A stretch of DNA of 64,000 bases. Source: Agromyces sp. 3263. Lineage in GTDB: Bacteria > Actinomycetota > Actinomycetes > Actinomycetales > Microbacteriaceae. Positions 1-64,000 of this stretch are shown here, in pieces. The notes under the pieces were generated by a model. The model was not told where the DNA came from and did not search any database. It worked only from the letters and a program-made list of their open reading frames with translations. Made by a program: the position numbers and the translations under genes. The stretch is from positions 682,001 to 746,000 of the forward strand of contig NZ_JAVDUV010000002.1 in assembly GCF_031456545.1 (NCBI RefSeq). Reading direction: 5' to 3'. Position 1 is the stretch's first letter. Each line of letters begins with the position of its first letter.

Positions 1-126
1 CCGCGACCAGCCACCTGAGGAATGCCCGCCGGATCAGCATGCCCACAGCGTAACGCCGTGGGCCTGCGCGCGGGCCGGGTGTTCACTCAGGGCGGACCCG
101 GCAGAATGGTCTCGGAGAGGATGAGC

Positions 127-894
127 GTGATCGAACTGAGGACCCCGGCGGAGATCGAGCAGATGCGTCCGGCCGGCCGCTTCGTGGCGAGCGTCCTGGA
201 GGCGACGTCGAAGGCCGCCGCGGTGGGCATGAACCTGCTGGAGCTGGACGCGCTGGCGCACGAGATGATCCGCGCGGCCGGCGCGGAGAGCTGCTACATC
301 GACTACCACCCCTCGTTCGGCGCGAGTCCGTTCGGCAAGGTGCTCTGCACGTCCGTCAACGACGCGGTGCTGCACGGCCTCCCCCACGACTACCGCCTGC
401 GCGACGGCGACCTGCTCAGCCTCGACTTCGCGGCCTCGGTGAACGGCTGGGTCGCGGACTCGGCCGTCTCCATCGTGGTCGGAACCCCGCGCGACGAGGA
501 CCTCCGGCTCATCGACACCACGCGGAGGGCCCTCGACGCCGGAATCGCGGCGGCGCGGCCGGGCCATCGCATCGGCGACATCTCGCGGGCGATCGCGGAC
601 GTGGCGAAGGCCGAGGGCTACTCGATCAACACCGATTTCGGCGGCCACGGCGTGGGCCGCACCATGCACGGCGACCCGCACGTGCCCAACAACGGACGCC
701 CCGGACGCGGGCTGCCGCTGAAGCCGGGCCTCGTGATCGCGATCGAGCCCTGGTTCCTGGAGACGACCGACCGGATCTTCACCGACCCCGACGGCTGGAC
801 CCTGCGGAGCGCCGACGGGTCGCGGGGCGCACACTCCGAGCACACCATCGCCATCACGGACGGGGACCCGATCGTGCTCACCCAGCGCGGCTGA
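127..894 (+). CDS. map: Type I methionyl aminopeptidase
   Basis: Removes the N-terminal Met from nascent cytosolic proteins. The five dinuclear metal ligands of the MetAP type I fold are visible at D100, D111, H174 (in GGHGVGR), E207 (AIEPW) and E238 (HSEHT), and 255 aa is normal for the family. I chose the GTG at 127 because GGAGAGG at 114-120 lies 6 nt upstream; ATG codons at 106 and 121 are in-frame alternatives but have worse ribosome-binding-site spacing. The gene converges on nirD with 24 bp between them and has no evident link to nitrate metabolism. Confidence 0.93.
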   Translation: MIELRTPAEIEQMRPAGRFVASVLEATSKAAAVGMNLLELDALAHEMIRAAGAESCYIDYHPSFGASPFGKVLCTSVNDAVLHGLPHDYRLRDGDLLSLDFAASVNGWVADSAVSIVVGTPRDEDLRLIDTTRRALDAGIAAARPGHRIGDISRAIADVAKAEGYSINTDFGGHGVGRTMHGDPHVPNNGRPGRGLPLKPGLVIAIEPWFLETTDRIFTDPDGWTLRSADGSRGAHSEHTIAITDGDPIVLTQRG

Positions 895-918
895 GCGACG
901 CCCGCCTCGTCGGTCGCG

Positions 919-1269
919 TCATCCGTCGAGCTCGACCTCGATCATGCCGCCGACGATGCGCGTGCGGTACGTGCGGAGCGCCAGCGCCGCGTCGGTGAAG
1001 CACTCGCCGGTGCCGAGGTCGTAGACCTCCTTGTGCAGCGGCGAGGCGATCGTCGGTCGGTCGCCCCGGGAACCGACGATCCCGCGCGCCATGACGGGTG
1101 CGCCCGTGTGCGGGTCGTAGTGGTCGACGGCGTACACCTCGTCGCCGGCGAGCCGGACCAGGGCGACCTGTCGTGCGCCGAGCAGGGCCACCTCACCCCA
1201 GCCGGGTTCGAGGTCGTCGACCTCGCACGTGCGCTCCCAGGTGGTCGTCATCTCGATCGTCGGCGGCAT
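919..1269 (-). CDS. nirD: Nitrite reductase small subunit NirD
   Basis: A 116-aa protein of the NirD branch of the Rieske-like fold. The stretch DPHTGAPVMARGIVG followed by ASPLHKEVYDLGTGEC matches NirD. This branch normally lacks the Cys/His pairs that bind a Rieske cluster, and they are absent here too, so this is not decay. It partners NirB in NADH-dependent reduction of nitrite to ammonium in the cytosol. The start at 1269 has AGGAG 5 nt upstream. Unusually, nirD does not follow nirB but is transcribed divergently from it, across a 199-bp control region. Confidence 0.9.
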   Translation of the reverse strand: MPPTIEMTTTWERTCEVDDLEPGWGEVALLGARQVALVRLAGDEVYAVDHYDPHTGAPVMARGIVGSRGDRPTIASPLHKEVYDLGTGECFTDAALALRTYRTRIVGGMIEVELDG

Positions 1270-1292
1270 CCCGGCTCCTCTCGTCGTGCGGA

Positions 1293-1370
1293 CGACGCTA
1301 CGTTCGGGGTGTTTCGCCCACGCCCACGAGGTGTTTCACCGAGGTGAAACCCGCCTCACATCGCGGTGAG
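1293..1370 (-). promoter_or_regulatory. nirD promoter with phased GlnR-like half-sites
   Basis: Read on the minus strand, 5-mers recur at an exact 11-bp period: CTCAC (1370), GTGAG (1359), TTCAC (1348), GAAAC (1337), an unconserved slot (1326) and GAAAC (1315). The last one reads GAAACAC and is followed by 8 nt and TAGCGTCG (1300-1293), whose TAGCGT fits a -10. The period and the GTNAC-N6-GNAAC flavour match GlnR boxes described in actinomycetes. The half-site copies are mostly 4/5 matches. Regulator identity is inference. Confidence 0.6.
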
Positions 1371-1397
1371 GCGAACGTGCGTTCGGGTGCGGATGCG

Positions 1398-1442
1398 GTT
1401 ACCACGACGTAACAGGGCCGAAACCCCCCGGCCGTACGCTCG
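1398..1442 (+). promoter_or_regulatory. nirB promoter with GlnR-type box
   Basis: GTTAC-N6-GTAAC-N6-GAAAC lies at 1398, 1409 and 1420, three half-sites exactly 11 bp apart. The first two are a perfect match to GTNAC-N6-GNAAC. GAAACCC is followed by 8 nt and TACGCTCG (1435-1442), giving the same spacing as the nirD, narK and chelatase promoters. TACGCT is the likely -10, with an RBS (GGAGG) and the nirB ATG at 1469 downstream. Confidence 0.65.
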
Positions 1443-1468
1443 CCATCAATCGAGCCACGGAGGCAGCC

Positions 1469-4081
1469 ATGACCGAGACCCCCCACGCCACTCCGGGCGT
1501 GCACGACGTCCTCATCGTCGGCGGCGGACCGGCCGCGCACCGACTCGCCGACAGCCTGCACGCCCGCGACGGGGAGCGCACCCTTCGAGTGACCGTCGTC
1601 GGCGAGGAGGCGCACCGGCCCTACGACCGCGTCGCGTTGAGCACCAGACTCGCGGATGCCGCGACCGACCTCACGCTCGAGCCGACCCGCATGTGGGACG
1701 AGGGGCACACCCGGCTCGTCACCGGCGAGCGCGTGACGGCCATCGACGCCTCCGCCGGCACCGCGACCACCTCGGCCGGCACGCTGCTGCGCTGGGACGA
1801 GCTCGTCCTCGCCACCGGGTCGAGTGCGCCCGTCCCCGACCTCCCCGGCTCCTCCCACGCTCGCGTGTACCGCACTGTCGACGACGTCGACGCGCTCGTC
1901 GCCGAGACCCGCGACCTCGCGGCTCGTCACGGCCGACCCGCGCAGGTCGTCGTCGCGGGCGGCGGCCTGCTCGGCCTCGAGGCGGCCGGCGGGCTCGCCA
2001 AGCTCGGCGCGCACACCGCCGTCGTGCACTCGGGCGGCTGGCTCATGTCGGCGCAGCTGGACGAGGGCGCCGGTCGTGCACTCGGACGGATCATCGCCGC
2101 GCAGGGCATCGGCCTGCACCTCGGCGCTCGCCCGTCGGCCGTGGTCGTCGAGGACGACGCGGTCACCGCCGTGGAGCTCACCAACGGCCGGCGCATCGAC
2201 TGCGACCTCATCGTCTTCGCCATCGGCATCAGCCCTCGCGACGAACTCGCCCGCGACCTCGGGCTCGAGCTCGGGCCGCGCGGCGGCGTCGCCATCGACA
2301 CGGCGTGCGCGGCATCCGCACCGCATATCTGGGCGATCGGCGAGGTGGCGAGCTTCGAGGGCAGATGCACGGGGCTCGTCGCGCCGGCCAACGCGATGGC
2401 CGAGGTGGTCGCCGACCGGCTGCTCGGCGGTGCGGCCGAGTTCACGAGCGTCGACGACGCGACGAAGCTGAAGCTGTCGGGCGTGGACGTCGCGAGCTTC
2501 GGCGACGCGCTCGCGCGAACGGAGCAGGCGCTCGAGATCGTCTACGCCGATCCGGCCCGCGGGCTCTACCAGAAGCTCGTGATGACTGACGACGCGAAGA
2601 CGCTCCTCGGCGGCATCTTCGTCGGCGACGCGTCGCCGTACGCGTCGCTGCGGCCGCTGCTCGGCACCCAGCTGTCGAGTGAGCCGGCCGCCTACCTCTC
2701 GGCGTCGGGCATGGAGGCGCCAGCCGGCGATGAGCTGCCCGCGGGCGCCCTCGTGTGCGCGTGCAACAACGTGAGCGCGGGAACCATCCGCGACGCCGTC
2801 GCCGGTGGCCACGCCGACCACGTCGAGGCCTGCACCGACCTCGGCGAGCTGAAGGCCTGCACCCGCGCCGGGACGCAGTGCGGTTCGTGCGTGCCGCTCG
2901 TGAAGAAGCTCCTCGAGTCGGAGCTCACGAAGGCCGGCATCACGCCCTCGCGGGCGCTCTGCGAGCACTTCGAGCTCTCACGCCAGGAGCTGTTCGAGTC
3001 GATCCGGGTGCTCGAGCTCACCTCGTTCGACGAGATCGTCGCGCGCCTCGGCAGTGGGCGCGGGTGCGACGTCTGCAAGCCCGTCGTCGGGTCGATCCTC
3101 GCCACCCAGCACGGGTCGTACATCCTCGACGGCGGCCGTGGCAGCCTCCAGGACACGAACGACCGCGCCATGGCCAACATGCAGAAGGACGGCACCTACT
3201 CGGTCGTGCCGCGCATCCCCGCCGGCGAGATCACCCCGCAGAAGCTCGCGGTGATCGCCCAGGTCGCCACCGACTTCGGCCTCTATACGAAGATCACCGG
3301 CGGCCAGCGCATCGACCTGTTCGGGGCGCGGCTCGATCAGCTCCCCGACATCTGGAAGGTGCTCGTCGACGCCGGCTTCGAGTCGGGCCAGGCGTATGGC
3401 AAGGCGCTCCGCAACGTGAAGAGCTGCGTGGGCTCGACGTGGTGCCGCTACGGCGTGCAGGACTCCGTCGCCATGGCCGTGCAGCTGGAGCTCCGCTACC
3501 GCGGCCTCCGTTCACCGCACAAGCTGAAATTCGGCGTCTCGGGATGCGCTCGCGAATGCGCCGAGGCCCGCGCCAAGGACGTCGGCGTCATCGCGACCGA
3601 CCAGGGCTGGAACATGTACGTGGGCGGCAACGGCGGGTTCCAGCCGGCGCACGCGCAGCTGCTCGCCGGGGACCTCGACGACGAGACGCTGCTGCGCTAC
3701 ATCGACCGCTACCTCATGTACTACATCCGCACGGCCGACCGCCTGCAGCGCACCGCACGCTGGATCGAGGATGTGGACGGCGGGCTCGACCACGTGCGCG
3801 ACGTCGTCGTGAACGACTCGCTGGGCCTTGCCGAGGAACTCGAGCAGGCCATGGCCCGGCACGTCGACACCTACGAGGACGAGTGGGCGGCGACCCTCGC
3901 CGACCCCGACCGGCTCCGTCGCTTCCGGTCGTTCGTGAACGCCCCGAACACGCCCGACCCCTCCATCGCGCGGGTGCCGGAGCGCGACCAGTTCCGGCCC
4001 GCCACCGCCGAGGAACGGGAGCGCGGCGAGGCCGTGCTCGTGGCCGGGACGACCATCCCCGTGCGGGGAGCCGACGCATGA
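1469..4081 (+). CDS. nirB: Nitrite reductase (NADH) large subunit NirB
   Basis: An 870-aa siroheme enzyme that reduces nitrite to ammonium. An N-terminal FAD/NAD(P) oxidoreductase carries GGGPAA near residue 18 and AGGGLLGLEAA near 165. A BFD-like [2Fe-2S] region follows (CACNN near 430, CGSC near 475), then a second Cys pair (GCDVC near 530). The C-terminal sulfite/nitrite reductase core has the four cluster ligands in CVGSTWC (about 650) and GCAREC (about 693). The ATG has GGAGG 6 nt upstream. It ends in an ATGA overlap with cobA, so the siroheme enzyme and its cofactor gene are translationally coupled. Confidence 0.96.
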   Translation: MTETPHATPGVHDVLIVGGGPAAHRLADSLHARDGERTLRVTVVGEEAHRPYDRVALSTRLADAATDLTLEPTRMWDEGHTRLVTGERVTAIDASAGTATTSAGTLLRWDELVLATGSSAPVPDLPGSSHARVYRTVDDVDALVAETRDLAARHGRPAQVVVAGGGLLGLEAAGGLAKLGAHTAVVHSGGWLMSAQLDEGAGRALGRIIAAQGIGLHLGARPSAVVVEDDAVTAVELTNGRRIDCDLIVFAIGISPRDELARDLGLELGPRGGVAIDTACAASAPHIWAIGEVASFEGRCTGLVAPANAMAEVVADRLLGGAAEFTSVDDATKLKLSGVDVASFGDALARTEQALEIVYADPARGLYQKLVMTDDAKTLLGGIFVGDASPYASLRPLLGTQLSSEPAAYLSASGMEAPAGDELPAGALVCACNNVSAGTIRDAVAGGHADHVEACTDLGELKACTRAGTQCGSCVPLVKKLLESELTKAGITPSRALCEHFELSRQELFESIRVLELTSFDEIVARLGSGRGCDVCKPVVGSILATQHGSYILDGGRGSLQDTNDRAMANMQKDGTYSVVPRIPAGEITPQKLAVIAQVATDFGLYTKITGGQRIDLFGARLDQLPDIWKVLVDAGFESGQAYGKALRNVKSCVGSTWCRYGVQDSVAMAVQLELRYRGLRSPHKLKFGVSGCARECAEARAKDVGVIATDQGWNMYVGGNGGFQPAHAQLLAGDLDDETLLRYIDRYLMYYIRTADRLQRTARWIEDVDGGLDHVRDVVVNDSLGLAEELEQAMARHVDTYEDEWAATLADPDRLRRFRSFVNAPNTPDPSIARVPERDQFRPATAEERERGEAVLVAGTTIPVRGADA

Positions 4082-4854
4082 CCGGCCGGGTGACCCTCGT
4101 CGGCGGCGGCCCGGGGCGTGCCGACCTCCTCACCGTGGCCGCCGTGCGCGCGCTCGGCGCGGCCGACGTGGTGCTCTACGACCGCCTCGCGCCGTACGAG
4201 GCGCTCGCGGAGTACGCGCCCACCGCCGAGCTGGTGGACGTCGGCAAGCGGCCCGGCCACCACGCCATCCCGCAGCACGAGATCGAGGCGCTCCTCGTCG
4301 AGCACGCGCTCGCCGGGCGGCACGCCGTGCGCCTGAAGGGCGGCGACCCCTACGTGCTCGGCCGCGGCAGCGAGGAGGTGCTCGCCTGCCATCGTGCCGG
4401 GGTGTCCGTCGAGGTCATCCCCGGCGTCACGAGCGCCGTCTCGGTGCCCGGGGCCGCGGGCATCCCCCTCACCCACCGTGGCCTCAGCCATCTCTTCACG
4501 GTCGTGTCGGGTCACGCGCCGCTCACGGCGACGGAACTCGAGCACCTCGCCGGGCTCGGCGGCACCATCGTCGTGCTCATGGGCGTCAACTCCCTTCCGT
4601 CGCTCACGGCCGGACTCGCACGGTACGGCATGCAGGCCGACATGCCCGTGGCCATCGTCGAACGCGGCTTCCGTCCCGACCAGCGCACGACCATCGGCTC
4701 GCTGACCGACATCGTCGTGGCCGCCGGCCGCGCCGGCGTCACCTCGCCGGCCGTCGTGGTCGTCGGCGAGGTCGTGCGCCTCGCGCACGACGGCGACGCG
4801 AGCGCCGCCGAGCTCATGGAACGCGCCGCCGGATTCGCGGCGGTCGCCTCATGA
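4078..4854 (+). CDS. cobA: Uroporphyrinogen-III C-methyltransferase
   Basis: A SAM-dependent methyltransferase of 258 aa that converts uroporphyrinogen III to precorrin-2, the first committed step to siroheme. Family motifs are GGGPGRADLLT near the N-terminus, LKGGDPYVLGRG near residue 85, and PGVTSAVSVPGAAGIPLTHRG. It is the stand-alone SUMT form, without the CysG dehydrogenase/chelatase half. It overlaps nirB and nnaR by ATGA at both ends, so its job here is to supply NirB with siroheme. Confidence 0.93.
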   Translation: MTGRVTLVGGGPGRADLLTVAAVRALGAADVVLYDRLAPYEALAEYAPTAELVDVGKRPGHHAIPQHEIEALLVEHALAGRHAVRLKGGDPYVLGRGSEEVLACHRAGVSVEVIPGVTSAVSVPGAAGIPLTHRGLSHLFTVVSGHAPLTATELEHLAGLGGTIVVLMGVNSLPSLTAGLARYGMQADMPVAIVERGFRPDQRTTIGSLTDIVVAAGRAGVTSPAVVVVGEVVRLAHDGDASAAELMERAAGFAAVAS

Positions 4855-5981
4855 CCGACGTCATCGACTGCGCGCCGGGCTTCCGGCCCGATCAGCTCGA
4901 GGGCTTCCGCATCGGCGTGACAAGCGACCGACGCTCCGCCGACCTCATCGACGCGCTGGCGAGGCGGGGCGCCCAGGTGCTGCACGCGCCGACGCTGCGC
5001 ATGGCCAACGCCGTCTCCGACGATCCGGTCATCGCCGACACGCGCGCGATCATCGCGGCCCGACCCGACGTGCTCCTGGCCACGACGGCCTACGGCGTGC
5101 GGCGATGGTTCGAGGTGGCGGATGCCGCGGGCCTCGGTGAGGACCTCGTCGACGCACTGTCCGACACGGCGATCCTCGTGCGCGGGCCGAAGGCGCGCGG
5201 AGGCATCCGGGCCGCCGGACTCAACGACGAGGGCATGAGCGCCGAGGAGACGACGGAGTCGCTCATCGACGAGGTGCTCGCGACCCACCCGCCGGGCCTG
5301 ACCGTCGCCGTGCAACTGCACGGGTTCCTGAACCCGTCGCAGCTCGACCGCCTGCGCGACGCCCACGACACCGTGCTCACGGTCGAGCCGTACCGGTGGA
5401 TCGAAACGGACGAGGACGACGACCGGGTCGACCGGCTCATCGACGCGACCTGCTCCGGAGGCCTGGACTGCATCACGTTCACGAGCGCCCCCGCCGTGCA
5501 CGCGCTGTTCAGCGCCGCCGAGGCGCGGGGGCGCTACGACGACCTCGTCGACGCCATGTGCGGCCCCGTCGTGGCGGCCGCGGTCGGCCCCGTGACCGCT
5601 GCGCCGCTCGTGGCGGCGGGCATCGTGCCCATCCAGCCGGAGCGCTATCGCATGGGCGCCCTCATCCGCCTCGTCTGCGAGCACCTCGAGTCGACGCGCG
5701 TCATCCGCCTGGAAACCCGGCACGGGGCGCTCGCGCTGCGCGGTTCGGTCGTCGACGTCGCCGATCGCCGCGTCTCGCTCGCTCCGGTCGCGCTCATGAT
5801 CCTGCGCGCGCTCGTGCAGGCGCGGGGCTCGGTGGTCGGGCGGGAGCGGCTGGCCGCGGGGCTGCCGGGCACGAACGACGAGCACGCCCTCGAGGTGGCG
5901 CTCAGCCGCCTGCGCCAGACGATCGGGGTGCCGGGGCTGATCGCCACCGTGGTCAAGCGCGGCTACCGGATCGACGTGTGA
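4851..5981 (+). CDS. nnaR: HemD-like/winged-helix nitrate-nitrite regulator (NnaR type)
   Basis: A 376-aa fusion. Residues about 1-260 resemble uroporphyrinogen-III synthase (HemD). The last 90 or so are an OmpR-type winged helix (LAPVALMILRALVQ, then HALEVALSRLRQTIG, ending VVKRGYRIDV). The same architecture defines NnaR, known in Streptomyces and Mycobacterium as a co-activator of nitrate/nitrite assimilation genes together with GlnR. Its place in the nirB operon supports that role. Whether the HemD half still makes uroporphyrinogen III or only senses a tetrapyrrole cannot be told from sequence. Confidence 0.87.
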   Translation: MTDVIDCAPGFRPDQLEGFRIGVTSDRRSADLIDALARRGAQVLHAPTLRMANAVSDDPVIADTRAIIAARPDVLLATTAYGVRRWFEVADAAGLGEDLVDALSDTAILVRGPKARGGIRAAGLNDEGMSAEETTESLIDEVLATHPPGLTVAVQLHGFLNPSQLDRLRDAHDTVLTVEPYRWIETDEDDDRVDRLIDATCSGGLDCITFTSAPAVHALFSAAEARGRYDDLVDAMCGPVVAAAVGPVTAAPLVAAGIVPIQPERYRMGALIRLVCEHLESTRVIRLETRHGALALRGSVVDVADRRVSLAPVALMILRALVQARGSVVGRERLAAGLPGTNDEHALEVALSRLRQTIGVPGLIATVVKRGYRIDV

Positions 5982-6010
5982 CCACGACCTCACACGACGG
6001 CGCGGCCAGG

Positions 6011-6077
6011 GTGAGCAGGTGGAGACGCAGGGTTTACGACCGGACCGATCCGCGGAAACACCACCCCCATAGCGTCG
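6011..6077 (+). promoter_or_regulatory. narK promoter with phased GlnR-like half-sites
   Basis: GTGAG (6011), GAGAC (6022), TTTAC (6033), an unconserved slot (6044) and GAAAC (6055) are spaced by 11 bp. The last reads GAAACAC, then 8 nt, then TAGCGTCG (6070-6077). The 3' part is identical in spacing and -10 sequence to the nirD and chelatase promoters. The ATG of narK lies 44 nt further on. The upstream half-sites are individually weak, and it is the phase that supports them. Confidence 0.55.
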
Positions 6078-6121
6078 GCAGCACGAGTTCGACCCCGTGA
6101 CCGACACCCCCGGAGGCACCG

Positions 6122-7558
6122 ATGACGCAGACCGTGAGCAGCGCTCCCCCGCAGGCCGCCGCCCCCCTGGCCGCTGATCCGAGCACCACCTCGACCACCA
6201 GCACGACCCCGACCACCGCCGCTCCGCCGCTGGCGACCCGGCCCGGCCGCTGGATCGACCACTGGAACCCCGAGGACACTGCGCAGTGGGAGTCGGTCGG
6301 CCGGGGCATCGCCCGTCGCAACCTCCGCTGGTCGATCTTCGCCGAGTTCCTCGGGTTCGTGGTCTGGCAGCTCTGGTCGATCGTCGCCGTCGCGCTGCCC
6401 AAGGCCGGCTTCGACCTCGACACCGGCCAGGTGTTCTGGCTCATCTCGATCCCGAGCCTCGTGGGCGCGACGCTGCGCATCCCGTACTCGTTCCTCGTGC
6501 CCCGCTTCGGCGGTCGCAACTGGACCATCGTCTCGGCCGGCCTGCTCCTCCTGCCCACGATCGCCCTCGCGGTGTGCGTGTCCAACCCCGAGACGCCGTT
6601 CGGGGTGCTGCTCCTGGTGGCGGCGCTGGCCGGCTTCGGCGGCGGCAACTTCGCGAGCTCCATGTCGAACATCACGTTCTTCTACCCGCAGCGCGAGAAG
6701 GGCTGGGCGCTCGGCCTGAACGCCGCAGGCGGCAACCTCGGGGCATCCGTGGCCCAGTTCATCGTGCCGATCGTCATCACGATCGGCGCGGGCGCGACCC
6801 TCAACGTGCCCCTCGCCGGCATCATCTGGGTGCCCCTGATCCTCGTGGCCATGTTCGGCGCGTACCGGTACATGGACAACCTCTCGAGCGCGAAGGCGGA
6901 CTTCGCCGGCTCCGCCGCAGCGCTCCGCGAGCCGCACCTCTGGATGCTGTCGCTCCTGTACATCGGCACATTCGGGTCGTTCATCGGCTTCGCGAGCGTC
7001 TTCCCGAAGCTCATCGCCGACCAGTTCCCCGAGTTCTCCGCGATCAGCGTGGGCGGGGCGTCCGTCTCACTCGCCTTCCTCGGCGCCCTCGTCGGGTCCC
7101 TCGCCCGCCCCTACGGCGGCAGGCTCTCCGACCGATTCGGCGGTGCCCGGATCACGATGGCCGCGTTCGCGGTCATGGGCACCGTGACCCTGGCCGTGCT
7201 GCTGACGCTCCCGGTGGCGAGCTTCTGGCTGTTCCTCGGCCTCTTCCTGCTGCTGTTCGCCGCGGCAGGCATCGGCAACGGCTCCACCTACCGCATGGTC
7301 CCCGTGGTCTTCGCGGTGCGCGGCGGCGGCGCCGGCGACGTGTCCACCCAGCGCAAGGCCGCGGCCGCCCTCGGCCTCATCTCCGCGATCGGCGCGTACG
7401 GCGGCTTCCTCATCCCGCAAGCGCTCAACCTCTCCTTCCAGTCCACCGGCGGCTACGCCGCCGCGTTCCTCGGCTTCGTCGCCGCCTACGTCGTGCTCCT
7501 CGTGCTCACCTACGTCGTCTACGTGCGGTCGAGCCGCCTCCGCGACCACAAGATCTGA
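6122..7558 (+). CDS. narK: Nitrate/nitrite MFS transporter NarK
   Basis: A 478-aa polytopic inner-membrane protein of the nitrate/nitrite porter branch of the MFS, with about 12 hydrophobic segments. The nitrate signature is present twice in modified form: AGFGGGNFASSMSNITFFYP near residue 175-195 and the Gly-rich AAAGIGNGSTYRM in the second half. A Thr/Pro/Ala-rich N-terminal tail of about 45 residues precedes the first membrane segment. GGAGG stands 6 nt before the ATG. It opens the narK-nasC-nasB unit and so supplies nitrate to NasC or exports nitrite. Confidence 0.94.
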   Translation: MTQTVSSAPPQAAAPLAADPSTTSTTSTTPTTAAPPLATRPGRWIDHWNPEDTAQWESVGRGIARRNLRWSIFAEFLGFVVWQLWSIVAVALPKAGFDLDTGQVFWLISIPSLVGATLRIPYSFLVPRFGGRNWTIVSAGLLLLPTIALAVCVSNPETPFGVLLLVAALAGFGGGNFASSMSNITFFYPQREKGWALGLNAAGGNLGASVAQFIVPIVITIGAGATLNVPLAGIIWVPLILVAMFGAYRYMDNLSSAKADFAGSAAALREPHLWMLSLLYIGTFGSFIGFASVFPKLIADQFPEFSAISVGGASVSLAFLGALVGSLARPYGGRLSDRFGGARITMAAFAVMGTVTLAVLLTLPVASFWLFLGLFLLLFAAAGIGNGSTYRMVPVVFAVRGGGAGDVSTQRKAAAALGLISAIGAYGGFLIPQALNLSFQSTGGYAAAFLGFVAAYVVLLVLTYVVYVRSSRLRDHKI

Positions 7559-7569
7559 ATCGAGTCCGG

Positions 7570-9699
7570 ATGCCCCGTCCCGCCGCCCCCTCGCACTGCC
7601 CGTACTGCGCGCTGCAGTGCGCGATGACCCTCACGCCGACGGATGCCGCGGACGACGCGACCGCTGCGACGCCCGTGACCGTCACCGGCCGCGACTTCCC
7701 CACGAACCGCGGTGGCCTGTGCAAGAAGGGGTGGACGTCGGCGGAGCTGCTCCGGGCGCCCTCCCGCCTCGGCGTCCCGCTCCTGCGGGGCGCCGACGGC
7801 GCGCTGCACGAGGCGACGTGGGAGGAGGCGCTCGACTTCGTCGCGGCGCGGCTGCGCGGCATCCGCTCGGCGCACGGCGCGGACGCCGTGGGTGTCTTCG
7901 GCGGCGGCGGGCTCACGAACGAGAAGGCGTACCTGCTCGGCAAGTTCGCACGGCTCGCGCTCGGCACGAGCCGCATCGACTACAACGGCCGGTACTGCAT
8001 GTCGTCGGCGGCGGCGGCCGGGAATCGCGCGTTCGGCGTCGATCGCGGCCTGCCGTTCCCGCTCGAGGACCTCGACGGGGCGCGTACCGTGCTCCTGCTC
8101 GGCACGAACGTGGCCGAGACGATGCCGCCGTTCATCGGGCACCTCGCGGGCGCGCAGGCCGCGGGCGGGCTCGTCGTCGTCGACCCCCGGCGCACGGCGA
8201 CCGCACGCCTCACCGACGACGGGAAGGGCCTGCACGTGCAGCCGGCGCCGGGCACCGACCTCGCCCTGCTGCTCGGCCTCATCCACATCGTCATCGCCGA
8301 GCGCCTCATCGACGCCGACTACGTGGCTGCCCGCACGACCGGGTTCGAGTCGCTGCGCCGCAGCGTCGCGTCGTGGTGGCCGGCACGCGTGCAGTCGGTG
8401 ACCGGCGTCGCGGCGCTCACCATGAAGCGGCTCGCGCGGCGCCTCGCGTCGGGCGACGGCACGTACATCCTCACCGGCCGCGGCGTGGAGCAGCACGTCG
8501 ACGGCACCGACACCGCGACGGCCGCGATCAACCTTGCACTGCTTCTGGGCCTCCCGGGCCGGGCGGGCAGCGGCTACGGCACCCTCACCGGCCAGGGCAA
8601 CGGGCAGGGCGGCCGCGAGCACGGGCAGAAGTGCGACCAGCTCCCGGGCTACCGGAAGATCACCGATCCCGACGCGCGTGCCCACGTGGCGCGCGTGTGG
8701 GGCGTCGCGCCCGAGGACATCCCCGGACCAGGGGTGCCGGCGGTGGAGCTGCTGCAATCGCTCGGGCGTCCGGGCGGTGTGCGCGCGCTGCTCGTGCACG
8801 GCTCCAACCTCGTCGTCTCGTCGCCGAACGTGGAACGCGTGCGCCAGGGCATCGCGCGGCTCGACCTCCTCGTGGTGTGCGACTTCTTCCTCTCCGAGAC
8901 GGCGGCGCTCGCCGATGTCGTGCTCCCCGTCACGCAGTGGGCCGAGGAGGAGGGGACCATGACGAACCTCGAGGGCCGGGTCATCCGTCGCCGCCGTGCC
9001 ATCACCCCGCCGGCGGGGGTACGCGACGAGCTGTGGATCCTCTCGGAGCTCGCCCGCAGGCTGGAGTGCGACGCCGCATTCGACACCGATCCCGAGCGGG
9101 TGTTCGATGAGCTCCGCGCCGCGTCGGAGGGCGGCATCGCCGACTACTCCGGCATCGACTACGCGATGCTCGACCGCGGCGAGGCGGCGTACTGGCCGAT
9201 GCCGCGGGGCACCGTGGGCACGCCGCGCCTCTTCGCCGACCGATTCGCGCACCCCGACGGCCTCGCCCGTCTCGTGGCCGTGTCGGTGCGCGAGTCCGCG
9301 CGGCCGCGTCCGGCGGACGGCGAACTCACCCTCGTCACGGGACGGCTCCTCGAGCACTACCAGAGCGGCGCCCAGACCCGGCGGGTGCCCGAGCTGCTCG
9401 GCGCCCAGCCCGAGGCGTTCGCCTCGCTGCATCCGGCGACCGCACTGCGCCTCGGCATCGACGACGGCGATCCGCTCGAGCTCACCAACCCGCGCGGCAC
9501 GATGCGCTGCCGGGCGAGGCTCACGACCGACATCCGACCCGACGACGTGTTCCTCCCGTTCCACTATGGCGACGCGCAGGCGGCCAACCTGCTGACGAGC
9601 GACGCGGTCGACCCGATCTCGTCGATGCCCGAGTTCAAGACCAACGTCGTGCGCGTCACCCGCGTCGCGAGCCGCACGGAAGCCGGGGTCCCCGCATGA
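7570..9699 (+). CDS. nasC: Assimilatory nitrate reductase catalytic subunit
   Basis: A 709-aa molybdopterin oxidoreductase (Mo-bisMGD) that reduces nitrate to nitrite in the cytosol. The N-terminal [4Fe-4S] ligands are in CPYCALQC (residues 10-17) and GGLCKKGW (about 54). GRGVEQH and GQGNGQGGREHG are typical of Nas/Nap-type enzymes, and a molydopterin dinucleotide-binding domain closes the C-terminus. The ATG at 7570 gives a compact N-terminus starting just before the cluster motif; the open frame continues far upstream, but only as an antisense/offset shadow of narK. It ends in ATGA shared with nasB. Confidence 0.93.
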   Translation: MPRPAAPSHCPYCALQCAMTLTPTDAADDATAATPVTVTGRDFPTNRGGLCKKGWTSAELLRAPSRLGVPLLRGADGALHEATWEEALDFVAARLRGIRSAHGADAVGVFGGGGLTNEKAYLLGKFARLALGTSRIDYNGRYCMSSAAAAGNRAFGVDRGLPFPLEDLDGARTVLLLGTNVAETMPPFIGHLAGAQAAGGLVVVDPRRTATARLTDDGKGLHVQPAPGTDLALLLGLIHIVIAERLIDADYVAARTTGFESLRRSVASWWPARVQSVTGVAALTMKRLARRLASGDGTYILTGRGVEQHVDGTDTATAAINLALLLGLPGRAGSGYGTLTGQGNGQGGREHGQKCDQLPGYRKITDPDARAHVARVWGVAPEDIPGPGVPAVELLQSLGRPGGVRALLVHGSNLVVSSPNVERVRQGIARLDLLVVCDFFLSETAALADVVLPVTQWAEEEGTMTNLEGRVIRRRRAITPPAGVRDELWILSELARRLECDAAFDTDPERVFDELRAASEGGIADYSGIDYAMLDRGEAAYWPMPRGTVGTPRLFADRFAHPDGLARLVAVSVRESARPRPADGELTLVTGRLLEHYQSGAQTRRVPELLGAQPEAFASLHPATALRLGIDDGDPLELTNPRGTMRCRARLTTDIRPDDVFLPFHYGDAQAANLLTSDAVDPISSMPEFKTNVVRVTRVASRTEAGVPA

Positions 9700-11303
9700 G
9701 CGCTCTGAGGATCGTCCTCGTCGGATACGGCCCCGTCGGCGCCCGCTTCGTCGAGGAGCTGCTGCCGTCGGTCGAGCGCGGCGACGTCGCACTCACGGTC
9801 GTCGGCGGCGAGCAGACGGAGGCCTACAACCGCGTGCTCGTCGCCGAGTACGCCGTCGGCAACACCGACCTCGACGCGATGCTCGTCGGCGATGCCGCCG
9901 CCGTCGAGGCGGCGGGTGCCCGCATGCTCCTGGGCGTCGCGGCGACCTCGATCGATCGGGCGTCGCGAACGGTGCGGCTCGGCACCGGCGAGGAGCTGCC
10001 CTACGACCGTCTCGTGCTGGCCACCGGATCGCGTGCGAACGTGCCGACCCTCGACGGTGTGGAGCGGCACCGCCGCGACCTGTCCTCGCTCGAGAAGTAC
10101 GCGCGGCAGCTCGTGGCGCGCGACGACGAACTGCCCGAGGGCATCACGGCGCTCCGCGACCTCGCCGACGCCGGGCGGGTGCTCGAGACCGTGCGCGCTC
10201 GTCGCCGCATCATCGTCCTGGGCGCCGGCGTGCTCGGCCTCGAGCTCGCCCTCGCCGCGGCCCACGCCGGCGCGCAGGTCTGCGTCGTGCACCACGGCCC
10301 GCACCCCATGCCGCGCAACCTCGACCGCGGCGGCGGGCAGGTGCTGCGCGCAGCGCTGCGGCGCACGGGCATCACCGTCATCGCGCACAGCCGTGCGGAG
10401 GCGGTCGCGTTCCGCACGGACGAGAATGGCCGGCGCCGGTTCGACATGCTCGTCACCGCCGACGGCAAGCAGCTGCGCGGCGACCTGCTCGTCCTCTCCT
10501 GCGGCGTGAGCCCCCGCAACGAGCTCGCCACCCTGGCGGGCCTGCGCACCGCCGTCGGCGTCGTCGTGAACGAGCGGCTGCAGTCGTGGAGCGACCCCGA
10601 CGTGTACGCGATCGGCGACTGCGCCCAGGTCACGCCGCGCACCGAGGAGCTCGCGGGCCAGCGCGTGCTGCCCGGCGCGCCGTCGGGGCTCATCGGACCC
10701 GGCTGGCGCCAGGCGTCGTGGCTCGCCGCCGCGTTCACCGACGAAGCCGCCGGCCGCGGGGCGGATGCCGCGGTGCCGGCCGAGCGAGACCCGATCGTCA
10801 TGCTCAAGGCCGAGCACATCGACGTGGTCGCCGTCGGCGAGATCGCGGCCGACCCGTGGGACGACGACGCGCTGCATCCGCGCGGCCGCGTCTCGCAGTG
10901 GGCCGATCCCGAGCACCTCCGCTACGTGAAGATGGTGACCGAGGACGGCGTGCTGACGGGCTTCGTGAGCGTCGGGATGCCGCGCACCGCCGCCGAGCTC
11001 ACGCTCCTGTTCGAGCGGCGTGGCGAGCTGCCCGCCGACCGCTCCCTGCTGCTGCGGTTCGACGGTCCCGACTACGACCCCGCGGCCGACACCGACGCGT
11101 TCGCGCCCACGAGCACGGTCTGCTGGTGCAACGGCGTCACCGTCGGGCGCATCGAGGAGTCGGCAGCGTGCGGCAACACCACCGTCGAGTGCGTGGGCCG
11201 GGACACGCGTGCCGGCACCGGGTGCGGGGGCTGCAAGGGCCGCATCGCCGACGTGCTCGCCCGGGCCGCCGAGGCGGACGGCACGCCGAGTCTCACCGCC
11301 TGA
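9696..11303 (+). CDS. nasB: Nitrate reductase electron-transfer flavoprotein
   Basis: A 535-aa FAD-dependent NAD(P)H oxidoreductase with a GYGPVGARF dinucleotide motif at the N-terminus and a second (LGAGVLGLELA) near residue 175. A C-terminal BFD-like [2Fe-2S] domain has CWCNG and GTGCGGCKG. It resembles the NirB flavoprotein half without the siroheme core, and it very likely passes electrons from NAD(P)H to NasC, whose stop overlaps its start (ATGA). It converges on the chelatase gene with 71 bp between stops. Confidence 0.88.
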   Translation: MSALRIVLVGYGPVGARFVEELLPSVERGDVALTVVGGEQTEAYNRVLVAEYAVGNTDLDAMLVGDAAAVEAAGARMLLGVAATSIDRASRTVRLGTGEELPYDRLVLATGSRANVPTLDGVERHRRDLSSLEKYARQLVARDDELPEGITALRDLADAGRVLETVRARRRIIVLGAGVLGLELALAAAHAGAQVCVVHHGPHPMPRNLDRGGGQVLRAALRRTGITVIAHSRAEAVAFRTDENGRRRFDMLVTADGKQLRGDLLVLSCGVSPRNELATLAGLRTAVGVVVNERLQSWSDPDVYAIGDCAQVTPRTEELAGQRVLPGAPSGLIGPGWRQASWLAAAFTDEAAGRGADAAVPAERDPIVMLKAEHIDVVAVGEIAADPWDDDALHPRGRVSQWADPEHLRYVKMVTEDGVLTGFVSVGMPRTAAELTLLFERRGELPADRSLLLRFDGPDYDPAADTDAFAPTSTVCWCNGVTVGRIEESAACGNTTVECVGRDTRAGTGCGGCKGRIADVLARAAEADGTPSLTA

Positions 11304-11374
11304 GGTCGCCGATGGGCGGCCCCCTCGTCGCGCGCTCTCCGAAGGGTCGGCGTCACCGCCGCCATCCGTACGCC

Positions 11375-12136
11375 TCAGGCGCGCTCGCGGCGGTCGGCAT
11401 CGACCTGCGCGTACCGCTCGAGGACCAACTCGACGAGCTCGCGCGGCGCAGGGCGGTCGGGCAGCAGCAGCGGATCGGCGATGACGTCGCCGCCGGCCGC
11501 GGTCGCCGCGTCGTAGAACGTCCCGGGCGCCAGGAGATACGGGCCCACGACGATGCGCGAGCCGGGATGCACCTCGCGGATCATCTCGATGGCGTCGGGC
11601 AGTCGCGGGATCGCGGCGGCGATGAACCCCACCGTCACGGGCCGGCCGAGTCGCTGGCCGAGCCGGCGCGCGGTCTCGAAGCACTCGCGCACCGCTCGGG
11701 GGTCGTTCGAACCCGCGGCGGCGAGGAGCACGGCGTCGCCCTCGGCGAGGCCGAGGGCCGCGAGCCGATCGGCGAGCACCGAGACGATGCGCTCATCGGG
11801 TCCGAGCTCTGGGGCGAGCTGCGCGCCCCCGCCGATGCGGTCGAGGCCGAGCGACAGGCCGGTGCGCACGTGGAAGCCCGCCGAGAGCACCAGCGGCACG
11901 ATGACCGCGTCGGGTTCGGCGTCGGCCGCGAGAGCGGCCGCGACATCCGCGTTGCTGGCATCGACGAAGCTGATGGACACGCCGACGTCGGGCCGCTCCG
12001 AGGCGACCGCGTCGACGAGTCGGATCACGGCCTCGCGATTCGCGGCCGACGGCGCCCCGTGGGTGACGGCGACGAGACGGAGCGGATGGGGGCCCAGCCG
12101 ATCATCGGGGAGGCCCGCACCACTCGACCCGACCAT
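11375..12136 (-). CDS. Sirohydrochlorin chelatase-like protein (CbiX/SirB family)
   Basis: A 253-aa protein with two repeats of the CbiX chelatase fold. The first begins LVAVTHGAPSAANRE, where His is the likely metal ligand; the second contains VGPYLLAPGTFYD. The family inserts Fe2+ (siroheme) or Co2+ into sirohydrochlorin. Next to nirB-cobA, iron insertion for siroheme is the obvious role. The start at 12136 has no well-spaced RBS (GGAG abuts the ATG), so a slightly different start is possible. Its promoter duplicates that of nirD. Confidence 0.85.
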   Translation of the reverse strand: MVGSSGAGLPDDRLGPHPLRLVAVTHGAPSAANREAVIRLVDAVASERPDVGVSISFVDASNADVAAALAADAEPDAVIVPLVLSAGFHVRTGLSLGLDRIGGGAQLAPELGPDERIVSVLADRLAALGLAEGDAVLLAAAGSNDPRAVRECFETARRLGQRLGRPVTVGFIAAAIPRLPDAIEMIREVHPGSRIVVGPYLLAPGTFYDAATAAGGDVIADPLLLPDRPAPRELVELVLERYAQVDADRRERA

Positions 12137-12184
12137 CTCCGAACCCCGCGCTCTCCGGCGGAGTCCGCTGTCGGCCGCCGGTTT

Positions 12185-12251
12185 CGACGCTATGCACGGC
12201 GTGTTTCGCGGACGGCTCCCGAGTGTTTCCGGGAGGTGAAGACTGCCTCAC
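12185..12251 (-). promoter_or_regulatory. Chelatase promoter, near-copy of the nirD control element
   Basis: On the minus strand GTGAG (12251), TTCAC (12240), GAAAC (12229) and GAAACAC (12207) keep the 11/22-bp phase seen at nirD. They are followed by 8 nt and TAGCGTCG (12192-12185). The 51 bp at 12201-12251 match 1309-1359 at 37 positions with no gap. The gene start lies 48 nt beyond the -10. This ties the chelatase to the nitrate regulon. Confidence 0.6.
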
Positions 12252-12329
12252 GCCGTGGCGCGGCATCCGTGGGCGCCCCGTGGGCACGCGTCGGGCTGGC
12301 GTGACGTCGTGCGACGATGCAGCCGCTCG

Positions 12330-13019
12330 CTACTCGGCGAGCAGCTCGGGCCGCACGCGACGGGTGCGCTCGACTTGCTGGTCGTGCCGCCAGGCGGCGA
12401 TCGCGCCATGGTTGCCCGACAGCAGCACCGGCGGCACGTCGAGGCCGCGCCAGGTGGCGGGCTTGGTGTAGCTGGGATACTCGAGCAGCCCGTCCTCGTG
12501 GGACTCCTCGACGAGGCTCTCGGGGTTGCCGACGACTCCGGGCACCAGACGCCCGGCGGCCTCGATCATCGCCATCACGGCGACCTCGCCGCCGTTGAGC
12601 ACGTAGTCGCCAAGGCTGATGAGCCGCACGCGCATGCGCGTCGCGAAGTGGTCGACGACGCGCTGGTCGATGCCCTCGTACCGCCCGCAGGCGAAGACGA
12701 GGTGCGGCTCCTGCGCGAGCTCGCGGGCCGTGGCCTGGGTGAACGGCTCGCCGGCGGGCGACGGCACGACGAGCAGGGCGTCGGATGTCGCATCGCCGAC
12801 GATCGCGTCGATCGCCTCGCCCCACGGCTCGGGCTTCATGACCATGCCCGCACCGCCGCCGTACGGCGTGTCGTCGACGGTGCGGTGCCGGTCGTGCGTG
12901 TGCTCGCGGAGGTCGTGCGTGCGGACGTCGATCAGCCCCGTCTGGCGGGCCTTGCCGAGCAGCGACAGGTCGAGCACCGAGAAGAAGTCGGGGAAGATCG
13001 TGACGATGTCGATCCGCAT
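12330..13019 (-). CDS. trmD: tRNA (guanine-37-N1)-methyltransferase
   Basis: A SAM-dependent trefoil-knot (SPOUT) enzyme of 229 aa that makes m1G37 next to the anticodon. [13 protein letters not shown] at the start, the [13 protein letters not shown] segment, [12 protein letters not shown] and [11 protein letters not shown] are TrmD hallmarks. It is last in rpsP-khpA-rimM-trmD. The rimM stop TAG lies inside a TAGGGT hexamer 6 nt before this ATG and could be a -10 for an internal leaderless transcript; no convincing RBS is present. Confidence 0.96.
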
Positions 13020-13028
13020 GGCCCGACC

Positions 13029-13673
13029 CTACTCGTCAGGCTGGTCGTCGCCGCCGGATGCGTCGGGCTCGCCGTCGGCGGATGCCTCGGGCTCCGCCCC
13101 CGCGGGCGCGTCGCGCTCGACCGTTTCCGGTTCCTCGACGAGCTCCTCGAAGAGTCCGGGCGGCGGCGTCACCGTGAGCGTGCCGGCCTCGATGTCGACC
13201 TCGGGCACGATCGCCGCGACGAACGGGACCATGATCTCCCGCCCGCCGGACTTCACGATCAGGAGGTCCTGCGCCGGCAGGTGGTCGACGTGGGTGACGT
13301 GGCCGATGCGCTCGCCGTCCCGGATGACCGCGAGCCCGACGAGCTGGTGGTCGTACCACGCATCGTCCTCGGGCGACTCCTGGTCGACGTGCTCGACCCA
13401 GAGGATGGCCTTCGCGAGGCCCTCGGCCGCGGTGCGGTCGTCGACCCCCTCGAAGAACCCGACCGGGTGGCCGTTGTACCAGCGCACCTCGCGGAGCGTG
13501 AGGTGCTTGCCGTGCCAGGGCGAGGACTCGGGCACCTGCAGCGAGAACTCGGCGCCCGGCACGAAGCGGCGCTCGGGGTCGTCGGTGTAGAGCTCGAGCT
13601 TGATGGCGCCCTTCAGGCCGTGCGCCTTCGTGAGGCGGCCGACCCTGAGCTGCGTTCGGGGTGCGTCGGCCAC
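13029..13673 (-). CDS. rimM: 16S rRNA processing/ribosome maturation factor RimM
   Basis: A 214-aa assembly factor for the 30S head that works with S19. It has the N-terminal RimM barrel (VGRLTKAHGLKGAIKLELYTD) and a C-terminal PRC-like barrel (DHLPAQDLLIVKSGGREIMVPFV, shown only in part here). About 45 residues of Asp/Glu/Ala/Pro-rich tail extend beyond the usual end. It starts at GTG; the khpA stop and this start form TGAcGTG with a single base between. Confidence 0.95.
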   Translation of the reverse strand: MADAPRTQLRVGRLTKAHGLKGAIKLELYTDDPERRFVPGAEFSLQVPESSPWHGKHLTLREVRWYNGHPVGFFEGVDDRTAAEGLAKAILWVEHVDQESPEDDAWYDHQLVGLAVIRDGERIGHVTHVDHLPAQDLLIVKSGGREIMVPFVAAIVPEVDIEAGTLTVTPPPGLFEELVEEPETVERDAPAGAEPEASADGEPDASGGDDQPDE

Positions 13674-13674
13674 G

Positions 13675-13911
13675 TCAGTCGTCGGTGTCGACGACGTCGA
13701 CGCGAACGCGGCGGCCGTCGGCGAGTGCGGTCACGAGGGTGCGGAGCGCCTTCGCGGTGCGGCCGGCACGGCCGATCACGCGACCGAGGTCCTCGGGGTT
13801 CACATGAACCTCGAGGACCTCGCCGCGTGCGCTCGACGCGGAGACGACCTTCACGTCGTCAGGGTGATCGACGATCCCCTTGACGAGGTGTTCGAGCGCG
13901 GACTGGAGCAA
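13675..13911 (-). CDS. khpA: KH-domain RNA-binding protein KhpA
   Basis: A 78-aa single KH domain protein, with the GxxG-type loop in VIGRAGRTAKALR. KhpA binds RNA, usually as a dimer with KhpB, and its gene is normally between rpsP and rimM, as here. The initiation codon is TTG at 13911, only 3 nt after the rpsP stop, with GAGG inside the rpsP end serving as the RBS. There is no better in-frame start. Confidence 0.93.
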   Translation of the reverse strand: MLQSALEHLVKGIVDHPDDVKVVSASSARGEVLEVHVNPEDLGRVIGRAGRTAKALRTLVTALADGRRVRVDVVDTDD

Positions 13912-13914
13912 GGC

Positions 13915-14331
13915 CTAGGCCTCGTCCGTCGCGGTCTCGTCGGCGGCGGGCGCCTCGGCCTCGGCAGCCTTGGCGGGCTTCTCCGACTTGGGCTTCAGCA
14001 CCGGCTTCTTTTTGTCGTCGGCGACGAACCCGGCCTTGGGCTCGGCGACCTTGACGGTGGACTTCGCGTCGGCGTCGCCCTTGAACTTGCCCCAGTCGCC
14101 CGTGAGCTTGAGGATCGCGGCGACCTGCTCGGTCGGCTGGGCGCCGACGGAGAGCCAGTACTGGGCGCGGTCGGAGTCGACCTCGATGAACGAGGGGTTC
14201 TCGGTGGGGTGGTACTTGCCGATCTCCTCGATGACGCGACCGTCGCGCTTGGTGCGCGAGTCGGCGACGACGATGCGGTAGTACGGCGCACGGATCTTGC
14301 CGAGGCGCTTGAGACGGATCTTGACAGCCAC
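13915..14331 (-). CDS. rpsP: 30S ribosomal protein S16
   Basis: A 138-aa S16 ([20 protein letters not shown]...), with a conserved first 80 residues and a Lys/Ala/Glu-rich C-terminal extension common in high-GC actinobacteria. The start is GTG at 14331 with AGGAGA 4-5 nt upstream. It leads the rpsP-khpA-rimM-trmD operon. The 224 bp up to the divergent gene hold its leader, and I could not pick out a convincing promoter on this strand. Confidence 0.95.
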
Positions 14332-14462
14332 AATTCTCCTGAAAATGTTGTGAGGTGGGCGAACTGACAGCCGTGAGCGTGGGGTGCACACTCGGCGGAA
14401 GCTCAATGAGGTTCTGTGCGCCGGATAGAGGGTCGGGCGGTACGGAACTCGACTGACCATTC

Positions 14463-14489
14463 TTGCAGATTTCGCGTCGTAAGGATAAT
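14463..14489 (+). promoter_or_regulatory. Putative sigma-70-type promoter of the ligase gene
   Basis: TTGCAG (14463-14468) and GATAAT (14484-14489) are separated by 15 bp, slightly short. They lie in the only AT-enriched patch of the rpsP/ligase intergenic region. The start GTG is about 60 nt beyond the expected transcription start. Confidence 0.4.
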
Positions 14490-14555
14490 CGCCCGGGTCG
14501 CATGCCATGATGAGCCGACATCGGCGCATCCGACGCCGTGGAGGGGGTTCGCGCC

Positions 14556-15728
14556 GTGCAGATCGACTTCGCCCGTTCGGCCCGGTCCACCATCGGCCTC
14601 GAGTGGGAGGTCGCGATCGTGGATCGCGCCACCGGAGAGCTCGCCTCGATCGGCGACCGCGTGCTCGAGCTGCTCGACGAGCGGAGCGAGGGCGGGACGC
14701 ATCCCACCATCACCTCGGAGTTGCTCACGAACACCGTCGAGCTCGTGAGCGGCGTGCACGAGCGCGTCGCAGAGGCCGTCGCTGACCTCGAGGGCCAGCT
14801 CGCCGAGGTGCGCGCGGTGATCGACGAGCTCGGCGACTACGAGCTCATCTGCAGCGGCTCGCACCCCTTCAGCCAGTGGTACGACCAGCGCCTCACCGAC
14901 AAGCCGCGGTACCACAAGCTCATCGAGCGCACCCGATGGTGGGGTCGCAACATGATGATCTGGGGCATCCACGTGCACGTCGGCATCGAGGAGCGCGACA
15001 AGGCGCTGCCGATCCTCGACGGCCTGCTCGCCTACCTCCCGCACCTGCAGGCGCTTTCGGCGTCGAGCCCGTTCTGGGCGGGGGTCGACACGGGGTACGC
15101 CTCGAATCGCGCCCTCATGTTCCAGCAGCTGCCCACAGCCGGGCTGCCGTACCCGCTGCCCGACTGGCCGGCCTATGAGCGATATGTCGACGACCTGGTG
15201 CGTACGGGCGTCATCGAGGACCACAGCGAGGTGCGCTGGGACATCCGCCCGTCGCCGAAGTGGGGCACCGTCGAGGTACGCGTCTGCGACGGGGTCTCGA
15301 CCGCGGCCGAGATCGCCGCCATCGCGGCACTCGTGCAGTGCCTCGTCGAGTGGATGAGCGAACGCCTCGACGACGGCGAGACGCTGACGGTGCTGCAGCC
15401 GTGGTACGTGCGCGAGAACAAGTGGCGCGCCGCGCGCTACGGCATGGACGCCGAGATCATCACGGATGTCGCGGGCACCGAGCGGCTCGTCGGCGACGAC
15501 CTGCGCGACCTCCTCACGACGCTCGTGCCCGTGGCCGAGCGGCTCGGATGCCAGGCCGAGCTGCAGCTCGTGCGCGGCACCCTCGACGGCGGGGCGAGCT
15601 ACCAGCGACAGCTGCGGGTCGCCGAGGCCGCCGGGGGCGACCTCACCGCCGTCGTCGCGCACCTCGCCCGCGAGCTCCGCGACGGGGTCTCCTCCCCGAC
15701 GACGGATCCCGCGGCGCCGGCCCTCTAG
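14556..15728 (+). CDS. Carboxylate-amine ligase, glutamate-cysteine ligase-like (YbdK/GCS2)
   Basis: A 390-aa GCS2-family enzyme. [12 protein letters not shown], the [11 protein letters not shown] motif and [12 protein letters not shown] are typical of YbdK-type gamma-glutamate-cysteine ligases, which join Glu and Cys (or a related amine) using ATP. In actinobacteria that rely on mycothiol the true substrate of these paralogues is often unknown. GTG 14556 is preferred over GTG 14538 because GGAGGGGG lies 8 nt before it. The gene converges on a beta-glucosidase and shares a CTAG with it for both stop codons. Confidence 0.88.
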
Positions 15729-17158
15729 GCCGGGATCGCCCGCGTGCGGATGAGCTCGGCGTACCACTTCGCGCTGTCTTTCGGCAGTCGCTCGAGCGTG
15801 TCGTAGTCGACGCGCACGATGCCGAAGCGCTTGGAGTAGCCGTAGCCCCACTCGAAGTTGTCCATGAGCGACCACACCTGGTAGCCGCGCAGGTCGACCC
15901 CGCGAGCCATGGCCCGGTGCGCGGCGGTGAAGTGGCGGCGCAGGTAGTCGACGCGCTCGGCGTCGTGCACGGCCGGGCCGTCGGGCTCCTCCGTCACGAC
16001 GTCGTCGAACGCGGCGCCGTTCTCGGTGACCATGAGCGGCAGACCGGGGTAGGCCTCGTGCAGCGCGACGAGGAGATCTTCGAGCCCCGACGGGTCGATA
16101 TTCCAGCCCATGGCCGTGTACGGGCCCGGCTGCACGAGGAACTCGACGTGCTGGGAGCCCGGCCACGGCGTGCCGCCCATGTCCTTGTGGCCGTCGGCGT
16201 TGGCACGCGGCGACACGCCGTCCCACATCGCCACGGTCACGGTGGAGTAGTAGTTGACGCCGAGCAGCGAGATCGGCTGGCGGATGAGCTCGGTGTCGCC
16301 CGGCTTCACGAACGACCAGTCGGTCACCTCGGCCGTGTCGGCGATGACGTCGGCGGGGTACTCGCCGTCGAGCAGCGGGCCGAGGAAGACCCGGTTGGCG
16401 AGGCCGTCGATGCGACGGGCCGCCTCGTCGCCCGTGGGGCCCGACGGGCGGATGACGTGCAGGTTCAGCGTGATCGAGTAGCCGGGGTCGTTCGTGACGA
16501 CCTCCCGCAGGGCGGCGATCGCGAGTCCGTGCGCGAGATTCAGGTGGTGCACGGCGGCGAGCGCCTTCGCGCCGTCCATGAGTCCGGGGGCGTGCGCGCC
16601 CGAGCCGTAGCCGAGGTAGGCGCTGCACCAGGGCTCGTTGAGCGTCGTCCACACGGCGATGCGATCCCCGAGCCGCTCCCCCACGATGCGGGCGTAGTCC
16701 GCGAACGCCGCTGCGGTGGCCCGGTTCGCCCAGCCGCCCTCGTCCTCGAGCGCCTGCGGCAGGTCCCAGTGGTACAGCGTCGCGATGGGCCGGATGCCGC
16801 GGGCGATGAGCCCGTCGACGAGCCGCTCGTAGAAGGCGAGCCCCGCCTCGTTGGCCGGTCCGCGCCCGGTGGGCTGGATCCGCGGCCACGCGATCGAGAA
16901 CCGGTACGCCTCGAGCCCCAGCTCGGCCATGAGGTCGAGGTCGGCGTCGAGCCGGTGGTAGTGGTCGTCGGCCACGTCGCCGGTGTCGCCGTTCCACACC
17001 TTGCCGGGCGTGTGGCTGAACGTGTCCCAGATGGAGGGGCCGCGTCCGTCCTCGTTCACCGCGCCCTCGATCTGGTACGACGCCGTGGCGGATCCGAAGA
17101 GGAAGTCGTCGGGGAAGGCCAGTCCCGCGTCGCGGTAGTCGGCTGAGCCGGTGGTCAT
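15725..17158 (-). CDS. GH1 beta-glucosidase
   Basis: A cytosolic family-1 glycoside hydrolase of about 477 aa hydrolysing beta-glucosides such as cellobiose. The acid/base Glu is in TTLNEPW and the nucleophile Glu in [23 protein letters not shown] at the N-terminus and the C-terminal [18 protein letters not shown] complete the signatures. The ATG at 17158 has GGAG 7 nt upstream; an ATG at 17188 would add ten residues. No sugar transporter or LacI gene is adjacent, so its inducer is not visible. Confidence 0.94.
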
Positions 17159-17243
17159 GGGCGTGCTCCAGTCGTCTCGTCGCGGCATCCGCTACCGCCT
17201 CGGCTTCACTGTATCGCGTCGCCCGGAACCGCTTCTTACACGG

Positions 17244-17271
17244 CTGTCAGCGAACGACGCAGACCTAATGT
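17244..17271 (+). promoter_or_regulatory. Putative promoter giving a leaderless transcript
   Basis: CTGTCA (17244-17249), a 16-bp spacer and TAATGT (17266-17271) precede the ATG at 17278 by only 6 nt (ggaggc). The transcript would begin at or next to the start codon, so initiation may be leaderless despite the GGAGG. Confidence 0.4.
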
Positions 17272-17277
17272 GGAGGC

Positions 17278-18102
17278 ATGGCCGACCCTCGCCTCGAACT
17301 CGACCCCGACGCCGGCGGCGCACGCCTCGTCGCCGAACTGCTCGCCGGGCGCGGCACGAACGGCGGCGTGTCGCTCGTCGTGGACGGCACCACCCAGTCC
17401 CACGTCAACCTCGACGACCCGCTCGACCTGCAGCTCGAGTACACGCGGCTCATCGCCGCACTGGTCGACGGATGCCGCGAGCCCGGCCACCCGCTGCGGG
17501 TGCTGCACCTCGGCGCCGGCGCCCTCACCGTGGCCCGCTACCTCGCGGCGACGCGGCCCGGGTCGGCGCAGCACGTGGTGGAACTCCATCGGGAGCTCCT
17601 CGAGTTCGTGCTCGCCGCGCTCCCGCTTCGCGACGACGTGGAGCTCACCGCGGAGTTCGGCGACGCCCGCGCGGCCGTGGAGCGCGCCGCGAAGGTGGGA
17701 GCGGGATACGACCTCGTGCTCGTCGACGTGTTCTCGGGCAGCCGGGCGCCCCGTCACCTGTCCACCGCGGAGTTCTTCGCCGCACTCGAGCGCCTGACGG
17801 CGGCGGACGGCCTCGTCGTCGTCAACACCCTGGCGGCGCCGGGCCTCCGCACGGCCCGCGAGGTCGCCGCGACCCTGGGATCCGTGTTCGACGACGTGTT
17901 CGCGGTCACGGCCGCCGAGGTGGTCGACGGGGCGAGCCTCGGCAACGTCGTGCTCGTGGCATCCGCGGCGCCGCTGCCCGGTGAGCAGGTCCTCCGGCTC
18001 GCCGACGCGGGGCCACGACCCGTCGTCATGCTGCGCGACTCGTCGCTCGCGGAGTTCATCGACGCCGCGCCCGTTCGCCGCGACGCCGATCCGCTCGACT
18101 GA
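17278..18102 (+). CDS. Spermidine-synthase-like methyltransferase-fold protein
   Basis: A 274-aa Rossmann protein. LRVLHLGAGALTVARYLAA is a SAM/dcSAM-binding motif I and YDLVLVDVFSG matches the spermidine synthase DVFD-type segment. The GGG(D/E) signature and other substrate residues of true spermidine synthases are not clear, so this is the broad spermidine synthase-like group found in actinobacteria, function unknown. It converges on ffh with a 9-bp gap. Confidence 0.8.
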   Translation: MADPRLELDPDAGGARLVAELLAGRGTNGGVSLVVDGTTQSHVNLDDPLDLQLEYTRLIAALVDGCREPGHPLRVLHLGAGALTVARYLAATRPGSAQHVVELHRELLEFVLAALPLRDDVELTAEFGDARAAVERAAKVGAGYDLVLVDVFSGSRAPRHLSTAEFFAALERLTAADGLVVVNTLAAPGLRTAREVAATLGSVFDDVFAVTAAEVVDGASLGNVVLVASAAPLPGEQVLRLADAGPRPVVMLRDSSLAEFIDAAPVRRDADPLD

Positions 18103-18111
18103 GCGGCCGGG

Positions 18112-19698
18112 TCAGCGCCCGAGGAACTTCTGCAGGGCCGCGAGTTCCTCTTCGCTGGGCGCCGCCTTCGCGCCCGTACCGCCGCCCAGGCCGAAGCCCG
18201 AACCCGCGGGCGTCGGACCCTGGCCGGCCGGGGTGACCCCCGACGCGATCGCCGCGTTCTCGGCGGCGCGCTTCGCGGGGTTGCCCGACCGCGAGCCCGA
18301 CGACTTCTTCTTGCCCTTGGCCGCCTGGCGCTTGCCGCCGCCGTAGCCGCCGCCACCCGGGATTGGCCCCATGCCGGGGATCTGGGGCATGCCGCCGCGG
18401 GCCACCGTCTTCATCATCTTGGCGGCCTGCTCGAAGCGCTGCACGAGCTGGTTCACGTCGGTGACGGTCATGCCGGAGCCGCGTGCGATGCGCAGGCGCC
18501 GGGAGCCGTTGAGGAGCTTGGGGTTGCGGCGCTCGGCAAGTGTCATCGACTGGATGATCGCCTCGGTGCGCACGATCTCGCGCTCGTCGAAGTTCTCGAG
18601 CTGCTGCTTCATGCCGCCCGCACCGGGGAGCATTCCGAGCATCTTCTTGATCGAGCCCGCGCCGCGGAGCTGCTGCATCTGGGCGAGGAAGTCCTCGAGC
18701 GTGAACTGCTCGGTCGCGAGCTTCTCGGCGACCTTCATCGCCTCTTCCTCGTCGAAGGCCTGCTGGGCCTGCTCGATGAGGGTCAGGATGTCGCCGAGGT
18801 CGAGGATGCGGCTCGCCATGCGGTCGGGGTGGAACGGCTCGAAGTCGTCGAGGCCCTCGCCGGTGGACGCGAAGATGATCGGCCGGCCGGTGACCGACGC
18901 GACCGAGAGCGCGGCGCCACCGCGGGCGTCGCCGTCGAGCTTGGAGAGCACGACTCCGGTGAAGTCGACGCCTTCCTGGAACGCCTTGGCCGTGACGACG
19001 GCGTCCTGGCCGATCATCGCGTCGATGACGAAGAGCACCTCGTCGGGGTTGGTGGCCTTGCGGATGTTCGCGGCCTGCTTCATCATCTCGGCGTCGACGC
19101 CGAGGCGGCCAGCGGTGTCGATGATGACCACGTCGTGCTGGGCGCGCTCGGCCTGCTTGACGGCGTCCTTCGCGACGCGCACCGGGTCGCCGACGCCGTT
19201 GCCGGGCTCGGGGGCGAACACGGGGACTCCGGCCTGCGCGCCGACGACCTGCAGCTGGTTCACGGCATTCGGGCGCTGGAGGTCGGCCGCGACCAGCATG
19301 GGCGTGTGCCCGTCCTTCACGAGCCACTTCGCGAGCTTTCCGGCCAACGTGGTCTTGCCGGCGCCCTGCAGGCCCGCGAGCATGATCACGGTCGGCGGGT
19401 TCTTCGCGAACTGCAGCCGGCGCTGCTCCCCGCCGAGGATCGCCACGAGCTCCTCGTTGACGATCTGCACGACCTGCTGGGCCGGGTTCAGCGCCTTGTT
19501 GACCTCGTCGCCGAGGGCGCGCTCGCGCACGTGCGCCGTGAACTGCTTGACTACGTCGAGCGAGACGTCGGCGTCGAGCAGCGCGCGACGGATCTCGCGC
19601 ACGGTGCCGTCGACGTCGGCCGCCGACAGCTTGCCCTTGGTGCGGAGGTTCTTGAAGGTCTCGGCGAGGCGGTCAGACAGGTTTCCGAAGGTAGCCAT
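18112..19698 (-). CDS. ffh: Signal recognition particle GTPase Ffh
   Basis: A 528-aa SRP54 protein that binds signal peptides and 4.5S RNA and docks on FtsY. The N domain occupies about residues 1-90. The G domain has AGLQGAGKTTLAGKLAKWL near 105, DTAGRLG near 195 and SKLDGDARGG near 252. The Met-rich M domain has RGSGMTVTDVNQLVQRFEQ near 415. A Gly/Lys/Ala-rich tail of about 80 residues follows. TAGACT at 19708-19713, 9 nt before the ATG, may be a -10. Confidence 0.97.
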   Translation of the reverse strand: MATFGNLSDRLAETFKNLRTKGKLSAADVDGTVREIRRALLDADVSLDVVKQFTAHVRERALGDEVNKALNPAQQVVQIVNEELVAILGGEQRRLQFAKNPPTVIMLAGLQGAGKTTLAGKLAKWLVKDGHTPMLVAADLQRPNAVNQLQVVGAQAGVPVFAPEPGNGVGDPVRVAKDAVKQAERAQHDVVIIDTAGRLGVDAEMMKQAANIRKATNPDEVLFVIDAMIGQDAVVTAKAFQEGVDFTGVVLSKLDGDARGGAALSVASVTGRPIIFASTGEGLDDFEPFHPDRMASRILDLGDILTLIEQAQQAFDEEEAMKVAEKLATEQFTLEDFLAQMQQLRGAGSIKKMLGMLPGAGGMKQQLENFDEREIVRTEAIIQSMTLAERRNPKLLNGSRRLRIARGSGMTVTDVNQLVQRFEQAAKMMKTVARGGMPQIPGMGPIPGGGGYGGGKRQAAKGKKKSSGSRSGNPAKRAAENAAIASGVTPAGQGPTPAGSGFGLGGGTGAKAAPSEEELAALQKFLGR

Positions 19699-19778
19699 GG
19701 TGCACCAAGTCTAAGCGAGCGCGAGGGTGCGGCCGATCGGTGCCCGGTCGGCGGCCGACGGGTGGCCGGACGCCCCGG

Positions 19779-20267
19779 CTACCCCTCGAAGCGCACGTCG
19801 ACGACCGCGCGGCCGACGTCGATCGCCGCGATGAGCCGTTCGTCGGTGTCGTCGGGCGCGAGCGCGTACTCGAACTCGGCGAAGGGCTCTCCGTCGCCGT
19901 CGGCCTCGGGCCGGAGGTCGACGCGCAGGAGCGACAGCGAGCGCAGGGCGTCGACCTGCCGATCGCCCGAATCCCGCCCGATGGCCCCGTCGATCTCGTC
20001 GGCCTGCTCGAGGTCGGCGTCGAGGAGCACGTCGAGGAACCGCATGACCGGGCTGCTTCCCGAGTCCAGCTGGCCCACGAACGCGGAGCGCACGTCCTCA
20101 TCGACGAGTTCGAGCTCGCCGACGAGCACGGCCGCGGCATCCAGCGACGCGGACGTCACCATGCCGTCCTCCGCCTCGAGGACGACTTCGACGCGCTGGT
20201 CGCCGAACTCGATCATCTCGGCCCAGTACTCGCCGATGACCCCGAAGTAGTCGTGTTCGATCGCCAT
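19779..20267 (-). CDS. DUF2004-like conserved protein
   Basis: A 162-aa acidic soluble protein (MAIEHDYFGVIGEYWAEMIEFGD...). The sequence resembles the DUF2004 family, which often lies near ftsY in Microbacteriaceae; that match is from memory of the family pattern. There are no membrane segments or catalytic motifs. AGGAGG stands 5-6 nt before the ATG, and the gene follows ftsY by 9 bp, so the two are probably co-transcribed. Function unknown. Confidence 0.75.
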   Translation of the reverse strand: MAIEHDYFGVIGEYWAEMIEFGDQRVEVVLEAEDGMVTSASLDAAAVLVGELELVDEDVRSAFVGQLDSGSSPVMRFLDVLLDADLEQADEIDGAIGRDSGDRQVDALRSLSLLRVDLRPEADGDGEPFAEFEYALAPDDTDERLIAAIDVGRAVVDVRFEG

Positions 20268-20276
20268 GTGCTCCTC

Positions 20277-21152
20277 CTAGCCCACGAGCTTCTGCGCGAA
20301 GACGTGCGGCGTGAACCCGGTGAGGTCGCCGATGCCCTCGCCCTGGCCGATCAGCTTGATCGGCAGACCGGTCTTCTCCTGCACCGCGAGCACGAAGCCG
20401 CCCTTCGCGCTGCCGTCGAGCTTCGTGAGCACGAGTCCGGTGACGCCGCCGTGCTCGATGAACGCCTCGGCCTGCGCCAGGCCGTTCTGCCCGGTCGTCG
20501 CGTCGAGCACGAGCAGCACTTCGCTGATGGGCGCCTGCTTCTCGACGACGCGGCGGATCTTGCCGAGCTCGTCCATGAGCCCGCCCTTCGTGTGCAGGCG
20601 ACCCGCGGTGTCGATGATGACGATCTCGATGCCGTCGCGCTTGGCCTTCTCGACCGTCTGGAAGGCGACGGATGCCGGGTCCTGGCCCTCGCGCTCGGGT
20701 CGCACGATGCCCACGCCGGCCCGCTCCGCCCAGGTGGCGAGCTGGTCGACCGCGGCGGCACGGAACGTGTCGGCCGCGCCCACGACGACGCTCCGGTCGT
20801 AGGTGCGCAGGAACCGCGCGAACTTGCCGATCGTCGTGGTCTTGCCGACGCCGTTCACCCCGACGACGAGCACGACGGCGGGACGCTCCGTGAGCTTCAG
20901 CGTCGGGTCGTACTTCGCGAGTCGCTCCTCGATGAGCTCGCGCAGCATCCGCTGCACGTCGCGAGGATCGGTCGTGCGGTACCGCTCGACCTGGGCCCTG
21001 ATGGCGGCCACGATCTCCTCGGTGACGGCGGGGCCGAAATCGGCGCGGATGAGCGCGGACTCGAGATCGTCCCAGGTGTCCTCGTCGATCGTCTTCGCTC
21101 CGAAGACCCCGCGGAGGGCCGCACCGAGCGACCAGGATGCGCGTTCTGCCAT
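20277..21152 (-). CDS. ftsY: SRP receptor GTPase FtsY
   Basis: A 291-aa NG-domain SRP receptor. VVGVNGVGKTTTIGKFA (near 95), DTFRAAAVDQL, DTAGRLHTKGGLMDEL and TKLDGSAKGG are diagnostic. It lacks the long acidic A domain and keeps only a short N-terminal region, as in many actinobacteria. The ATG is preceded by ggaggc and by TAGGCT (21164-21159), placing a -10 only 6 nt upstream and suggesting a leaderless mRNA. Confidence 0.96.
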   Translation of the reverse strand: MAERASWSLGAALRGVFGAKTIDEDTWDDLESALIRADFGPAVTEEIVAAIRAQVERYRTTDPRDVQRMLRELIEERLAKYDPTLKLTERPAVVLVVGVNGVGKTTTIGKFARFLRTYDRSVVVGAADTFRAAAVDQLATWAERAGVGIVRPEREGQDPASVAFQTVEKAKRDGIEIVIIDTAGRLHTKGGLMDELGKIRRVVEKQAPISEVLLVLDATTGQNGLAQAEAFIEHGGVTGLVLTKLDGSAKGGFVLAVQEKTGLPIKLIGQGEGIGDLTGFTPHVFAQKLVG

Positions 21153-21254
21153 GCCTCCAGCCTAGAGCGCCGGTACACCGCGGCCGGTGCCCCTGCAAGG
21201 GGTTGCCGCTCCCCCGGGGCCACGGAACCCTCGGGGACGACGGAAGGAGTGCGA

Positions 21255-22223
21255 ATGACGATCGTGGGATTCCACGCCTCGCACGAACAACTGCCGCCCA
21301 GCCGACTGCTCCACGCGGTGCGGCGCGCCGAACAGGCCGGCTTCGACGCCGCCATGTGCAGCGACCACCTCGAACCGTGGAGCGTGCGCCAGGGGCACTC
21401 GGGGTACGCGTGGAGCTGGCTCGGCGCTGCGCTCGAGGCCACCTCGTTCTCGCTCGGCGTCGTGACGGCGCCCGGGCAGCGCTATCACCCGGCGATCGCC
21501 GCGCAGAAGCTCGCCACCCTCGCGGAGATGTACCCGCAGCGGTTCTGGGCGGCCCTCGGCAGCGGCGAGGCGATCAACGAGCACGTCACCGGCGACCCGT
21601 GGCCGGCGAAGGAGGAGCGCGACGCGCGGCTCGCCGAATCGGTCGACGTCATCCGCGCCCTGCTCGCCGGCGACGAGGTGACCGCCGACGGCCGCATCCG
21701 GGTCGACCGCGCGAGGATCTGGAGCCGCCCCGACGAGCCGCCGCCCCTGTTCGCCGCCGCCATCAGCACCGAGACCGCGCGCAGCGTCGCGGCATGGGCC
21801 GACGGCGTCATCACCGTCGATCAGGGGCCGGACGGGCTGCGCGAGTTCATCGACGCCTACCGCGAGGCCGGCGGCCGAGGCCCGGTCGCCGTGCAGGTGC
21901 ACCTGAGCTGGGCGCCGTCCGATGACGAAGCGCTCGCCATCGCGCACGACCAGTGGCGGCAGAGCCTCGTGCCGGCGCACCTCTCGTGGGAGCTCGACCG
22001 CCCCGAGGACTTCGACGCCCGCACGGCCGATGCCACGCTCGACGACGTGGCCGCCACGCTGCTCGCCTCGTCCGACACCGCACGGCACCTCGACCACCTC
22101 GCCGGCATCGCGGAGCTCGACGTCGACCGCATCTACCTCCACCACGTCGGCGCCGAGCAGGACGCGTTCATCGACGCCTTCGGCGAGCACGTCCTCCCCG
22201 CACTGAGGGGGGTGGGCCGATGA
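21255..22223 (+). CDS. LLM-class FMN-dependent oxidoreductase (TIGR03885-like)
   Basis: A 322-aa luciferase-like TIM-barrel protein: VGFHASHEQLPPSRLL at the start, AMCSDHLEPWS, then LGVVTAPGQRYHPAIAAQK and AALGSGEAINEH. The sequence looks like the non-F420 subgroup often found beside an amylase. The substrate is unknown. GGAAGGAG lies 5-6 nt before the ATG. The last bases form an ATGA overlap with the GH13 gene, so the two are translated together. Confidence 0.82.
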   Translation: MTIVGFHASHEQLPPSRLLHAVRRAEQAGFDAAMCSDHLEPWSVRQGHSGYAWSWLGAALEATSFSLGVVTAPGQRYHPAIAAQKLATLAEMYPQRFWAALGSGEAINEHVTGDPWPAKEERDARLAESVDVIRALLAGDEVTADGRIRVDRARIWSRPDEPPPLFAAAISTETARSVAAWADGVITVDQGPDGLREFIDAYREAGGRGPVAVQVHLSWAPSDDEALAIAHDQWRQSLVPAHLSWELDRPEDFDARTADATLDDVAATLLASSDTARHLDHLAGIAELDVDRIYLHHVGAEQDAFIDAFGEHVLPALRGVGR

Positions 22224-23884
22224 AGATCACCGACCGCAGCGACCTCTGGTGGAAGACGGCGGTCGTCTACTGCCTCGACGTCGAGACGTACATGGACTGG
22301 AACGACGACGGCTCGGGCGACTTCGAGGGCCTCGGGCACCGGCTCGACCACCTCGCCGAGCTCGGGGTGACCTGCCTCTGGCTGATGCCGTTCCAGCCGA
22401 CGCCCGACCGCGACGACGGGTACGACATCACCGACTTCACGGGCGTCGACCCCCGGCTCGGCTCGCTCGGCGACGTCGCGGAGTTCCTGCGCACCGCCCG
22501 GGACCGCGGCATGCGGGTGATCATCGACTTCGTGATGAACCACACCTCCGATCGGCACCCCTGGTTCCGGTCGGCCAGGCGCAGCCGCACCTCGCCGTTC
22601 CGCGACTACTACGTCTGGCGGGACGAGCCGCCCGCGCATCCGGCGAAGAGCGTGTTCCCCGGCGAGGAGGACGGCGTCTGGGAGTACGACGAGCGCACCG
22701 AGCAGTACTACCTGCACAGCTTCTACCGGCACCAGCCCGACCTCAACATCGCCAACCCGGCCGTGCGCCACGAGATCGCGAAGACGATCGGCTTCTGGCT
22801 GGAGATGGGCGTCTCGGGCTTCCGGGTCGACGCCGTGCCGTTCCTCATCGAGCCGCCCGACGGGGTCGACATCGGCGACCCGCACGAGTTCCTCCGCGAC
22901 ATCCGGAGGTTCCTGCAGCGCCGGTCGAGCGAGGCGGTGCTGTTGGGCGAGGTGAACCTGCCGTTCGACCAGCAGCTCGAGTTCTTCGGTCGCCCGGGCC
23001 ACCCGGCCGAGCTCACGATGCAGTTCGACTTCCTCGGCATGCAGGCGCTGTACCTCTCACTCGCCCGCGAGGACGCCAGGCCGCTGGCCGCGTCGCTCGC
23101 CGGGCGGCCCCACCTCGAGCCCGAGTCGCAGTGGGCGAACTTCGTGCGCAACCACGACGAGCTCACCCTCGACAAGCTCTCCGACGCGGAACGCCAGGAG
23201 GTGTTCGACGCCTTCGCGCCCGAGGAGTGGATGCGGGTGTACGGGCGTGGCATCGCGCGGCGCCTCCCGCCGATGCTCGACGGCGATCCACGGCGCATCA
23301 GGATGGTCTACAGCCTGCTCTTCTCGTTGCCCGGCACGCCCGTGCTCTTCTACGGCGAGGAGATCGGCATGGGCGAGAACCGCGAGGAGGGCGGCCGGAT
23401 GACCGTGCGGACGCCGATGCAGTGGACCGACGAGGTGAACGGGGGCTTCTCGCGCGCTCGGCCCAATCGGCTCGTGGCCGCCCCGCCCGCCGACGGCTAC
23501 GCGCCCGAGCACGTGAACGTCGAGGCGCAGATGCACGACCCCGACTCGCTGCTCGCGACCATCCGCAAGTTCGCAGTGAGGTACCGCAGTTCGCCCGAGA
23601 TCGGCTGGGGCCGGCTCGACCTGCTCGACACGGGCAACGACGCGGTGCTCGCCCACCAGCTCACCGCCGACGTCGGCCGGTTCGTCGCGGTGCACAACTT
23701 CGCGCCGCGGCCGGCCACCGTCACCCTCGAGCTCGGGGAGGTGCCCACCGGGGCCCGGTTCTCCGACCTGTTCGCCGTCGACGCGTTCGACCTCGACGAG
23801 CGCGGGCGCATCGACGTGCACCTCGACGCCTACGGGTACCGCTGGTTCCGCGTCGTCGATCCGGGCGATCGCCGGCTCACCTGA
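22220..23884 (+). CDS. GH13 alpha-amylase family protein (trehalose-synthase-like)
   Basis: A 554-aa cytosolic family GH13 enzyme. The four conserved regions are seen: DFVMNHTSDRHPWF, SGFRVDAVPF (Asp nucleophile), LLGEVNLPF (Glu acid/base) and FVRNHDELTL (transition-state Asp). DLNIANPAVR and the length resemble the trehalose synthase/alpha-glucosidase subgroup. Likely chemistry is alpha-glucan or trehalose/maltose conversion; the exact reaction is not settled by the sequence. Its partner is the coupled LLM oxidoreductase. Confidence 0.87.
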   Translation: MKITDRSDLWWKTAVVYCLDVETYMDWNDDGSGDFEGLGHRLDHLAELGVTCLWLMPFQPTPDRDDGYDITDFTGVDPRLGSLGDVAEFLRTARDRGMRVIIDFVMNHTSDRHPWFRSARRSRTSPFRDYYVWRDEPPAHPAKSVFPGEEDGVWEYDERTEQYYLHSFYRHQPDLNIANPAVRHEIAKTIGFWLEMGVSGFRVDAVPFLIEPPDGVDIGDPHEFLRDIRRFLQRRSSEAVLLGEVNLPFDQQLEFFGRPGHPAELTMQFDFLGMQALYLSLAREDARPLAASLAGRPHLEPESQWANFVRNHDELTLDKLSDAERQEVFDAFAPEEWMRVYGRGIARRLPPMLDGDPRRIRMVYSLLFSLPGTPVLFYGEEIGMGENREEGGRMTVRTPMQWTDEVNGGFSRARPNRLVAAPPADGYAPEHVNVEAQMHDPDSLLATIRKFAVRYRSSPEIGWGRLDLLDTGNDAVLAHQLTADVGRFVAVHNFAPRPATVTLELGEVPTGARFSDLFAVDAFDLDERGRIDVHLDAYGYRWFRVVDPGDRRLT

Positions 23885-23892
23885 GTCGCACC

Positions 23893-23934
23893 GCGAGCGG
23901 ATGCCGCGGGCGCGCGCCTGCGGCATCCGCTCGC
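23893..23934. terminator. Bidirectional terminator-like hairpin
   Basis: A perfect 15-bp stem (GCGAGCGGATGCCGC with its complement) around a 12-nt GC-rich loop lies between the stop of the GH13 gene (+) and the stop of smc (-). There is no T tract on either side, as is usual for actinobacterial hairpin terminators. Confidence 0.7.
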
Positions 23935-23939
23935 TCGGC

Positions 23940-26900
23940 TCAGCTGGCCTTGGCCTCGCGCTCCTCGCGCACCCGCTGGCCGACGACGGCGGAGACGCCG
24001 TCCTGGCGCATCGAGACGCCGTAGAGCGCGTCGGCGATCTCCATCGTGCGCTTCTGGTGCGTGATGACGATGAGCTGGCTGGACTCGCGCAGGTCCTCCA
24101 TGGTGGTGAGGAGGCGGCCGAGATTGGCGTCGTCGAGCGCCGCCTCCACCTCGTCCATGATGTAGAACGGGCTGGGACGCGCCTTGAAGATGGCGATGAG
24201 CAGCGCGACGGCGGCCAGCGACCGCTCGCCGCCCGAGAGCAGCGAGAGGCGCTCGATCTTCTTGCCGGCCGGCTTCACCGAGACCTCGATGCCGGTCGTG
24301 AGCATGTTGTCGGGGTCGGTCAGCGTGATGCTGCCCGTGCCGCCCGGGAAGAGCACCGGGAAGACCTCGGCGAACGCCGCCTGGGTGTCGTCGAAGGCGC
24401 CGCGGAAGATCGCCTCCATCTTCCCGTCGATCTCCTCGATGATCGTGAGCAGGTCCTTGCGGGTGTTGGCGAGGTCGGTGAGCTGCTCCGAGAGGAACTG
24501 ATGCCGCTGCTCGAGCGCGGCGAACTCCTCGAGCGCGAGCGGGTTGACCCGGCCGAGCTGGGCCAGCTTGCGCTCGGCGGCCGCCAGGCGGCGCTGCTGC
24601 TCCTCGCGCACGAACGGGCGGGGCGCCGACTCCTCGTCCTCGCCGGGGATCTCGACGTTGGGGCCGTACTCGTCGACCAGGACGTCCTCGCCCAGGCCCA
24701 GCTCCGACTCCGCGCGCTCCACGAGGCCGGCGACGTGCAGCTTCTTCTCGTAGATGCGCAGTTCGAGGCCGTGCACGTCCTCGGTGACGGCGTGCAGCCG
24801 CTCGCGCACGGCGGCCTCCTGGCGGCGCACCTGCTGGAGCTCCTCGTTGCGGCTCGCGCGCTGCGCCTCCGCGCGTCCGAGGGCGACGCGGGCCTCGGCC
24901 ACCGACGCGTCGACCGAGGCGAGTGCGGCCGGCAGCGAGTCCGCGACGCGGGTGGCCGCGGCGAGCTGCGCGCGGCGCACGACCGCCCGGCGCGCGGCAT
25001 CCGCTGCGGCCTGCTGCTCGGCCTCGAACTGCCGCTCCATCGCGCGCACCCGAGCCTCCTCGGCGCGCACGCGCTCGCGGGCGGTCTCGAGCCGCAGGCG
25101 GCCCTCCACCTCGAGCTCACGCGCCCGTTCGAGCGCGGCCACGGCGCCGTCGCGGGCCGTCGCGTCGAGCACCGGTCGGGGCACGGCACGCGCCTCGTCG
25201 AGCGCGGCCTTCGCCTCGTCGGCGGCGCGTTCGGCGTCGGCCACGCGCTCATGGGCGTTCGCCGCGGCCTGCTCGAGGCGGGCGGTCTCGGCTTCGACGG
25301 CCTCCGCCTGCACGCGTGCGCGGTTCAGCCGCTCGGTGCGCTGCGCCAGCTGCGCGTCGAACTCGCGGAGCGCGGCGAGGGCGCGCTTGGACTGGTCCTT
25401 CGACTGCTCGAGGATGCCGCGCTGCTCCGCGAGCTCGAACCGTGAGCGCTCGAGCTCGGCCCGCACCTCCTCGAGCCGAGCGCCCGCGCGGTCGCGTTCG
25501 GCGATGAGCTCGATGCGGCTCTGCTCGCGTCCGGTGCCGCCGCGGATCACATAGCGCCCGACGACCGTGCCGTCCTTCGTGATGACCGTCACCGGTCCGT
25601 CGAGCCGGGCGAGCCCCGGCTCGGCGGCGCGGGCCGCGGCGAGGTCGTCGGCGATGAGCACCTCGGCGAGCAGGGCCACCACGCCGGCGGGGGCGGTCAC
25701 GACATCGGATGCCGCGGTCAGGCCGTCGACCGCGTGACTGCCGCGGGCGGCCACGCCGGGGTCGGCCATGGCGAGGGCGACGCGTCCGAGCTCGCCGCGC
25801 TCGGCGTGCTCCAGGGCCCGGAAGGCGGCCGCGCGGTCGTCGACGAGCACGGCGTCGGCGAGCGACCCGAGTGCGGCCGCCACGGCGGGCTCGTACCCGG
25901 GCTCGACGTGCAACGACTCGGCGAGGAGCCCCCGTACGCCGTCGACGTGGGCGCTGACGAGGGCGGCCGAGCCGTCCTTCTGGTCGAGGGCGAGCGAGAG
26001 CGCCGCGGTGCGAGCCGCCAGGGCGCCCTGCTCGCGTTCGCGCCCGTGGAGCTCCTCGCGGATCCGCTCGATCTCCCCCTCCGCCTCGAACACGGCCGCC
26101 TGCGCGAGCTCGTACGCCTCGTCGAGGTCGGTCTCGGCGCCTTCGCCGGCCTCCGCCTCGGCCTCGACCCGAGCGAGTTCGGCGGCGGCGGCGTGCCGAC
26201 GCCCGGCGGCGGCCTCGAGCGCGTTCGCGTGCCGGAGCACCTCTCCGCGCACGGCGGCGAGCCTGGACGCGGCGGTGTCGGCCTGCCCGGCGAGCTTGGA
26301 CAGCTCGAGGTCGTAGGCGGCGACGCGGGCGCCGTCCCGGGCGATGCCCTCGTCGACGCGGTCGAGCTCGACCCGGGCGGCCCTGGTGCCGGCGACCGCA
26401 TCCTCGAGGGCCGCGGCCGCTTCGCCCACGGCCGCACCGAAGCCGTCGAGTCCGGTGGTCGCCTCGTCGATCATGGCGCGGGTGACGCTCGGCGCGGCAT
26501 CCGTCGGCTCGACCTGGGCGCTCAGCAGGGCGATGCGCTGCCGGGCGAGGGCGTCGAGCGCGCGCAGTCGCTCCTGCGCGGACTCGAGCGCGTGCGAGGT
26601 CGAGCGTGCCGCGTCGACGTCGTCGCCGAGGTAGGTCGCCTCGAGTCGCTCGACCCTGGCCTGGTGCTGCTCGAGCTCCTGCTGCAGCACCTGCCGCTCG
26701 CTGTGCCGCTCGGACTCGCTGCGCCCGTGCTCGTCGAGCGCGCGGCGGAGGCCCACGACCTCGTCGGCGAGGAGCCGTGCCCGCGCGTCGCGCACCACGG
26801 CGGCGATCGTGGCGGCCTCGCGGGCCACCTCGGCCTGGCGGCCGAGCGGCTTGAGCTGCCTCCGGATCTCGCCGGCGAGGTCGGAGAGCCGGGTGAGGTT

Positions 26901-27458
26901 CGCCTGCATCGCGTCGAGCTTGCGGAGCGTCTTCTCCTTGCGGCGGCGGTGCTTGAGGATGCCCGCGGCCTCCTCGATGAAGCCGCGCCGGTCCTCGGCG
27001 CTCGCGTGCAGCACCGCGTCGAGCTGCCCCTGGCCGACGATGACGTGCATCTCGCGGCCGAGCCCCGAGTCGCTGAGCAGTTCCTGCACGTCGAGCAGCC
27101 GGCAGGTCTCGCCGTTGATGGCGTACTCGCTCGCCCCGTTGCGGAACAGCGTGCGCGAGATCGTGACCTCGCTGTACTCGATCGGCAGCGCGCCGTCGGC
27201 GTTGTCGATCGTGAGGCTCACCTCGGCTCGCCCGAGGGGGCCGCGCGTCGCCGTGCCGGCGAAGATGACGTCCTCCATCTTGCCGCCGCGGAGGGTCTTC
27301 GCGCCCTGCTCGCCCATCACCCAGGCGAGCGCGTCGACCACGTTCGACTTGCCCGAGCCGTTGGGACCGACGATGCAGGTGACGCCCGGCTCGAACGCGA
27401 ACGTGGTCGGCTGCGCGAAGGACTTGAATCCCTTCAGCGTCAGGCTCTTCAGGTACAT
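23940..27458 (-). CDS. smc: Chromosome segregation protein SMC
   Basis: An 1,172-aa condensin ATPase. The Walker A is GPNGSGKSN at 33-41, followed by long Ala/Glu/Arg-rich coiled coils. A hinge lies around residues 500-640 (LAESLHVEPGYEPAVAAAL). The C-terminal half-ATPase has LSGGERSLAA and FYIMDEVEAALDD. The start MYLKSLTLKGFKSFA is the typical SMC N-terminus; the frame stays open upstream, but that part is not SMC. It compacts and segregates the chromosome with ScpA/ScpB. It is divergent from the GNAT gene. Confidence 0.96.
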   Translation of the reverse strand: MYLKSLTLKGFKSFAQPTTFAFEPGVTCIVGPNGSGKSNVVDALAWVMGEQGAKTLRGGKMEDVIFAGTATRGPLGRAEVSLTIDNADGALPIEYSEVTISRTLFRNGASEYAINGETCRLLDVQELLSDSGLGREMHVIVGQGQLDAVLHASAEDRRGFIEEAAGILKHRRRKEKTLRKLDAMQANLTRLSDLAGEIRRQLKPLGRQAEVAREAATIAAVVRDARARLLADEVVGLRRALDEHGRSESERHSERQVLQQELEQHQARVERLEATYLGDDVDAARSTSHALESAQERLRALDALARQRIALLSAQVEPTDAAPSVTRAMIDEATTGLDGFGAAVGEAAAALEDAVAGTRAARVELDRVDEGIARDGARVAAYDLELSKLAGQADTAASRLAAVRGEVLRHANALEAAAGRRHAAAAELARVEAEAEAGEGAETDLDEAYELAQAAVFEAEGEIERIREELHGREREQGALAARTAALSLALDQKDGSAALVSAHVDGVRGLLAESLHVEPGYEPAVAAALGSLADAVLVDDRAAAFRALEHAERGELGRVALAMADPGVAARGSHAVDGLTAASDVVTAPAGVVALLAEVLIADDLAAARAAEPGLARLDGPVTVITKDGTVVGRYVIRGGTGREQSRIELIAERDRAGARLEEVRAELERSRFELAEQRGILEQSKDQSKRALAALREFDAQLAQRTERLNRARVQAEAVEAETARLEQAAANAHERVADAERAADEAKAALDEARAVPRPVLDATARDGAVAALERARELEVEGRLRLETARERVRAEEARVRAMERQFEAEQQAAADAARRAVVRRAQLAAATRVADSLPAALASVDASVAEARVALGRAEAQRASRNEELQQVRRQEAAVRERLHAVTEDVHGLELRIYEKKLHVAGLVERAESELGLGEDVLVDEYGPNVEIPGEDEESAPRPFVREEQQRRLAAAERKLAQLGRVNPLALEEFAALEQRHQFLSEQLTDLANTRKDLLTIIEEIDGKMEAIFRGAFDDTQAAFAEVFPVLFPGGTGSITLTDPDNMLTTGIEVSVKPAGKKIERLSLLSGGERSLAAVALLIAIFKARPSPFYIMDEVEAALDDANLGRLLTTMEDLRESSQLIVITHQKRTMEIADALYGVSMRQDGVSAVVGQRVREEREAKAS

Positions 27459-27560
27459 GGTCCCCCGGGTGCGGCTGGGTCGTGCGGATGCCTCGCACGA
27501 GCGTACCCGAGCGGGCGCCCGGTTCCCGCGCACCCTCGCCGCGAAGCTGAGGATCGATCG

Positions 27561-27590
27561 TTGCCGGCGCACCGCGCCCGCCGATAGTCT
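27561..27590 (+). promoter_or_regulatory. Putative promoter of the GNAT gene
   Basis: TTGCCG (27561-27566) and TAGTCT (27585-27590) are separated by 18 bp in the smc/GNAT divergent region. The expected transcription start leaves a leader of roughly 30 nt to the GTG at 27628. Confidence 0.5.
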
Positions 27591-27627
27591 GGGCGGCTGT
27601 CCGACCGACGGCGAGGAGGACGATCCC

Positions 27628-28764
27628 GTGGCCATCGACATCCGACCCGTGCCCGTGCCCGCCCGCCTCGACACGGCCGAGGCGCGGCCGCTGGAGGCGT
27701 ACGTCGACCTCACCCGCCTCGTCGCCCTCGAGACCTGGGGCCACGACCACTTCGAGTTCACCGCCGCCGAGCTCCTCGTGCGACATCGCGACCAGCGCTT
27801 CCGCCGCCGCGTGGAGGTCGGCGCCTACGAGGGTGACGACCTGGTCGGCGCGGCCGCCATGGTGTGGGAGAGCGACCCGCAGGCGAGGATGGCCGAGATA
27901 TCGCTCGGCGTGCGGCCCGACCGTCGCGGCCGCGGCGTCGGCAGTGCCCTGCTCGCCGCGATGGAGGCCCATGCGGCAGCGGTCGGGCGTCCGGCGCTCG
28001 TCGGGTGGTCGGAGCACGGGGGCGCGAGTCTCCGCACGACGGGCGAGGTGCTGCGCGCCCCCGACGGCGACGCCGAACTGCCGGCCTCCGACCCCGCGGC
28101 GCGATTCGCCGTGGCGCACGGCTATGCGTTGCAGCAGGTCGAACGCGTGAGCGGGCTCCGCGTCGACGGGCGCCTGGAGGAGTTCGTCGCCGCGCTCGGG
28201 GAACGCGAGCCCGCGGCATCCGATGCCGGCTACCGATTGCGCACCTGGGAGGATCGCGCGCCCGACGAGCTCGCCGACGCCTACGCAGCGGCTCGGGCAC
28301 GCATGGTGCACGACGTGCCAGCCGGCGGGCTGCAGTACGACGACGAGGTGTGGACCGCCGACCGCGTGCGCGCCTACGAGGACGAACGCCGCGACAGCGC
28401 CACGGGCGTGCTCGTCGCCGCAGCGGTCACCGACGCAGGCGAGGTCGCCGGCTACACGGAGCTCGAACTGCCCGACGGCCGACCCATCGCCTACCAGTCC
28501 GACACGCTGGTCGTCGGCGCGCACCGCGGCCATGCCCTCGGGATGCTCCTCAAGCTCGCGAACCTCGTGCGGCTGGGCGACGTCGAGCCCGAGCGAGGCG
28601 AGGTCTTCACGTGGAACGCCGACGAGAACGACCACATGCTCGCCATCAACCTGGCGCTCGGATTCGAGCTCAGGGGGCTGGACGCGAGCTGGCAGCGACC
28701 GGCGTCCGCAGCGGCATCCGGAGCCGCTGGCATCGCGGGCACCGGTGCGACGACCGGTTCATGA
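27628..28764 (+). CDS. Tandem GNAT-family N-acetyltransferase
   Basis: A 378-aa protein with two GNAT halves. The first carries the acetyl-CoA loop in [20 protein letters not shown] (near 95-115). The second has [20 protein letters not shown] (near 300) and the Asn-rich [19 protein letters not shown] typical of actinobacterial tandem GNATs related to mycothiol synthase. The substrate is unknown. GAGGAGG lies 8 nt before the GTG. Its last 95 bp overlap the 3' end of mutM on the other strand. Confidence 0.82.
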
Positions 28765-29623
28765 ACGCCTCGCGCACGATGGGGGTGCCGCAACGCGGGC
28801 ACGGCAGGCCGGCACGGCCGTAGGCGTTCAGCGAGTGGGCGAAGTAGCCCGACGCGCCGTTCACGTTGACGTACTGCGCGTCGAAGCTGGTGCCGCCCTC
28901 GGCGAGGGCCTTGCCGAGCACGTCGCGCACCGCCGCGAGCAGGTCGCGCGCCCGGCGCCGCGACAGGGATGCCGCGGGCTGCTCTCCGTGCAGGCGCACC
29001 GCCCAGAGCGACTCGTCGGCGTAGATGTTGCCGACGCCGCTCACGAGGTTCTGATCGAGGAGCACCCGCTTGACGCCCGAGGCGCGCCGCGCGAGGGCAT
29101 CGAGGAAGGCGACGTCGTCGAAGGCCGGGTCGAGCGGATCGCGCGCGATGTGCGCGACCTGCGCCGGGATGCTCCGATCCCACGGCCCGGTCACGCCGGC
29201 GGAGAAGCCGGCCACCTCGCCGTCGGCGGTCGGAACGAGCCGATCCACCGCGAGCGAGCCGAAGGTGCGCTGGTCGACGAAGTCGATGCGGAACTCCCCG
29301 TGCTCGGGATGCTCGAGATGCAGGCGCACGCGCGCGTGCCGGTCGTCGCCGGGGTGATCGGGCGTGCGCAGCAGGAGCTGGCCGCTCATGCCGAGGTGGC
29401 CGACGATCGCCCGGTCGGGGCCGATGGGCAGCCAGAGGAACTTGCCGCGACGCACCGCCGCCGCGATGCGGGCACCCGTGACGAGCGATTCGAAGTCGCC
29501 GGATGCCGCGACGTGGCGGGTCAGCGCCCGCGGGTCGAGCACGTCGACGGCGGTCACCAGCGCGCCGGTGACGGCGGGTGCGAGGCCGGCGCGGACGACC
29601 TCGACCTCGGGCAGCTCGGGCAC
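28670..29623 (-). CDS. mutM: Formamidopyrimidine-DNA glycosylase
   Basis: Excises 8-oxoguanine and Fapy lesions and cleaves the abasic site. Pro2 and Glu3 of the catalytic N-terminus (PELPEVE) are present, as are [15 protein letters not shown] and a C-terminal zinc finger of the form CX2CX16CX2C. A 19-residue tail follows the finger and is encoded inside the overlap with the GNAT gene. The start is GTG, one base after the rnc stop (TGAcGTG). Confidence 0.95.
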
Positions 29624-29624
29624 G

Positions 29625-30350
29625 TCAGACGGCGTTCAGCTCGGTCCAGGCCTCGAGTGCTGCGGCCATCTCGGCCTGCTTCTTGCTCGAGCCCTCGCCC
29701 GTGGCCTGCACCAGGTCGCCGACCGAGACGGTGGCGATGAAGTGCTTGTTGTGGTCTGGTCCCGACTCCGTGACCGTGTAGACGGGCGGCGGGGCGCTGC
29801 GTCGCGCCGCGATCTCCTGCAGGCTGGTCTTCGGGTCCATGGCCGCGCCGAACCGCTCGGGGTCGTCGAGGAGCGGCCCGACGAGGCGCAGCACGAAGGC
29901 CGTGGCGGCGTCGCCGCCCGAGTCGAGGTAGACGGCGCCGATGATCGCCTCGACGGTGTCGGCGAGGATCGACGGCTTGTCGGCGCCGCCGGTCATCGTC
30001 TCGCCCCGCCCGAGCAGCACGTAGGGTCCGACGCCGATGCTGCGCCCCACCTCGGCGAGCGCGGCACTCGAGACGAGGCTCGCCCGCCGCTTGGCGAGCT
30101 CGCCCTCGTCGAGGTCGGGGTGGTCTCGGAACAGCTTGACCGTGACGGCCTGCCCCAGGATGGAGTCGCCGAGGAACTCGAGGCGCTCGTTGGTGGGGAT
30201 GCCGCCGTTCTCGTACGCGAACGACCGGTGCGTGAGCGCGAGCTGGAGCAGGGCCGGGTCCACCTCGATCTGCAGCGACCGCTGCAATTCGTCGAGTGAA
30301 TGCTCCGAAGGAGCCGTGGACTCCGTCCCCGTGTGCTCCGTGCGCGTCAC
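29625..30350 (-). CDS. rnc: Ribonuclease III
   Basis: A 241-aa dsRNA endonuclease for rRNA and mRNA processing. The signature [13 protein letters not shown] (near 53) gives the first acidic metal ligands, and [16 protein letters not shown] gives the others. A C-terminal dsRNA-binding domain ends with [18 protein letters not shown]. The start is assigned to GTG 30350 from the protein's expected N-terminus; there is no clear RBS, so the exact start is uncertain. Confidence 0.93.
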
Positions 30351-30378
30351 GACCGGTCGGTAGGCGAGTCGGGGCCGA

Positions 30379-30582
30379 CTAGACGTCGGCGACCTTGCGG
30401 CCCTTGTACTCGAGGAACAGCGGGGTGCCCGCGGAGTCCTCGACGACCTTGGCGCGGTGCGGAAGGCTGTAGGTGACCTTGCCGTTCTCGACGGTCTTGA
30501 CGAGCGTGGGGACCTCGGCCTTCCACTGCGAACGACGCGCGTGCGTGTTGGCTCGTGACTTCTTCCTCTTGGGAACAGCCAT
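30379..30582 (-). CDS. rpmF: 50S ribosomal protein L32 (Cys-less form)
   Basis: A 67-aa L32 ([17 protein letters not shown]...). None of the four Cys residues that bind zinc in the canonical form are present. It lies at the normal DUF177-rpmF-rnc position, so it is probably the main copy and not a zinc-starvation paralogue. It follows the DUF177 gene by 9 bp, with a GAGAG-type RBS. Confidence 0.95.
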
Positions 30583-30591
30583 GACTCTCTC

Positions 30592-31155
30592 TCAATCTCT
30601 CTGCTGGGGGGCGTCGGATGCGGCATCCGAGCCTTGGTCTTCGGAAGCTTCGAACCCCGCGAGCGCGGCCCATCGCGGGTCGCGCTGCTCAGGGGTGACG
30701 AGTTCCGGATGATCAGCCAGTCGGACCCCGGTCTCTGGGTCGAGACCCGGGCAGTCCGGCCGGCACACCGGCTGGAACGGCAGTGCCAGCACTACCGCAT
30801 CTCGGATGAGCGATTCAAGATCCACGTGGTCGTCTTGAACCTCATACTCGAAAGCTTCTCCAGAATGATACGCGAAAAGCTCCTGGAACTCGACTTCAAC
30901 GGGCAGGGCGATGTCGATGAGGCATCGGCCGCACTCCCCCTCGGCCACCGCGTCGACCTCGCCGGTCACGAGCACGCCCTCGTGCACGGACTCCAGGCGC
31001 ACGCCGAGGTCGAGCTCGGAGCCTGCCCTGACGGCGACGAGTCCCTCGCCCATCGGGTCGCCCACGGGGATCGCGAGGCGCTGCTCGCGCATCTCGCCCG
31101 GACGGTTCACGAGGTCGCGCACGTTCACTCGGAACGGCGAATGCTGAATGGCCAC
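30592..31155 (-). CDS. DUF177 (YceD-like) protein
   Basis: A 187-aa protein of the YceD/DUF177 family, which is linked to 23S rRNA metabolism and normally encoded before rpmF. Conserved parts are PGEMREQRLAIPVGD and the CGRCL Cys motif, with a second Cys pair (CRPDCPGL) near 140. The start GTG has no RBS but lies 8 nt after TAGAAT (31169-31164). That hexamer makes a good -10 and its first three bases are the stop codon of the upstream transglutaminase gene. Confidence 0.9.
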   Translation of the reverse strand: MAIQHSPFRVNVRDLVNRPGEMREQRLAIPVGDPMGEGLVAVRAGSELDLGVRLESVHEGVLVTGEVDAVAEGECGRCLIDIALPVEVEFQELFAYHSGEAFEYEVQDDHVDLESLIRDAVVLALPFQPVCRPDCPGLDPETGVRLADHPELVTPEQRDPRWAALAGFEASEDQGSDAASDAPQQRD

Positions 31156-31166
31156 GATCGACGATT

Positions 31167-33494
31167 CTACGCCCCGGCCGCCGTCCGATCGCCGAGCGCC
31201 CTCCGCACGCGATCGAAGAGCGAGCGGGGTGCGAAGAGGGCCCTCGCGCGTTCGCCGGTGGTCGCGTCGGTCAGGAGCGCCGAGCGCACCGAGCCCAGGT
31301 CGTCGGCGAGCTGTCGATCGGCCGCCCCGCGTGTCCGCCCGTACCGTTCGCGCTCGACGGCGTCGCGGAGGCGCAGCAGTGCCGCCTGCAGGTCGGGATC
31401 TGCGGCGAACGCCTCCCGTTCGGCGATCCGCGCGGCGAACGCGCGGGCGGTCTCGGCCTCTCCACCGCCGGCGCCGAGGTCGAGCGCCGTGGCCACCAGC
31501 TCGTCCCACGCGGCATCCGCGGGTCGTTCGCCGCGCCGGATCCGGCCGCGCCGCGACATCCGCTGGCTCAGCCGGAATGCCGCAGGCGTGAGCAGCACGA
31601 CGAGCGCGATGAGGGCCAGCGCACCACCGCGGAGCCACCACTCGCCCGCCGTCGCGATGGCACCGCCGGCCGGACCGGCGAGCCCACGATCGGGATCGAG
31701 TCCCGATCGGTCGCCCGCCCCGGGAGTGGAGGTCGCGGCATTCGGCACGTTCGGGTCGCGCTCCTCGCCTGCGCCCGGACGCGAGTAGTCGGGCACGAGG
31801 CCCCGACCTGGCGTCGGCTCGAACGGCACCCAGCCGATGCCGTCGAAGTAGAGCTCGGGCCACGAGTGCAGGTCGTGGGAGTCCACCTCGACGCGCTGCA
31901 CGCCCTCGACGCGCTCTTCGGTCGGCGAGCCCTGCGTGTAGCCGATGGAGATGCGGGCGGGGATGCCGACCTCGCGGGCGAGCACCGCCATCGTCGAGGC
32001 GAAGTGCACGCAGTAGCCCTCCTTCACCTCGAGGAACTTCGCGATCACGTCGAAGCCACCGCCGTCGAAGCCCTCCTCGACGGGGGCGTCGGTGGAGTAG
32101 TCGAAGTCCACGCCGCGCAGGTACGCCTGGATCGCGACGGCGGCGTCGTACTTCGAGGCGCTCCCGGCGGTGACGGATGCCGCGGTGTCGGTGATGATCG
32201 CCGGCATCTCCTCGGGGAGTGCCAGGTAGGGCGCGAGGTTCTCGGGCACGTCGGGGTCGGCCTCGCGCAGCTGCTTCGGGGTCGGTGCCACGTCGAGGCG
32301 GGTGACGCGGTAGCGCTGGCCGTCGGTGTCCGCGTCGACGCTGCGCACCGTGAGCGAGTCGTCCTCCCAGAACCACGACCCGGCGAGGCCCTCGATGCTC
32401 GAGGTCGGGTACGGCACGGGCAGCCAGGTCGTGCGCACGTCGTCGATGACCACGTCGATCGGATGCTCCGACGTCTCGACCGCGCGGGACAGCCCGCGCG
32501 GGCGCGGCAGCGCGTCGACCGTGTTGTCGCCGTCCACGGCGCGCTCGGTCGCGCTCCAGACCTCGCCCTCGAACCGGTCGAGCGTGAGCAGCGTGAAGTA
32601 GGGCCGGTCGCCGTCCCGCGCGAGGTAGTGGAACGCGGGACTCGCCTCCGGGCGGCGGAGGTCGCGGCCGAGGTCGATGAACGGGCTGACGCCCCGGGCG
32701 AACAGGGTGCCCTGCGACGGCGAGCCGAGGAGCAGGCTCGTGGAGATGCTCGGCGTGGACGCTGCGAGCACCGACGCGGCCAGCAGGCCGACGGCCGCGA
32801 GCCCGAGCGAGGCGCCGAGGGTCGAGACGATGGGCACGCGCTTGGGCGCGATGACCGTGGCGACCTCGCTGCCCTCGTCGCCGGCGTCGAGGCGGGCCCT
32901 GCGGCGCACGCGCACGTCGACCCGGAGGAGCAGGAGGTAGGCCGCGGCGGTGAGCACGAGCGTGGGCAGCTCGGCACCGGCCTCGATGATGAAGCCCGGG
33001 ATGAGGATGGGCACCAGCGCCGGCACCGCGGCGAGCGCCGGCATCCGCAGCGTCTGCACTAGGACGTCCATCAGGATCGCGAGGACGCCGACGCCGAGTG
33101 CGAGGACGAACGACAAGGCGGGCACGGTGATCGCCGGCACGGCCTGCTGCTCGATCGTGCGCTGGGCGCCCCCGAGGAGCTCGCCGAACGTCTCGAACGT
33201 GCCCTGCGTCGGGATGAGGAGCGCGAAGCTCGTCGAGCCGCCGAAGAGGAGCGTGAGCAGCAGGACGAGCACCCCCGCCTCGAGCACCGGCACGAGCGAC
33301 GGCGGCGTGCGCAGCGCCCGGAGTCCGAAGCCCGAGAAGAGCGTGCCCGCGGCGACGAACGCGCACAGCCACCACCAGCCACTGCCCGCGATGAGGGGAC
33401 CCAGGGCCATCGTGGCGATCACGAGCACGAGGAACGAGGACAGCGTCAGCGCGAGGCGCTGCGCGCGCGAGAGGGGGGCCGGTTCAGGTCGCAT
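31167..33494 (-). CDS. Membrane transglutaminase-like protein (TgpA-type), catalytic residues intact
   Basis: A 775-aa inner-membrane protein with about six N-terminal membrane segments (residues 10-215), an extracytoplasmic region and a transglutaminase core with Cys in EGYCVHFAST (near 495) and His in SHDLHSWPELY (near 541). One more membrane segment (near 620-645) and a C-terminal DUF4129-like cytosolic part follow. It resembles DUF3488/TgpA proteins of MoxR-DUF58 clusters. The ATG at 33494 lies 11 nt inside the DUF58 gene. The peptide substrate is unknown. Confidence 0.88.
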   Translation of the reverse strand: MRPEPAPLSRAQRLALTLSSFLVLVIATMALGPLIAGSGWWWLCAFVAAGTLFSGFGLRALRTPPSLVPVLEAGVLVLLLTLLFGGSTSFALLIPTQGTFETFGELLGGAQRTIEQQAVPAITVPALSFVLALGVGVLAILMDVLVQTLRMPALAAVPALVPILIPGFIIEAGAELPTLVLTAAAYLLLLRVDVRVRRRARLDAGDEGSEVATVIAPKRVPIVSTLGASLGLAAVGLLAASVLAASTPSISTSLLLGSPSQGTLFARGVSPFIDLGRDLRRPEASPAFHYLARDGDRPYFTLLTLDRFEGEVWSATERAVDGDNTVDALPRPRGLSRAVETSEHPIDVVIDDVRTTWLPVPYPTSSIEGLAGSWFWEDDSLTVRSVDADTDGQRYRVTRLDVAPTPKQLREADPDVPENLAPYLALPEEMPAIITDTAASVTAGSASKYDAAVAIQAYLRGVDFDYSTDAPVEEGFDGGGFDVIAKFLEVKEGYCVHFASTMAVLAREVGIPARISIGYTQGSPTEERVEGVQRVEVDSHDLHSWPELYFDGIGWVPFEPTPGRGLVPDYSRPGAGEERDPNVPNAATSTPGAGDRSGLDPDRGLAGPAGGAIATAGEWWLRGGALALIALVVLLTPAAFRLSQRMSRRGRIRRGERPADAAWDELVATALDLGAGGGEAETARAFAARIAEREAFAADPDLQAALLRLRDAVERERYGRTRGAADRQLADDLGSVRSALLTDATTGERARALFAPRSLFDRVRRALGDRTAAGA

Positions 33495-34893
33495 CGCCCA
33501 CCGCCCCGTCGACCGTGCTATCGCGGTCATCGAGCACATCGCGGGCGTCGAGGGCGGTGCCACCCGAGCCGTGGCCGCGGGCCGTCACCGCCACTCCGGC
33601 CCAGGCGTCGCCGATGTCGCCGGGCCTGCGCACCCGCACGATGCGCCAGTCCGCCTCCTCGAGCGCATCGAGCACCCGCTTCGACGTGGTCTCCGCAGCG
33701 AACGCGACCGCGGGCTCGAACATCGGCCGCAACGCCACGAGATTGGCGGCGTCCTGCTCGTCGGGATCGACGAGCACGGCGAATCCCGGCGCCCGCGCCT
33801 CGCGCGCCCGCGGACGGGACTCCCGGCCGGCGGTCGCGGCGCCCTCATGCGGAGCGGCACGCCCGGGCTCGTCGAGCCGGGCGAGGTCCTCGAGCAGCAC
33901 GCGGTCGCCGCCCGGCATCCGGTAGCCGCCGTCGAGGGCGCTCCCCGGGACGATGCCGCGTTCGGGGTCGACGACCTGGGTGCAGCGCACCTGGAAGCCC
34001 CGCTCGAGCAGGTGCACGCCGATCGACGCGGCCACCTCGATGCCGAGCTCGAAGGCGTGGTGCGGGCGATCGTCGTGCTCGCGCCGCAACGACGACACGT
34101 GCGGACGACCGGCCATCGTCGTGTCGAGCAGGATCCGCGCCTCGGGATCGCCGCGCTGCTCCTCCTCGCGGACCATGAGCTCGCCGCGCCGCGCCGTGGC
34201 CGCCCAGTTCACCCGGCGGAGCGGGTCTCCGTAGCGGTACTCGCGGGCGATCAGCTCGTCGGAGTTCGGATGCGACCGCCGCTGCAGTCCGTGCACGACC
34301 CCGTCGATCGAGGCGGCGCTGCCGAGCGCGGCCTCGAGCGGCGTGACCCGCGGCGTCACCACCAGCTCGTGCCCCGTGCCGATCTCGCGGTCGATCCTTG
34401 CCAGCCCGAAGGGATCGGTGATGCCGACGCGCAGCGGTCCGACCGAGACGACGCCGCGCCGCGGCATCCGGAGCCGGTACTCGAGCCGCACCGTGTCGTC
34501 CCCCGATGGGAGCACCCCCTCGTACGGGCCGATCGCGGGCAGGATCGCCTCGGGCGGCGCGGTGACGCCTGCGGGCGCCGTGTCGCGCCAGTGCGCGCCG
34601 TCGAAGGTGCGGCGTCCGCGGTTCTTCACGACGAGCGACACGCGCGTCGAGCCTCCGGCCGCCACGACCGGCGGGGCGAACGCCCGGGTGACCGCGAGCC
34701 GGGGCGTGCGGACGACCACGAACACCGCGGCCGCGGCGGGCATCGCGATGCCCACGAAGGCGAGCAGCAGGATGTCGCGCAGGTCGAACCACAGCGACAC
34801 CGCGAGCAGCGCCACGCCCACCACGACCAGCGTGCCCCCACGACGCGTGAGTCGCGGCCAGGCCGAGACGCGAAGGGGACGCGGGCGGGACAT
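33484..34893 (-). CDS. DUF58 domain protein
   Basis: A 469-aa protein with two N-terminal membrane helices (about 18-62), a beta-rich middle, and the DUF58/vWA-like core (IAREYRYGDPLRRVNWAATARRGELMVRE near 235-265, shown in fragments). In MoxR clusters DUF58 proteins act with the AAA+ ATPase as chaperone or assembly factors. It starts one base after the moxR stop and overlaps the transglutaminase gene by 11 nt. Confidence 0.9.
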   Translation of the reverse strand: MSRPRPLRVSAWPRLTRRGGTLVVVGVALLAVSLWFDLRDILLLAFVGIAMPAAAAVFVVVRTPRLAVTRAFAPPVVAAGGSTRVSLVVKNRGRRTFDGAHWRDTAPAGVTAPPEAILPAIGPYEGVLPSGDDTVRLEYRLRMPRRGVVSVGPLRVGITDPFGLARIDREIGTGHELVVTPRVTPLEAALGSAASIDGVVHGLQRRSHPNSDELIAREYRYGDPLRRVNWAATARRGELMVREEEQRGDPEARILLDTTMAGRPHVSSLRREHDDRPHHAFELGIEVAASIGVHLLERGFQVRCTQVVDPERGIVPGSALDGGYRMPGGDRVLLEDLARLDEPGRAAPHEGAATAGRESRPRAREARAPGFAVLVDPDEQDAANLVALRPMFEPAVAFAAETTSKRVLDALEEADWRIVRVRRPGDIGDAWAGVAVTARGHGSGGTALDARDVLDDRDSTVDGAVGDAT

Positions 34894-34894
34894 G

Positions 34895-35928
<1,034 letters not shown>

Positions 35929-35932
<4 letters not shown>

Positions 35933-36420
35933 GTCGTCATCGCCGCCTGGAGGTAGTCGGAGACGGCGACGGGCACGTAGGGCGCGACGTCGCCGCCGAG
36001 GGCGGACACCTGTCGCACGAGCGAGCTCGACACGTGGGCGTTCGCCGGGTCGGGGAGGAGGAAGACGGTCTCGACGCCGGCCAGGTGGCGGTTCACGATC
36101 GCCATCGGCGTCTCGTATGCCACGTCGATCTGCGAGCGGATGCCCTTGACGAGCACGGTCGCGCCGACGTCCGTGCAGTAGTCGACCAGGAGCCCCATGC
36201 TCCACGACGCGACGACGATGCGACCCTGGATGCCGGCGTCGGCGATCGAGCGCTCGATGAGCGCGACGCGCTGCGCGATCGGCAGGAGGGCTGACTTGTC
36301 GGGGTTGTGCACGACGACGACATGCAGCTCGTCGTAGAGCCCCGCGGCCCGCCCGATGACGTCGAGGTGGCCGAGCGTGACGGGGTCGAATGATCCTGGG
36401 ACGACGGCGATCCGCTGCAT
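35929..36420 (-). CDS. coaD: Phosphopantetheine adenylyltransferase
   Basis: A 163-aa penultimate enzyme of coenzyme A synthesis (4'-phosphopantetheine + ATP to dephospho-CoA). [18 protein letters not shown] has the nucleotidyltransferase HxGH-type motif (TLGH), and [13 protein letters not shown] matches the ISSTxVR motif. TACGCT at 36433-36428 is 7 nt from the ATG and would give a leaderless mRNA; GTG 36426 is an alternative start. It overlaps the downstream moxR by ATGA. Confidence 0.95.
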
Positions 36421-36471
36421 ACGCACCAGCGTAGTGCGCGGAACTCGGCGCGAAAGGGCCGATCCAGAGTC

Positions 36472-38676
36472 TCAGCCCTTGCTCAGGAATCCGCTGGCCT
36501 CGGCGTCGACACGGCGCCGCACCTCCGCGGCGAGCGCCGCATGCCCGTCGAGGCCCGGATCCGCGGCGAGCACCTCTGCCGCGAGCTCGCGCGCATCGGC
36601 GATGACGTCGCCGTCGCGCGCCACGCGGAGCAGCTTGAGCGACGACCTGCCGCCCGACTGGACGGCCCCGAGCACGTCGCCCTCCTGCCTGAGCTCGAGG
36701 TCGACGCGGGCGAGCTCGAACCCGTCGAGTGTCGCCGCCACGGCCTCGACCCGCTGCCGTGCGAGCGAGCCCTGCTCGGCCGCGGTGACGAGCAGGCACA
36801 GCCCGGGCACGCTCCCCCGGCCCACGCGGCCCCGGAGCTGGTGCAGCTGCGACACCCCGAAGCGGTCGGCGTCGACGACGACCATGGCGCTCGCGTTGGG
36901 GACGTCGACCCCCACCTCGATGACGGTGGTGGCGACGAGCACGTCGAGGTCGCCCGCCGCGAACGCGCGCATCGTCGCATCCTTCTCGTCGGCGCTCATG
37001 CGGCCGTGCAGTGGCGCGACCCGCGTGCCCGTGAACCGCGGGTGCGCGGTGAGCTCGGCCAGCACCGACGCGACGGATGCCGCGGGGCCTGCACTCTCGG
37101 ACGCGTCGCCTCCCTCGGCCGACTCGCCGTCGTCTTCGGCGACCTTGGCCTCGATCGCGGGGCACACGACGAATCCCTGACGGCCGAGCTCCACCTCCTC
37201 GGCCAGGCGCTCCCAGACCCGCGCGCGCCAGCCCGGCCGGTCGGCGAGCGGCACCACGTGCGACTCGATGCCGGCGCGCCCGGCGGGCAGTTCCCGGATC
37301 GTCGACACGTCCAGGTCGCCGAACACCGTCATCGCCACCGTGCGCGGAATGGGCGTGGCGGTGAGCACCAGCACGTGCGGCGGATGCTGCCCCTTGAGCC
37401 GCAGCGCCTCGCGCTGCTCGACGCCGAACCGGTGCTGCTCGTCGACGACCACGAGGCCGAGGTCGGCGAACGAGACGTTGTCGCCGATGAGCGCGTGCGT
37501 GCCCACGACGATGCGCGACTGCCCGGCCGCGGCGCGCAGCAGCGCCTTGCGCCGTTCGGCGGTGGCCAGCTGCCCGGTCAACAGGGTCGGCACCAGCGCG
37601 GCAGACAGCTCGGGGCCGAGCATGCGCACCATGGAGCGCAGGTGCTGGGCCGCGAGCACCTCGGTGGGCGCCAGCAGCGCCGACTGCCCGCCGGAGTCTG
37701 CCACGGCGAGCATGGCGCGCAGGGCGACCACCGTCTTGCCCGAGCCCACCTCGCCCTGCACGAGCCGGTTCATCGGCACGGGCTGCTCGAGGTCGTCGGC
37801 GATCTCCGCCCCCACCGACTGCTGGTCGCCCGTGAGCGTGAACGGCAGCGACGCGTCGAACCGCTCGAGCAGGCCGCCGGGCGACGGATGTCGCGCGGTC
37901 GTCGAGTGCGCACGAAGCTCGGCTCGGCGCAGGAGCAGTGCGGTCTGCAGCACGAACGCCTCGGTGAAGCGCAGCGTGCGACGAGCGGCCTTCCAGTCGG
38001 CCTCGACCTCGGGGCGGTGGATGGCCTCGAAGGCGCGTCGCTGGTCGAGGAGCGACCGCGCCGCGCGCACGGCGGCGGGGACCGGATCGTCGACCTCGCC
38101 CAGGCCGTCGAGCAGCAGTTCGATCGACTTCGCCAGCTGCCAGCTCGCCAGCGTGCTCGTCGCCGGGTAGATGGGGATGGGCGCCTCGGCCCAGCGCTTG
38201 GCCGCGGCCGCATCCGCCGTGATGGGCGTCGCGTCGTCGAACAGCTCGTAGTCGGGGTGGGCCAGCTGCCGGTTGCCCCGGTAGTCGCCGACCTTGCCCG
38301 CGAAGATGCCGCGGCGCCCCGGACGCAGGTCGTTCTCGCGCCACTTCTGGTTGAAGAACGTGAGCGTCAGGATGCCGGTGCCGTCGGAGATCTTCGCCTC
38401 GAGGATCGAGCCGCGGCGCTGGCGCATCTCGCGCACGCGCACCTCGAGCACCTCGGCGACGATCGTGACGTTCTCGTCGAGGGGCAGGCTCGCGAGTGCC
38501 GTGAGCTCGCCCCGGAGCGCGTACCGCCGCGGGTAGTGGCCGAGCATCTCGCCGACCGTGCGGTAGCCGAACGCGCGCTCCACCGCCTGCGCCGTGCGCC
38601 CGCCGAGCGCGCCCGAGAGCCGGGTGTCGAGGGTGAACCGGCCGGCGCCAGCGGCATCCGCTCCTTCGGCCGTCAT
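36472..38676 (-). CDS. recG: ATP-dependent DNA helicase RecG
   Basis: A 734-aa branch-migrating helicase that remodels stalled forks. A wedge/OB domain (about 60-160) precedes the helicase core: Walker A GEVGSGKTVVALRAM, the RecG-type DEQHRFGVEQR box, TATPIPRT, and motif VI QLRGRVGRG. An Asp/Glu/Ser-rich insertion lies near 515-535. The ATG is part of an ATGA overlap with the TPR gene stop. Confidence 0.95.
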   Translation of the reverse strand: MTAEGADAAGAGRFTLDTRLSGALGGRTAQAVERAFGYRTVGEMLGHYPRRYALRGELTALASLPLDENVTIVAEVLEVRVREMRQRRGSILEAKISDGTGILTLTFFNQKWRENDLRPGRRGIFAGKVGDYRGNRQLAHPDYELFDDATPITADAAAAKRWAEAPIPIYPATSTLASWQLAKSIELLLDGLGEVDDPVPAAVRAARSLLDQRRAFEAIHRPEVEADWKAARRTLRFTEAFVLQTALLLRRAELRAHSTTARHPSPGGLLERFDASLPFTLTGDQQSVGAEIADDLEQPVPMNRLVQGEVGSGKTVVALRAMLAVADSGGQSALLAPTEVLAAQHLRSMVRMLGPELSAALVPTLLTGQLATAERRKALLRAAAGQSRIVVGTHALIGDNVSFADLGLVVVDEQHRFGVEQREALRLKGQHPPHVLVLTATPIPRTVAMTVFGDLDVSTIRELPAGRAGIESHVVPLADRPGWRARVWERLAEEVELGRQGFVVCPAIEAKVAEDDGESAEGGDASESAGPAASVASVLAELTAHPRFTGTRVAPLHGRMSADEKDATMRAFAAGDLDVLVATTVIEVGVDVPNASAMVVVDADRFGVSQLHQLRGRVGRGSVPGLCLLVTAAEQGSLARQRVEAVAATLDGFELARVDLELRQEGDVLGAVQSGGRSSLKLLRVARDGDVIADARELAAEVLAADPGLDGHAALAAEVRRRVDAEASGFLSKG

Positions 38677-39494
38677 GCCTCGATCGTAGGCTCCCCCGCC
38701 GACTCCGCGCCCGCCAGCTCGGCCAGCTCGGCCTGCACGTACGGGTCGTCGGGGCGTGCCCTGGCGAGTTCGCGCTGGAGGTCGAGCGCCTCCTCCGTGC
38801 GACCGAGCGTGCGCAGGCACCGGGCGACCGACCAGCGGGCGACGTGCTGCTGCTCGGCGGTGCCGTAGCGGTCGGCCGACTCCACCGCCTGCTCGAATTG
38901 CGCGAGGGCGGCCTCAGCGCGGCCGGCGTCGTGCATCGTCCAGCCGAGGTTGTTGTGCAGGGCGACCCCCCACCGCAGCACGCGGGGGTCGCGTGAGGTC
39001 GAGAGCACGTCGAGGCCCTCGGCCGCCCACTCCTCCTCGTGGCCCTCATCGTTCAGCGCGAGCATGTGCAGGGCGTCGAGCACGAGGAACGGCGACCCGG
39101 CGACGGCGGCCTCGCGCACGCCGCGGGTGAGCTCGGGCACCGCCTCGGGACGCCGGTCGGCAGCGGCGAGGATGCGGCCCCGCTCGATCGCGACGCGGGC
39201 CCTGACCTCGGCGGCGTCGCGCTCGGGGTCCTCGGCGGGGATGCCCTCGGCCGCCACGGCGTCGAGCACCGCGAGCGCCTCGGCGGTGCGGCCCTGGATG
39301 CCGAGCGCTCTCGCCAGCTGGGTGGCGAGCACCGCGCGCACATGCGCCGGATGGGTGTCGTCGTCGGCAGCCTCCCGGAATCGCTCCTCGCTCGCCGCCG
39401 GGTCGCTGAAGTCCCAGAGGCGGTCGATCATCTGCTGTTCGTCCCCGCGGTGTCGGGACGGTTCGGCGGGCACCTGGTCGGTCGAGTCATCCAC
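38673..39494 (-). CDS. TPR-repeat protein
   Basis: A 273-aa helical, Ala/Glu/Arg-rich protein with several tetratricopeptide-like units (for example ALGIQGRTAEALAVLDAVAA, NNLGWTMHDAGRAEAALAQFE and SVARCLRTLGRTEEALDLQRE). There is no enzymatic motif, signal peptide or membrane segment. It probably mediates protein-protein contacts. GTG 39494 is taken as the start, though GGAGG directly abuts it; an ATG at 39431 is the alternative. It is translationally coupled to recG. Confidence 0.75.
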   Translation of the reverse strand: MDDSTDQVPAEPSRHRGDEQQMIDRLWDFSDPAASEERFREAADDDTHPAHVRAVLATQLARALGIQGRTAEALAVLDAVAAEGIPAEDPERDAAEVRARVAIERGRILAAADRRPEAVPELTRGVREAAVAGSPFLVLDALHMLALNDEGHEEEWAAEGLDVLSTSRDPRVLRWGVALHNNLGWTMHDAGRAEAALAQFEQAVESADRYGTAEQQHVARWSVARCLRTLGRTEEALDLQRELARARPDDPYVQAELAELAGAESAGEPTIEA

Positions 39495-39534
39495 CCCTCC
39501 ATCATGGCAGCGGCGGAGGCGCCCTCGCGCGGGC

Positions 39535-39563
39535 ATGACACCGCACGTCCGCGTCGATATGCT
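39535..39563 (+). promoter_or_regulatory. rsmD promoter
   Basis: ATGACA (39535-39540), exactly 17 bp, then TATGCT (39558-39563): one of the best sigma-70-type matches in the window. The rsmD ATG is 9 nt beyond the -10, so the leader is only a few nucleotides or absent. Confidence 0.6.
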
Positions 39564-39572
39564 GCCGGGAGC

Positions 39573-40205
39573 ATGACCCGCATCATCGCCGGATCCGCCG
39601 GCTCGCTCACTCTCGCCGTGCCGCGCTCCGGCACGCGGCCCACGAGCGACCGCGTGCGCGAGGCGATCTTCTCCGCCCTCGAGTCCCGCGACGCCATCGA
39701 CGGGTCGGCCGTGCTCGACCTCTACGCCGGCTCCGGCGCGCTCGGCCTCGAGGCCGCCTCGCGCGGCGCCGCGGAGGTCGTGCTCGTCGAGAAGGCCAAG
39801 CCCGCGGCCGACGTGTGCCGGCGGAACGCCGACGCGGTGGGGCGCGCGATGCGCGGGGCCGGCCCCCGCATCCGCGTGGTCGTGCGCGGCGTGGCCTCGT
39901 ACCTCGAGACCGCATCGGGCGGGTTCGACCTCGTCTTCATCGACCCGCCCTACGACCTCGGCGAGGGGGCGCTCGCCCACGACCTCGCGCTCCTCGCGCC
40001 GCTGCTCTCCCGCCACGCCATCGTGGTCGTCGAACGGAGCTCCCGCTCTCCCGAGCCGGCCTGGCCCGAGGGCATCGTTCCCGACCGGCGCCGCGACTAC
40101 GGCGAGACGACCCTGTGGTGGGCCGAGCGCGCTCGGGCTCTCGATACGCCCGCTCCGGATCAGCCCGCTTCGGGTCAGCCGGCTCGTCCGTCCCAGCCGG
40201 AATAG
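39573..40205 (+). CDS. rsmD: 16S rRNA (guanine-966-N2)-methyltransferase RsmD
   Basis: A 210-aa SAM-dependent RNA methyltransferase. SGTRPTSDRVREAIFSAL, VLDLYAGSGALGLEAASRG (motif I) and FIDPPYD (motif IV) are diagnostic. The enzyme proper ends near WWAERARA. The last 25 residues (Pro/Ala/Gln-rich) derive from a short imperfect repeat in the DNA and lie partly in a 31-bp overlap with thiL on the other strand. Confidence 0.93.
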   Translation: MTRIIAGSAGSLTLAVPRSGTRPTSDRVREAIFSALESRDAIDGSAVLDLYAGSGALGLEAASRGAAEVVLVEKAKPAADVCRRNADAVGRAMRGAGPRIRVVVRGVASYLETASGGFDLVFIDPPYDLGEGALAHDLALLAPLLSRHAIVVVERSSRSPEPAWPEGIVPDRRRDYGETTLWWAERARALDTPAPDQPASGQPARPSQPE

Positions 40206-41173
40206 GGGTCCCACCCGTCCGAGCCGGCGTCGCGGCCGTCGACGAGCACCTCCCCGTCACCCGCGACCACCCGGCCGACGGCCTCGAACGGCGCGGGCAG
40301 CGCCACGCCTGCGGGGAAGGTGGCGAGCAGGCCGTGGTCCTCGCCGCCCGCCATGGCGACCCGCACGTCGGGGCCGAGTGCGGCGGCGGCGAAGTCGAAC
40401 GACACCCCGCTCGCCTCCGCGACCCGGCGCGCGTCGCGTGCGAGCCCGTCGGAGACGTCGAGCATCGACGTGGCTCCCGCGATGGCGGCGACGACCCCCG
40501 CGAACACCGGCGGCTCGGGCGCCAGCTGGGCACGCACGAGTTCGGGATGCCGGGCGCGCACCGCGGCGGCGCGATCGGGATCGGGCTCGCCCGCGGCATC
40601 CACCCCCTCGGCGAACAGGAGCGCGAGACCGCGTGCCGCATCGCCGCGTGCACCGGCGTGCGCCACGATGTCACCCACGCGCGCGCCCGAACGGAGGATC
40701 GGCGCGCGTCCTTCGAGGTCGCCGAAGGCGGTCACGGCGATCGTGAGCACCGTCGACGCGGACAGGTCGCCGCCCACCACGCCGGCGCCCGGCGCGAGTG
40801 CGGCAAGTCCCTCGCGCATGCCCGCGGCGATGCCCTCGAGCACCGACACGGGCGTCGTCGGTGGTGCGGCGATCGCGACGACCAGGGCGGTGGGCCGAGC
40901 GCCCATCGCGGCGACATCGGTCAGGTTGGTCGCTGCAGCCTTCCAGCCCAGCTCGAACGGCGTCGACCAAGCGAGGCGGAAGTCGGGTCCGTGCACGAGC
41001 AGGTCGGTCGTGACCACGAAGCGCCCGTCGGCCGCAGCCACGACGGCCGCGTCGTCGCCGGCGCCGAGCAGGGCCGCGTCCCCGGGCGCCAGCCGCGGCA
41101 GGATGCGCGCCAGCACGGCCGATTCGCCCAGTTCGCCGACGGTGGCCCCAGCCGGGCGCGCAGCTCGTTCCAT
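40175..41173 (-). CDS. thiL: Thiamine-monophosphate kinase
   Basis: A 332-aa AIR-synthase-fold kinase making thiamine diphosphate. LLGAGDDAAVV, TTDLLVHGPDFRLAW, GWKAAATNLTDVAAMGA, GGDLSAS, LDVSDGLARD and GGEDHGLLATF are the expected motifs in order. The ATG at 41173 is 7 nt from TACCGT on the minus strand, so it is probably leaderless. Its end overlaps rsmD. There is no thiamine riboswitch-like structure in the 24-bp intergenic region. Confidence 0.94.
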   Translation of the reverse strand: MERAARPAGATVGELGESAVLARILPRLAPGDAALLGAGDDAAVVAAADGRFVVTTDLLVHGPDFRLAWSTPFELGWKAAATNLTDVAAMGARPTALVVAIAAPPTTPVSVLEGIAAGMREGLAALAPGAGVVGGDLSASTVLTIAVTAFGDLEGRAPILRSGARVGDIVAHAGARGDAARGLALLFAEGVDAAGEPDPDRAAAVRARHPELVRAQLAPEPPVFAGVVAAIAGATSMLDVSDGLARDARRVAEASGVSFDFAAAALGPDVRVAMAGGEDHGLLATFPAGVALPAPFEAVGRVVAGDGEVLVDGRDAGSDGWDPYSGWDGRAG

Positions 41174-41180
41174 GCCACTC

Positions 41181-41190
41181 ACGGTAGCCT
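41181..41190. promoter_or_regulatory. Overlapping divergent -10 elements (thiL / DUF3515)
   Basis: The ten bases ACGGTAGCCT hold TAGCCT for the plus strand (41185-41190, 7 nt before ATG 41198) and TACCGT for the minus strand (41186-41181, 7 nt before ATG 41173). Both genes would be leaderless, and the two polymerases could not bind at once. -35 elements are not obvious. Confidence 0.5.
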
Positions 41191-41197
41191 GATCCGG

Positions 41198-41698
41198 ATG
41201 CCCCACCCAGACGCCTCCCCCTCGCGCCGCGGGCTGCGGCGGGTCGCCCTCGCCGGCGGTCTCGCCCTCGCCGCGACCGTCGCGTTCGCCGGATGCAGCC
41301 AGGCCGTCGCCTTCGACGCCGCCCCGTCGGCGAGCGACCCCGACTGCGCCGCCGTGGTCGTGCGCCTGCCCGACACCGTCGCCGGGCTCGAGAAGCGCGA
41401 CACCGACGCACAGGGCACCGGCGCGTGGGGCCAGCCCGCGTCCGTACTGCTGCGATGCGGCGTCGAGCCGCTCGGCCCGACCACCGACCGCTGCGTCAGC
41501 GTCGACGGCGTCGACTGGGTCATCGACGAGTCGGATGCCCCGAACTACCTCTTCACGACCTACGGCCGCACGCCCACCGTCGAGGTGCTCATCGACAACG
41601 AGGCGGTCTCGGGCACCACCGCGATCTCCGACCTCTCGGCCGCCGTCGGCGTCATCCCCGCCGAGGGCGGCTGCGTCGGCCTCGACGACGCCGGCTAG
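41198..41698 (+). CDS. DUF3515 lipoprotein
   Basis: A 166-aa secreted lipoprotein: basic n-region (SRRGLRR), hydrophobic core, and lipobox FAGC near residue 33. The mature part has CAAVVVRLPDTVAGL and further conserved Cys residues, matching the DUF3515 family, which is found beside thiL and ddl in actinobacteria. Function unknown; it sits on the outer face of the membrane. It shares a CTAG with ddl for both stop codons. Confidence 0.87.
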   Translation: MPHPDASPSRRGLRRVALAGGLALAATVAFAGCSQAVAFDAAPSASDPDCAAVVVRLPDTVAGLEKRDTDAQGTGAWGQPASVLLRCGVEPLGPTTDRCVSVDGVDWVIDESDAPNYLFTTYGRTPTVEVLIDNEAVSGTTAISDLSAAVGVIPAEGGCVGLDDAG

Positions 41699-42786
41699 CG
41701 GGCGCCCCTGGCGTGGCCGACCTGGATCAGCTCGTCGATGAGCTCGGGGTAGCTCAGGCCCGTCTGGAGCCAGCAGGTCGGGAACATCGAGATGGGCGTG
41801 AAGCCGGGCATCGTGTTGACCTCGTTGACGACGTAGCCGTCGTCGGTGAGGAACACGTCGACGCGGGCCAGCCCCTCGGCCCCGATGGCCTCGAACGCCC
41901 GCCGCGCGACCCGCTGCAGCTCGAACAGCTCGCCGTCGCCGAGATCGGCCGGGCAGATCAGGTCGACGCCGGGCGCGTCGAGGTACTTCGCCTCGAAGTC
42001 GTAGAAGTCTCGGCCCGTGACGACGACCTCACCCGCGACGCTCACGCGAACCTCGCCCGCCTCGCGACCCTCGAGCACGCCGCACTCGATCTCGCGGCCG
42101 ACCACCGCCGACTCGACGAGGACGGTGCGGTCCTCCGCGAACGCGGTGTCGAGGGCCTCGTGCAGCTCCGCCCAGTCCGCGACCTTGCTCACCCCGACGG
42201 AGGATCCCGCCCGAGCCGGCTTCACGAACACCGGCAGGCCCAGGCTGTGCACCCTGCGCTTCCAGAGCTCGGGGTCCGATGCCAGCCCCGCACGCGTGAG
42301 CGTGACCCAGGGCGCCACCTGGATGCCCGCGCCCTCGAGCACGGTCTTCGTGACGTGCTTGTCCATGCCGATCGCCGATGACAGCACGCCGTTCCCGACG
42401 TACGGCAGGCCGACGAGCTCCAGGAGGCCCTGCACCGTGCCGTCCTCGCCGAACCGGCCGTGCAGGATCGGGAACACCACGTCGACGTCGCCGAGCGAGC
42501 GCTCGCCCGCGGCATCCGTCACCGTCAGCGCCCGCGAAGCGGTGCTCTCGGGCCAGCGCACGCGCGTGCCGTTGTCGACGACCTCGGGGAGGTGCTCGGG
42601 ATCGAGGGCGAACCGATCGGGGTCGTCGGCCTCGAGCACGAACGCGCCGTCGCGGGTGATCCCGACGGGGATCACCTCGTAGCGGTCACGGTCGATCGCC
42701 CGGAGCACTCCTCCCGCTGTTGCGCAGCTGATCGAATGCTCGCTTGAGCGCCCGCCGAACAGGAGAACCACCCTGAGCTTGTCCAT
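41695..42786 (-). CDS. ddl: D-alanine--D-alanine ligase
   Basis: A 363-aa ATP-grasp enzyme that makes the D-Ala-D-Ala end of peptidoglycan precursors. VVLLFGGRSSEHSISCATA (N-terminal binding Glu-His-Ser), FPILHGRFGEDGTVQG, FVKPARAGSSVGVSKV and VNEVNTMPGFTP are typical. AAAGGA lies 7-8 nt before the ATG, which supports this start even though it is 101 nt inside the 3' end of gpsA. Confidence 0.95.
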   Translation of the reverse strand: MDKLRVVLLFGGRSSEHSISCATAGGVLRAIDRDRYEVIPVGITRDGAFVLEADDPDRFALDPEHLPEVVDNGTRVRWPESTASRALTVTDAAGERSLGDVDVVFPILHGRFGEDGTVQGLLELVGLPYVGNGVLSSAIGMDKHVTKTVLEGAGIQVAPWVTLTRAGLASDPELWKRRVHSLGLPVFVKPARAGSSVGVSKVADWAELHEALDTAFAEDRTVLVESAVVGREIECGVLEGREAGEVRVSVAGEVVVTGRDFYDFEAKYLDAPGVDLICPADLGDGELFELQRVARRAFEAIGAEGLARVDVFLTDDGYVVNEVNTMPGFTPISMFPTCWLQTGLSYPELIDELIQVGHARGAR

Positions 42787-43822
42787 CCAATGTCCTTTCG
42801 CCCTGGGGCTCGTCGTCGGTCGTGAGGTGCGGTGCGATGTCCTTGGGATCGAGCGTGCCGGCCAGTACCTGCCGCACCTGCTCGACGATGGGCATCTCGA
42901 CGCCCTTGGCGCGCGCCAGCTCGAGGATCGGCGCGACGGAGGCGAGGCCCTCGGTGGTCTGCTGCATCTGGTTCACCACGTCATTCAGGTGGTAGCCCTG
43001 GCCGAGCAGCCGCCCGGCGGTGTTGTTCCGCGAGAGCGGCGACTGGCTCGTCGCGATGAGGTCGCCGAGACCCGCGAGACCCGAGAGCGTCTCGGGGTGC
43101 GCACCGAACGCGACCGCGAAGTCCGTCATCTCGACGAGGCCGCGCGTGATGATCGACGCCTTCGTGTTCTCCCCGTAGCCGGCGCCGTCGACGATGCCGA
43201 TCGCGACCGCGATGAGGTTCTTCAGCACCCCGCCGAACTCGGTGCCGATGACGTCGGTGTTCACGAACGAGTGGAAGTACCGATTGCGGGCGACGGATGC
43301 CACAGCCTGGGCGGTCTCGAGGCTCGTCGACGAGACGACCGCCGCCGTCGGCTGCTCCTTCGCGATCTCGAGCGCGAGGTTGGGCCCCGAGATCACGGCG
43401 ATCTGGGACTCGTCGATCCTCAGCACCTCGGCGATGACCTCGCTCATGCGCAGGCCGCTCCCCTTCTCGACGCCCTTCATCAGCGACACCACGGTCGCCT
43501 CGGCGTGGAGGTGCGGCGCCGCGACCTTCAGGTTGTCGCGGAGCGCCTGGCTCGGCACCGACACGTACACCTGCTCGGCGCCGGCGAGTGCGAGGTCGAG
43601 GCGGCTCGTGGCGCGGAGCCCGAGCGGGAGGTTGATGCCGGGGAGGTAGTCGCTGTTGCGCTTGCCCTCCTGGATCTCGCGGGCCAGCTCGGGCCGGCGC
43701 GCCCAGATGACGACGTCGGCGCCGCCATCCGCGAGGATCTTCGCGAAGGTCGTGCCCCAGCTGCCGGCGCCGAGCACGGCGACGCGCTTGCCGGGCGCCT
43801 TCTTCGCGGACGCCCTAGCCAT
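42686..43822 (-). CDS. gpsA: Glycerol-3-phosphate dehydrogenase [NAD(P)+]
   Basis: A 378-aa enzyme supplying sn-glycerol-3-phosphate for phospholipids. The N-terminal GAGSWGTTFAKILADGG binds NAD(P). VISGPNLALEIA, GVLKNLIAVAIGIVDG (catalytic Lys) and the C-terminal TTEGLASV segment are conserved. About 45 residues extend past the usual end and are encoded in the overlap with ddl. It also overlaps plsC by 8 nt. Confidence 0.94.
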   Translation of the reverse strand: MARASAKKAPGKRVAVLGAGSWGTTFAKILADGGADVVIWARRPELAREIQEGKRNSDYLPGINLPLGLRATSRLDLALAGAEQVYVSVPSQALRDNLKVAAPHLHAEATVVSLMKGVEKGSGLRMSEVIAEVLRIDESQIAVISGPNLALEIAKEQPTAAVVSSTSLETAQAVASVARNRYFHSFVNTDVIGTEFGGVLKNLIAVAIGIVDGAGYGENTKASIITRGLVEMTDFAVAFGAHPETLSGLAGLGDLIATSQSPLSRNNTAGRLLGQGYHLNDVVNQMQQTTEGLASVAPILELARAKGVEMPIVEQVRQVLAGTLDPKDIAPHLTTDDEPQGERTLDGQAQGGSPVRRALKRAFDQLRNSGRSAPGDRP

Positions 43823-44591
43823 CGAGTCGCCCCGTCTCCTTCTGGCCGTGGGCCGCAGGATCCCAGCGCTCCGGCGGAGCCGGCTCGCCACGCACCTCGG
43901 CGAGGAGACCGGCGATCGCATCCATGAGCTCGCCCGTCGCCTTCAGCAGCGACGCCTGGTCGAGCGGCTTGCCGCGGTAGGCGCTGAGGTCGAGCGGCTC
44001 GCCGATGATCACGTCGATCGTCTTGCGCGGGAACAGGCTCAGCTTCTTGCCGTAGCGCGGCAGCAGCTCCTGCGTGCCCCAGTGCGCGGCCGGGATGATC
44101 GGGATGTCGCGCTCGAGCGCGATGCGCACGGCGCCCGTCTTGCCGCGCATCGGCCAGAGGTCGGGCTCGCGCGTCAGCGACCCCTCGGGGTAGACGACGA
44201 CCATGCGACCCTTCGCCACGAGGTCCTCGGCCGCGCGGAGGGCGGCATGGCTCTTGCTGCCCGCCCGCTCCACGGGGATCTGGCCGGAGGTGCGCAGCAA
44301 CCAGCCGAGCACGGGGTTCTTGAAGAGCGACGCCTTGGCGAGGAACCGCGGCGCGCGACCGAGCTTCCAGCAGACGACGCCCATGACGACGGGATCGATC
44401 TCGCTGTAGTGGTTCGGCGCGAGCACGAAGGCGCCGGCCTGCGGCATCCGCTCGGAATGGTGGAAGCGGAAGCGCACGACGAGGTTGAACAGCGGGAGGA
44501 CGAGAACGGCGAGCAACCAGAAGAACGAGGGTCGCCGCTTCTCGGAACGCGGCTTCAGTGCAGCGTCGGACGCCGGAGGATGGTGGGGCAC
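43815..44591 (-). CDS. plsC: 1-acyl-sn-glycerol-3-phosphate acyltransferase
   Basis: A 258-aa membrane-associated acyltransferase. The HX4D box is NHYSEID, followed by RFLAKASLFKNPVLGWLL, and block III is VVYPEGSLTREP. A single membrane anchor lies near residues 24-42. It makes phosphatidic acid from the lysophosphatidate that derives from GpsA's product, which explains the coupling. The start is GTG at 44591, 7 bp after the murA stop. Confidence 0.92.
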   Translation of the reverse strand: MPHHPPASDAALKPRSEKRRPSFFWLLAVLVLPLFNLVVRFRFHHSERMPQAGAFVLAPNHYSEIDPVVMGVVCWKLGRAPRFLAKASLFKNPVLGWLLRTSGQIPVERAGSKSHAALRAAEDLVAKGRMVVVYPEGSLTREPDLWPMRGKTGAVRIALERDIPIIPAAHWGTQELLPRYGKKLSLFPRKTIDVIIGEPLDLSAYRGKPLDQASLLKATGELMDAIAGLLAEVRGEPAPPERWDPAAHGQKETGRLDG

Positions 44592-44598
44592 TCCCCCA

Positions 44599-45969
44599 TT
44601 ATCCTTCGAGTTCGAAGTCCGCCCCGAGGAGCTCGAGCTTCGTGATGAAGTTCTCGTACCCGCGCGCGATGATGCCCACGTTCGAGACCGTCGAACGGCC
44701 CTCGGCGGTCAGCGCCGCGATGAGGTGGCTGAAGCCGCCGCGCAGGTCGGGCACCTCGATGTCGGCGCCGTGCAGCTTCGCGGGGCCGGAGATCACGGCC
44801 GAGTGCTGGAAGTTGCGCTGGCCGAACCGGCACGCCCCGGCGCCGAGGCACTCCTTGTGCACCTCGATCGATGCGCCCATCTCGACGAGCGCGTCGACGA
44901 AGCCGAAGCGCTGCTCGTAGACGGTCTCGTGCACGATCGAGACGCCGTTCGCCTTCGACAGGGCGACCACGAGCGGCTGCTGCCAGTCGGTCATGAAGCC
45001 GGGGTGCACGTCGGTCTCGATGATCACCGGCTTGAGGTCGCCACCCGGGTGGAAGAAGCGGATGCCGTCCTCCTGGATCTCGAAGTCGCCGCCGACCTTG
45101 CGGAAGACGTTGAGGAAGGTGAGCATCTCGGCCTGGCGCGCGCCGCCGACGAAGATGTCGCCGTCGGTGGCGAGGGCGGCGGCCGCCCAGCTGGCGGCCT
45201 CGTTGCGGTCGAAGAGCGCGCGGTGCGTGTAGCCGTCGAGCTTCTCGACGCCCTCGATGCGGATGACGCGGTCGGTGTCGACCGTGATGATCGCGCCCAT
45301 CTTCTGCAGGATGTTGATGAGATCCATGATCTCGGGCTCGATCGCGGCACCCGAGAGCTCGGTGATGCCGTCGGCGAGCACTGCGGTGAGCAGCACCTGC
45401 TCGGTGGCGCCGACGCTCGGGTACGGCAGGGCGACCTTGGCTCCGTGGAGTCCGTTGGGCGCCGACATCCGGATGCCGCTCGGGAGCTTCTCGACGATGG
45501 CGCCGAAGTTGCGCAGCACCTCGAGGTGGTAGTCGATGGGGCGGTCGCCGATGCGGCATCCGCCGAGGTCGGGGATGAACGCCTCGCCGAGGCGGTGCAG
45601 CAGCGGCCCGCAGAACAGGATCGGGATGCGGCTGGAGCCCGCGTGCGCGTCGATGTCGGCCATGTGCGCCGTCTCGACCGCCGACGGGTCGAGGATGAGC
45701 TCGCCCCCGTCGACGCCGTGGGTCACGCTCACGCCGTGCACCTCGAGGAGGCCGCGCACGATGCGGACGTCGCTGATGTTGGGGACGTCCTTCAGCACGC
45801 TCGGCGTGTCGCCGAGGATCGCCGCGACCATCGCCTTCGTGACGAGGTTCTTGGCGCCCTTCAGCTCGATGCGGCCCCGCAGGGGCTTGCCGCCGTTGAT
45901 CGTGATGCGGTCGACATTCAGTCCGACTGCCGTTCCATGGTTCTTGGCGTCCTGCCCGAGCGTGTTCAC
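44599..45969 (-). CDS. murA: UDP-N-acetylglucosamine 1-carboxyvinyltransferase
   Basis: A 456-aa first enzyme of peptidoglycan synthesis (EPSP-synthase fold). The active-site Cys sits in [12 protein letters not shown], so the enzyme should be fosfomycin-sensitive in principle. [16 protein letters not shown] at the start is the UDP-GlcNAc/PEP-binding strand. The GTG start is shared with the leuD stop as GTGA; the frame is open upstream but has no MurA features there. Confidence 0.94.
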
Positions 45970-46586
45970 AGACTCCCTGATTCTGCCGGCTCCCGGATGG
46001 GGAGGGTCTTCGGCCGCCAAGCTTCTCGATGTGACTCGAACTCGGCGATCGACTCCTCGTCCCGCAGGGTGAGCCCGATGTCGTCGAGCCCTTCGAGAAG
46101 CCTCCACCGAGTGTAGTCGTCGATGTCGAACGGCACCGTGAGCGTTCCGACGCTCACGGTACGCTCAACCAGATCGACCGTGACGGGTATTCCCGGGTCG
46201 GCCTCGACCTGCTCCCAGAGACGTTCGACGTCCTCGTACGCGACCTGTGCCGCGAGCAGGCCCTGCTTGCCCGAGTTGCCCCGGAAGATGTCGCCGAAGC
46301 GCGAGCTGATCACCACGTCGAAGCCGTAGTCGCGCAGCGCCCAGACCGCGTGCTCGCGGCTCGACCCCGTGCCGAAGTCGGGACCGGCGATGAGGATGCG
46401 GGCGCCGCGGTACTGCTCCTGGTTCAGGATGAAGTCGGGATCCTGCCGCCAGGCGTAGAACAGGGCGTCGTCGAAGCCGGTCTTCGTGACCCGCTTCAGG
46501 AACACCGCGGGGATGATCTGGTCGGTGTCGACGTTCGAGCGGCGAAGCGGAACGGCGGTGCCGGTGACGGTGCTGATCTTCTGCAT
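45966..46586 (-). CDS. leuD: 3-isopropylmalate dehydratase small subunit
   Basis: A 206-aa swivelling subunit of isopropylmalate isomerase (leucine pathway). [16 protein letters not shown] and [17 protein letters not shown] are the diagnostic motifs. The ATG is 2 bp after the leuC stop. It is followed by murA with a 4-nt overlap, linking leucine synthesis and cell-wall genes on one message. Confidence 0.96.
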
Positions 46587-46588
46587 GG

Positions 46589-48049
46589 TCAGCGCGCCCC
46601 TTCCTGCTCGAGGTCCCACGGACTGGACAGCGTGCCGCGGATGGCCGTCGCCGCCGCGACGAGCGGAGACACGAGGTGCGTGCGACCGCCCTTGCCCTGC
46701 CGCCCCTCGAAGTTGCGGTTCGACGTGGACGCGCAGCGCTCGCCCGGAGCGAGCTGGTCGGGGTTCATGCCGAGGCACATCGAGCACCCGGCGAAGCGCC
46801 ATTCGGCGCCGAACTCCTCGAACACCTTGTCGAGGCCCTCGGCCTCGGCCTCGAGGCGCACCCGGGCGGAGCCCGGCACCACCATGACGCGCACGCCGTC
46901 GGCCTTGCGCTTGCCCTTGACGATCGACGCGAACGCGCGGAGGTCTTCGATCCGGCTGTTCGTGCAGGAGCCCATGAAGACCGCGTCGACGTGCACGTCC
47001 TTCAGCGGAGTGCCGGGCGCGAGGTCCATGTACTCGAGCGCCCGCTCGGCGGCCGCACGCTCGTGCTGGTCGTCGATGGACGAGGGGTCGGGCACCGACT
47101 CGGAGAGCGAGACGCCCTGGCCGGGGTTCGTGCCCCACGTCACGAACGGCTCGAGCGTGTCGGCGTCGATGAACACCTCGGCGTCGAACTCCGCACCCTC
47201 GTCGGTCGCGAGGGTCTCCCAGTAGGCGACCGCGTCGTCCCAGTCGGCGCCGGCCGGCGCATGGGCGCGGCCCTTGAGATACGTGTAGGTCGTGGCATCC
47301 GGAGCCACCATGCCGGCTCTCGCGCCGGCCTCGATGGACATGTTGCAGATCGTCATGCGGCCGTCCATCGAGAGTGCGCGGATGGCGCTGCCGCGGTACT
47401 CGAGCACGTAGCCCTGCCCGCCGCCCGTTCCGATCTTCGCGATGACCGCGAGGATGATGTCCTTCGCCGTGACGCCTGGACGGAGCGCGCCCTCGACGTT
47501 GATCGCCATGGTCTTGAACGGCTTCAGCGGCAGCGTCTGCGTGGCCATGACGTGCTCGACCTCGCTCGTGCCGATGCCGAACGCCATCGCTCCGAACGCG
47601 CCGTGCGTCGAGGTGTGCGAGTCACCGCAGACCACGGTGATGCCCGGCTGCGTGAGGCCGAGCTGCGGGCCGACGACGTGCACGATGCCCTGCTCGACGT
47701 CGCCGAGCGAGTGCAGGCGGATGCCGAACTCCTTCGCGTTGCGACGAAGCGTCTCGATCTGCGTGCGGCTCGTGGGATCGGCGATCGGACGGTCGATCGC
47801 GAGCGTCGGCGTGTTGTGGTCCTCCGTCGCGATCGTGAGATCGGGACGACGCACCGGGCGGCCGGCCAGGCGGAGGCCGTCGAAGGCCTGCGGGCTCGTG
47901 ACCTCGTGCACGAGGTGCAGGTCGATGTAGATGAGGTCGGGAGTGCCGTCCTCGCCCTTCTTCACGAGATGGGCGTCCCAGACCTTCTCGGCCAGCGTAC
48001 GAGGCCGTGCCCCGTCGGTGTTCGCGGGGATGGTGGATGCTGCGTTCAT
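46589..48049 (-). CDS. leuC: 3-isopropylmalate dehydratase large subunit
   Basis: A 486-aa aconitase-type [4Fe-4S] enzyme. The cluster ligands lie in [12 protein letters not shown] and [27 protein letters not shown] is the active-site loop. GAGGAAG lies 7-8 nt before the ATG. The 58 nt between this start and a leader peptide upstream hold possible alternative hairpins, so expression is likely controlled by leucine supply. Confidence 0.96.
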
Positions 48050-48107
48050 GCGTTCGCTTCCTCAGAATCTGTGGTCAGCCGACAACGGACTCCGCGACGG
48101 GATCGGC

Positions 48108-48158
48108 CTAGAACGAGGCCCCGCCGCGGCACCGAAGAAGAAGTCGTGAAGCGCGCAC
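48108..48158 (-). CDS. leuC leader peptide (attenuator)
   Basis: A 16-codon ORF, VRASRLLLRCRGGASF-stop, starting at GTG 48158. Residues 6-8 are three consecutive Leu codons, all CTT, a codon seldom used in this GC-rich sequence. TAGCCT (48170-48165) is 6 nt before the GTG, so the mRNA would begin at the peptide. Leader peptides rich in Leu codons ahead of leucine genes are a known attenuation device; this assignment is inferred from position and codons. Confidence 0.6.
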   Translation of the reverse strand: MRASRLLLRCRGGASF

Positions 48159-48164
48159 CCTCTC

Positions 48165-48170
48165 AGGCTA
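48165..48170 (-). promoter_or_regulatory. -10 element of the leuCD leader transcript
   Basis: TAGCCT on the minus strand, 6 nt before the leader-peptide GTG. Its first three bases are the TAG stop of the upstream FHA gene. No good -35 is visible 16-18 bp upstream. Confidence 0.45.
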
Positions 48171-48770
48171 CACCGAGTTGAGCGGAGCCCGATCCAGCGT
48201 GACGGCGAACTCCCCGAGCAGGATCGTCGACCCGCCGACGACCCCGAAGGCCAGCCCGGGGTCGAGTTCCACCTCGTCGCCCGCGGGCGTCAGTACGCGG
48301 CTGCCGTTCGTCGAATGCAGGTCGGTGACCGTGACGCGTTCGTCGACGACCTCGACGAGCGCGTGCGTCTTCGACACCGACCGGGCGGGGTCGACCAGGC
48401 GGATCGTGGCCGCCCCCGGCCTCCCGGCATCGGCGACCGGATCACGGCCGAGCACGACGGGACGGAGGAGGAGCACCTCGAGCCCGTCGGCGGTGCGCAG
48501 GCGCCAGGCGCCCGGCTGCGGGGTCGGCGTGGGCGCGTCGACCCGCACGGGCGGGGCGGCGGGAACGGCCGCGCTCGGCGGCCCCGGGGGCAGTGGCGGC
48601 AGCGGCGCGCGCGGCGCGACCGGCCCCGTGGGCGGGGCGAAGGTCGGCAGCACCCGGGCGGGCACGGCTCGAACGGTGCGGTCGGGGTCGGTGCGCTCGG
48701 GCCGCGCGGGCTGCTCGGGCGCAGCCGGGATCAGCCCCGGCGGGGGGACGATGAAGTCCGGTTCAGCCAC
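48168..48770 (-). CDS. FHA domain protein
   Basis: A 200-aa protein. About 85 Pro/Ala-rich residues, probably disordered, precede a forkhead-associated domain: VVLGRDP, then ARSVSKTHALVEV and DLHSTNGSRV, with the phosphothreonine-binding Arg, Ser and Asn all present. It is the last gene of the giant-protein operon, 9 bp after the transglutaminase-like gene. It probably reads phosphorylation by the locus kinase. It starts at GTG. Confidence 0.87.
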   Translation of the reverse strand: MAEPDFIVPPPGLIPAAPEQPARPERTDPDRTVRAVPARVLPTFAPPTGPVAPRAPLPPLPPGPPSAAVPAAPPVRVDAPTPTPQPGAWRLRTADGLEVLLLRPVVLGRDPVADAGRPGAATIRLVDPARSVSKTHALVEVVDERVTVTDLHSTNGSRVLTPAGDEVELDPGLAFGVVGGSTILLGEFAVTLDRAPLNSV

Positions 48771-48779
48771 CGCTCCACT

Positions 48780-51110
48780 CTACCGACGCAGGCGGATCCG
48801 GTACCGGCTCACGAATCGGCGCACCCGGCCGGCCGCACTCGCCACGACCGCCGTCGCGGCATCCGCCTCCGTCCAGCGCCGCTCGACGGCCTCGTCGTCG
48901 ACGGATGCCCCGTCGAAGACGTCGCGGTCGATGGTCGCCGCCAGCGTCGACAGCCGCACGGGCACCGGCGCCGCGGCCGAGGCATCCGTCGCCGCTGCCG
49001 ACGATCGCGCGATCGCGCCCAGCCCCTGCTCGTCGAACTGCTGCTCGAGGATGCGCGCGGCCTGGAGCCTCGTCGCTCGCTCGGGAGGCTCGAAGCCCAG
49101 CTCGGCGTAGCGGTCGACGAGCTCGTCCCACGCGGCGGCGCTCTGCCGGTCGTTGGGCCCCGACCGGCGGCGGCGGCGGCGAGCCCCCTTGACGAATCCG
49201 ACCACGAGCATCGGGAGGAACACGAGCGCCGCCGGGATGCCGACCGCCGCCATCGTGACCCAGACCCAGCCCGGGATCGAGAACGGCTTGTCCTTGTCGT
49301 CGTCGTCCGTCTCGTCGATCTCGACGGTGGTCAGCAGCTCGTCCTCGCTGTGCTCCGCACGCGGGGGCTGGCGCACCTGGGGCTGCGGCTCGGACTTGGG
49401 CTTCGGGGTCTGCTCCTGCGGGACGTCGATGTTGTCGGGCGTCGGGCGGAACGAGACCCAGCCGACACCCTCGAACGGCACCTCCACCCAAGCGGTCACG
49501 TCGTCGCCGACGACGTCGACCTCCTCCTGGCCGTCCGCGATGTCGGGCGCGAACCCCATCACCACGCGGGCCGGATAGCCGAGCGACCGTGCCATGAGCG
49601 CCATCGCCGCGGCATACTGCTCCGCGTCGCCGACCATCTGCGAGCGCGTGAAGAGCTCGGTGATGCGGTCGGCGCCGTGGCCTGCACGGGAGGGCACGGC
49701 GTCGGAGGCGAGGCCGTGGCTGAGGAATCCGCCGGTCTTCAGCGCCCGCTCGATCGCGCGGAGCTGCTCGATCGGGCTCGCCGCATCACCGGCGAACTCG
49801 GAGGCCTTCGCCGCGACGACGTCGGGCGAGTTCTCGACGACCGGAAGGGTCATGTCGGCCACCGGCACGTCGATCAGCTCATCGCTGTCGGGCTCCACCT
49901 GCACGTTGGCGCGCAACTCGTAGCGCGCGCCCGCGGCGACGCCGCTCGTGAGGACCGCCGTTCCCGCCGCCGGGTTGTAGCGGAGGTCCCCGGCTCGTTC
50001 GGCGCTGCCCTGGTCGAGCAGGCGGAGGGAGCTGCCGTACCCCACTGTGGGGAGCCACACGTCGTGGTACTCGCCGACCTCGACTTCGATGTCACGTGCG
50101 GAGCCCAGCTCGGCCAGCTCGGGCTCGGGAAGGGACTCGCCGACGATGCCGTAGCCGCCGCCGTCCGCACCCACGTCGTCGGGGCCGGCGACGTTCCAGA
50201 GGCGGCCCGTATAGGCGTCCATGGTGGCGAGGCGCACCGTGTCGCCCGGTTCGAGTCCCCGCACCGTGAACAGGGTGTCCTCGACGAGGTCCTTGGTGTA
50301 CTTCCGGAAACCCGAGAGCGGACTCGGGAACTCGAGCGGGTCGAACGGCGGCACGATCTCGTCGCGGAGCACGAAGCGCTCGGGCGACACCGGCGCGACC
50401 GCTGCCCCGGCCAGCGCGCCCACGACCACGGCCCCCACGACGACCGAGGCCGTGCCGACGACCTTCTGGCGGCGCAGGCGCCTGGCACCGTCCCCACTCG
50501 CCTCGACGGTCGTTCCGCGATGCCAGGCGATCCAGACGAGGGCGATGACGGCGAAGGAGACGCCGCGGACCCCGGCGAAGAACGCCTCGTCGGTGCCGAG
50601 CAGGATCCCCGACAGGTAGAGCACGATCGGGCCGATGAGGAGCACGCTCGCGCGGAGCGCCGTGCGGCGCTTCGGGAGCCAGCGCGTGGCGAGCATCGTG
50701 CCGACGAGCGACACGAGCCAGGCGGCGAAGTACGGCACCACGGCGACGTAGTAGGGCGCCTCGACCGGCGTGCCGATCGTGACGATGTCGGCCCAGCCGT
50801 ACACCGCGCCGAATGCGAGCCCCGTGAGGGACGCGAGCGAGGGCAGCACGCCGAAGAGCGCCTCCCCGGGCATGGTGAACGGACTGCCGAGCAGGAAGTA
50901 GGCTGCGAGGCCGACGAGCACCGTGGTCAGGACGCCGAGCCGCCACAGGGCGCCCGCGACGGCGACGAGGGTGCCGACGACGAGTCCGGCCCCCGCCGCG
51001 AGCATGAAGTTCAGGTCGCCGAAGGACGTCTCGTACCCGATGATGCCGAGCACGGACAGCAGGCTGAGGACGAGGATGTCGCTCGTCACGTTGCGGGGAA
51101 GTCGGTTCAC
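48780..51110 (-). CDS. Transglutaminase-like membrane protein lacking catalytic Cys and His
   Basis: A 776-aa paralogue of the protein at 31.2-33.5 kb with the same layout: N-terminal membrane helices (about 8-220), an extracytoplasmic region, a degenerate transglutaminase core, one membrane helix (near 615-640), a basic stretch and a cytosolic tail. At the Cys position the sequence is VGDAEQYAAAMA (Ala), and at the His position GDDVTAWVEV (Thr), while GYPARVVMGF and GVGWVSFRPTP are kept. It should be enzymatically dead and act as a binding or scaffold domain. It starts at GTG overlapping the DUF58 stop (GTGA). Confidence 0.85.
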   Translation of the reverse strand: MNRLPRNVTSDILVLSLLSVLGIIGYETSFGDLNFMLAAGAGLVVGTLVAVAGALWRLGVLTTVLVGLAAYFLLGSPFTMPGEALFGVLPSLASLTGLAFGAVYGWADIVTIGTPVEAPYYVAVVPYFAAWLVSLVGTMLATRWLPKRRTALRASVLLIGPIVLYLSGILLGTDEAFFAGVRGVSFAVIALVWIAWHRGTTVEASGDGARRLRRQKVVGTASVVVGAVVVGALAGAAVAPVSPERFVLRDEIVPPFDPLEFPSPLSGFRKYTKDLVEDTLFTVRGLEPGDTVRLATMDAYTGRLWNVAGPDDVGADGGGYGIVGESLPEPELAELGSARDIEVEVGEYHDVWLPTVGYGSSLRLLDQGSAERAGDLRYNPAAGTAVLTSGVAAGARYELRANVQVEPDSDELIDVPVADMTLPVVENSPDVVAAKASEFAGDAASPIEQLRAIERALKTGGFLSHGLASDAVPSRAGHGADRITELFTRSQMVGDAEQYAAAMALMARSLGYPARVVMGFAPDIADGQEEVDVVGDDVTAWVEVPFEGVGWVSFRPTPDNIDVPQEQTPKPKSEPQPQVRQPPRAEHSEDELLTTVEIDETDDDDKDKPFSIPGWVWVTMAAVGIPAALVFLPMLVVGFVKGARRRRRRSGPNDRQSAAAWDELVDRYAELGFEPPERATRLQAARILEQQFDEQGLGAIARSSAAATDASAAAPVPVRLSTLAATIDRDVFDGASVDDEAVERRWTEADAATAVVASAAGRVRRFVSRYRIRLRR

Positions 51111-52405
51111 GGCCGGACCCTCCTGACCAGTCGCGGCAGGTCGGCCAGGTCGCCGACGGTCACGACCGTGGTGCCCGCGACCTTCGTGATGGTGCTGGAT
51201 GCGCCGAGCTCGACGCGGAACGCGATCGTGACCGTGTCGGCGCCGAAGAGGGTCTCGATGGAACGGAACTCGGCGACCGGCAGGAGGGAGCCGCCGACGG
51301 CGATCACGACGCTCGGTGCCGGGAGGCGCTTGGTGGCGTCCCGCACGAAGTCGCGCACGGTCGGGAACCGCCGCTCGACCGGCTCGATGCGCGACGAATC
51401 GTCGAGGAGCACGGTCGGGGTCGCGGTGCGAAGGGCGATCGACTCCGTGACGACCGCGAGGCGCGTCGCGTCGCGGATGACCTGCACGCCGATCGAGGCG
51501 AGCAGCGACACGGCGAGCTCGAACTCGTCATCCGAGGCGTACCGGGCGCGCTCCGTCACCTGCACGAGCACGAGCTGCGAGCGGCGCGTCTCCTCGTACT
51601 GGCGCACCATGAGCTGCCCGGTGCGCGCGGAGGTGCGCCAGTGCACGTTCCGCAGGGCGTCGCCGGGCTCGTAGGCCCGCAGGGCGTGGAAGGAGATGTC
51701 GTTGTTCGTGATGACCTTGGTGATCTCGCCCTCGAGGTCGCGCACGAGGCCCGCCGCGGACGGCCGGAGCCGAGCGGTGACCGGATGCACGAACAGCTCC
51801 ACGGGGTCGGTCCAGCGCACCATGCGGCGCAGGATCCCGAGCTGGTCGCCGCGCACCGACACGGCCGGCCCGGCGATGATGACGGCGCGTCGGTTCGTCG
51901 GAACCGCGAACAGCTCCTCGTGCTCCGCATCGGGAGCGAGTGAGGGGACGACGAACTCGGCGAGGCCCGCTCCGACCGGCAGCTCGATGCGGGACGGCGC
52001 CGAGGGCGTGGCCCCCGCGTTGGTCACGAGGAGCCGCCCGAACGCCCGCTCCCCCGCGACGACGCGCGCGGGCTGGAGCTGGATGCCGACCCGGAAGTGC
52101 ATGCGGCCGAACACGAAGGCGACGGAGACGAGCACCGCGGCGAGCAGCGTGAACCCGAGGAAGGCGAACTCGATCCAGCCGAACGTGAAGGCGATCACGA
52201 GCGACACCGCCGCGGCCGCCAGCACGAGCCATCCGACCGTGGACACCACGCCGGTCACCGGTGCGCAGAACTCCGCGACGGCGCGCGCGACGTGCGCGAG
52301 CCGGCCGGCGATCGACCGGGCGGATGCCGCGAGCGACCGCCCGACCGCGCGGAATGCGATGCGCGTCTGCGAGGGTGTCGTCTGCGCGCCGGGTTCGGCG
52401 GTCAT
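51107..52405 (-). CDS. DUF58 domain protein (second module)
   Basis: A 432-aa protein with two membrane helices near residues 55-95 and the DUF58 core (FHALRAYEPGDALRNVHW, then TGQLMVRQYEETRRSQLVL). It is paralogous to the DUF58 protein at 33.5-34.9 kb but distant in sequence. Coupling by ATGA to moxR upstream and by GTGA to the transglutaminase-like gene downstream implies fixed stoichiometry in one complex. Confidence 0.9.
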   Translation of the reverse strand: MTAEPGAQTTPSQTRIAFRAVGRSLAASARSIAGRLAHVARAVAEFCAPVTGVVSTVGWLVLAAAAVSLVIAFTFGWIEFAFLGFTLLAAVLVSVAFVFGRMHFRVGIQLQPARVVAGERAFGRLLVTNAGATPSAPSRIELPVGAGLAEFVVPSLAPDAEHEELFAVPTNRRAVIIAGPAVSVRGDQLGILRRMVRWTDPVELFVHPVTARLRPSAAGLVRDLEGEITKVITNNDISFHALRAYEPGDALRNVHWRTSARTGQLMVRQYEETRRSQLVLVQVTERARYASDDEFELAVSLLASIGVQVIRDATRLAVVTESIALRTATPTVLLDDSSRIEPVERRFPTVRDFVRDATKRLPAPSVVIAVGGSLLPVAEFRSIETLFGADTVTIAFRVELGASSTITKVAGTTVVTVGDLADLPRLVRRVRP

Positions 52406-53370
52406 GCCGCCCGGTAGGCCGGGGGCGCGATGTCCACGAGCACGCGGCTGACGATGTCCTCCGCGGTGACGCCGGCGAACTCGGACTCGGGGTCGACGAT
52501 GATGCGGTGCGCCAGCACGGGGACGGCCAGCTCCCGAACGTCGTCGGGTGTCACGTACGTGCGTCCGTGGGCGATCGCCCACGTCTTCACCGTGCGGGCG
52601 AGCGCCAGGGCGCCGCGCATGCTGACGCCCAGCGCCGAGTCCTGGTGCGCCCGGGTCGCCGACACGATCTCGTTGAGGTAGGAGAGCACGGCTGCGTCGA
52701 CGTAGACGTCGGAGGCGAGCTGCGACATCGTGTTCACCGAGCTCGAGGCGATGATCGGCGACACCTTGGACGCGCGTGCGCGGTTCGCCGAGTCGAGGAG
52801 CAGCGTCACGGCCGTGTCGTGATCGGGGTAGCCGAGCGAGGTCTTGATGAGGAAGCGGTCGAGCTGCGCCTCGGGCAGCGAGTAGGTGCCGGCCTGCTCC
52901 ACGGGGTTCTGCGTGGCGATCACCATGAACGGGCTGCCGACGTCGTAGCTCACGCCGTCGACGGTGACCTTGCCCTCCTCCATGACCTCGAGGAGCGACG
53001 ACTGCGTCTTCGGGCTCGCGCGATTGATCTCGTCGGCGAGCACGATCGAGGCGAAGATCGGTCCGTGGTGGAACTCGAAGCGTCCCTTGCCCTGGTCGTA
53101 GATGGTGACGCCGGTGACGTCGGACGGCAGCAGGTCGGGCGTGAACTGGATGCGGGAGTTCGTGCCGTCGAGCGTGTTGGCCAGCGCCTTCGCGAGCACC
53201 GTCTTGCCGGTGCCCGGGAAGTCCTCGAGGAGCACGTGGCCGTCGGAGAGTAGCGCGGTGACCACGAGCTCGATGACCTCGCGCTTGCCGAGGATCGCCT
53301 GGTCGACGTTGTCGACGAGCTTCGAGAAGGCGTCCTGGAACCAGAGGGCCTGTTCTTGCGTTACTGACAT
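52402..53370 (-). CDS. MoxR-family AAA+ ATPase (second module)
   Basis: A 322-aa AAA+ protein: EDFPGTGKTVLAKALANTL (Walker A), VLADEINRASPKTQSSLLE (Walker B) and ATQNPVEQAGTYSLPEAQLD (sensor region). It lies 22 bp after the giant surface protein and overlaps DUF58 by ATGA. By analogy to MoxR-vWA pairs it may remodel or help assemble the membrane proteins of the locus; no direct evidence for the client is in the sequence. Confidence 0.93.
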   Translation of the reverse strand: MSVTQEQALWFQDAFSKLVDNVDQAILGKREVIELVVTALLSDGHVLLEDFPGTGKTVLAKALANTLDGTNSRIQFTPDLLPSDVTGVTIYDQGKGRFEFHHGPIFASIVLADEINRASPKTQSSLLEVMEEGKVTVDGVSYDVGSPFMVIATQNPVEQAGTYSLPEAQLDRFLIKTSLGYPDHDTAVTLLLDSANRARASKVSPIIASSSVNTMSQLASDVYVDAAVLSYLNEIVSATRAHQDSALGVSMRGALALARTVKTWAIAHGRTYVTPDDVRELAVPVLAHRIIVDPESEFAGVTAEDIVSRVLVDIAPPAYRAA

Positions 53371-53392
53371 TCGTTCGTCTCTTTCTCGCTGC

Positions 53393-56300
53393 TCACCATG
53401 TGTTGCTGCGGACGCCGCCGATGATGACGTACGCGTTGTCGTAGCCGCACCATGAATCGGGGAACTTGCCGGTGTAGCTGCCTCGGCCGCCGCTGACGTT
53501 GATCCGGATGACGGTGTTCAGCTCGCCGCCGTTGCAGTACGCCTTGCCCGTCGCGGTGCCGTCTGGGAAGTTGTCGACCGTCACGTTGTAGTGCCAGCAA
53601 TCGCCGGCGCAGTAGCCGTACTGGCCGCTGTAGTAGCCGACCCGCGCGCCCTTGCTCAGGCTGACCGTCGGCGGAGGGGCGGTCGGCGTGGCTCGATTCG
53701 AGGTCTCCCATGGTCCGCATCCGCGGGCATTGCAGGCGCGGACCTCGTATCGGTACGTCGTACCGTTCGAGCCGTTCGCGCTGGCCGCCGTGGCACTGGT
53801 GGTACCCGAGGCACTCCCGCCCTCGCGGAACACCCATTCATAGCGCTGAATCGCACGGCCGCCGTTGTCGGCGGGAGCGGCCCAGTCGAGTGAGAGGGCA
53901 CCGCTGCCGTTCTGCGATGCGTTGAGCGTGACACTGCGAGGCGGGCCTGGGTTGCCATACGGCACGCCGCTGACGGCGTTGGACGCGTCGGACACTCCCT
54001 TGGCGTTCTCGGCGCGAACGGTGAACGTGTAGCTCGTGCCGTTCGCGAGGTTGCCGATCGTCTGTGCACTTCCGGCCGCTCCCTGGCCGAACACGGCCTG
54101 GCCGCCGCCGCCACCACTCCAGGTCACGATGTACTGCGTGATTGGCGAGTTGTTCGTCGCGTTCGCCCGCCAGCTGAGCTGAACGTTGCCGTTGCCCTCC
54201 ACGATGCTCGTCATCGTGGGCGCGTCTGGCCGGTCGCGCACGATCACGGAGACCCGACCTTGGACCTCTCGCGCTGGATCCATGGTCGCGTCGCCGATCC
54301 GGTAGATCACGCTCAGTTCCCCGGTGAATGCCGATCCGGTGCGAACGGTGATACCGGTGGAGGTGAAGCTCACCGAGGCGTTCGAGCCGACGTTCGCCGA
54401 GTCGACCGCGGCCGCGACCACACGGAGCGGCTTGCCCTCGGCGTTGAACGGATTGAAGTCGTTGGCGAGCACGTCGACCGGAACCGACTGGCTGCGGATC
54501 ATCTCGATCGGACCGTCGTCGGTGGCGATCGGCTTGGCGCGCGTCGACGACACCACCTTCACGTCGACGTACCCCGGCACCGTGAACGACTCGAACTTCA
54601 GGTCGAAGGTGAGATGCGCGGCCGTGCCGGGCTGCACGCCGAGCGGGGCCGACACCGTGAGGGTGCCGTCGGTGATCTGGGCCTGGATGTCGGACGTCGT
54701 TCCGCGCAGGTTCGTGTACTGGATGCGCTGGATGTTGTCGGGGTTCGGCTGGAAGCTCGAGGAGCGCAGGTCGATGGCCAGCGGCGTCTCACCCGCCTCG
54801 ATGGTCTCCGTGCGGGGCGTGAAGGTGGGTGGCGTGTCGTTGAAGTTCGGGTCGCCCACGGTGATCGGAATCGTCAGGATCGCAACGCGTCCGATCGGAT
54901 CGGATGCGCCCGTGCCGTCCGTGACCTGGAACGTGACGGATGCGGAACCCCGATAGTCCTGCTCGGGAGCGAACCGCAGAGTCTTCCCGTCGACGAACGG
55001 CGCCTCCCTCGCGTTGGTCGCCGACGCTGACAGTATCAGGGCAGGCTGGCCGGACGGGACGACGACGATGTCGTTGACATTCCAGGTGATGCTCCCGTTC
55101 ATCGGCACGACGACCGGGGGCATGTCGGCGAGGTGCGGGGCCGGGAACTTCGCCTTTTCCTCCGCGGCGAGTTCCTCGGGCGTCTTCGGGCGCTGGGTCT
55201 CCTGGGTGGCCGTGTCGCCACCGGGAATGGGGGGCACGATGACGAAGGCCATGGCGTCGAGATCGTCGAGGTTGTTCGTGAGCCGGAATGCGACCGCGTA
55301 ACGCCGGTTCCCCGGCTTCACGTCGATGCTGCCGTCCGCAAGGATCTCAGCCCGGCCGGCATTGGGGCCGTCCACGGTCACTTCGAGGTCCTCGACCAGA
55401 CCACCCGGGTTGGTGGCATCGGCGAGCGGCCGGACGTTCACCGGGTCGCCCTCGATGACCTGCTCGGGCTCGATGACCTGATCCTCGGCGGTAGGCGGCA
55501 GGACCACCGCGTTCTTCGAGACGGCGATCTGGAGGAACGCCGCATCGGCACCGCCATGGCCGTTGGAGATCTCATATCGAAGGGTGTACGCACCCTCCAC
55601 CTCGGGCGCGGTGACGACCACGCGTCGACGATCGCGGATCTCGGCATCGATGCCCTCGTCGACATCGGGGAGGTCGGCGACGTGCAACTGATAGCCCGAC
55701 GGATCCGAGTCATTCAACAGCACCTCGACACCGACGGTTCGGCCAGGCTTCATCTCAATCGTGTCGTCGACGGCATTCGGCGGAAGCTGGACCGCCGGGC
55801 GTGGGATGACGCCGATGCGGATGATGCCTGTGGCCTTCGCACCACCGGTGTCCTGCACCTCGTACTCGAAGGTATCGGTTCCCGCCGACCCCGTGAGCGC
55901 CTCGTAGGTGATGGAGGTGCTTGTCGATTCGACGACACGTCCGAGCGACGGCGCCGACGAGATGCCCGTGAGCACCACGGAGTCCCCGTCGGGATCGATG
56001 CCGTCGAGCGGGACGTCGATCTTCACTGCGGAGCCCTCGAACGTGCGAGACGTGAGCGGGGTTGGCAGGGGCGCACGGTTCCCATCGGGATCTGGCCCCA
56101 CGACCGTGAATCGCACCGTCGCTCTGGCCGTCTGCTCGAAGTCGTCGCCGATCGTGTAGACGGTCGTGTAAGTACCCGGAGCCTCGGGTGCCTGGAACCT
56201 GACAGACTCGTCGCTCACGAAGGCGAGTCCGTCGGCCGCCGTCGTGTCCGCGAGTTCGGGGAGGACGTGGATCGCGGCCGCGTCAGGGTGGTAGTCGTTC

Positions 56301-58705
56301 GCGAGCACCGGCACCGTGACGATATCGCCGGCTCGCACGTTCACACTGTCATCGAGCGCGACGGGCGGCTGGTGCTTGACGAGCGGTGGCACGGGGACCA
56401 CGGCGACGGTGGCCGTCGCTGTGTTCACGCCGTCGGAGATCGTGTACTCGAACTGGAGCTGGCGATCGATCGCCTCGGATGCGGTGACCCTGGCGACGGT
56501 GTTGGTGAGGATCTCCACGGAGACGAGATCATCGGTGGCGGTGTCGTCGACCGACTGCACGGCGAGCACGCGACCCGACGGTGACACGTCGTTGGCGAGC
56601 AGCGGCACCGTCGTCGGCTCGCCGGGGCGCAGGTAGGCGACGTCCTTGACGGCGATCGGTTCGGGAGCCTCCGCGGGCGGTTCCGTCACCTGGACGCGGA
56701 TGAGCCCGACACTCACGGCGGTGTCCGCGGCGAGGTTGTAGAGGAACACGTACTCGCCGGGCACATCGGCGAAGAAGGTGATGGTACCGCGCTCGAGGTT
56801 CGGGGTGATGACCGCATTCTCGGGTGTCTCCTCCACGCCGATCAACGAGAGCGGCGCTCCGGAAGGCGACAGGTCGTTCGCGAGCGGCTCGATGGCGAAC
56901 GTCTCGCCCGCGAACACCTGGGCGAAGTCGGGGGTTCCGACCGGGTTCAGCGTGCCGGTCGGCTTCACCTCCACGGTGAGGATGCCGGCCGCCTCGGTGC
57001 GGCCATCGGAGACGATGTACTGCACCTCCTTGACGCCGAGCTCGCCGGACTGGTGCTCGAAGGTCACGAGCCCGTCGGGGCTGAACCGCACCGAGTCGCC
57101 GCTGGTGGGGGAGGCGTTCACGAGGTACACGTCGTCGCCGTCTGGGTCGTTCCAGTCCGCGAGGACGTTGTAGGAGATCTGGCGACTCTGCTCGACACTG
57201 GTGGCGCCGTTGCGCAGCGAGACCGGCGCCTCGTTCTCGCTGTCGGGGGTGATGCGGACGTCGACGTTTGCCTCGGCGACGCCGTCCCGCCCATCGGATA
57301 CCGAATAGCGGAACGAGGCCGTGCCGGCAGCGCCCTCGTCGGGCGTGAACTGCAGCGCGCGACCGCCGTCGATGAGCTCGAGCCGACCTGACGCGCCGCT
57401 CACCGTCGGCAGCCCGGCCACGGTGAGCACGTCGCCGTCGGGATCGGTGTCGTTCTCGAGCACCTCGAGGATCGTGGTGCGGTCGGGACGCACGCCGTAC
57501 TCGTCGTCGCGCGCGAGCGGCGGACGGTTGATCGGACCGCGCTCCGCGAGCGTGTCCTCGAAGTTCTGCTGGGACGACTTCTCGTCGCCCTCCTCGTCCT
57601 CCGACTCCTCGGGGGGCGTGACCTCCTCCCAGTTGTCGACGAGGCGCAGGTCGGAGTCGACCAGCCACGAGTTGCCGTTCGAGAGGTTGTTCAGCACGAT
57701 GACGTCACGGTTCACGCGGAACTCGAGGCGCGAACCGGCGGTGGGCTGGTCGATCTGCTGGGACTCGGGCTCCGCGCCGTCGCACTCCACGAGGTACCGG
57801 GCGGAGGTCGCCCAGGCGCCGTGCGCGCAGCCATCGAGCCACACGGGCGCCGCCACGTCGTCGGCACCGTCGGCCAGGGCATCCGCGCCGTTGGAGGTGA
57901 CGGCGACGTCTCCCCCGTCGAGCGGCACCGACATCAGTCCGCCGCCGGATGCCACGTAGGCGATGTCGTGCTCCGCGCCGGACTGCTGCAGCCGCAGTCC
58001 CGCCTCGGGGAGCTCGATCGACCGGTCGTCGACGAGCAGGTGGTCCTTCTCGGTGTCGAGCACCACCGCCCGCTCGCCGACTGCTGCCAGCTGGTGGTCG
58101 GTGAGCTTGGGGATGGGCGTACTGACCGGATCACCGCCGTCGACGGGGATACGGTACAACGAACCCTTCGACGGCTTGGTGGCGAAGACCGTGCCCTTGG
58201 AGCTCACCGCGATCTCCGCATCCTCGCCGAGCTTCAGCAGCGGGTCGGTGCCGACGGCGTCGAAGGACAGCGATCCACCGGCGAGGACCGTCCAGAGTTC
58301 ACCCTTCGGCGACAGCACGGCGAGCACGTCCCCGCCGTAGGCGACCGTGGACCCCGGCGGCACGTCGATCCGCTCCGTCAGGGTGGTGTACGACGGATCG
58401 ATGCGCTCGATGGATCCGATGCTGCGGTCGTAGAGGAAGGCCGAGTCGCCGTCCTGGAAGACGTCGAACTCATTCGTCGCCGTGCTGACCGCGGCATCCA
58501 GTTCACCGATCGGACGGTTCAGTCGACCTGCCAGCAGGTCCTTCGCGTTCGTCACCCAGACGTCGCGGGCGCGAAGGTCGGGATCGGTGACCGGGAAGCC
58601 CTGGTGCAGCACCGCGAAGGCCAGTGGAACACCGGCGATCAGCGCCAGCGTGGTGATGGTCGCGGTGGTCTTCCGCGCACGGATCCACGAAGTGAACACT
58701 CCCAC
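53393..58705 (-). CDS. Giant membrane-anchored cadherin/Ig-like repeat protein
   Basis: About 1,770 aa. Residues 14-33 form a signal-anchor helix. Residues 70-365 are beta-rich (propeller-like, with short repeats such as GDVLAVLSPKGELW). An acidic linker (EESEDEEGDEKSS) leads to eight to ten Ig/cadherin-like repeats of about 90 residues, opening with variants of PPxAxDD and carrying VLENDTDPDGD or degraded ANDxSPSG. Two FN3 domains (about 1490-1680) and a Cys-rich C-terminal domain of about 90 residues follow. The GTG at 58705 has AGGGAG 6 nt upstream; ATG 58741 is an alternative. It is the first gene of the MoxR-DUF58 operon and probably extends through the cell wall. Confidence 0.85.
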   Translation of the reverse strand: MGVFTSWIRARKTTATITTLALIAGVPLAFAVLHQGFPVTDPDLRARDVWVTNAKDLLAGRLNRPIGELDAAVSTATNEFDVFQDGDSAFLYDRSIGSIERIDPSYTTLTERIDVPPGSTVAYGGDVLAVLSPKGELWTVLAGGSLSFDAVGTDPLLKLGEDAEIAVSSKGTVFATKPSKGSLYRIPVDGGDPVSTPIPKLTDHQLAAVGERAVVLDTEKDHLLVDDRSIELPEAGLRLQQSGAEHDIAYVASGGGLMSVPLDGGDVAVTSNGADALADGADDVAAPVWLDGCAHGAWATSARYLVECDGAEPESQQIDQPTAGSRLEFRVNRDVIVLNNLSNGNSWLVDSDLRLVDNWEEVTPPEESEDEEGDEKSSQQNFEDTLAERGPINRPPLARDDEYGVRPDRTTILEVLENDTDPDGDVLTVAGLPTVSGASGRLELIDGGRALQFTPDEGAAGTASFRYSVSDGRDGVAEANVDVRITPDSENEAPVSLRNGATSVEQSRQISYNVLADWNDPDGDDVYLVNASPTSGDSVRFSPDGLVTFEHQSGELGVKEVQYIVSDGRTEAAGILTVEVKPTGTLNPVGTPDFAQVFAGETFAIEPLANDLSPSGAPLSLIGVEETPENAVITPNLERGTITFFADVPGEYVFLYNLAADTAVSVGLIRVQVTEPPAEAPEPIAVKDVAYLRPGEPTTVPLLANDVSPSGRVLAVQSVDDTATDDLVSVEILTNTVARVTASEAIDRQLQFEYTISDGVNTATATVAVVPVPPLVKHQPPVALDDSVNVRAGDIVTVPVLANDYHPDAAAIHVLPELADTTAADGLAFVSDESVRFQAPEAPGTYTTVYTIGDDFEQTARATVRFTVVGPDPDGNRAPLPTPLTSRTFEGSAVKIDVPLDGIDPDGDSVVLTGISSAPSLGRVVESTSTSITYEALTGSAGTDTFEYEVQDTGGAKATGIIRIGVIPRPAVQLPPNAVDDTIEMKPGRTVGVEVLLNDSDPSGYQLHVADLPDVDEGIDAEIRDRRRVVVTAPEVEGAYTLRYEISNGHGGADAAFLQIAVSKNAVVLPPTAEDQVIEPEQVIEGDPVNVRPLADATNPGGLVEDLEVTVDGPNAGRAEILADGSIDVKPGNRRYAVAFRLTNNLDDLDAMAFVIVPPIPGGDTATQETQRPKTPEELAAEEKAKFPAPHLADMPPVVVPMNGSITWNVNDIVVVPSGQPALILSASATNAREAPFVDGKTLRFAPEQDYRGSASVTFQVTDGTGASDPIGRVAILTIPITVGDPNFNDTPPTFTPRTETIEAGETPLAIDLRSSSFQPNPDNIQRIQYTNLRGTTSDIQAQITDGTLTVSAPLGVQPGTAAHLTFDLKFESFTVPGYVDVKVVSSTRAKPIATDDGPIEMIRSQSVPVDVLANDFNPFNAEGKPLRVVAAAVDSANVGSNASVSFTSTGITVRTGSAFTGELSVIYRIGDATMDPAREVQGRVSVIVRDRPDAPTMTSIVEGNGNVQLSWRANATNNSPITQYIVTWSGGGGGQAVFGQGAAGSAQTIGNLANGTSYTFTVRAENAKGVSDASNAVSGVPYGNPGPPRSVTLNASQNGSGALSLDWAAPADNGGRAIQRYEWVFREGGSASGTTSATAASANGSNGTTYRYEVRACNARGCGPWETSNRATPTAPPPTVSLSKGARVGYYSGQYGYCAGDCWHYNVTVDNFPDGTATGKAYCNGGELNTVIRINVSGGRGSYTGKFPDSWCGYDNAYVIIGGVRSNTW

Positions 58706-58908
58706 CCGTGACTCCCTGACCTGTTCGCACCGACGCAGCATGGCGTCGGTTCTCTCCCCACACCGGGGTACACGGTAACACGGACCTTCCGACGGGCCAC
58801 ATGGGGAGAGATCCCCATGTCACCCGCCCCCGGGGGACGTGCCGGGCGCTTCCAGCTGGGTCGATGGGAGGTCCCGGCGTTCCGCGCCGGGAGGGCGGGC
58901 TCGCGCGG
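58706..58908 (-). promoter_or_regulatory. Control region of the giant-protein operon with a 22-bp inverted repeat
   Basis: This 203-bp gap holds ACATGGGGA-gaga-TCCCCATGT (58799-58820), a perfect 9-bp inverted repeat around 4 nt. It also holds TACCGT (58777-58772), a possible minus-strand -10 for the giant gene. The repeat lies roughly 30-55 bp upstream of the expected transcription start, an operator-like position. It could instead be the terminator of the kinase operon. Confidence 0.45.
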
Positions 58909-59640
58909 TCAGGCGGCCGGGTCGGTGCCCTCGGCGTCTCCGTCGGGGCCATCGTCGGCGCCGTCGAGGAGCGTCAGGTCGTCGGTGCTCACCAGCCGAG
59001 TTGCGACGGCGTACTCCACGAGCCGCGCACGCCGGTTGGTCGCGAGCCTGCCGCGGCCGCCCCGGAGCCCGTCGACGCCGATCTTGTCGAGCTTCTCGCA
59101 GACGTTGTCGAGCTTGCGGTTGAACGTGGTCATGCTCCACCCGAGGCGCGCCGCCGCCTCGGCCGAGGTGGGCACCACGGACCTGCCGGCGGACGGCTGC
59201 GACAGCACATGCTCGGCGAGCGCCACGACGAGGAGCCGCTGGCTCGTCGTGAGCGTCACCGGGAGGATCGTGGTGCCGCCGTCGGCCGGCCTCGCCGTGA
59301 GGGAGGTGTTGTAGAAGTCCTCCTCGGCGTGGATGGTGAAGTCGTAGGTGGTCGAGCCTGCGCTGAACATCACGTGGACCGTCTGGAAGACGAGCGGCAG
59401 CTTCGCCCCCGGCGCGACCCACGCCTGCACGCTGCCGGTCGCGTCCGAGACGGTCGCCGAGAGGAGCTGGCCGACGTTCGAGAGCCACCAGAGGCCGTAC
59501 TCGCTGGACAGCGTCAGGAAGGTGCGATGCAGGTAGGGGTTGTCGTCGATGGTCAGGTCGGACTCGCGCCCGATCCCGAAGGCCTCGCCCTCGTTCACGG
59601 TGTACCACTCGCCGCAGTACTCGACTTTGAGGGGCCTCAT
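58909..59640 (-). CDS. FHA-like/winged-helix regulator
   Basis: A 243-aa protein. The N-terminal 100 residues look like a degenerate FHA fold (YTVNEGEAFGIGRESDLTI), missing a clear S/H/N binding set. Residues about 120-225 look like a winged helix (TSQRLLVVALAEHVL, then SAEAAARLGWSMTTFNRKLD and a basic RGGRGRLATNRRARL). It may turn kinase signalling into transcription of the neighbouring operon. It overlaps the kinase gene by ATGA. The assignment of both halves rests on motif reading only. Confidence 0.7.
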   Translation of the reverse strand: MRPLKVEYCGEWYTVNEGEAFGIGRESDLTIDDNPYLHRTFLTLSSEYGLWWLSNVGQLLSATVSDATGSVQAWVAPGAKLPLVFQTVHVMFSAGSTTYDFTIHAEEDFYNTSLTARPADGGTTILPVTLTTSQRLLVVALAEHVLSQPSAGRSVVPTSAEAAARLGWSMTTFNRKLDNVCEKLDKIGVDGLRGGRGRLATNRRARLVEYAVATRLVSTDDLTLLDGADDGPDGDAEGTDPAA

Positions 59641-61370
59641 GCCGTGCACTCCGTGACCGGTTCGGAGGTCTTGCTCCCCCGTTGCACCTGCACCTCGATG
59701 CAGACACGCTCGCCTGCCGTCACCCCGTCGACGATGATCGTCGGGCCGTCGGCGACCGCGATCGCGCCGGAGCCGTCGGCGCGTCGCCAGCGGTACCGGT
59801 CGCCCTCCTCGGCATCGTCGTGCGAGACCGCGAACGACACGCTGGCGCCGTCGGCCGAGGTCACGCCCGGCTGCACCACGGGCGCGGGCACGGTGGCGGC
59901 GAGGATCGCGTCCTCACCCGACGGGGCGGCCGTGCGATCGGCCGACGGCTGCTCGAGCGTGCCGGAGAGGGCCACCGCGATGCCGATCACGACGACCACG
60001 ACGATCGCCGCCACGATGGCGACCAGGGCGCCGACACGGGATCGACGGGGGCGCGCCTGGGTGCGCATGTCATCGGCGAGGTCGGATGCCGCCGCACCGC
60101 GGCCGCGCAGCTGCGTCGCGTCGACCGTCGGGGCAGCAGCAGCCTCGGCGGCGGGCGCCGCGGCCTGCGCGGAGCGCCCCCGCGGGCGGATGACCGTCTG
60201 GTCGACCTGGTTCGCCGTCGTGCCCGCCACCGCGACCGGCGCGCGAACGATCGTGCCCTCGTCGGGCGTCGCGGCCGTTGCCGCGACGGGCTGGGCCTCG
60301 ACCTGACGTGGCGTGCGAGCGCGGGTGGCGTCGTCCTCACCGGGAACGGCTGTCGGCCGGGACGGTGCAGCCGGCTGCGCCTCGACCGATCGCACCGCGC
60401 GGGCGCGCGTCTCGTCGGCGCCGTCCTCGACGGGCGCCTGTCGCTCGGAAGCGAGGTTGGGGACCTCGATGGTGGTCGCCGGGTAGCCGAGTTCGAGCTC
60501 GACGCGCTGGAGTGCCCTGGCGAACTCCACCGCGCTGGGATAGCGGTCCTCGCGGCGCGTCGCCATGCCCTTCGCCAGCACGCCCGTCAGGCTGCGCGGC
60601 ACGTCGTCACGGCCGATCGGCGTGATCGCTCCCCGCTCGATGCGCCCGATCAGGTCGAGCGACCCGTTGGGTCGCCCCGGGATCTCGAACGGCGTGCGCC
60701 CGGCGAGGAGGGAGTGCACCGTCGCGGCGAGCGAGAAGACATCGCTGCGCTGGTCGGGCTTGGGGTCGTCCTCGAACATCTCGGGCGGCGACCAGGGCAC
60801 GCTCATGCCGACCGCGGACTGGCCGGAGGACGTCGACGACGCGTCGACGGGCGACGTCATCGTGTGCACCGGCAACTCGCCCTCGAGGTTCGATGAGATG
60901 CCGAAGTCGGTGAGGGCGGGCCACCCGTAGTCGTTCGTCAGCACGTTGGCCGGCTTGATGTCGCGGTGCAGGATGCCGGCGGCGTGCGCCGTGGCCACCG
61001 CGCCGGCGAGGCGGATGCCGGTGCGCAGCGCATCCTCGACGGCGAACCGCTCGCGCTTGTAGCGCTCGGCGAGGCTCGGCCCCGGGCAGTACTCCATGAC
61101 GAAGTAGGGGCGGCCGTCGGCCGAGACGTCGGCATGGAAGATCGTCACGATGAACGGATGCGTCGACAGCTGCGCCATCAGGTTGGCCTCGGCGACGAAC
61201 TGGGCGCGGGTGTCGCGACCGAGCTCCTCGGTGAGGAGCACCTTCACCGCGACCTTGCGTCGCGGCAGTCGCTGCTCGTAGAGGAACACGTCGGCGAACC
61301 CACCGGAACCGAGCAGCTGCAGCGCCGTGTATCCGGGCAGGTCGGGTGGCGTGGACGGGGCTCGACGCAT
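59637..61370 (-). CDS. Transmembrane Ser/Thr protein kinase (PknB-like)
   Basis: A 577-aa Hanks-type kinase: LLGSGGFADVFLYEQ (P-loop), VAVKVLL (catalytic Lys near 38), LHRDIKPANVLTNDYG (near 133) and TDFGISS (DFG). A Pro/Ala/Thr-rich linker (about 290-430), one membrane helix (about 443-465) and an external region of about 110 residues without PASTA repeats follow. It shares a TGATG overlap with the FHA gene before it. Probable substrates are the FHA proteins of the locus. Confidence 0.92.
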   Translation of the reverse strand: MRRAPSTPPDLPGYTALQLLGSGGFADVFLYEQRLPRRKVAVKVLLTEELGRDTRAQFVAEANLMAQLSTHPFIVTIFHADVSADGRPYFVMEYCPGPSLAERYKRERFAVEDALRTGIRLAGAVATAHAAGILHRDIKPANVLTNDYGWPALTDFGISSNLEGELPVHTMTSPVDASSTSSGQSAVGMSVPWSPPEMFEDDPKPDQRSDVFSLAATVHSLLAGRTPFEIPGRPNGSLDLIGRIERGAITPIGRDDVPRSLTGVLAKGMATRREDRYPSAVEFARALQRVELELGYPATTIEVPNLASERQAPVEDGADETRARAVRSVEAQPAAPSRPTAVPGEDDATRARTPRQVEAQPVAATAATPDEGTIVRAPVAVAGTTANQVDQTVIRPRGRSAQAAAPAAEAAAAPTVDATQLRGRGAAASDLADDMRTQARPRRSRVGALVAIVAAIVVVVVIGIAVALSGTLEQPSADRTAAPSGEDAILAATVPAPVVQPGVTSADGASVSFAVSHDDAEEGDRYRWRRADGSGAIAVADGPTIIVDGVTAGERVCIEVQVQRGSKTSEPVTECTA

Positions 61371-62491
61371 CACTCGGTCACGACCTGGATCGTCCAGCCC
61401 CCGCCGAGGTCCATCACGGTACCGGTGAGGACCGGCGTGGGCTCGCCTGCCCGCAGCTTCACCGGGGGCTTGCCCGGCGCCACGACATGCGTGCCGTTGC
61501 GGGAGTGCAGGTCGGTCACCACGACGGTGTCGCCCTCGATCGCGACGCGCAGGTGGTTGCGTGAGATGTCGGGGTCGCCGGCTCCGATCGTGATGAGCCG
61601 TGGGATGCGCCCGCCCGACACCTGACTCACGCTCGGCGCGCGCCCGAGCACGACCTCGTGGCCGATCGGCTCGAGGCTGCCGTCGGGCATGCGCAGCGAC
61701 GCCGAGGGCGACACCGTGATGCCCGACGGAGGCGTGGGCATGGCCGTGGCCGGGCGAGCTGAGCGCTGGGCGCGGAGCCGCTGCAGGTCGATGCCTGCGA
61801 CGGTGAGGCCGTCGTGGTCGCCCTCGAGCTCAGCCGGAGCTGCCGGAGTCGGCCGGGTCACGGGCGCCGACCGCTTGGGCGTGGCGATGGTGTCCTCGAC
61901 GGGCACCATGGTCTGCTCGGCCGGGGAGGCGACCGAGACCGGCGCGGGAGTCGGCGTGGCAGCGGGCACCGCGACCGGTACGGCGGAGGCCGTCGCGGGC
62001 TCAGGTGCCGCGGCGGCAGCAGGGCTGACCGGGAAGGCCGCGGCGGCGACCGGCCCGGCCGTGTCGGTCGCGACGGCGAGCGCGTACACGACGCCCTCGA
62101 CGAGCGGGAGGTGAGGACGCTCGTCGGACGGCGCCGCATCGACGGACTCGAGACGCACCTCGCCCTCGACCCCGTCGATGAGCCGCTCGGCCCAGGTCGA
62201 GACGCCCTCGCCCGACACCGTGGTGTCGCCGATCACCACGCGGACGGGCCCGCGCGCCACGACCCTGGCCGAGCTGCGGCCGTCGCCGCGCACGACGAGG
62301 GCGAACGGCGGCGTGGCCGCGAGGCCCGACGCGGTGAGCCGGTCGAGCACCTGCGGCGTCGGATCGGGGGCGCCGAGCTCGGCCCACACCGCCGCCACCG
62401 CGTCGGCTGCAGTGATCGGAGCCAGGAGGGCGACGCGCCCGCGCACGGCAGCGAGCCACGCGCCCGAGGGGTCAGGCCGATACGTCGCCAT
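61370..62491 (-). CDS. FHA domain protein with N-terminal uncharacterised region
   Basis: A 373-aa protein. Residues 1-170 form an uncharacterised domain (PDPSGAWLAAVRGRVALLA). A Pro/Ala/Val-rich linker follows, then a C-terminal FHA domain with HEVVLGRAPS, DPDISRNHLRVAIEG and DLHSRNGTHV, so all binding residues are intact. GGGGGAGGG precedes the ATG by 4 nt. It overlaps the phosphatase gene by 20 nt and the kinase gene by one base. It is probably the phospho-reader linking the two enzymes. Confidence 0.85.
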   Translation of the reverse strand: MATYRPDPSGAWLAAVRGRVALLAPITAADAVAAVWAELGAPDPTPQVLDRLTASGLAATPPFALVVRGDGRSSARVVARGPVRVVIGDTTVSGEGVSTWAERLIDGVEGEVRLESVDAAPSDERPHLPLVEGVVYALAVATDTAGPVAAAAFPVSPAAAAAPEPATASAVPVAVPAATPTPAPVSVASPAEQTMVPVEDTIATPKRSAPVTRPTPAAPAELEGDHDGLTVAGIDLQRLRAQRSARPATAMPTPPSGITVSPSASLRMPDGSLEPIGHEVVLGRAPSVSQVSGGRIPRLITIGAGDPDISRNHLRVAIEGDTVVVTDLHSRNGTHVVAPGKPPVKLRAGEPTPVLTGTVMDLGGGWTIQVVTE

Positions 62492-63365
62492 GGTGCCCTC
62501 CCCCGCTGCGGGGCGTCGTGTCCTCGGCGGCACGTGACAACGAGCCGGTTCGGTCGCGGGTGGTCTCATCGTCATCGTCGTCATCGCCGAGCTGCGACTC
62601 GACCACGATGACCGTGACGTTGTCACGACCGCCGTGCTCGAGCGCGGCATCGACCAACTCGCCCGCGAGGCCCGCCGCATGCCCGGTATCGCCGGCGAGG
62701 ACCTGGGCGAGCTGCTCGTCGTCGACCTCCTTCGAAAGGCCGTCCGAGCAGATCAGGAACACCTGGCGGCCGGCGGCGGGGATGAGCCAGACGTCGGGAT
62801 CGACCACCTCGTCGGCGCCCATCGCTCGAGTGATCACATTGCGGTCGGGATGGCGCTCGGCATCGTCGGCGCTGATCAGGCCGGCGTCGACGAGTTCCTG
62901 CACTGCCGAATGATCGACGCTCAACTGCTGCAGCGTGCGTCCGTCCCACGAGTAGACCCGCGAGTCGCCGACGTTGAACACCATCCAGTGGAAGCCCGCA
63001 CCGTCGCCCGCGTCGACGAGCGCGATGCCCGTGAGCGTGGTGCCGGCGACGGCGGTGCCCTCCTCGCCCTCGGCGCTCAGGGCCCGTACGGCGTCGTTCG
63101 AACTGTGGATGGCGTCGAGCACCTGCTCGGGCGATGACGGCCTGCCTGCCTCGAGGTGACGGCGGAAGGTCTCGACCACCGTTCGGCTCGCTGCATCGCC
63201 TCGCGCGTGGCCGCCCATGCCGTCGGCCACGAGATAGACCGGTGCCGCCGCGAGGAACGCGTCTTCGTTCACGCTACGGACACGACCGACGTCGCTCTGC
63301 GCGCTGTGGGCGATCACCGCGGAACCGCGCGGGAGTCGGACGATGTCCTCGCCATCAGCGGACAC
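62472..63365 (-). CDS. PP2C-family Ser/Thr phosphatase
   Basis: A 297-aa PPM phosphatase: SVNEDAFLAA, VADGMGGHARGDAAS, VFNVGDSRVYSW, LICSDGLSKEV and GGRDNVTVIVVE hold the metal-binding Asp residues in order. The acidic tail (DDDDDDE) near 265 is likely flexible. It should reverse phosphorylation by the kinase two genes downstream. The GTG has GGAG 5-6 nt upstream; the longer open frame upstream has no phosphatase features. It is the first gene of the signalling unit. Confidence 0.92.
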   Translation of the reverse strand: MSADGEDIVRLPRGSAVIAHSAQSDVGRVRSVNEDAFLAAAPVYLVADGMGGHARGDAASRTVVETFRRHLEAGRPSSPEQVLDAIHSSNDAVRALSAEGEEGTAVAGTTLTGIALVDAGDGAGFHWMVFNVGDSRVYSWDGRTLQQLSVDHSAVQELVDAGLISADDAERHPDRNVITRAMGADEVVDPDVWLIPAAGRQVFLICSDGLSKEVDDEQLAQVLAGDTGHAAGLAGELVDAALEHGGRDNVTVIVVESQLGDDDDDDETTRDRTGSLSRAAEDTTPRSGGGHHGDVSA

Positions 63366-63433
63366 GGTTCTCCTCGTCGCAACTCGCCTGCGGGCTCCCC
63401 GGCCCGGGCGCCCCACCCAGGCGCCGCCTCCCC

Positions 63434-63489
63434 ACGCTAGCAACTCCGGGCGGGTCCTGCGGACCGCTGTGCACAGCGGCGGGACCGCC
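63434..63489 (-). promoter_or_regulatory. Palindrome cluster and possible promoter ahead of the phosphatase gene
   Basis: CCGCTGTGCACAGCGG (63464-63479) is a perfect 16-bp palindrome. GGCGG-ga-CCGCC (63478-63489) abuts it. TAGCGT on the minus strand (63439-63434) could be a -10, about 68 nt before the phosphatase GTG. The palindromes may instead end the TerC transcript. Confidence 0.35.
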
Positions 63490-63496
63490 GGACCGG

Positions 63497-64000
63497 TCAG
63501 CGCTCGCGGCCGGGGGCGTCCTCCGTGAAGTGCGGCACCTCGTCCATGAGCTTCACGCCGCGGCGCTTCGAGTCGACTCGAGCCTTGACCAGGCTCGCGA
63601 TCGTCGCAACGGCCATCGCCACCACGATCACGCCGAGCGAGGCCCACGTGGAGATCTCGGGTGCCCACTCGACGGGTTCGCCGCCGTTGAGGAACGGAAG
63701 CTCGTTGACATGCAGGGCGTGGAACACGAGCTTCACGCCGATGAAGGCGAGGATGAACGCGATGCCGTACTTGAGGTACTCGAGCCGCTCGAGCAGCCCG
63801 CCGAGCAGGAAGTAGAGCTGGCGGAGGCCCATCAGCGCGAAGACGTTGGCCGTGAAGACGATGAACGCCGACTGCGTGATGCCGAAGATCGCGGGGATCG
63901 AATCCAGCGCGAAGAGCAGGTCCGTCGTGCCGATCGCGATGAACACGATGAGGATCGGCGTGAACATGCGCGTGCCGTCGACGGTGGTGCGCAGCTTGAT
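63497..64000 (-). CDS. TerC-family integral membrane protein (5' end outside the window)
   Basis: The C-terminal 167 residues of a TerC protein; the gene continues past base 64000. IGTTDLLFALDSIPAIFGIT is the TerC signature with membrane-embedded Asp residues, followed by LRQLYFLLGGLLERL and several more helices. The short cytosolic tail ends DEVPHFTEDAPGRER. TerC proteins are linked to metal export (Mn2+) or tellurite resistance. It is separated from the phosphatase gene by 131 bp with palindromes. Confidence 0.92.
   Translation of the reverse strand: MKLRTTVDGTRMFTPILIVFIAIGTTDLLFALDSIPAIFGITQSAFIVFTANVFALMGLRQLYFLLGGLLERLEYLKYGIAFILAFIGVKLVFHALHVNELPFLNGGEPVEWAPEISTWASLGVIVVAMAVATIASLVKARVDSKRRGVKLMDEVPHFTEDAPGRER

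Follow-up and report, generated by a model that had tools for sequence, protein, structure and literature searches.

How exactly is a GlnR site placed with respect to the promoter that it serves? In actinobacteria, nitrogen regulation depends chiefly on GlnR, and since the sites of this protein are short and degenerate, prediction of a regulon from sequence is uncertain. Control of nitrate genes by GlnR and NnaR is already known. The GlnR review and the regulon papers, in their available parts, give the spacing between half-sites and not the distance to the -10 hexamer; the exact register was not found stated in the accessible portions of PMC10704036, PMC3662644, PMC3087709 and PMC5826061, nor in those of PMC4950008, PMC6277429, PMC11162112 and PMC6988585, and it may be printed elsewhere. 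The window analysed here, 64,000 nt of the Agromyces sp. 3263 genome, carries four nitrate-assimilation promoters in which this register can be read (Table 1).

An earlier note on this DNA had described two boxes separated by exactly 8 nt in front of nirD, nirB, narK and a chelatase gene. This observation is confirmed: the spacing is exact at 1315-1293 and 12207-12185 on the minus strand and at 1420-1442 and 6055-6077 on the plus strand. The note had held that recurrence of the motif elsewhere at a similar rate would count against it; in the whole 4.07-Mb genome, GAAACNC-N8-TANNNTCG has these four sites and no others, and the reversed motif has none. With up to one mismatch the window contains four matches against a mean of 0.19 in shuffled sequences, and for GAAAC-N10-TANNNT four against 0.02; in neither case did any of 100 shuffles reach four. 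The shuffles together with the whole-genome count rule out a chance origin of the four sites.

Table 1. Genes and promoter elements of the nitrate-assimilation cluster, in window coordinates
Feature	Position	Strand	Remarks
nirD, nitrite reductase small subunit, first transcript	919..1269	-	TIGR02378 above cut-off, PF13806
nirD -10 hexamer TAGCGT	1295..1300	-	10 nt after last GAAAC; without -35
nirD last putative GlnR half-site GAAAC (position 0)	1311..1315	-	
nirD putative GlnR half-sites TTCAC (-33) and GAAAC (-22)	1333..1348	-	kept in relatives
NnaR-type palindrome CTCAC-N17-GTGCG	1355..1381	.	common to divergent nirB (-65/-43) and nirD (-44/-66)
nirB putative GlnR box GTTAC-N6-GTAAC (-22, -11)	1398..1413	+	
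nirB last putative GlnR half-site GAAAC	1420..1424	+	
nirB -10 hexamer TACGCT	1435..1440	+	
nirB, nitrite reductase large subunit	1469..4081	+	TIGR02374, 931.8 bits
Tetrapyrrole methylase (sumT/cobA-like)	4078..4854	+	PF00590; 4-nt overlap with nirB and with nnaR
nnaR, HemD domain fused to OmpR-type winged-helix DNA-binding domain	4851..5981	+	PF02602 and PF00486, NF005568
narK NnaR-type palindrome CTCACAC-N15-GTGAG (-66/-44)	5989..6015	+	fits published motif
narK GlnR-type half-site TTTAC (-22)	6033..6037	+	
narK last putative GlnR half-site GAAAC	6055..6059	+	
narK -10 hexamer TAGCGT	6070..6075	+	
narK, nitrate/nitrite transporter	6122..7558	+	PF07690; NF011608 and TIGR00886 below cut-off
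Molybdopterin oxidoreductase; probable nitrate reductase by context	7570..9699	+	PF00384, PF01568, PF04879
NirB-like FAD/BFD reductase (here called nasB)	9696..11303	+	
CbiX/SirB-type chelatase, probably of the siroheme branch	11375..12136	-	PF01903
chelatase -10 hexamer TAGCGT	12187..12192	-	
chelatase last putative GlnR half-site GAAAC	12203..12207	-	
chelatase putative GlnR half-sites TTCAC (-33) and GAAAC (-22)	12225..12240	-	
chelatase NnaR-type half-site GTGAG (-44)	12247..12251	-	without left arm

The product of narK, the first gene of the run narK, molybdopterin reductase and nasB, scores 368.2 bits against NF011608 (cut-off 836) and 297.3 against TIGR00886 (cut-off 311.7). Upstream of nasB no promoter of the GAAAC-hexamer kind was found here, nor was the motif found there in any of 32 relatives.

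With the first base of the last GAAAC taken as position 0, 11-bp phasing is seen at all four promoters, as the earlier note had proposed. Those of nirD and the chelatase have GTGAG at -44, TTCAC at -33 and GAAAC at -22, that of narK has CTCAC at -66, GTGAG at -44 and TTTAC at -22, where [GT]TNAC occurs in 29 of 30 narK promoters of relatives, and that of nirB has GTTAC at -22 and GTAAC at -11, with NnaR-type elements at -65 and -43. The elements at -44 and -66 had been counted as GlnR half-sites as well. That part was dropped, and they are now read as arms of another element, with CTCACA beginning at -66 and TGTGAG at -45, because these conserved letters match the NnaR motif described, in the parts available, in PMC6277429 and PMC11162112; the former also reports co-regulation by NnaR and GlnR with similar spacing in M. 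smegmatis. Among 40 promoters of relatives, a set excluding the Agromyces loci L011-L030 and L053 and including one A. seonyuensis locus, the conserved columns are -66..-61, -45..-40, -33, -22, 0 and +15. A palindrome of the form CTCAC[A/C]-N13-16-GTGAG near GlnR sites is exact at narK and is also recognised between nirB and nirD, where the right arm has one changed base. The left arm at -66 was not found at the chelatase here, nor in any of 14 relatives; this and an offset of 1 bp at nirB count against the GlnR-NnaR reading.

When spacings are compared over 148 genomes, the composite GTGAG-N38/39-GAAAC-N10-TANNNT is prominent, with 18 rows at (39,10) and 13 at (38,10) out of 63 kept. There were 132 matches before 58 were dropped as 23S-rRNA-like, which we presume from their appearance by eye, and 11 because they came from five genomes of 1.2-1.4 Mb; one tested rRNA-like representative falls at (43,8), and none of the 11 falls in (38-40,10). 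Since the backward control gives 70 matches, 36 of them in one small-genome family (f24), the total of 132 is no evidence alone, and only the concentration at two spacings counts.

It is to be noted that a TTGACA-type -35 was not found 15-19 bp from the -10 in any of the four promoters, the best match being 2/6 in each. Matches of at most 2/6 are seen in 80 of 105 promoters of relatives against about half of random places, and at 17 of 38 glnA promoters, where the absence of a -35 is less clear. In 8 of 30 nirD promoters an ATG opening the nirD frame begins 7 nt after the hexamer; such a leaderless arrangement would agree with a predicted transcription start 6-8 nt beyond the hexamer.

Does the distance between the last half-site and the -10, fixed at four promoters according to the earlier note, hold elsewhere? 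Upstream of 131 nirB, nirD, narK and chelatase genes from 43 nitrate loci, GAAAC-N(d)-TANNNT has d=10 in 105 of 106 matches, and the distance holds across genera; the motif was not found at four chelatase genes (L013, L024, L029 and L051). Directly upstream of nirB, d=10 occurs in all seven loci of the order and in none of 23 outside it (one of these, L074, offering only 336 bp). Because a second reductase gene lies upstream of nirB in several loci outside the order, the search was extended there for 20 of the 23 (two stretches were shortened by contig ends, to 1.2 and 1.8 kb, and one of these two was taken beside a paralogue on another contig), and a phased N10 site was found in 6 of the 20.

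In the Agromyces genome itself, GNAAC-N17-GAAAC-N10-NANNNT matches exactly glnA, amtB, nirD and the chelatase, with one match in the backward control; glnA and amtB are the genes that had been proposed as a check. The glnA promoter reads GTAAC-N6-GAAAC-N6-GTCAT-N6-GAAAC-N10-TAGCGT, while that of amtB ends in GAAAC-N10-GAGACT, with GAGACT standing where TANNNT is expected, and both have the 11-bp half-sites. No GNAAC-N(8-12)-TANNNT was found in the stretches upstream of a second glutamine-synthetase-like gene, glnR and amtB. GTNAC-N6-GNAAC-N10-TANNNT with one mismatch gives eight matches against four backward; among them nirB and glnA are nitrogen genes, and one match precedes a GNAT gene. For glnA, examined in 90 of 118 class genomes, d=10 is found in 38 of 54 matches and in 38 of the 45 with a phased upstream half-site, and the strict N10 site was not found at 52 of the 90 upstream stretches. 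With the loose hexamer NANNNT, d=8 exceeds d=10 (58 against 42), perhaps by reason of an internal half-site, and this form is not discriminating. Counts for glnA and nirB were the same when gene starts were set by alignment. These sequence counts support the view that the N10 rule is found more widely at GlnR-type promoters of the class. The proposed four-promoter GlnR regulon is supported with two amendments: its grammar would be composite, an NnaR-type palindrome being added to the GlnR sites, and N10 is not limited to these four promoters.

Which protein, then, reads the repeats? The genome encodes an orthologue of GlnR that is 61% identical to the S. coelicolor protein over residues 4-236, the next best match having 35%; it matches solved GlnR entries, and it is the single match at E<=1e-40. 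Such a match exists in 115 of 118 class genomes, and therefore presence or absence cannot separate GlnR from MtrA. That MtrA or PhoP reads the 11-bp repeats instead of GlnR, or competes as a repressor, is unlikely, even though further OmpR-type regulators are encoded in this genome and, in the available parts of the literature, MtrA binds the GlnR boxes of glnA, glnII, nirB and ureA in Streptomyces through a nearly identical motif (PMC6988585, PMC6277429) and both proteins recognise boxes overlapping those of GlnR (PMC6988585; for MtrA also PMC6277429). The same two sources, as far as available, describe MtrA as a competitor at the GlnR sites of these genes, the GAAAC b-site and a-b-a-b layout at glnA are those of the published GlnR box (available part of PMC10704036), and the own-genome pattern finds only the four genes named above.

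Fixed spacing could also be mere inheritance after recent copying of one promoter inside the cluster: nirD and the chelatase have the whole layout -44/-33/-22/0 in common, and in 8 of 26 relatives nirD is followed directly by the chelatase gene, which may therefore have taken a duplicate of the nirD promoter along on moving. The spacers have diverged while the boxes are kept, and N10 is seen in other orders as well as at glnA and amtB, which are unrelated genes; this refutes copying as a full account and makes it very improbable in general, though the chelatase promoter may still have arisen in this way. Least probable of all is that NnaR alone matters and GAAAC belongs to the core promoter of an alternative sigma factor, as the invariance of GAAAC and -10 in the nitrate set (a product of pattern selection) and the confinement of the strict motif to four promoters might suggest, since half-sites run on upstream in 11-bp phase, glnA has GAAAC-N10-TAGCGT behind an a-b-a-b array with no NnaR palindrome seen in 160 nt, and the -10 is of the housekeeping TANNNT type.

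With good confidence we read the four sites as promoters that depend on activators and belong to a single nitrogen regulon, with GlnR as activator and NnaR as co-activator. A head-to-tail arrangement of GlnR on four sites, together with RNA polymerase, has been reported (PMC10704036, in its available part). Here, GlnR protomers would bind head to tail on the 11-bp half-sites, the last of them exactly 10 nt upstream of the hexamer, and would occupy the place where a -35 is read, holding RNA polymerase on a bare -10. The nirB operon, as predicted, would itself supply NnaR, which would bind CTCACA-N15-TGTGAG, a palindrome with its inner arm 43-44 bp ahead of the last GlnR half-site and on roughly the same helix face, and so co-activate; the single palindrome between nirB and nirD would work in both directions. 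Nitrogen shortage, sensed by way of GlnR, and a second cue (nitrate/nitrite or siroheme), supposed to act through NnaR, would jointly open four predicted transcripts: nirD, nirB-sumT-nnaR, narK-nitrate reductase-nasB, and the chelatase. Judged from sequence, replacement of -35 recognition by GlnR with NnaR as a fixed-position co-activator is the most likely mechanism. A stronger form, towards which we lean only slightly, is that GlnR has one obligatory register class-wide, its last b-site starting exactly 15 nt before the -10 and standing in for the -35, and that NnaR has a second obligatory register at nitrate promoters, its inner arm 43-44 bp ahead of that b-site. RNA polymerase would then be joined with NnaR and a GlnR tetramer in a single rigid assembly, and spacing alone would predict the regulon. 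If true, the obligatory register predicts new targets, such as a leaderless GNAT acetyltransferase in this genome. The fixed distance makes a weak GlnR motif near-unique, with four matches in 4.07 Mb; it may help to predict genes switched by GlnR or NnaR, and it makes the NnaR-GlnR-polymerase geometry directly testable.

How does this layout compare with known systems? In M. tuberculosis, the GlnR sites of glnA1 and glnA2 lie at -37 and -30 from mapped starts (PMC4950008, available part), in agreement with a GlnR box predicted here to cover about -38 to -23. The positions given in the same part are widely spread, from -75 to +10 for 18 of 28 genes, in contrast to the fixed register. The actinomycete GlnR box (gTnAc-n6-GaAAc-n6-GtnAC-n6-GAAAc) has the same 11-bp period, GAAAC b-sites and a-b-a-b array at glnA, and glnA, amtB, nirB and narK as common targets. 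Unlike it, the nitrate promoters here have gapped arrays (-33, -22, 0; or -22, 0; at nirB -22, -11, 0), and their final half-site keeps a constant distance of 10 nt to the -10. The NnaR regulon of S. coelicolor, M. smegmatis and M. abscessus has the same HemD-winged-helix regulator, CTCAC...GTGAG adjoining GlnR sites, and nirB, narK and other nitrite/nitrate genes as targets; leaderless-transcript features recur in M. smegmatis, and sirB is part of the M. abscessus operon. The spacer is N15 in CTCACA-N15-TGTGAG here and N16 in M. smegmatis, and the Agromyces cluster differs in that one palindrome is common to divergent nirB and nirD, the chelatase has a separate promoter with one arm, and nnaR lies behind nirB and a methylase gene. 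In E. coli, PhoB, an OmpR-family activator, takes the place of the -35 at pho-box promoters, where it binds 11-bp direct repeats that lie some 10 bp ahead of the -10. The regulator, box sequence and signal differ from those considered here, and the likeness lies in the layout.

In the earlier note, a common promoter grammar was proposed for the four transcripts of the nitrate-assimilation cluster, and all four boxes are exact and lie where that note placed them: GAAACNC-N8-TANNNTCG matches the whole genome (4.07 Mb) four times, always in this cluster, while the pattern read backwards has no match in the same genome. If one mismatch is allowed, shuffled windows contain 0.19 matches on average, and four matches were reached in none of 100 shuffles. 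The proposed 11-bp phasing holds as well, since the half-sites upstream stand at distances of 11 bp or its multiples, counted from the last GAAAC (position 0 hereafter). The GlnR box of nirB, GTTAC-N6-GTAAC, is palindromic in itself, and is therefore also readable as half-sites at -98 and -87 of nirD.

Layout of the cluster and of the sites discussed
Feature	Position	Strand	Remark
nirD		minus	start of cluster
nirB - tetrapyrrole methylase - nnaR		plus	4-nt overlap at each joint
GlnR box of nirB	window 1398-1413
narK - molybdopterin oxidoreductase - NirB-like reductase		plus
CbiX-type chelatase	window 11375-12251 (with promoter sites)	minus	far end of cluster, own nirD-like promoter
GNAT gene site (locus L055)	C1:54718-54749, own genome	minus	GAAAC-N6-GAAAC-N10-TAGCAT
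Site of locus L243	~1501-1532		GAAAC-N6-GAAAC-N10-TATCGT

The molybdopterin oxidoreductase is taken to be a putative nitrate reductase, and the chelatase may have a role in siroheme formation. nnaR of the window is 93% identical to its best full-length matches, and the closest named relatives at the locus are Agromyces species. The chelatase has the same distal position and nirD-like promoter in 13 other Agromyces loci, and lies directly after nirD in eight relatives (L033-L036, L039, L041, L047, L052).

How strict is the distance (d) between the last half-site and the -10 hexamer? When the 260 bp preceding every recognised gene at 43 loci with NnaR relatives were scanned for GAAAC-N(d)-TANNNT with d of 3-19, d was 10 in 105 of 106 matches, counts that are not independent because about half of the loci are from Agromyces. 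Forty of the 105 promoters, from non-Agromyces loci plus one A. seonyuensis locus (L051), retain the same columns. Matches were found for nirB (31 among 34 genes), narK (30 among 36), nirD (30 with d=10 and one with d=17, among 35) and the chelatase (14 among 26), and none within 260 bp upstream of nnaR (42 genes) or of nasB, the NirB-like FAD/BFD reductase (32 genes). Its position directly 3' of nirD may explain the chelatase misses in the eight loci; four further misses occur besides these. Among 20 upstream stretches from other orders, scanned for a phased site with TANNNT within the same range, six have such a site, and d is 10 in all six; GTGAG or GTGCG stands at -44 in four of them, and GTGAG at -43 in one (manual count).

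The N10 spacing is not specific to nitrate genes. Of the genes that the earlier note suggested looking for, glnA and amtB are among the genomic matches: GNAAC-N17-GAAAC-N10-NANNNT has four hits in this genome, at glnA, amtB, nirD and the chelatase, and its backward control gives one match. The sites read GTAAC-N6-GAAAC-N6-GTCAT-N6-GAAAC-N10-TAGCGT at glnA and GTAAC-N6-GAAAC-N17-GAAAC-N10-GAGACT at amtB. Upstream of glnA in 90 class genomes, d=10 accounts for 38 of 54 GNAAC-N(d)-TANNNT matches, each from a different genome, and is absent in the other 52 genomes. With the looser hexamer NANNNT, d=8 (58) outnumbers d=10 (42), an excess which we read as the hexamer window putatively taking in CAC from the half-site that follows.

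A search of 31 genus genomes for GAAAC-N6-GAAAC-N10-TANNNT gave 41 matches in 26 of them, and none in the control. Ten of these loci were inspected: five sites lie upstream of nirB, four upstream of a GNAT acetyltransferase whose ATG stands 7 nt downstream of the hexamer, and one upstream of an ABC-transporter-like stretch. In the GNAT gene of the own genome (assigned by Pfam) the ATG likewise follows the hexamer by 7 nt. Its relatives in four other genus genomes are preceded by the same layout; this acetyltransferase is a candidate new GlnR target. The L243 site is common, in very similar form, to four genus genomes, and the stretch downstream of it looks, by eye, like ABC-transporter genes.

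Across the 40 promoters a second element, -66 to -61 (CTCACA) and -45 to -40 (TGTGAG), is conserved; it corresponds to the NnaR motif described for M. smegmatis. nirB and nirD have one such palindrome in common, read from both sides, and the chelatase promoter retains the inner arm only. GTGAG-N(35-43)-GAAAC-N(8-12)-TANNNT gave 132 rows in 148 class genomes, of which 63 were kept once 58 rRNA-like rows had been set aside together with 11 rows of small genomes. The backward control gave 70 matches, 36 of them in one small-genome family (f24), so that the total is not greatly above control and the evidence lies in concentration: 31 of the 63 rows fall in 2 of 45 cells, (39,10) with 18 and (38,10) with 13. 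Cell (40,10) has four, and cells with another second gap hold at most three each. GTGAG-N38-GAAAC-N10-TACCTT recurs in the genomes of group g22 (G016, G050, G063, G086, G096, G106), the first four of which have an additional type with N39, ending in TAATTT.

If the hexamer occupies -12 to -7 of the transcript, the last GAAAC would lie at about -27 to -23 and the preceding half-site at about -38 to -34, the place of a -35. No TTGACA-like element was found 15-19 bp away: the best score is 2 of 6 in each of the four promoters, and good -35 matches are scarcer in the nitrate promoters of relatives than at random positions in their loci. At glnA, scores of 3 or 4 of 6 occur in 21 of 38 promoters, so the missing -35 is clearer at nitrate promoters. 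In the GlnR-polymerase structure, as PMC10704036 describes it, four DNA-binding domains stand head to tail and a receiver-domain tetramer bridges to polymerase; such a bridge would need a rigid 10-nt gap. NnaR, upstream in fixed phase, would act as co-activator, the role reported at S. coelicolor nirB (cited in PMC10704036), and nnaR, lying behind nirB, would reinforce itself. Of 30 nirD promoters, eight (from five Microbacterium, two actinomycete MAGs and one Pseudolysinimonas) carry an ATG exactly 7 nt downstream of the hexamer; it opens the nirD frame in all eight, which fits predicted leaderless transcripts starting there.

It is already known that GlnR and NnaR control nitrate assimilation, that the GlnR box has an 11-bp period, and that the spacing between NnaR and GlnR sites is fairly conserved in M. 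smegmatis. No statement of a precise register relative to the -10, or of how widely it holds in the class, was found in the part of the GlnR/NnaR literature covered; what may be new is a sharper rule within known regulation. GlnR sites of M. tuberculosis have been assigned to a broad range, -75 to +10 of starts, those of glnA1 to -37 and of glnA2 to -30 (PMC4950008), which is compatible with the present register. Compared with the M. smegmatis NnaR motif, ctCAC(a/c)-N16-(t/g)GTGag (PMC6277429), our palindrome is one base shorter, and it fits the form used for M. abscessus, CTCAC[A/C]-13..16-GTGAG (PMC11162112), which narK matches exactly.
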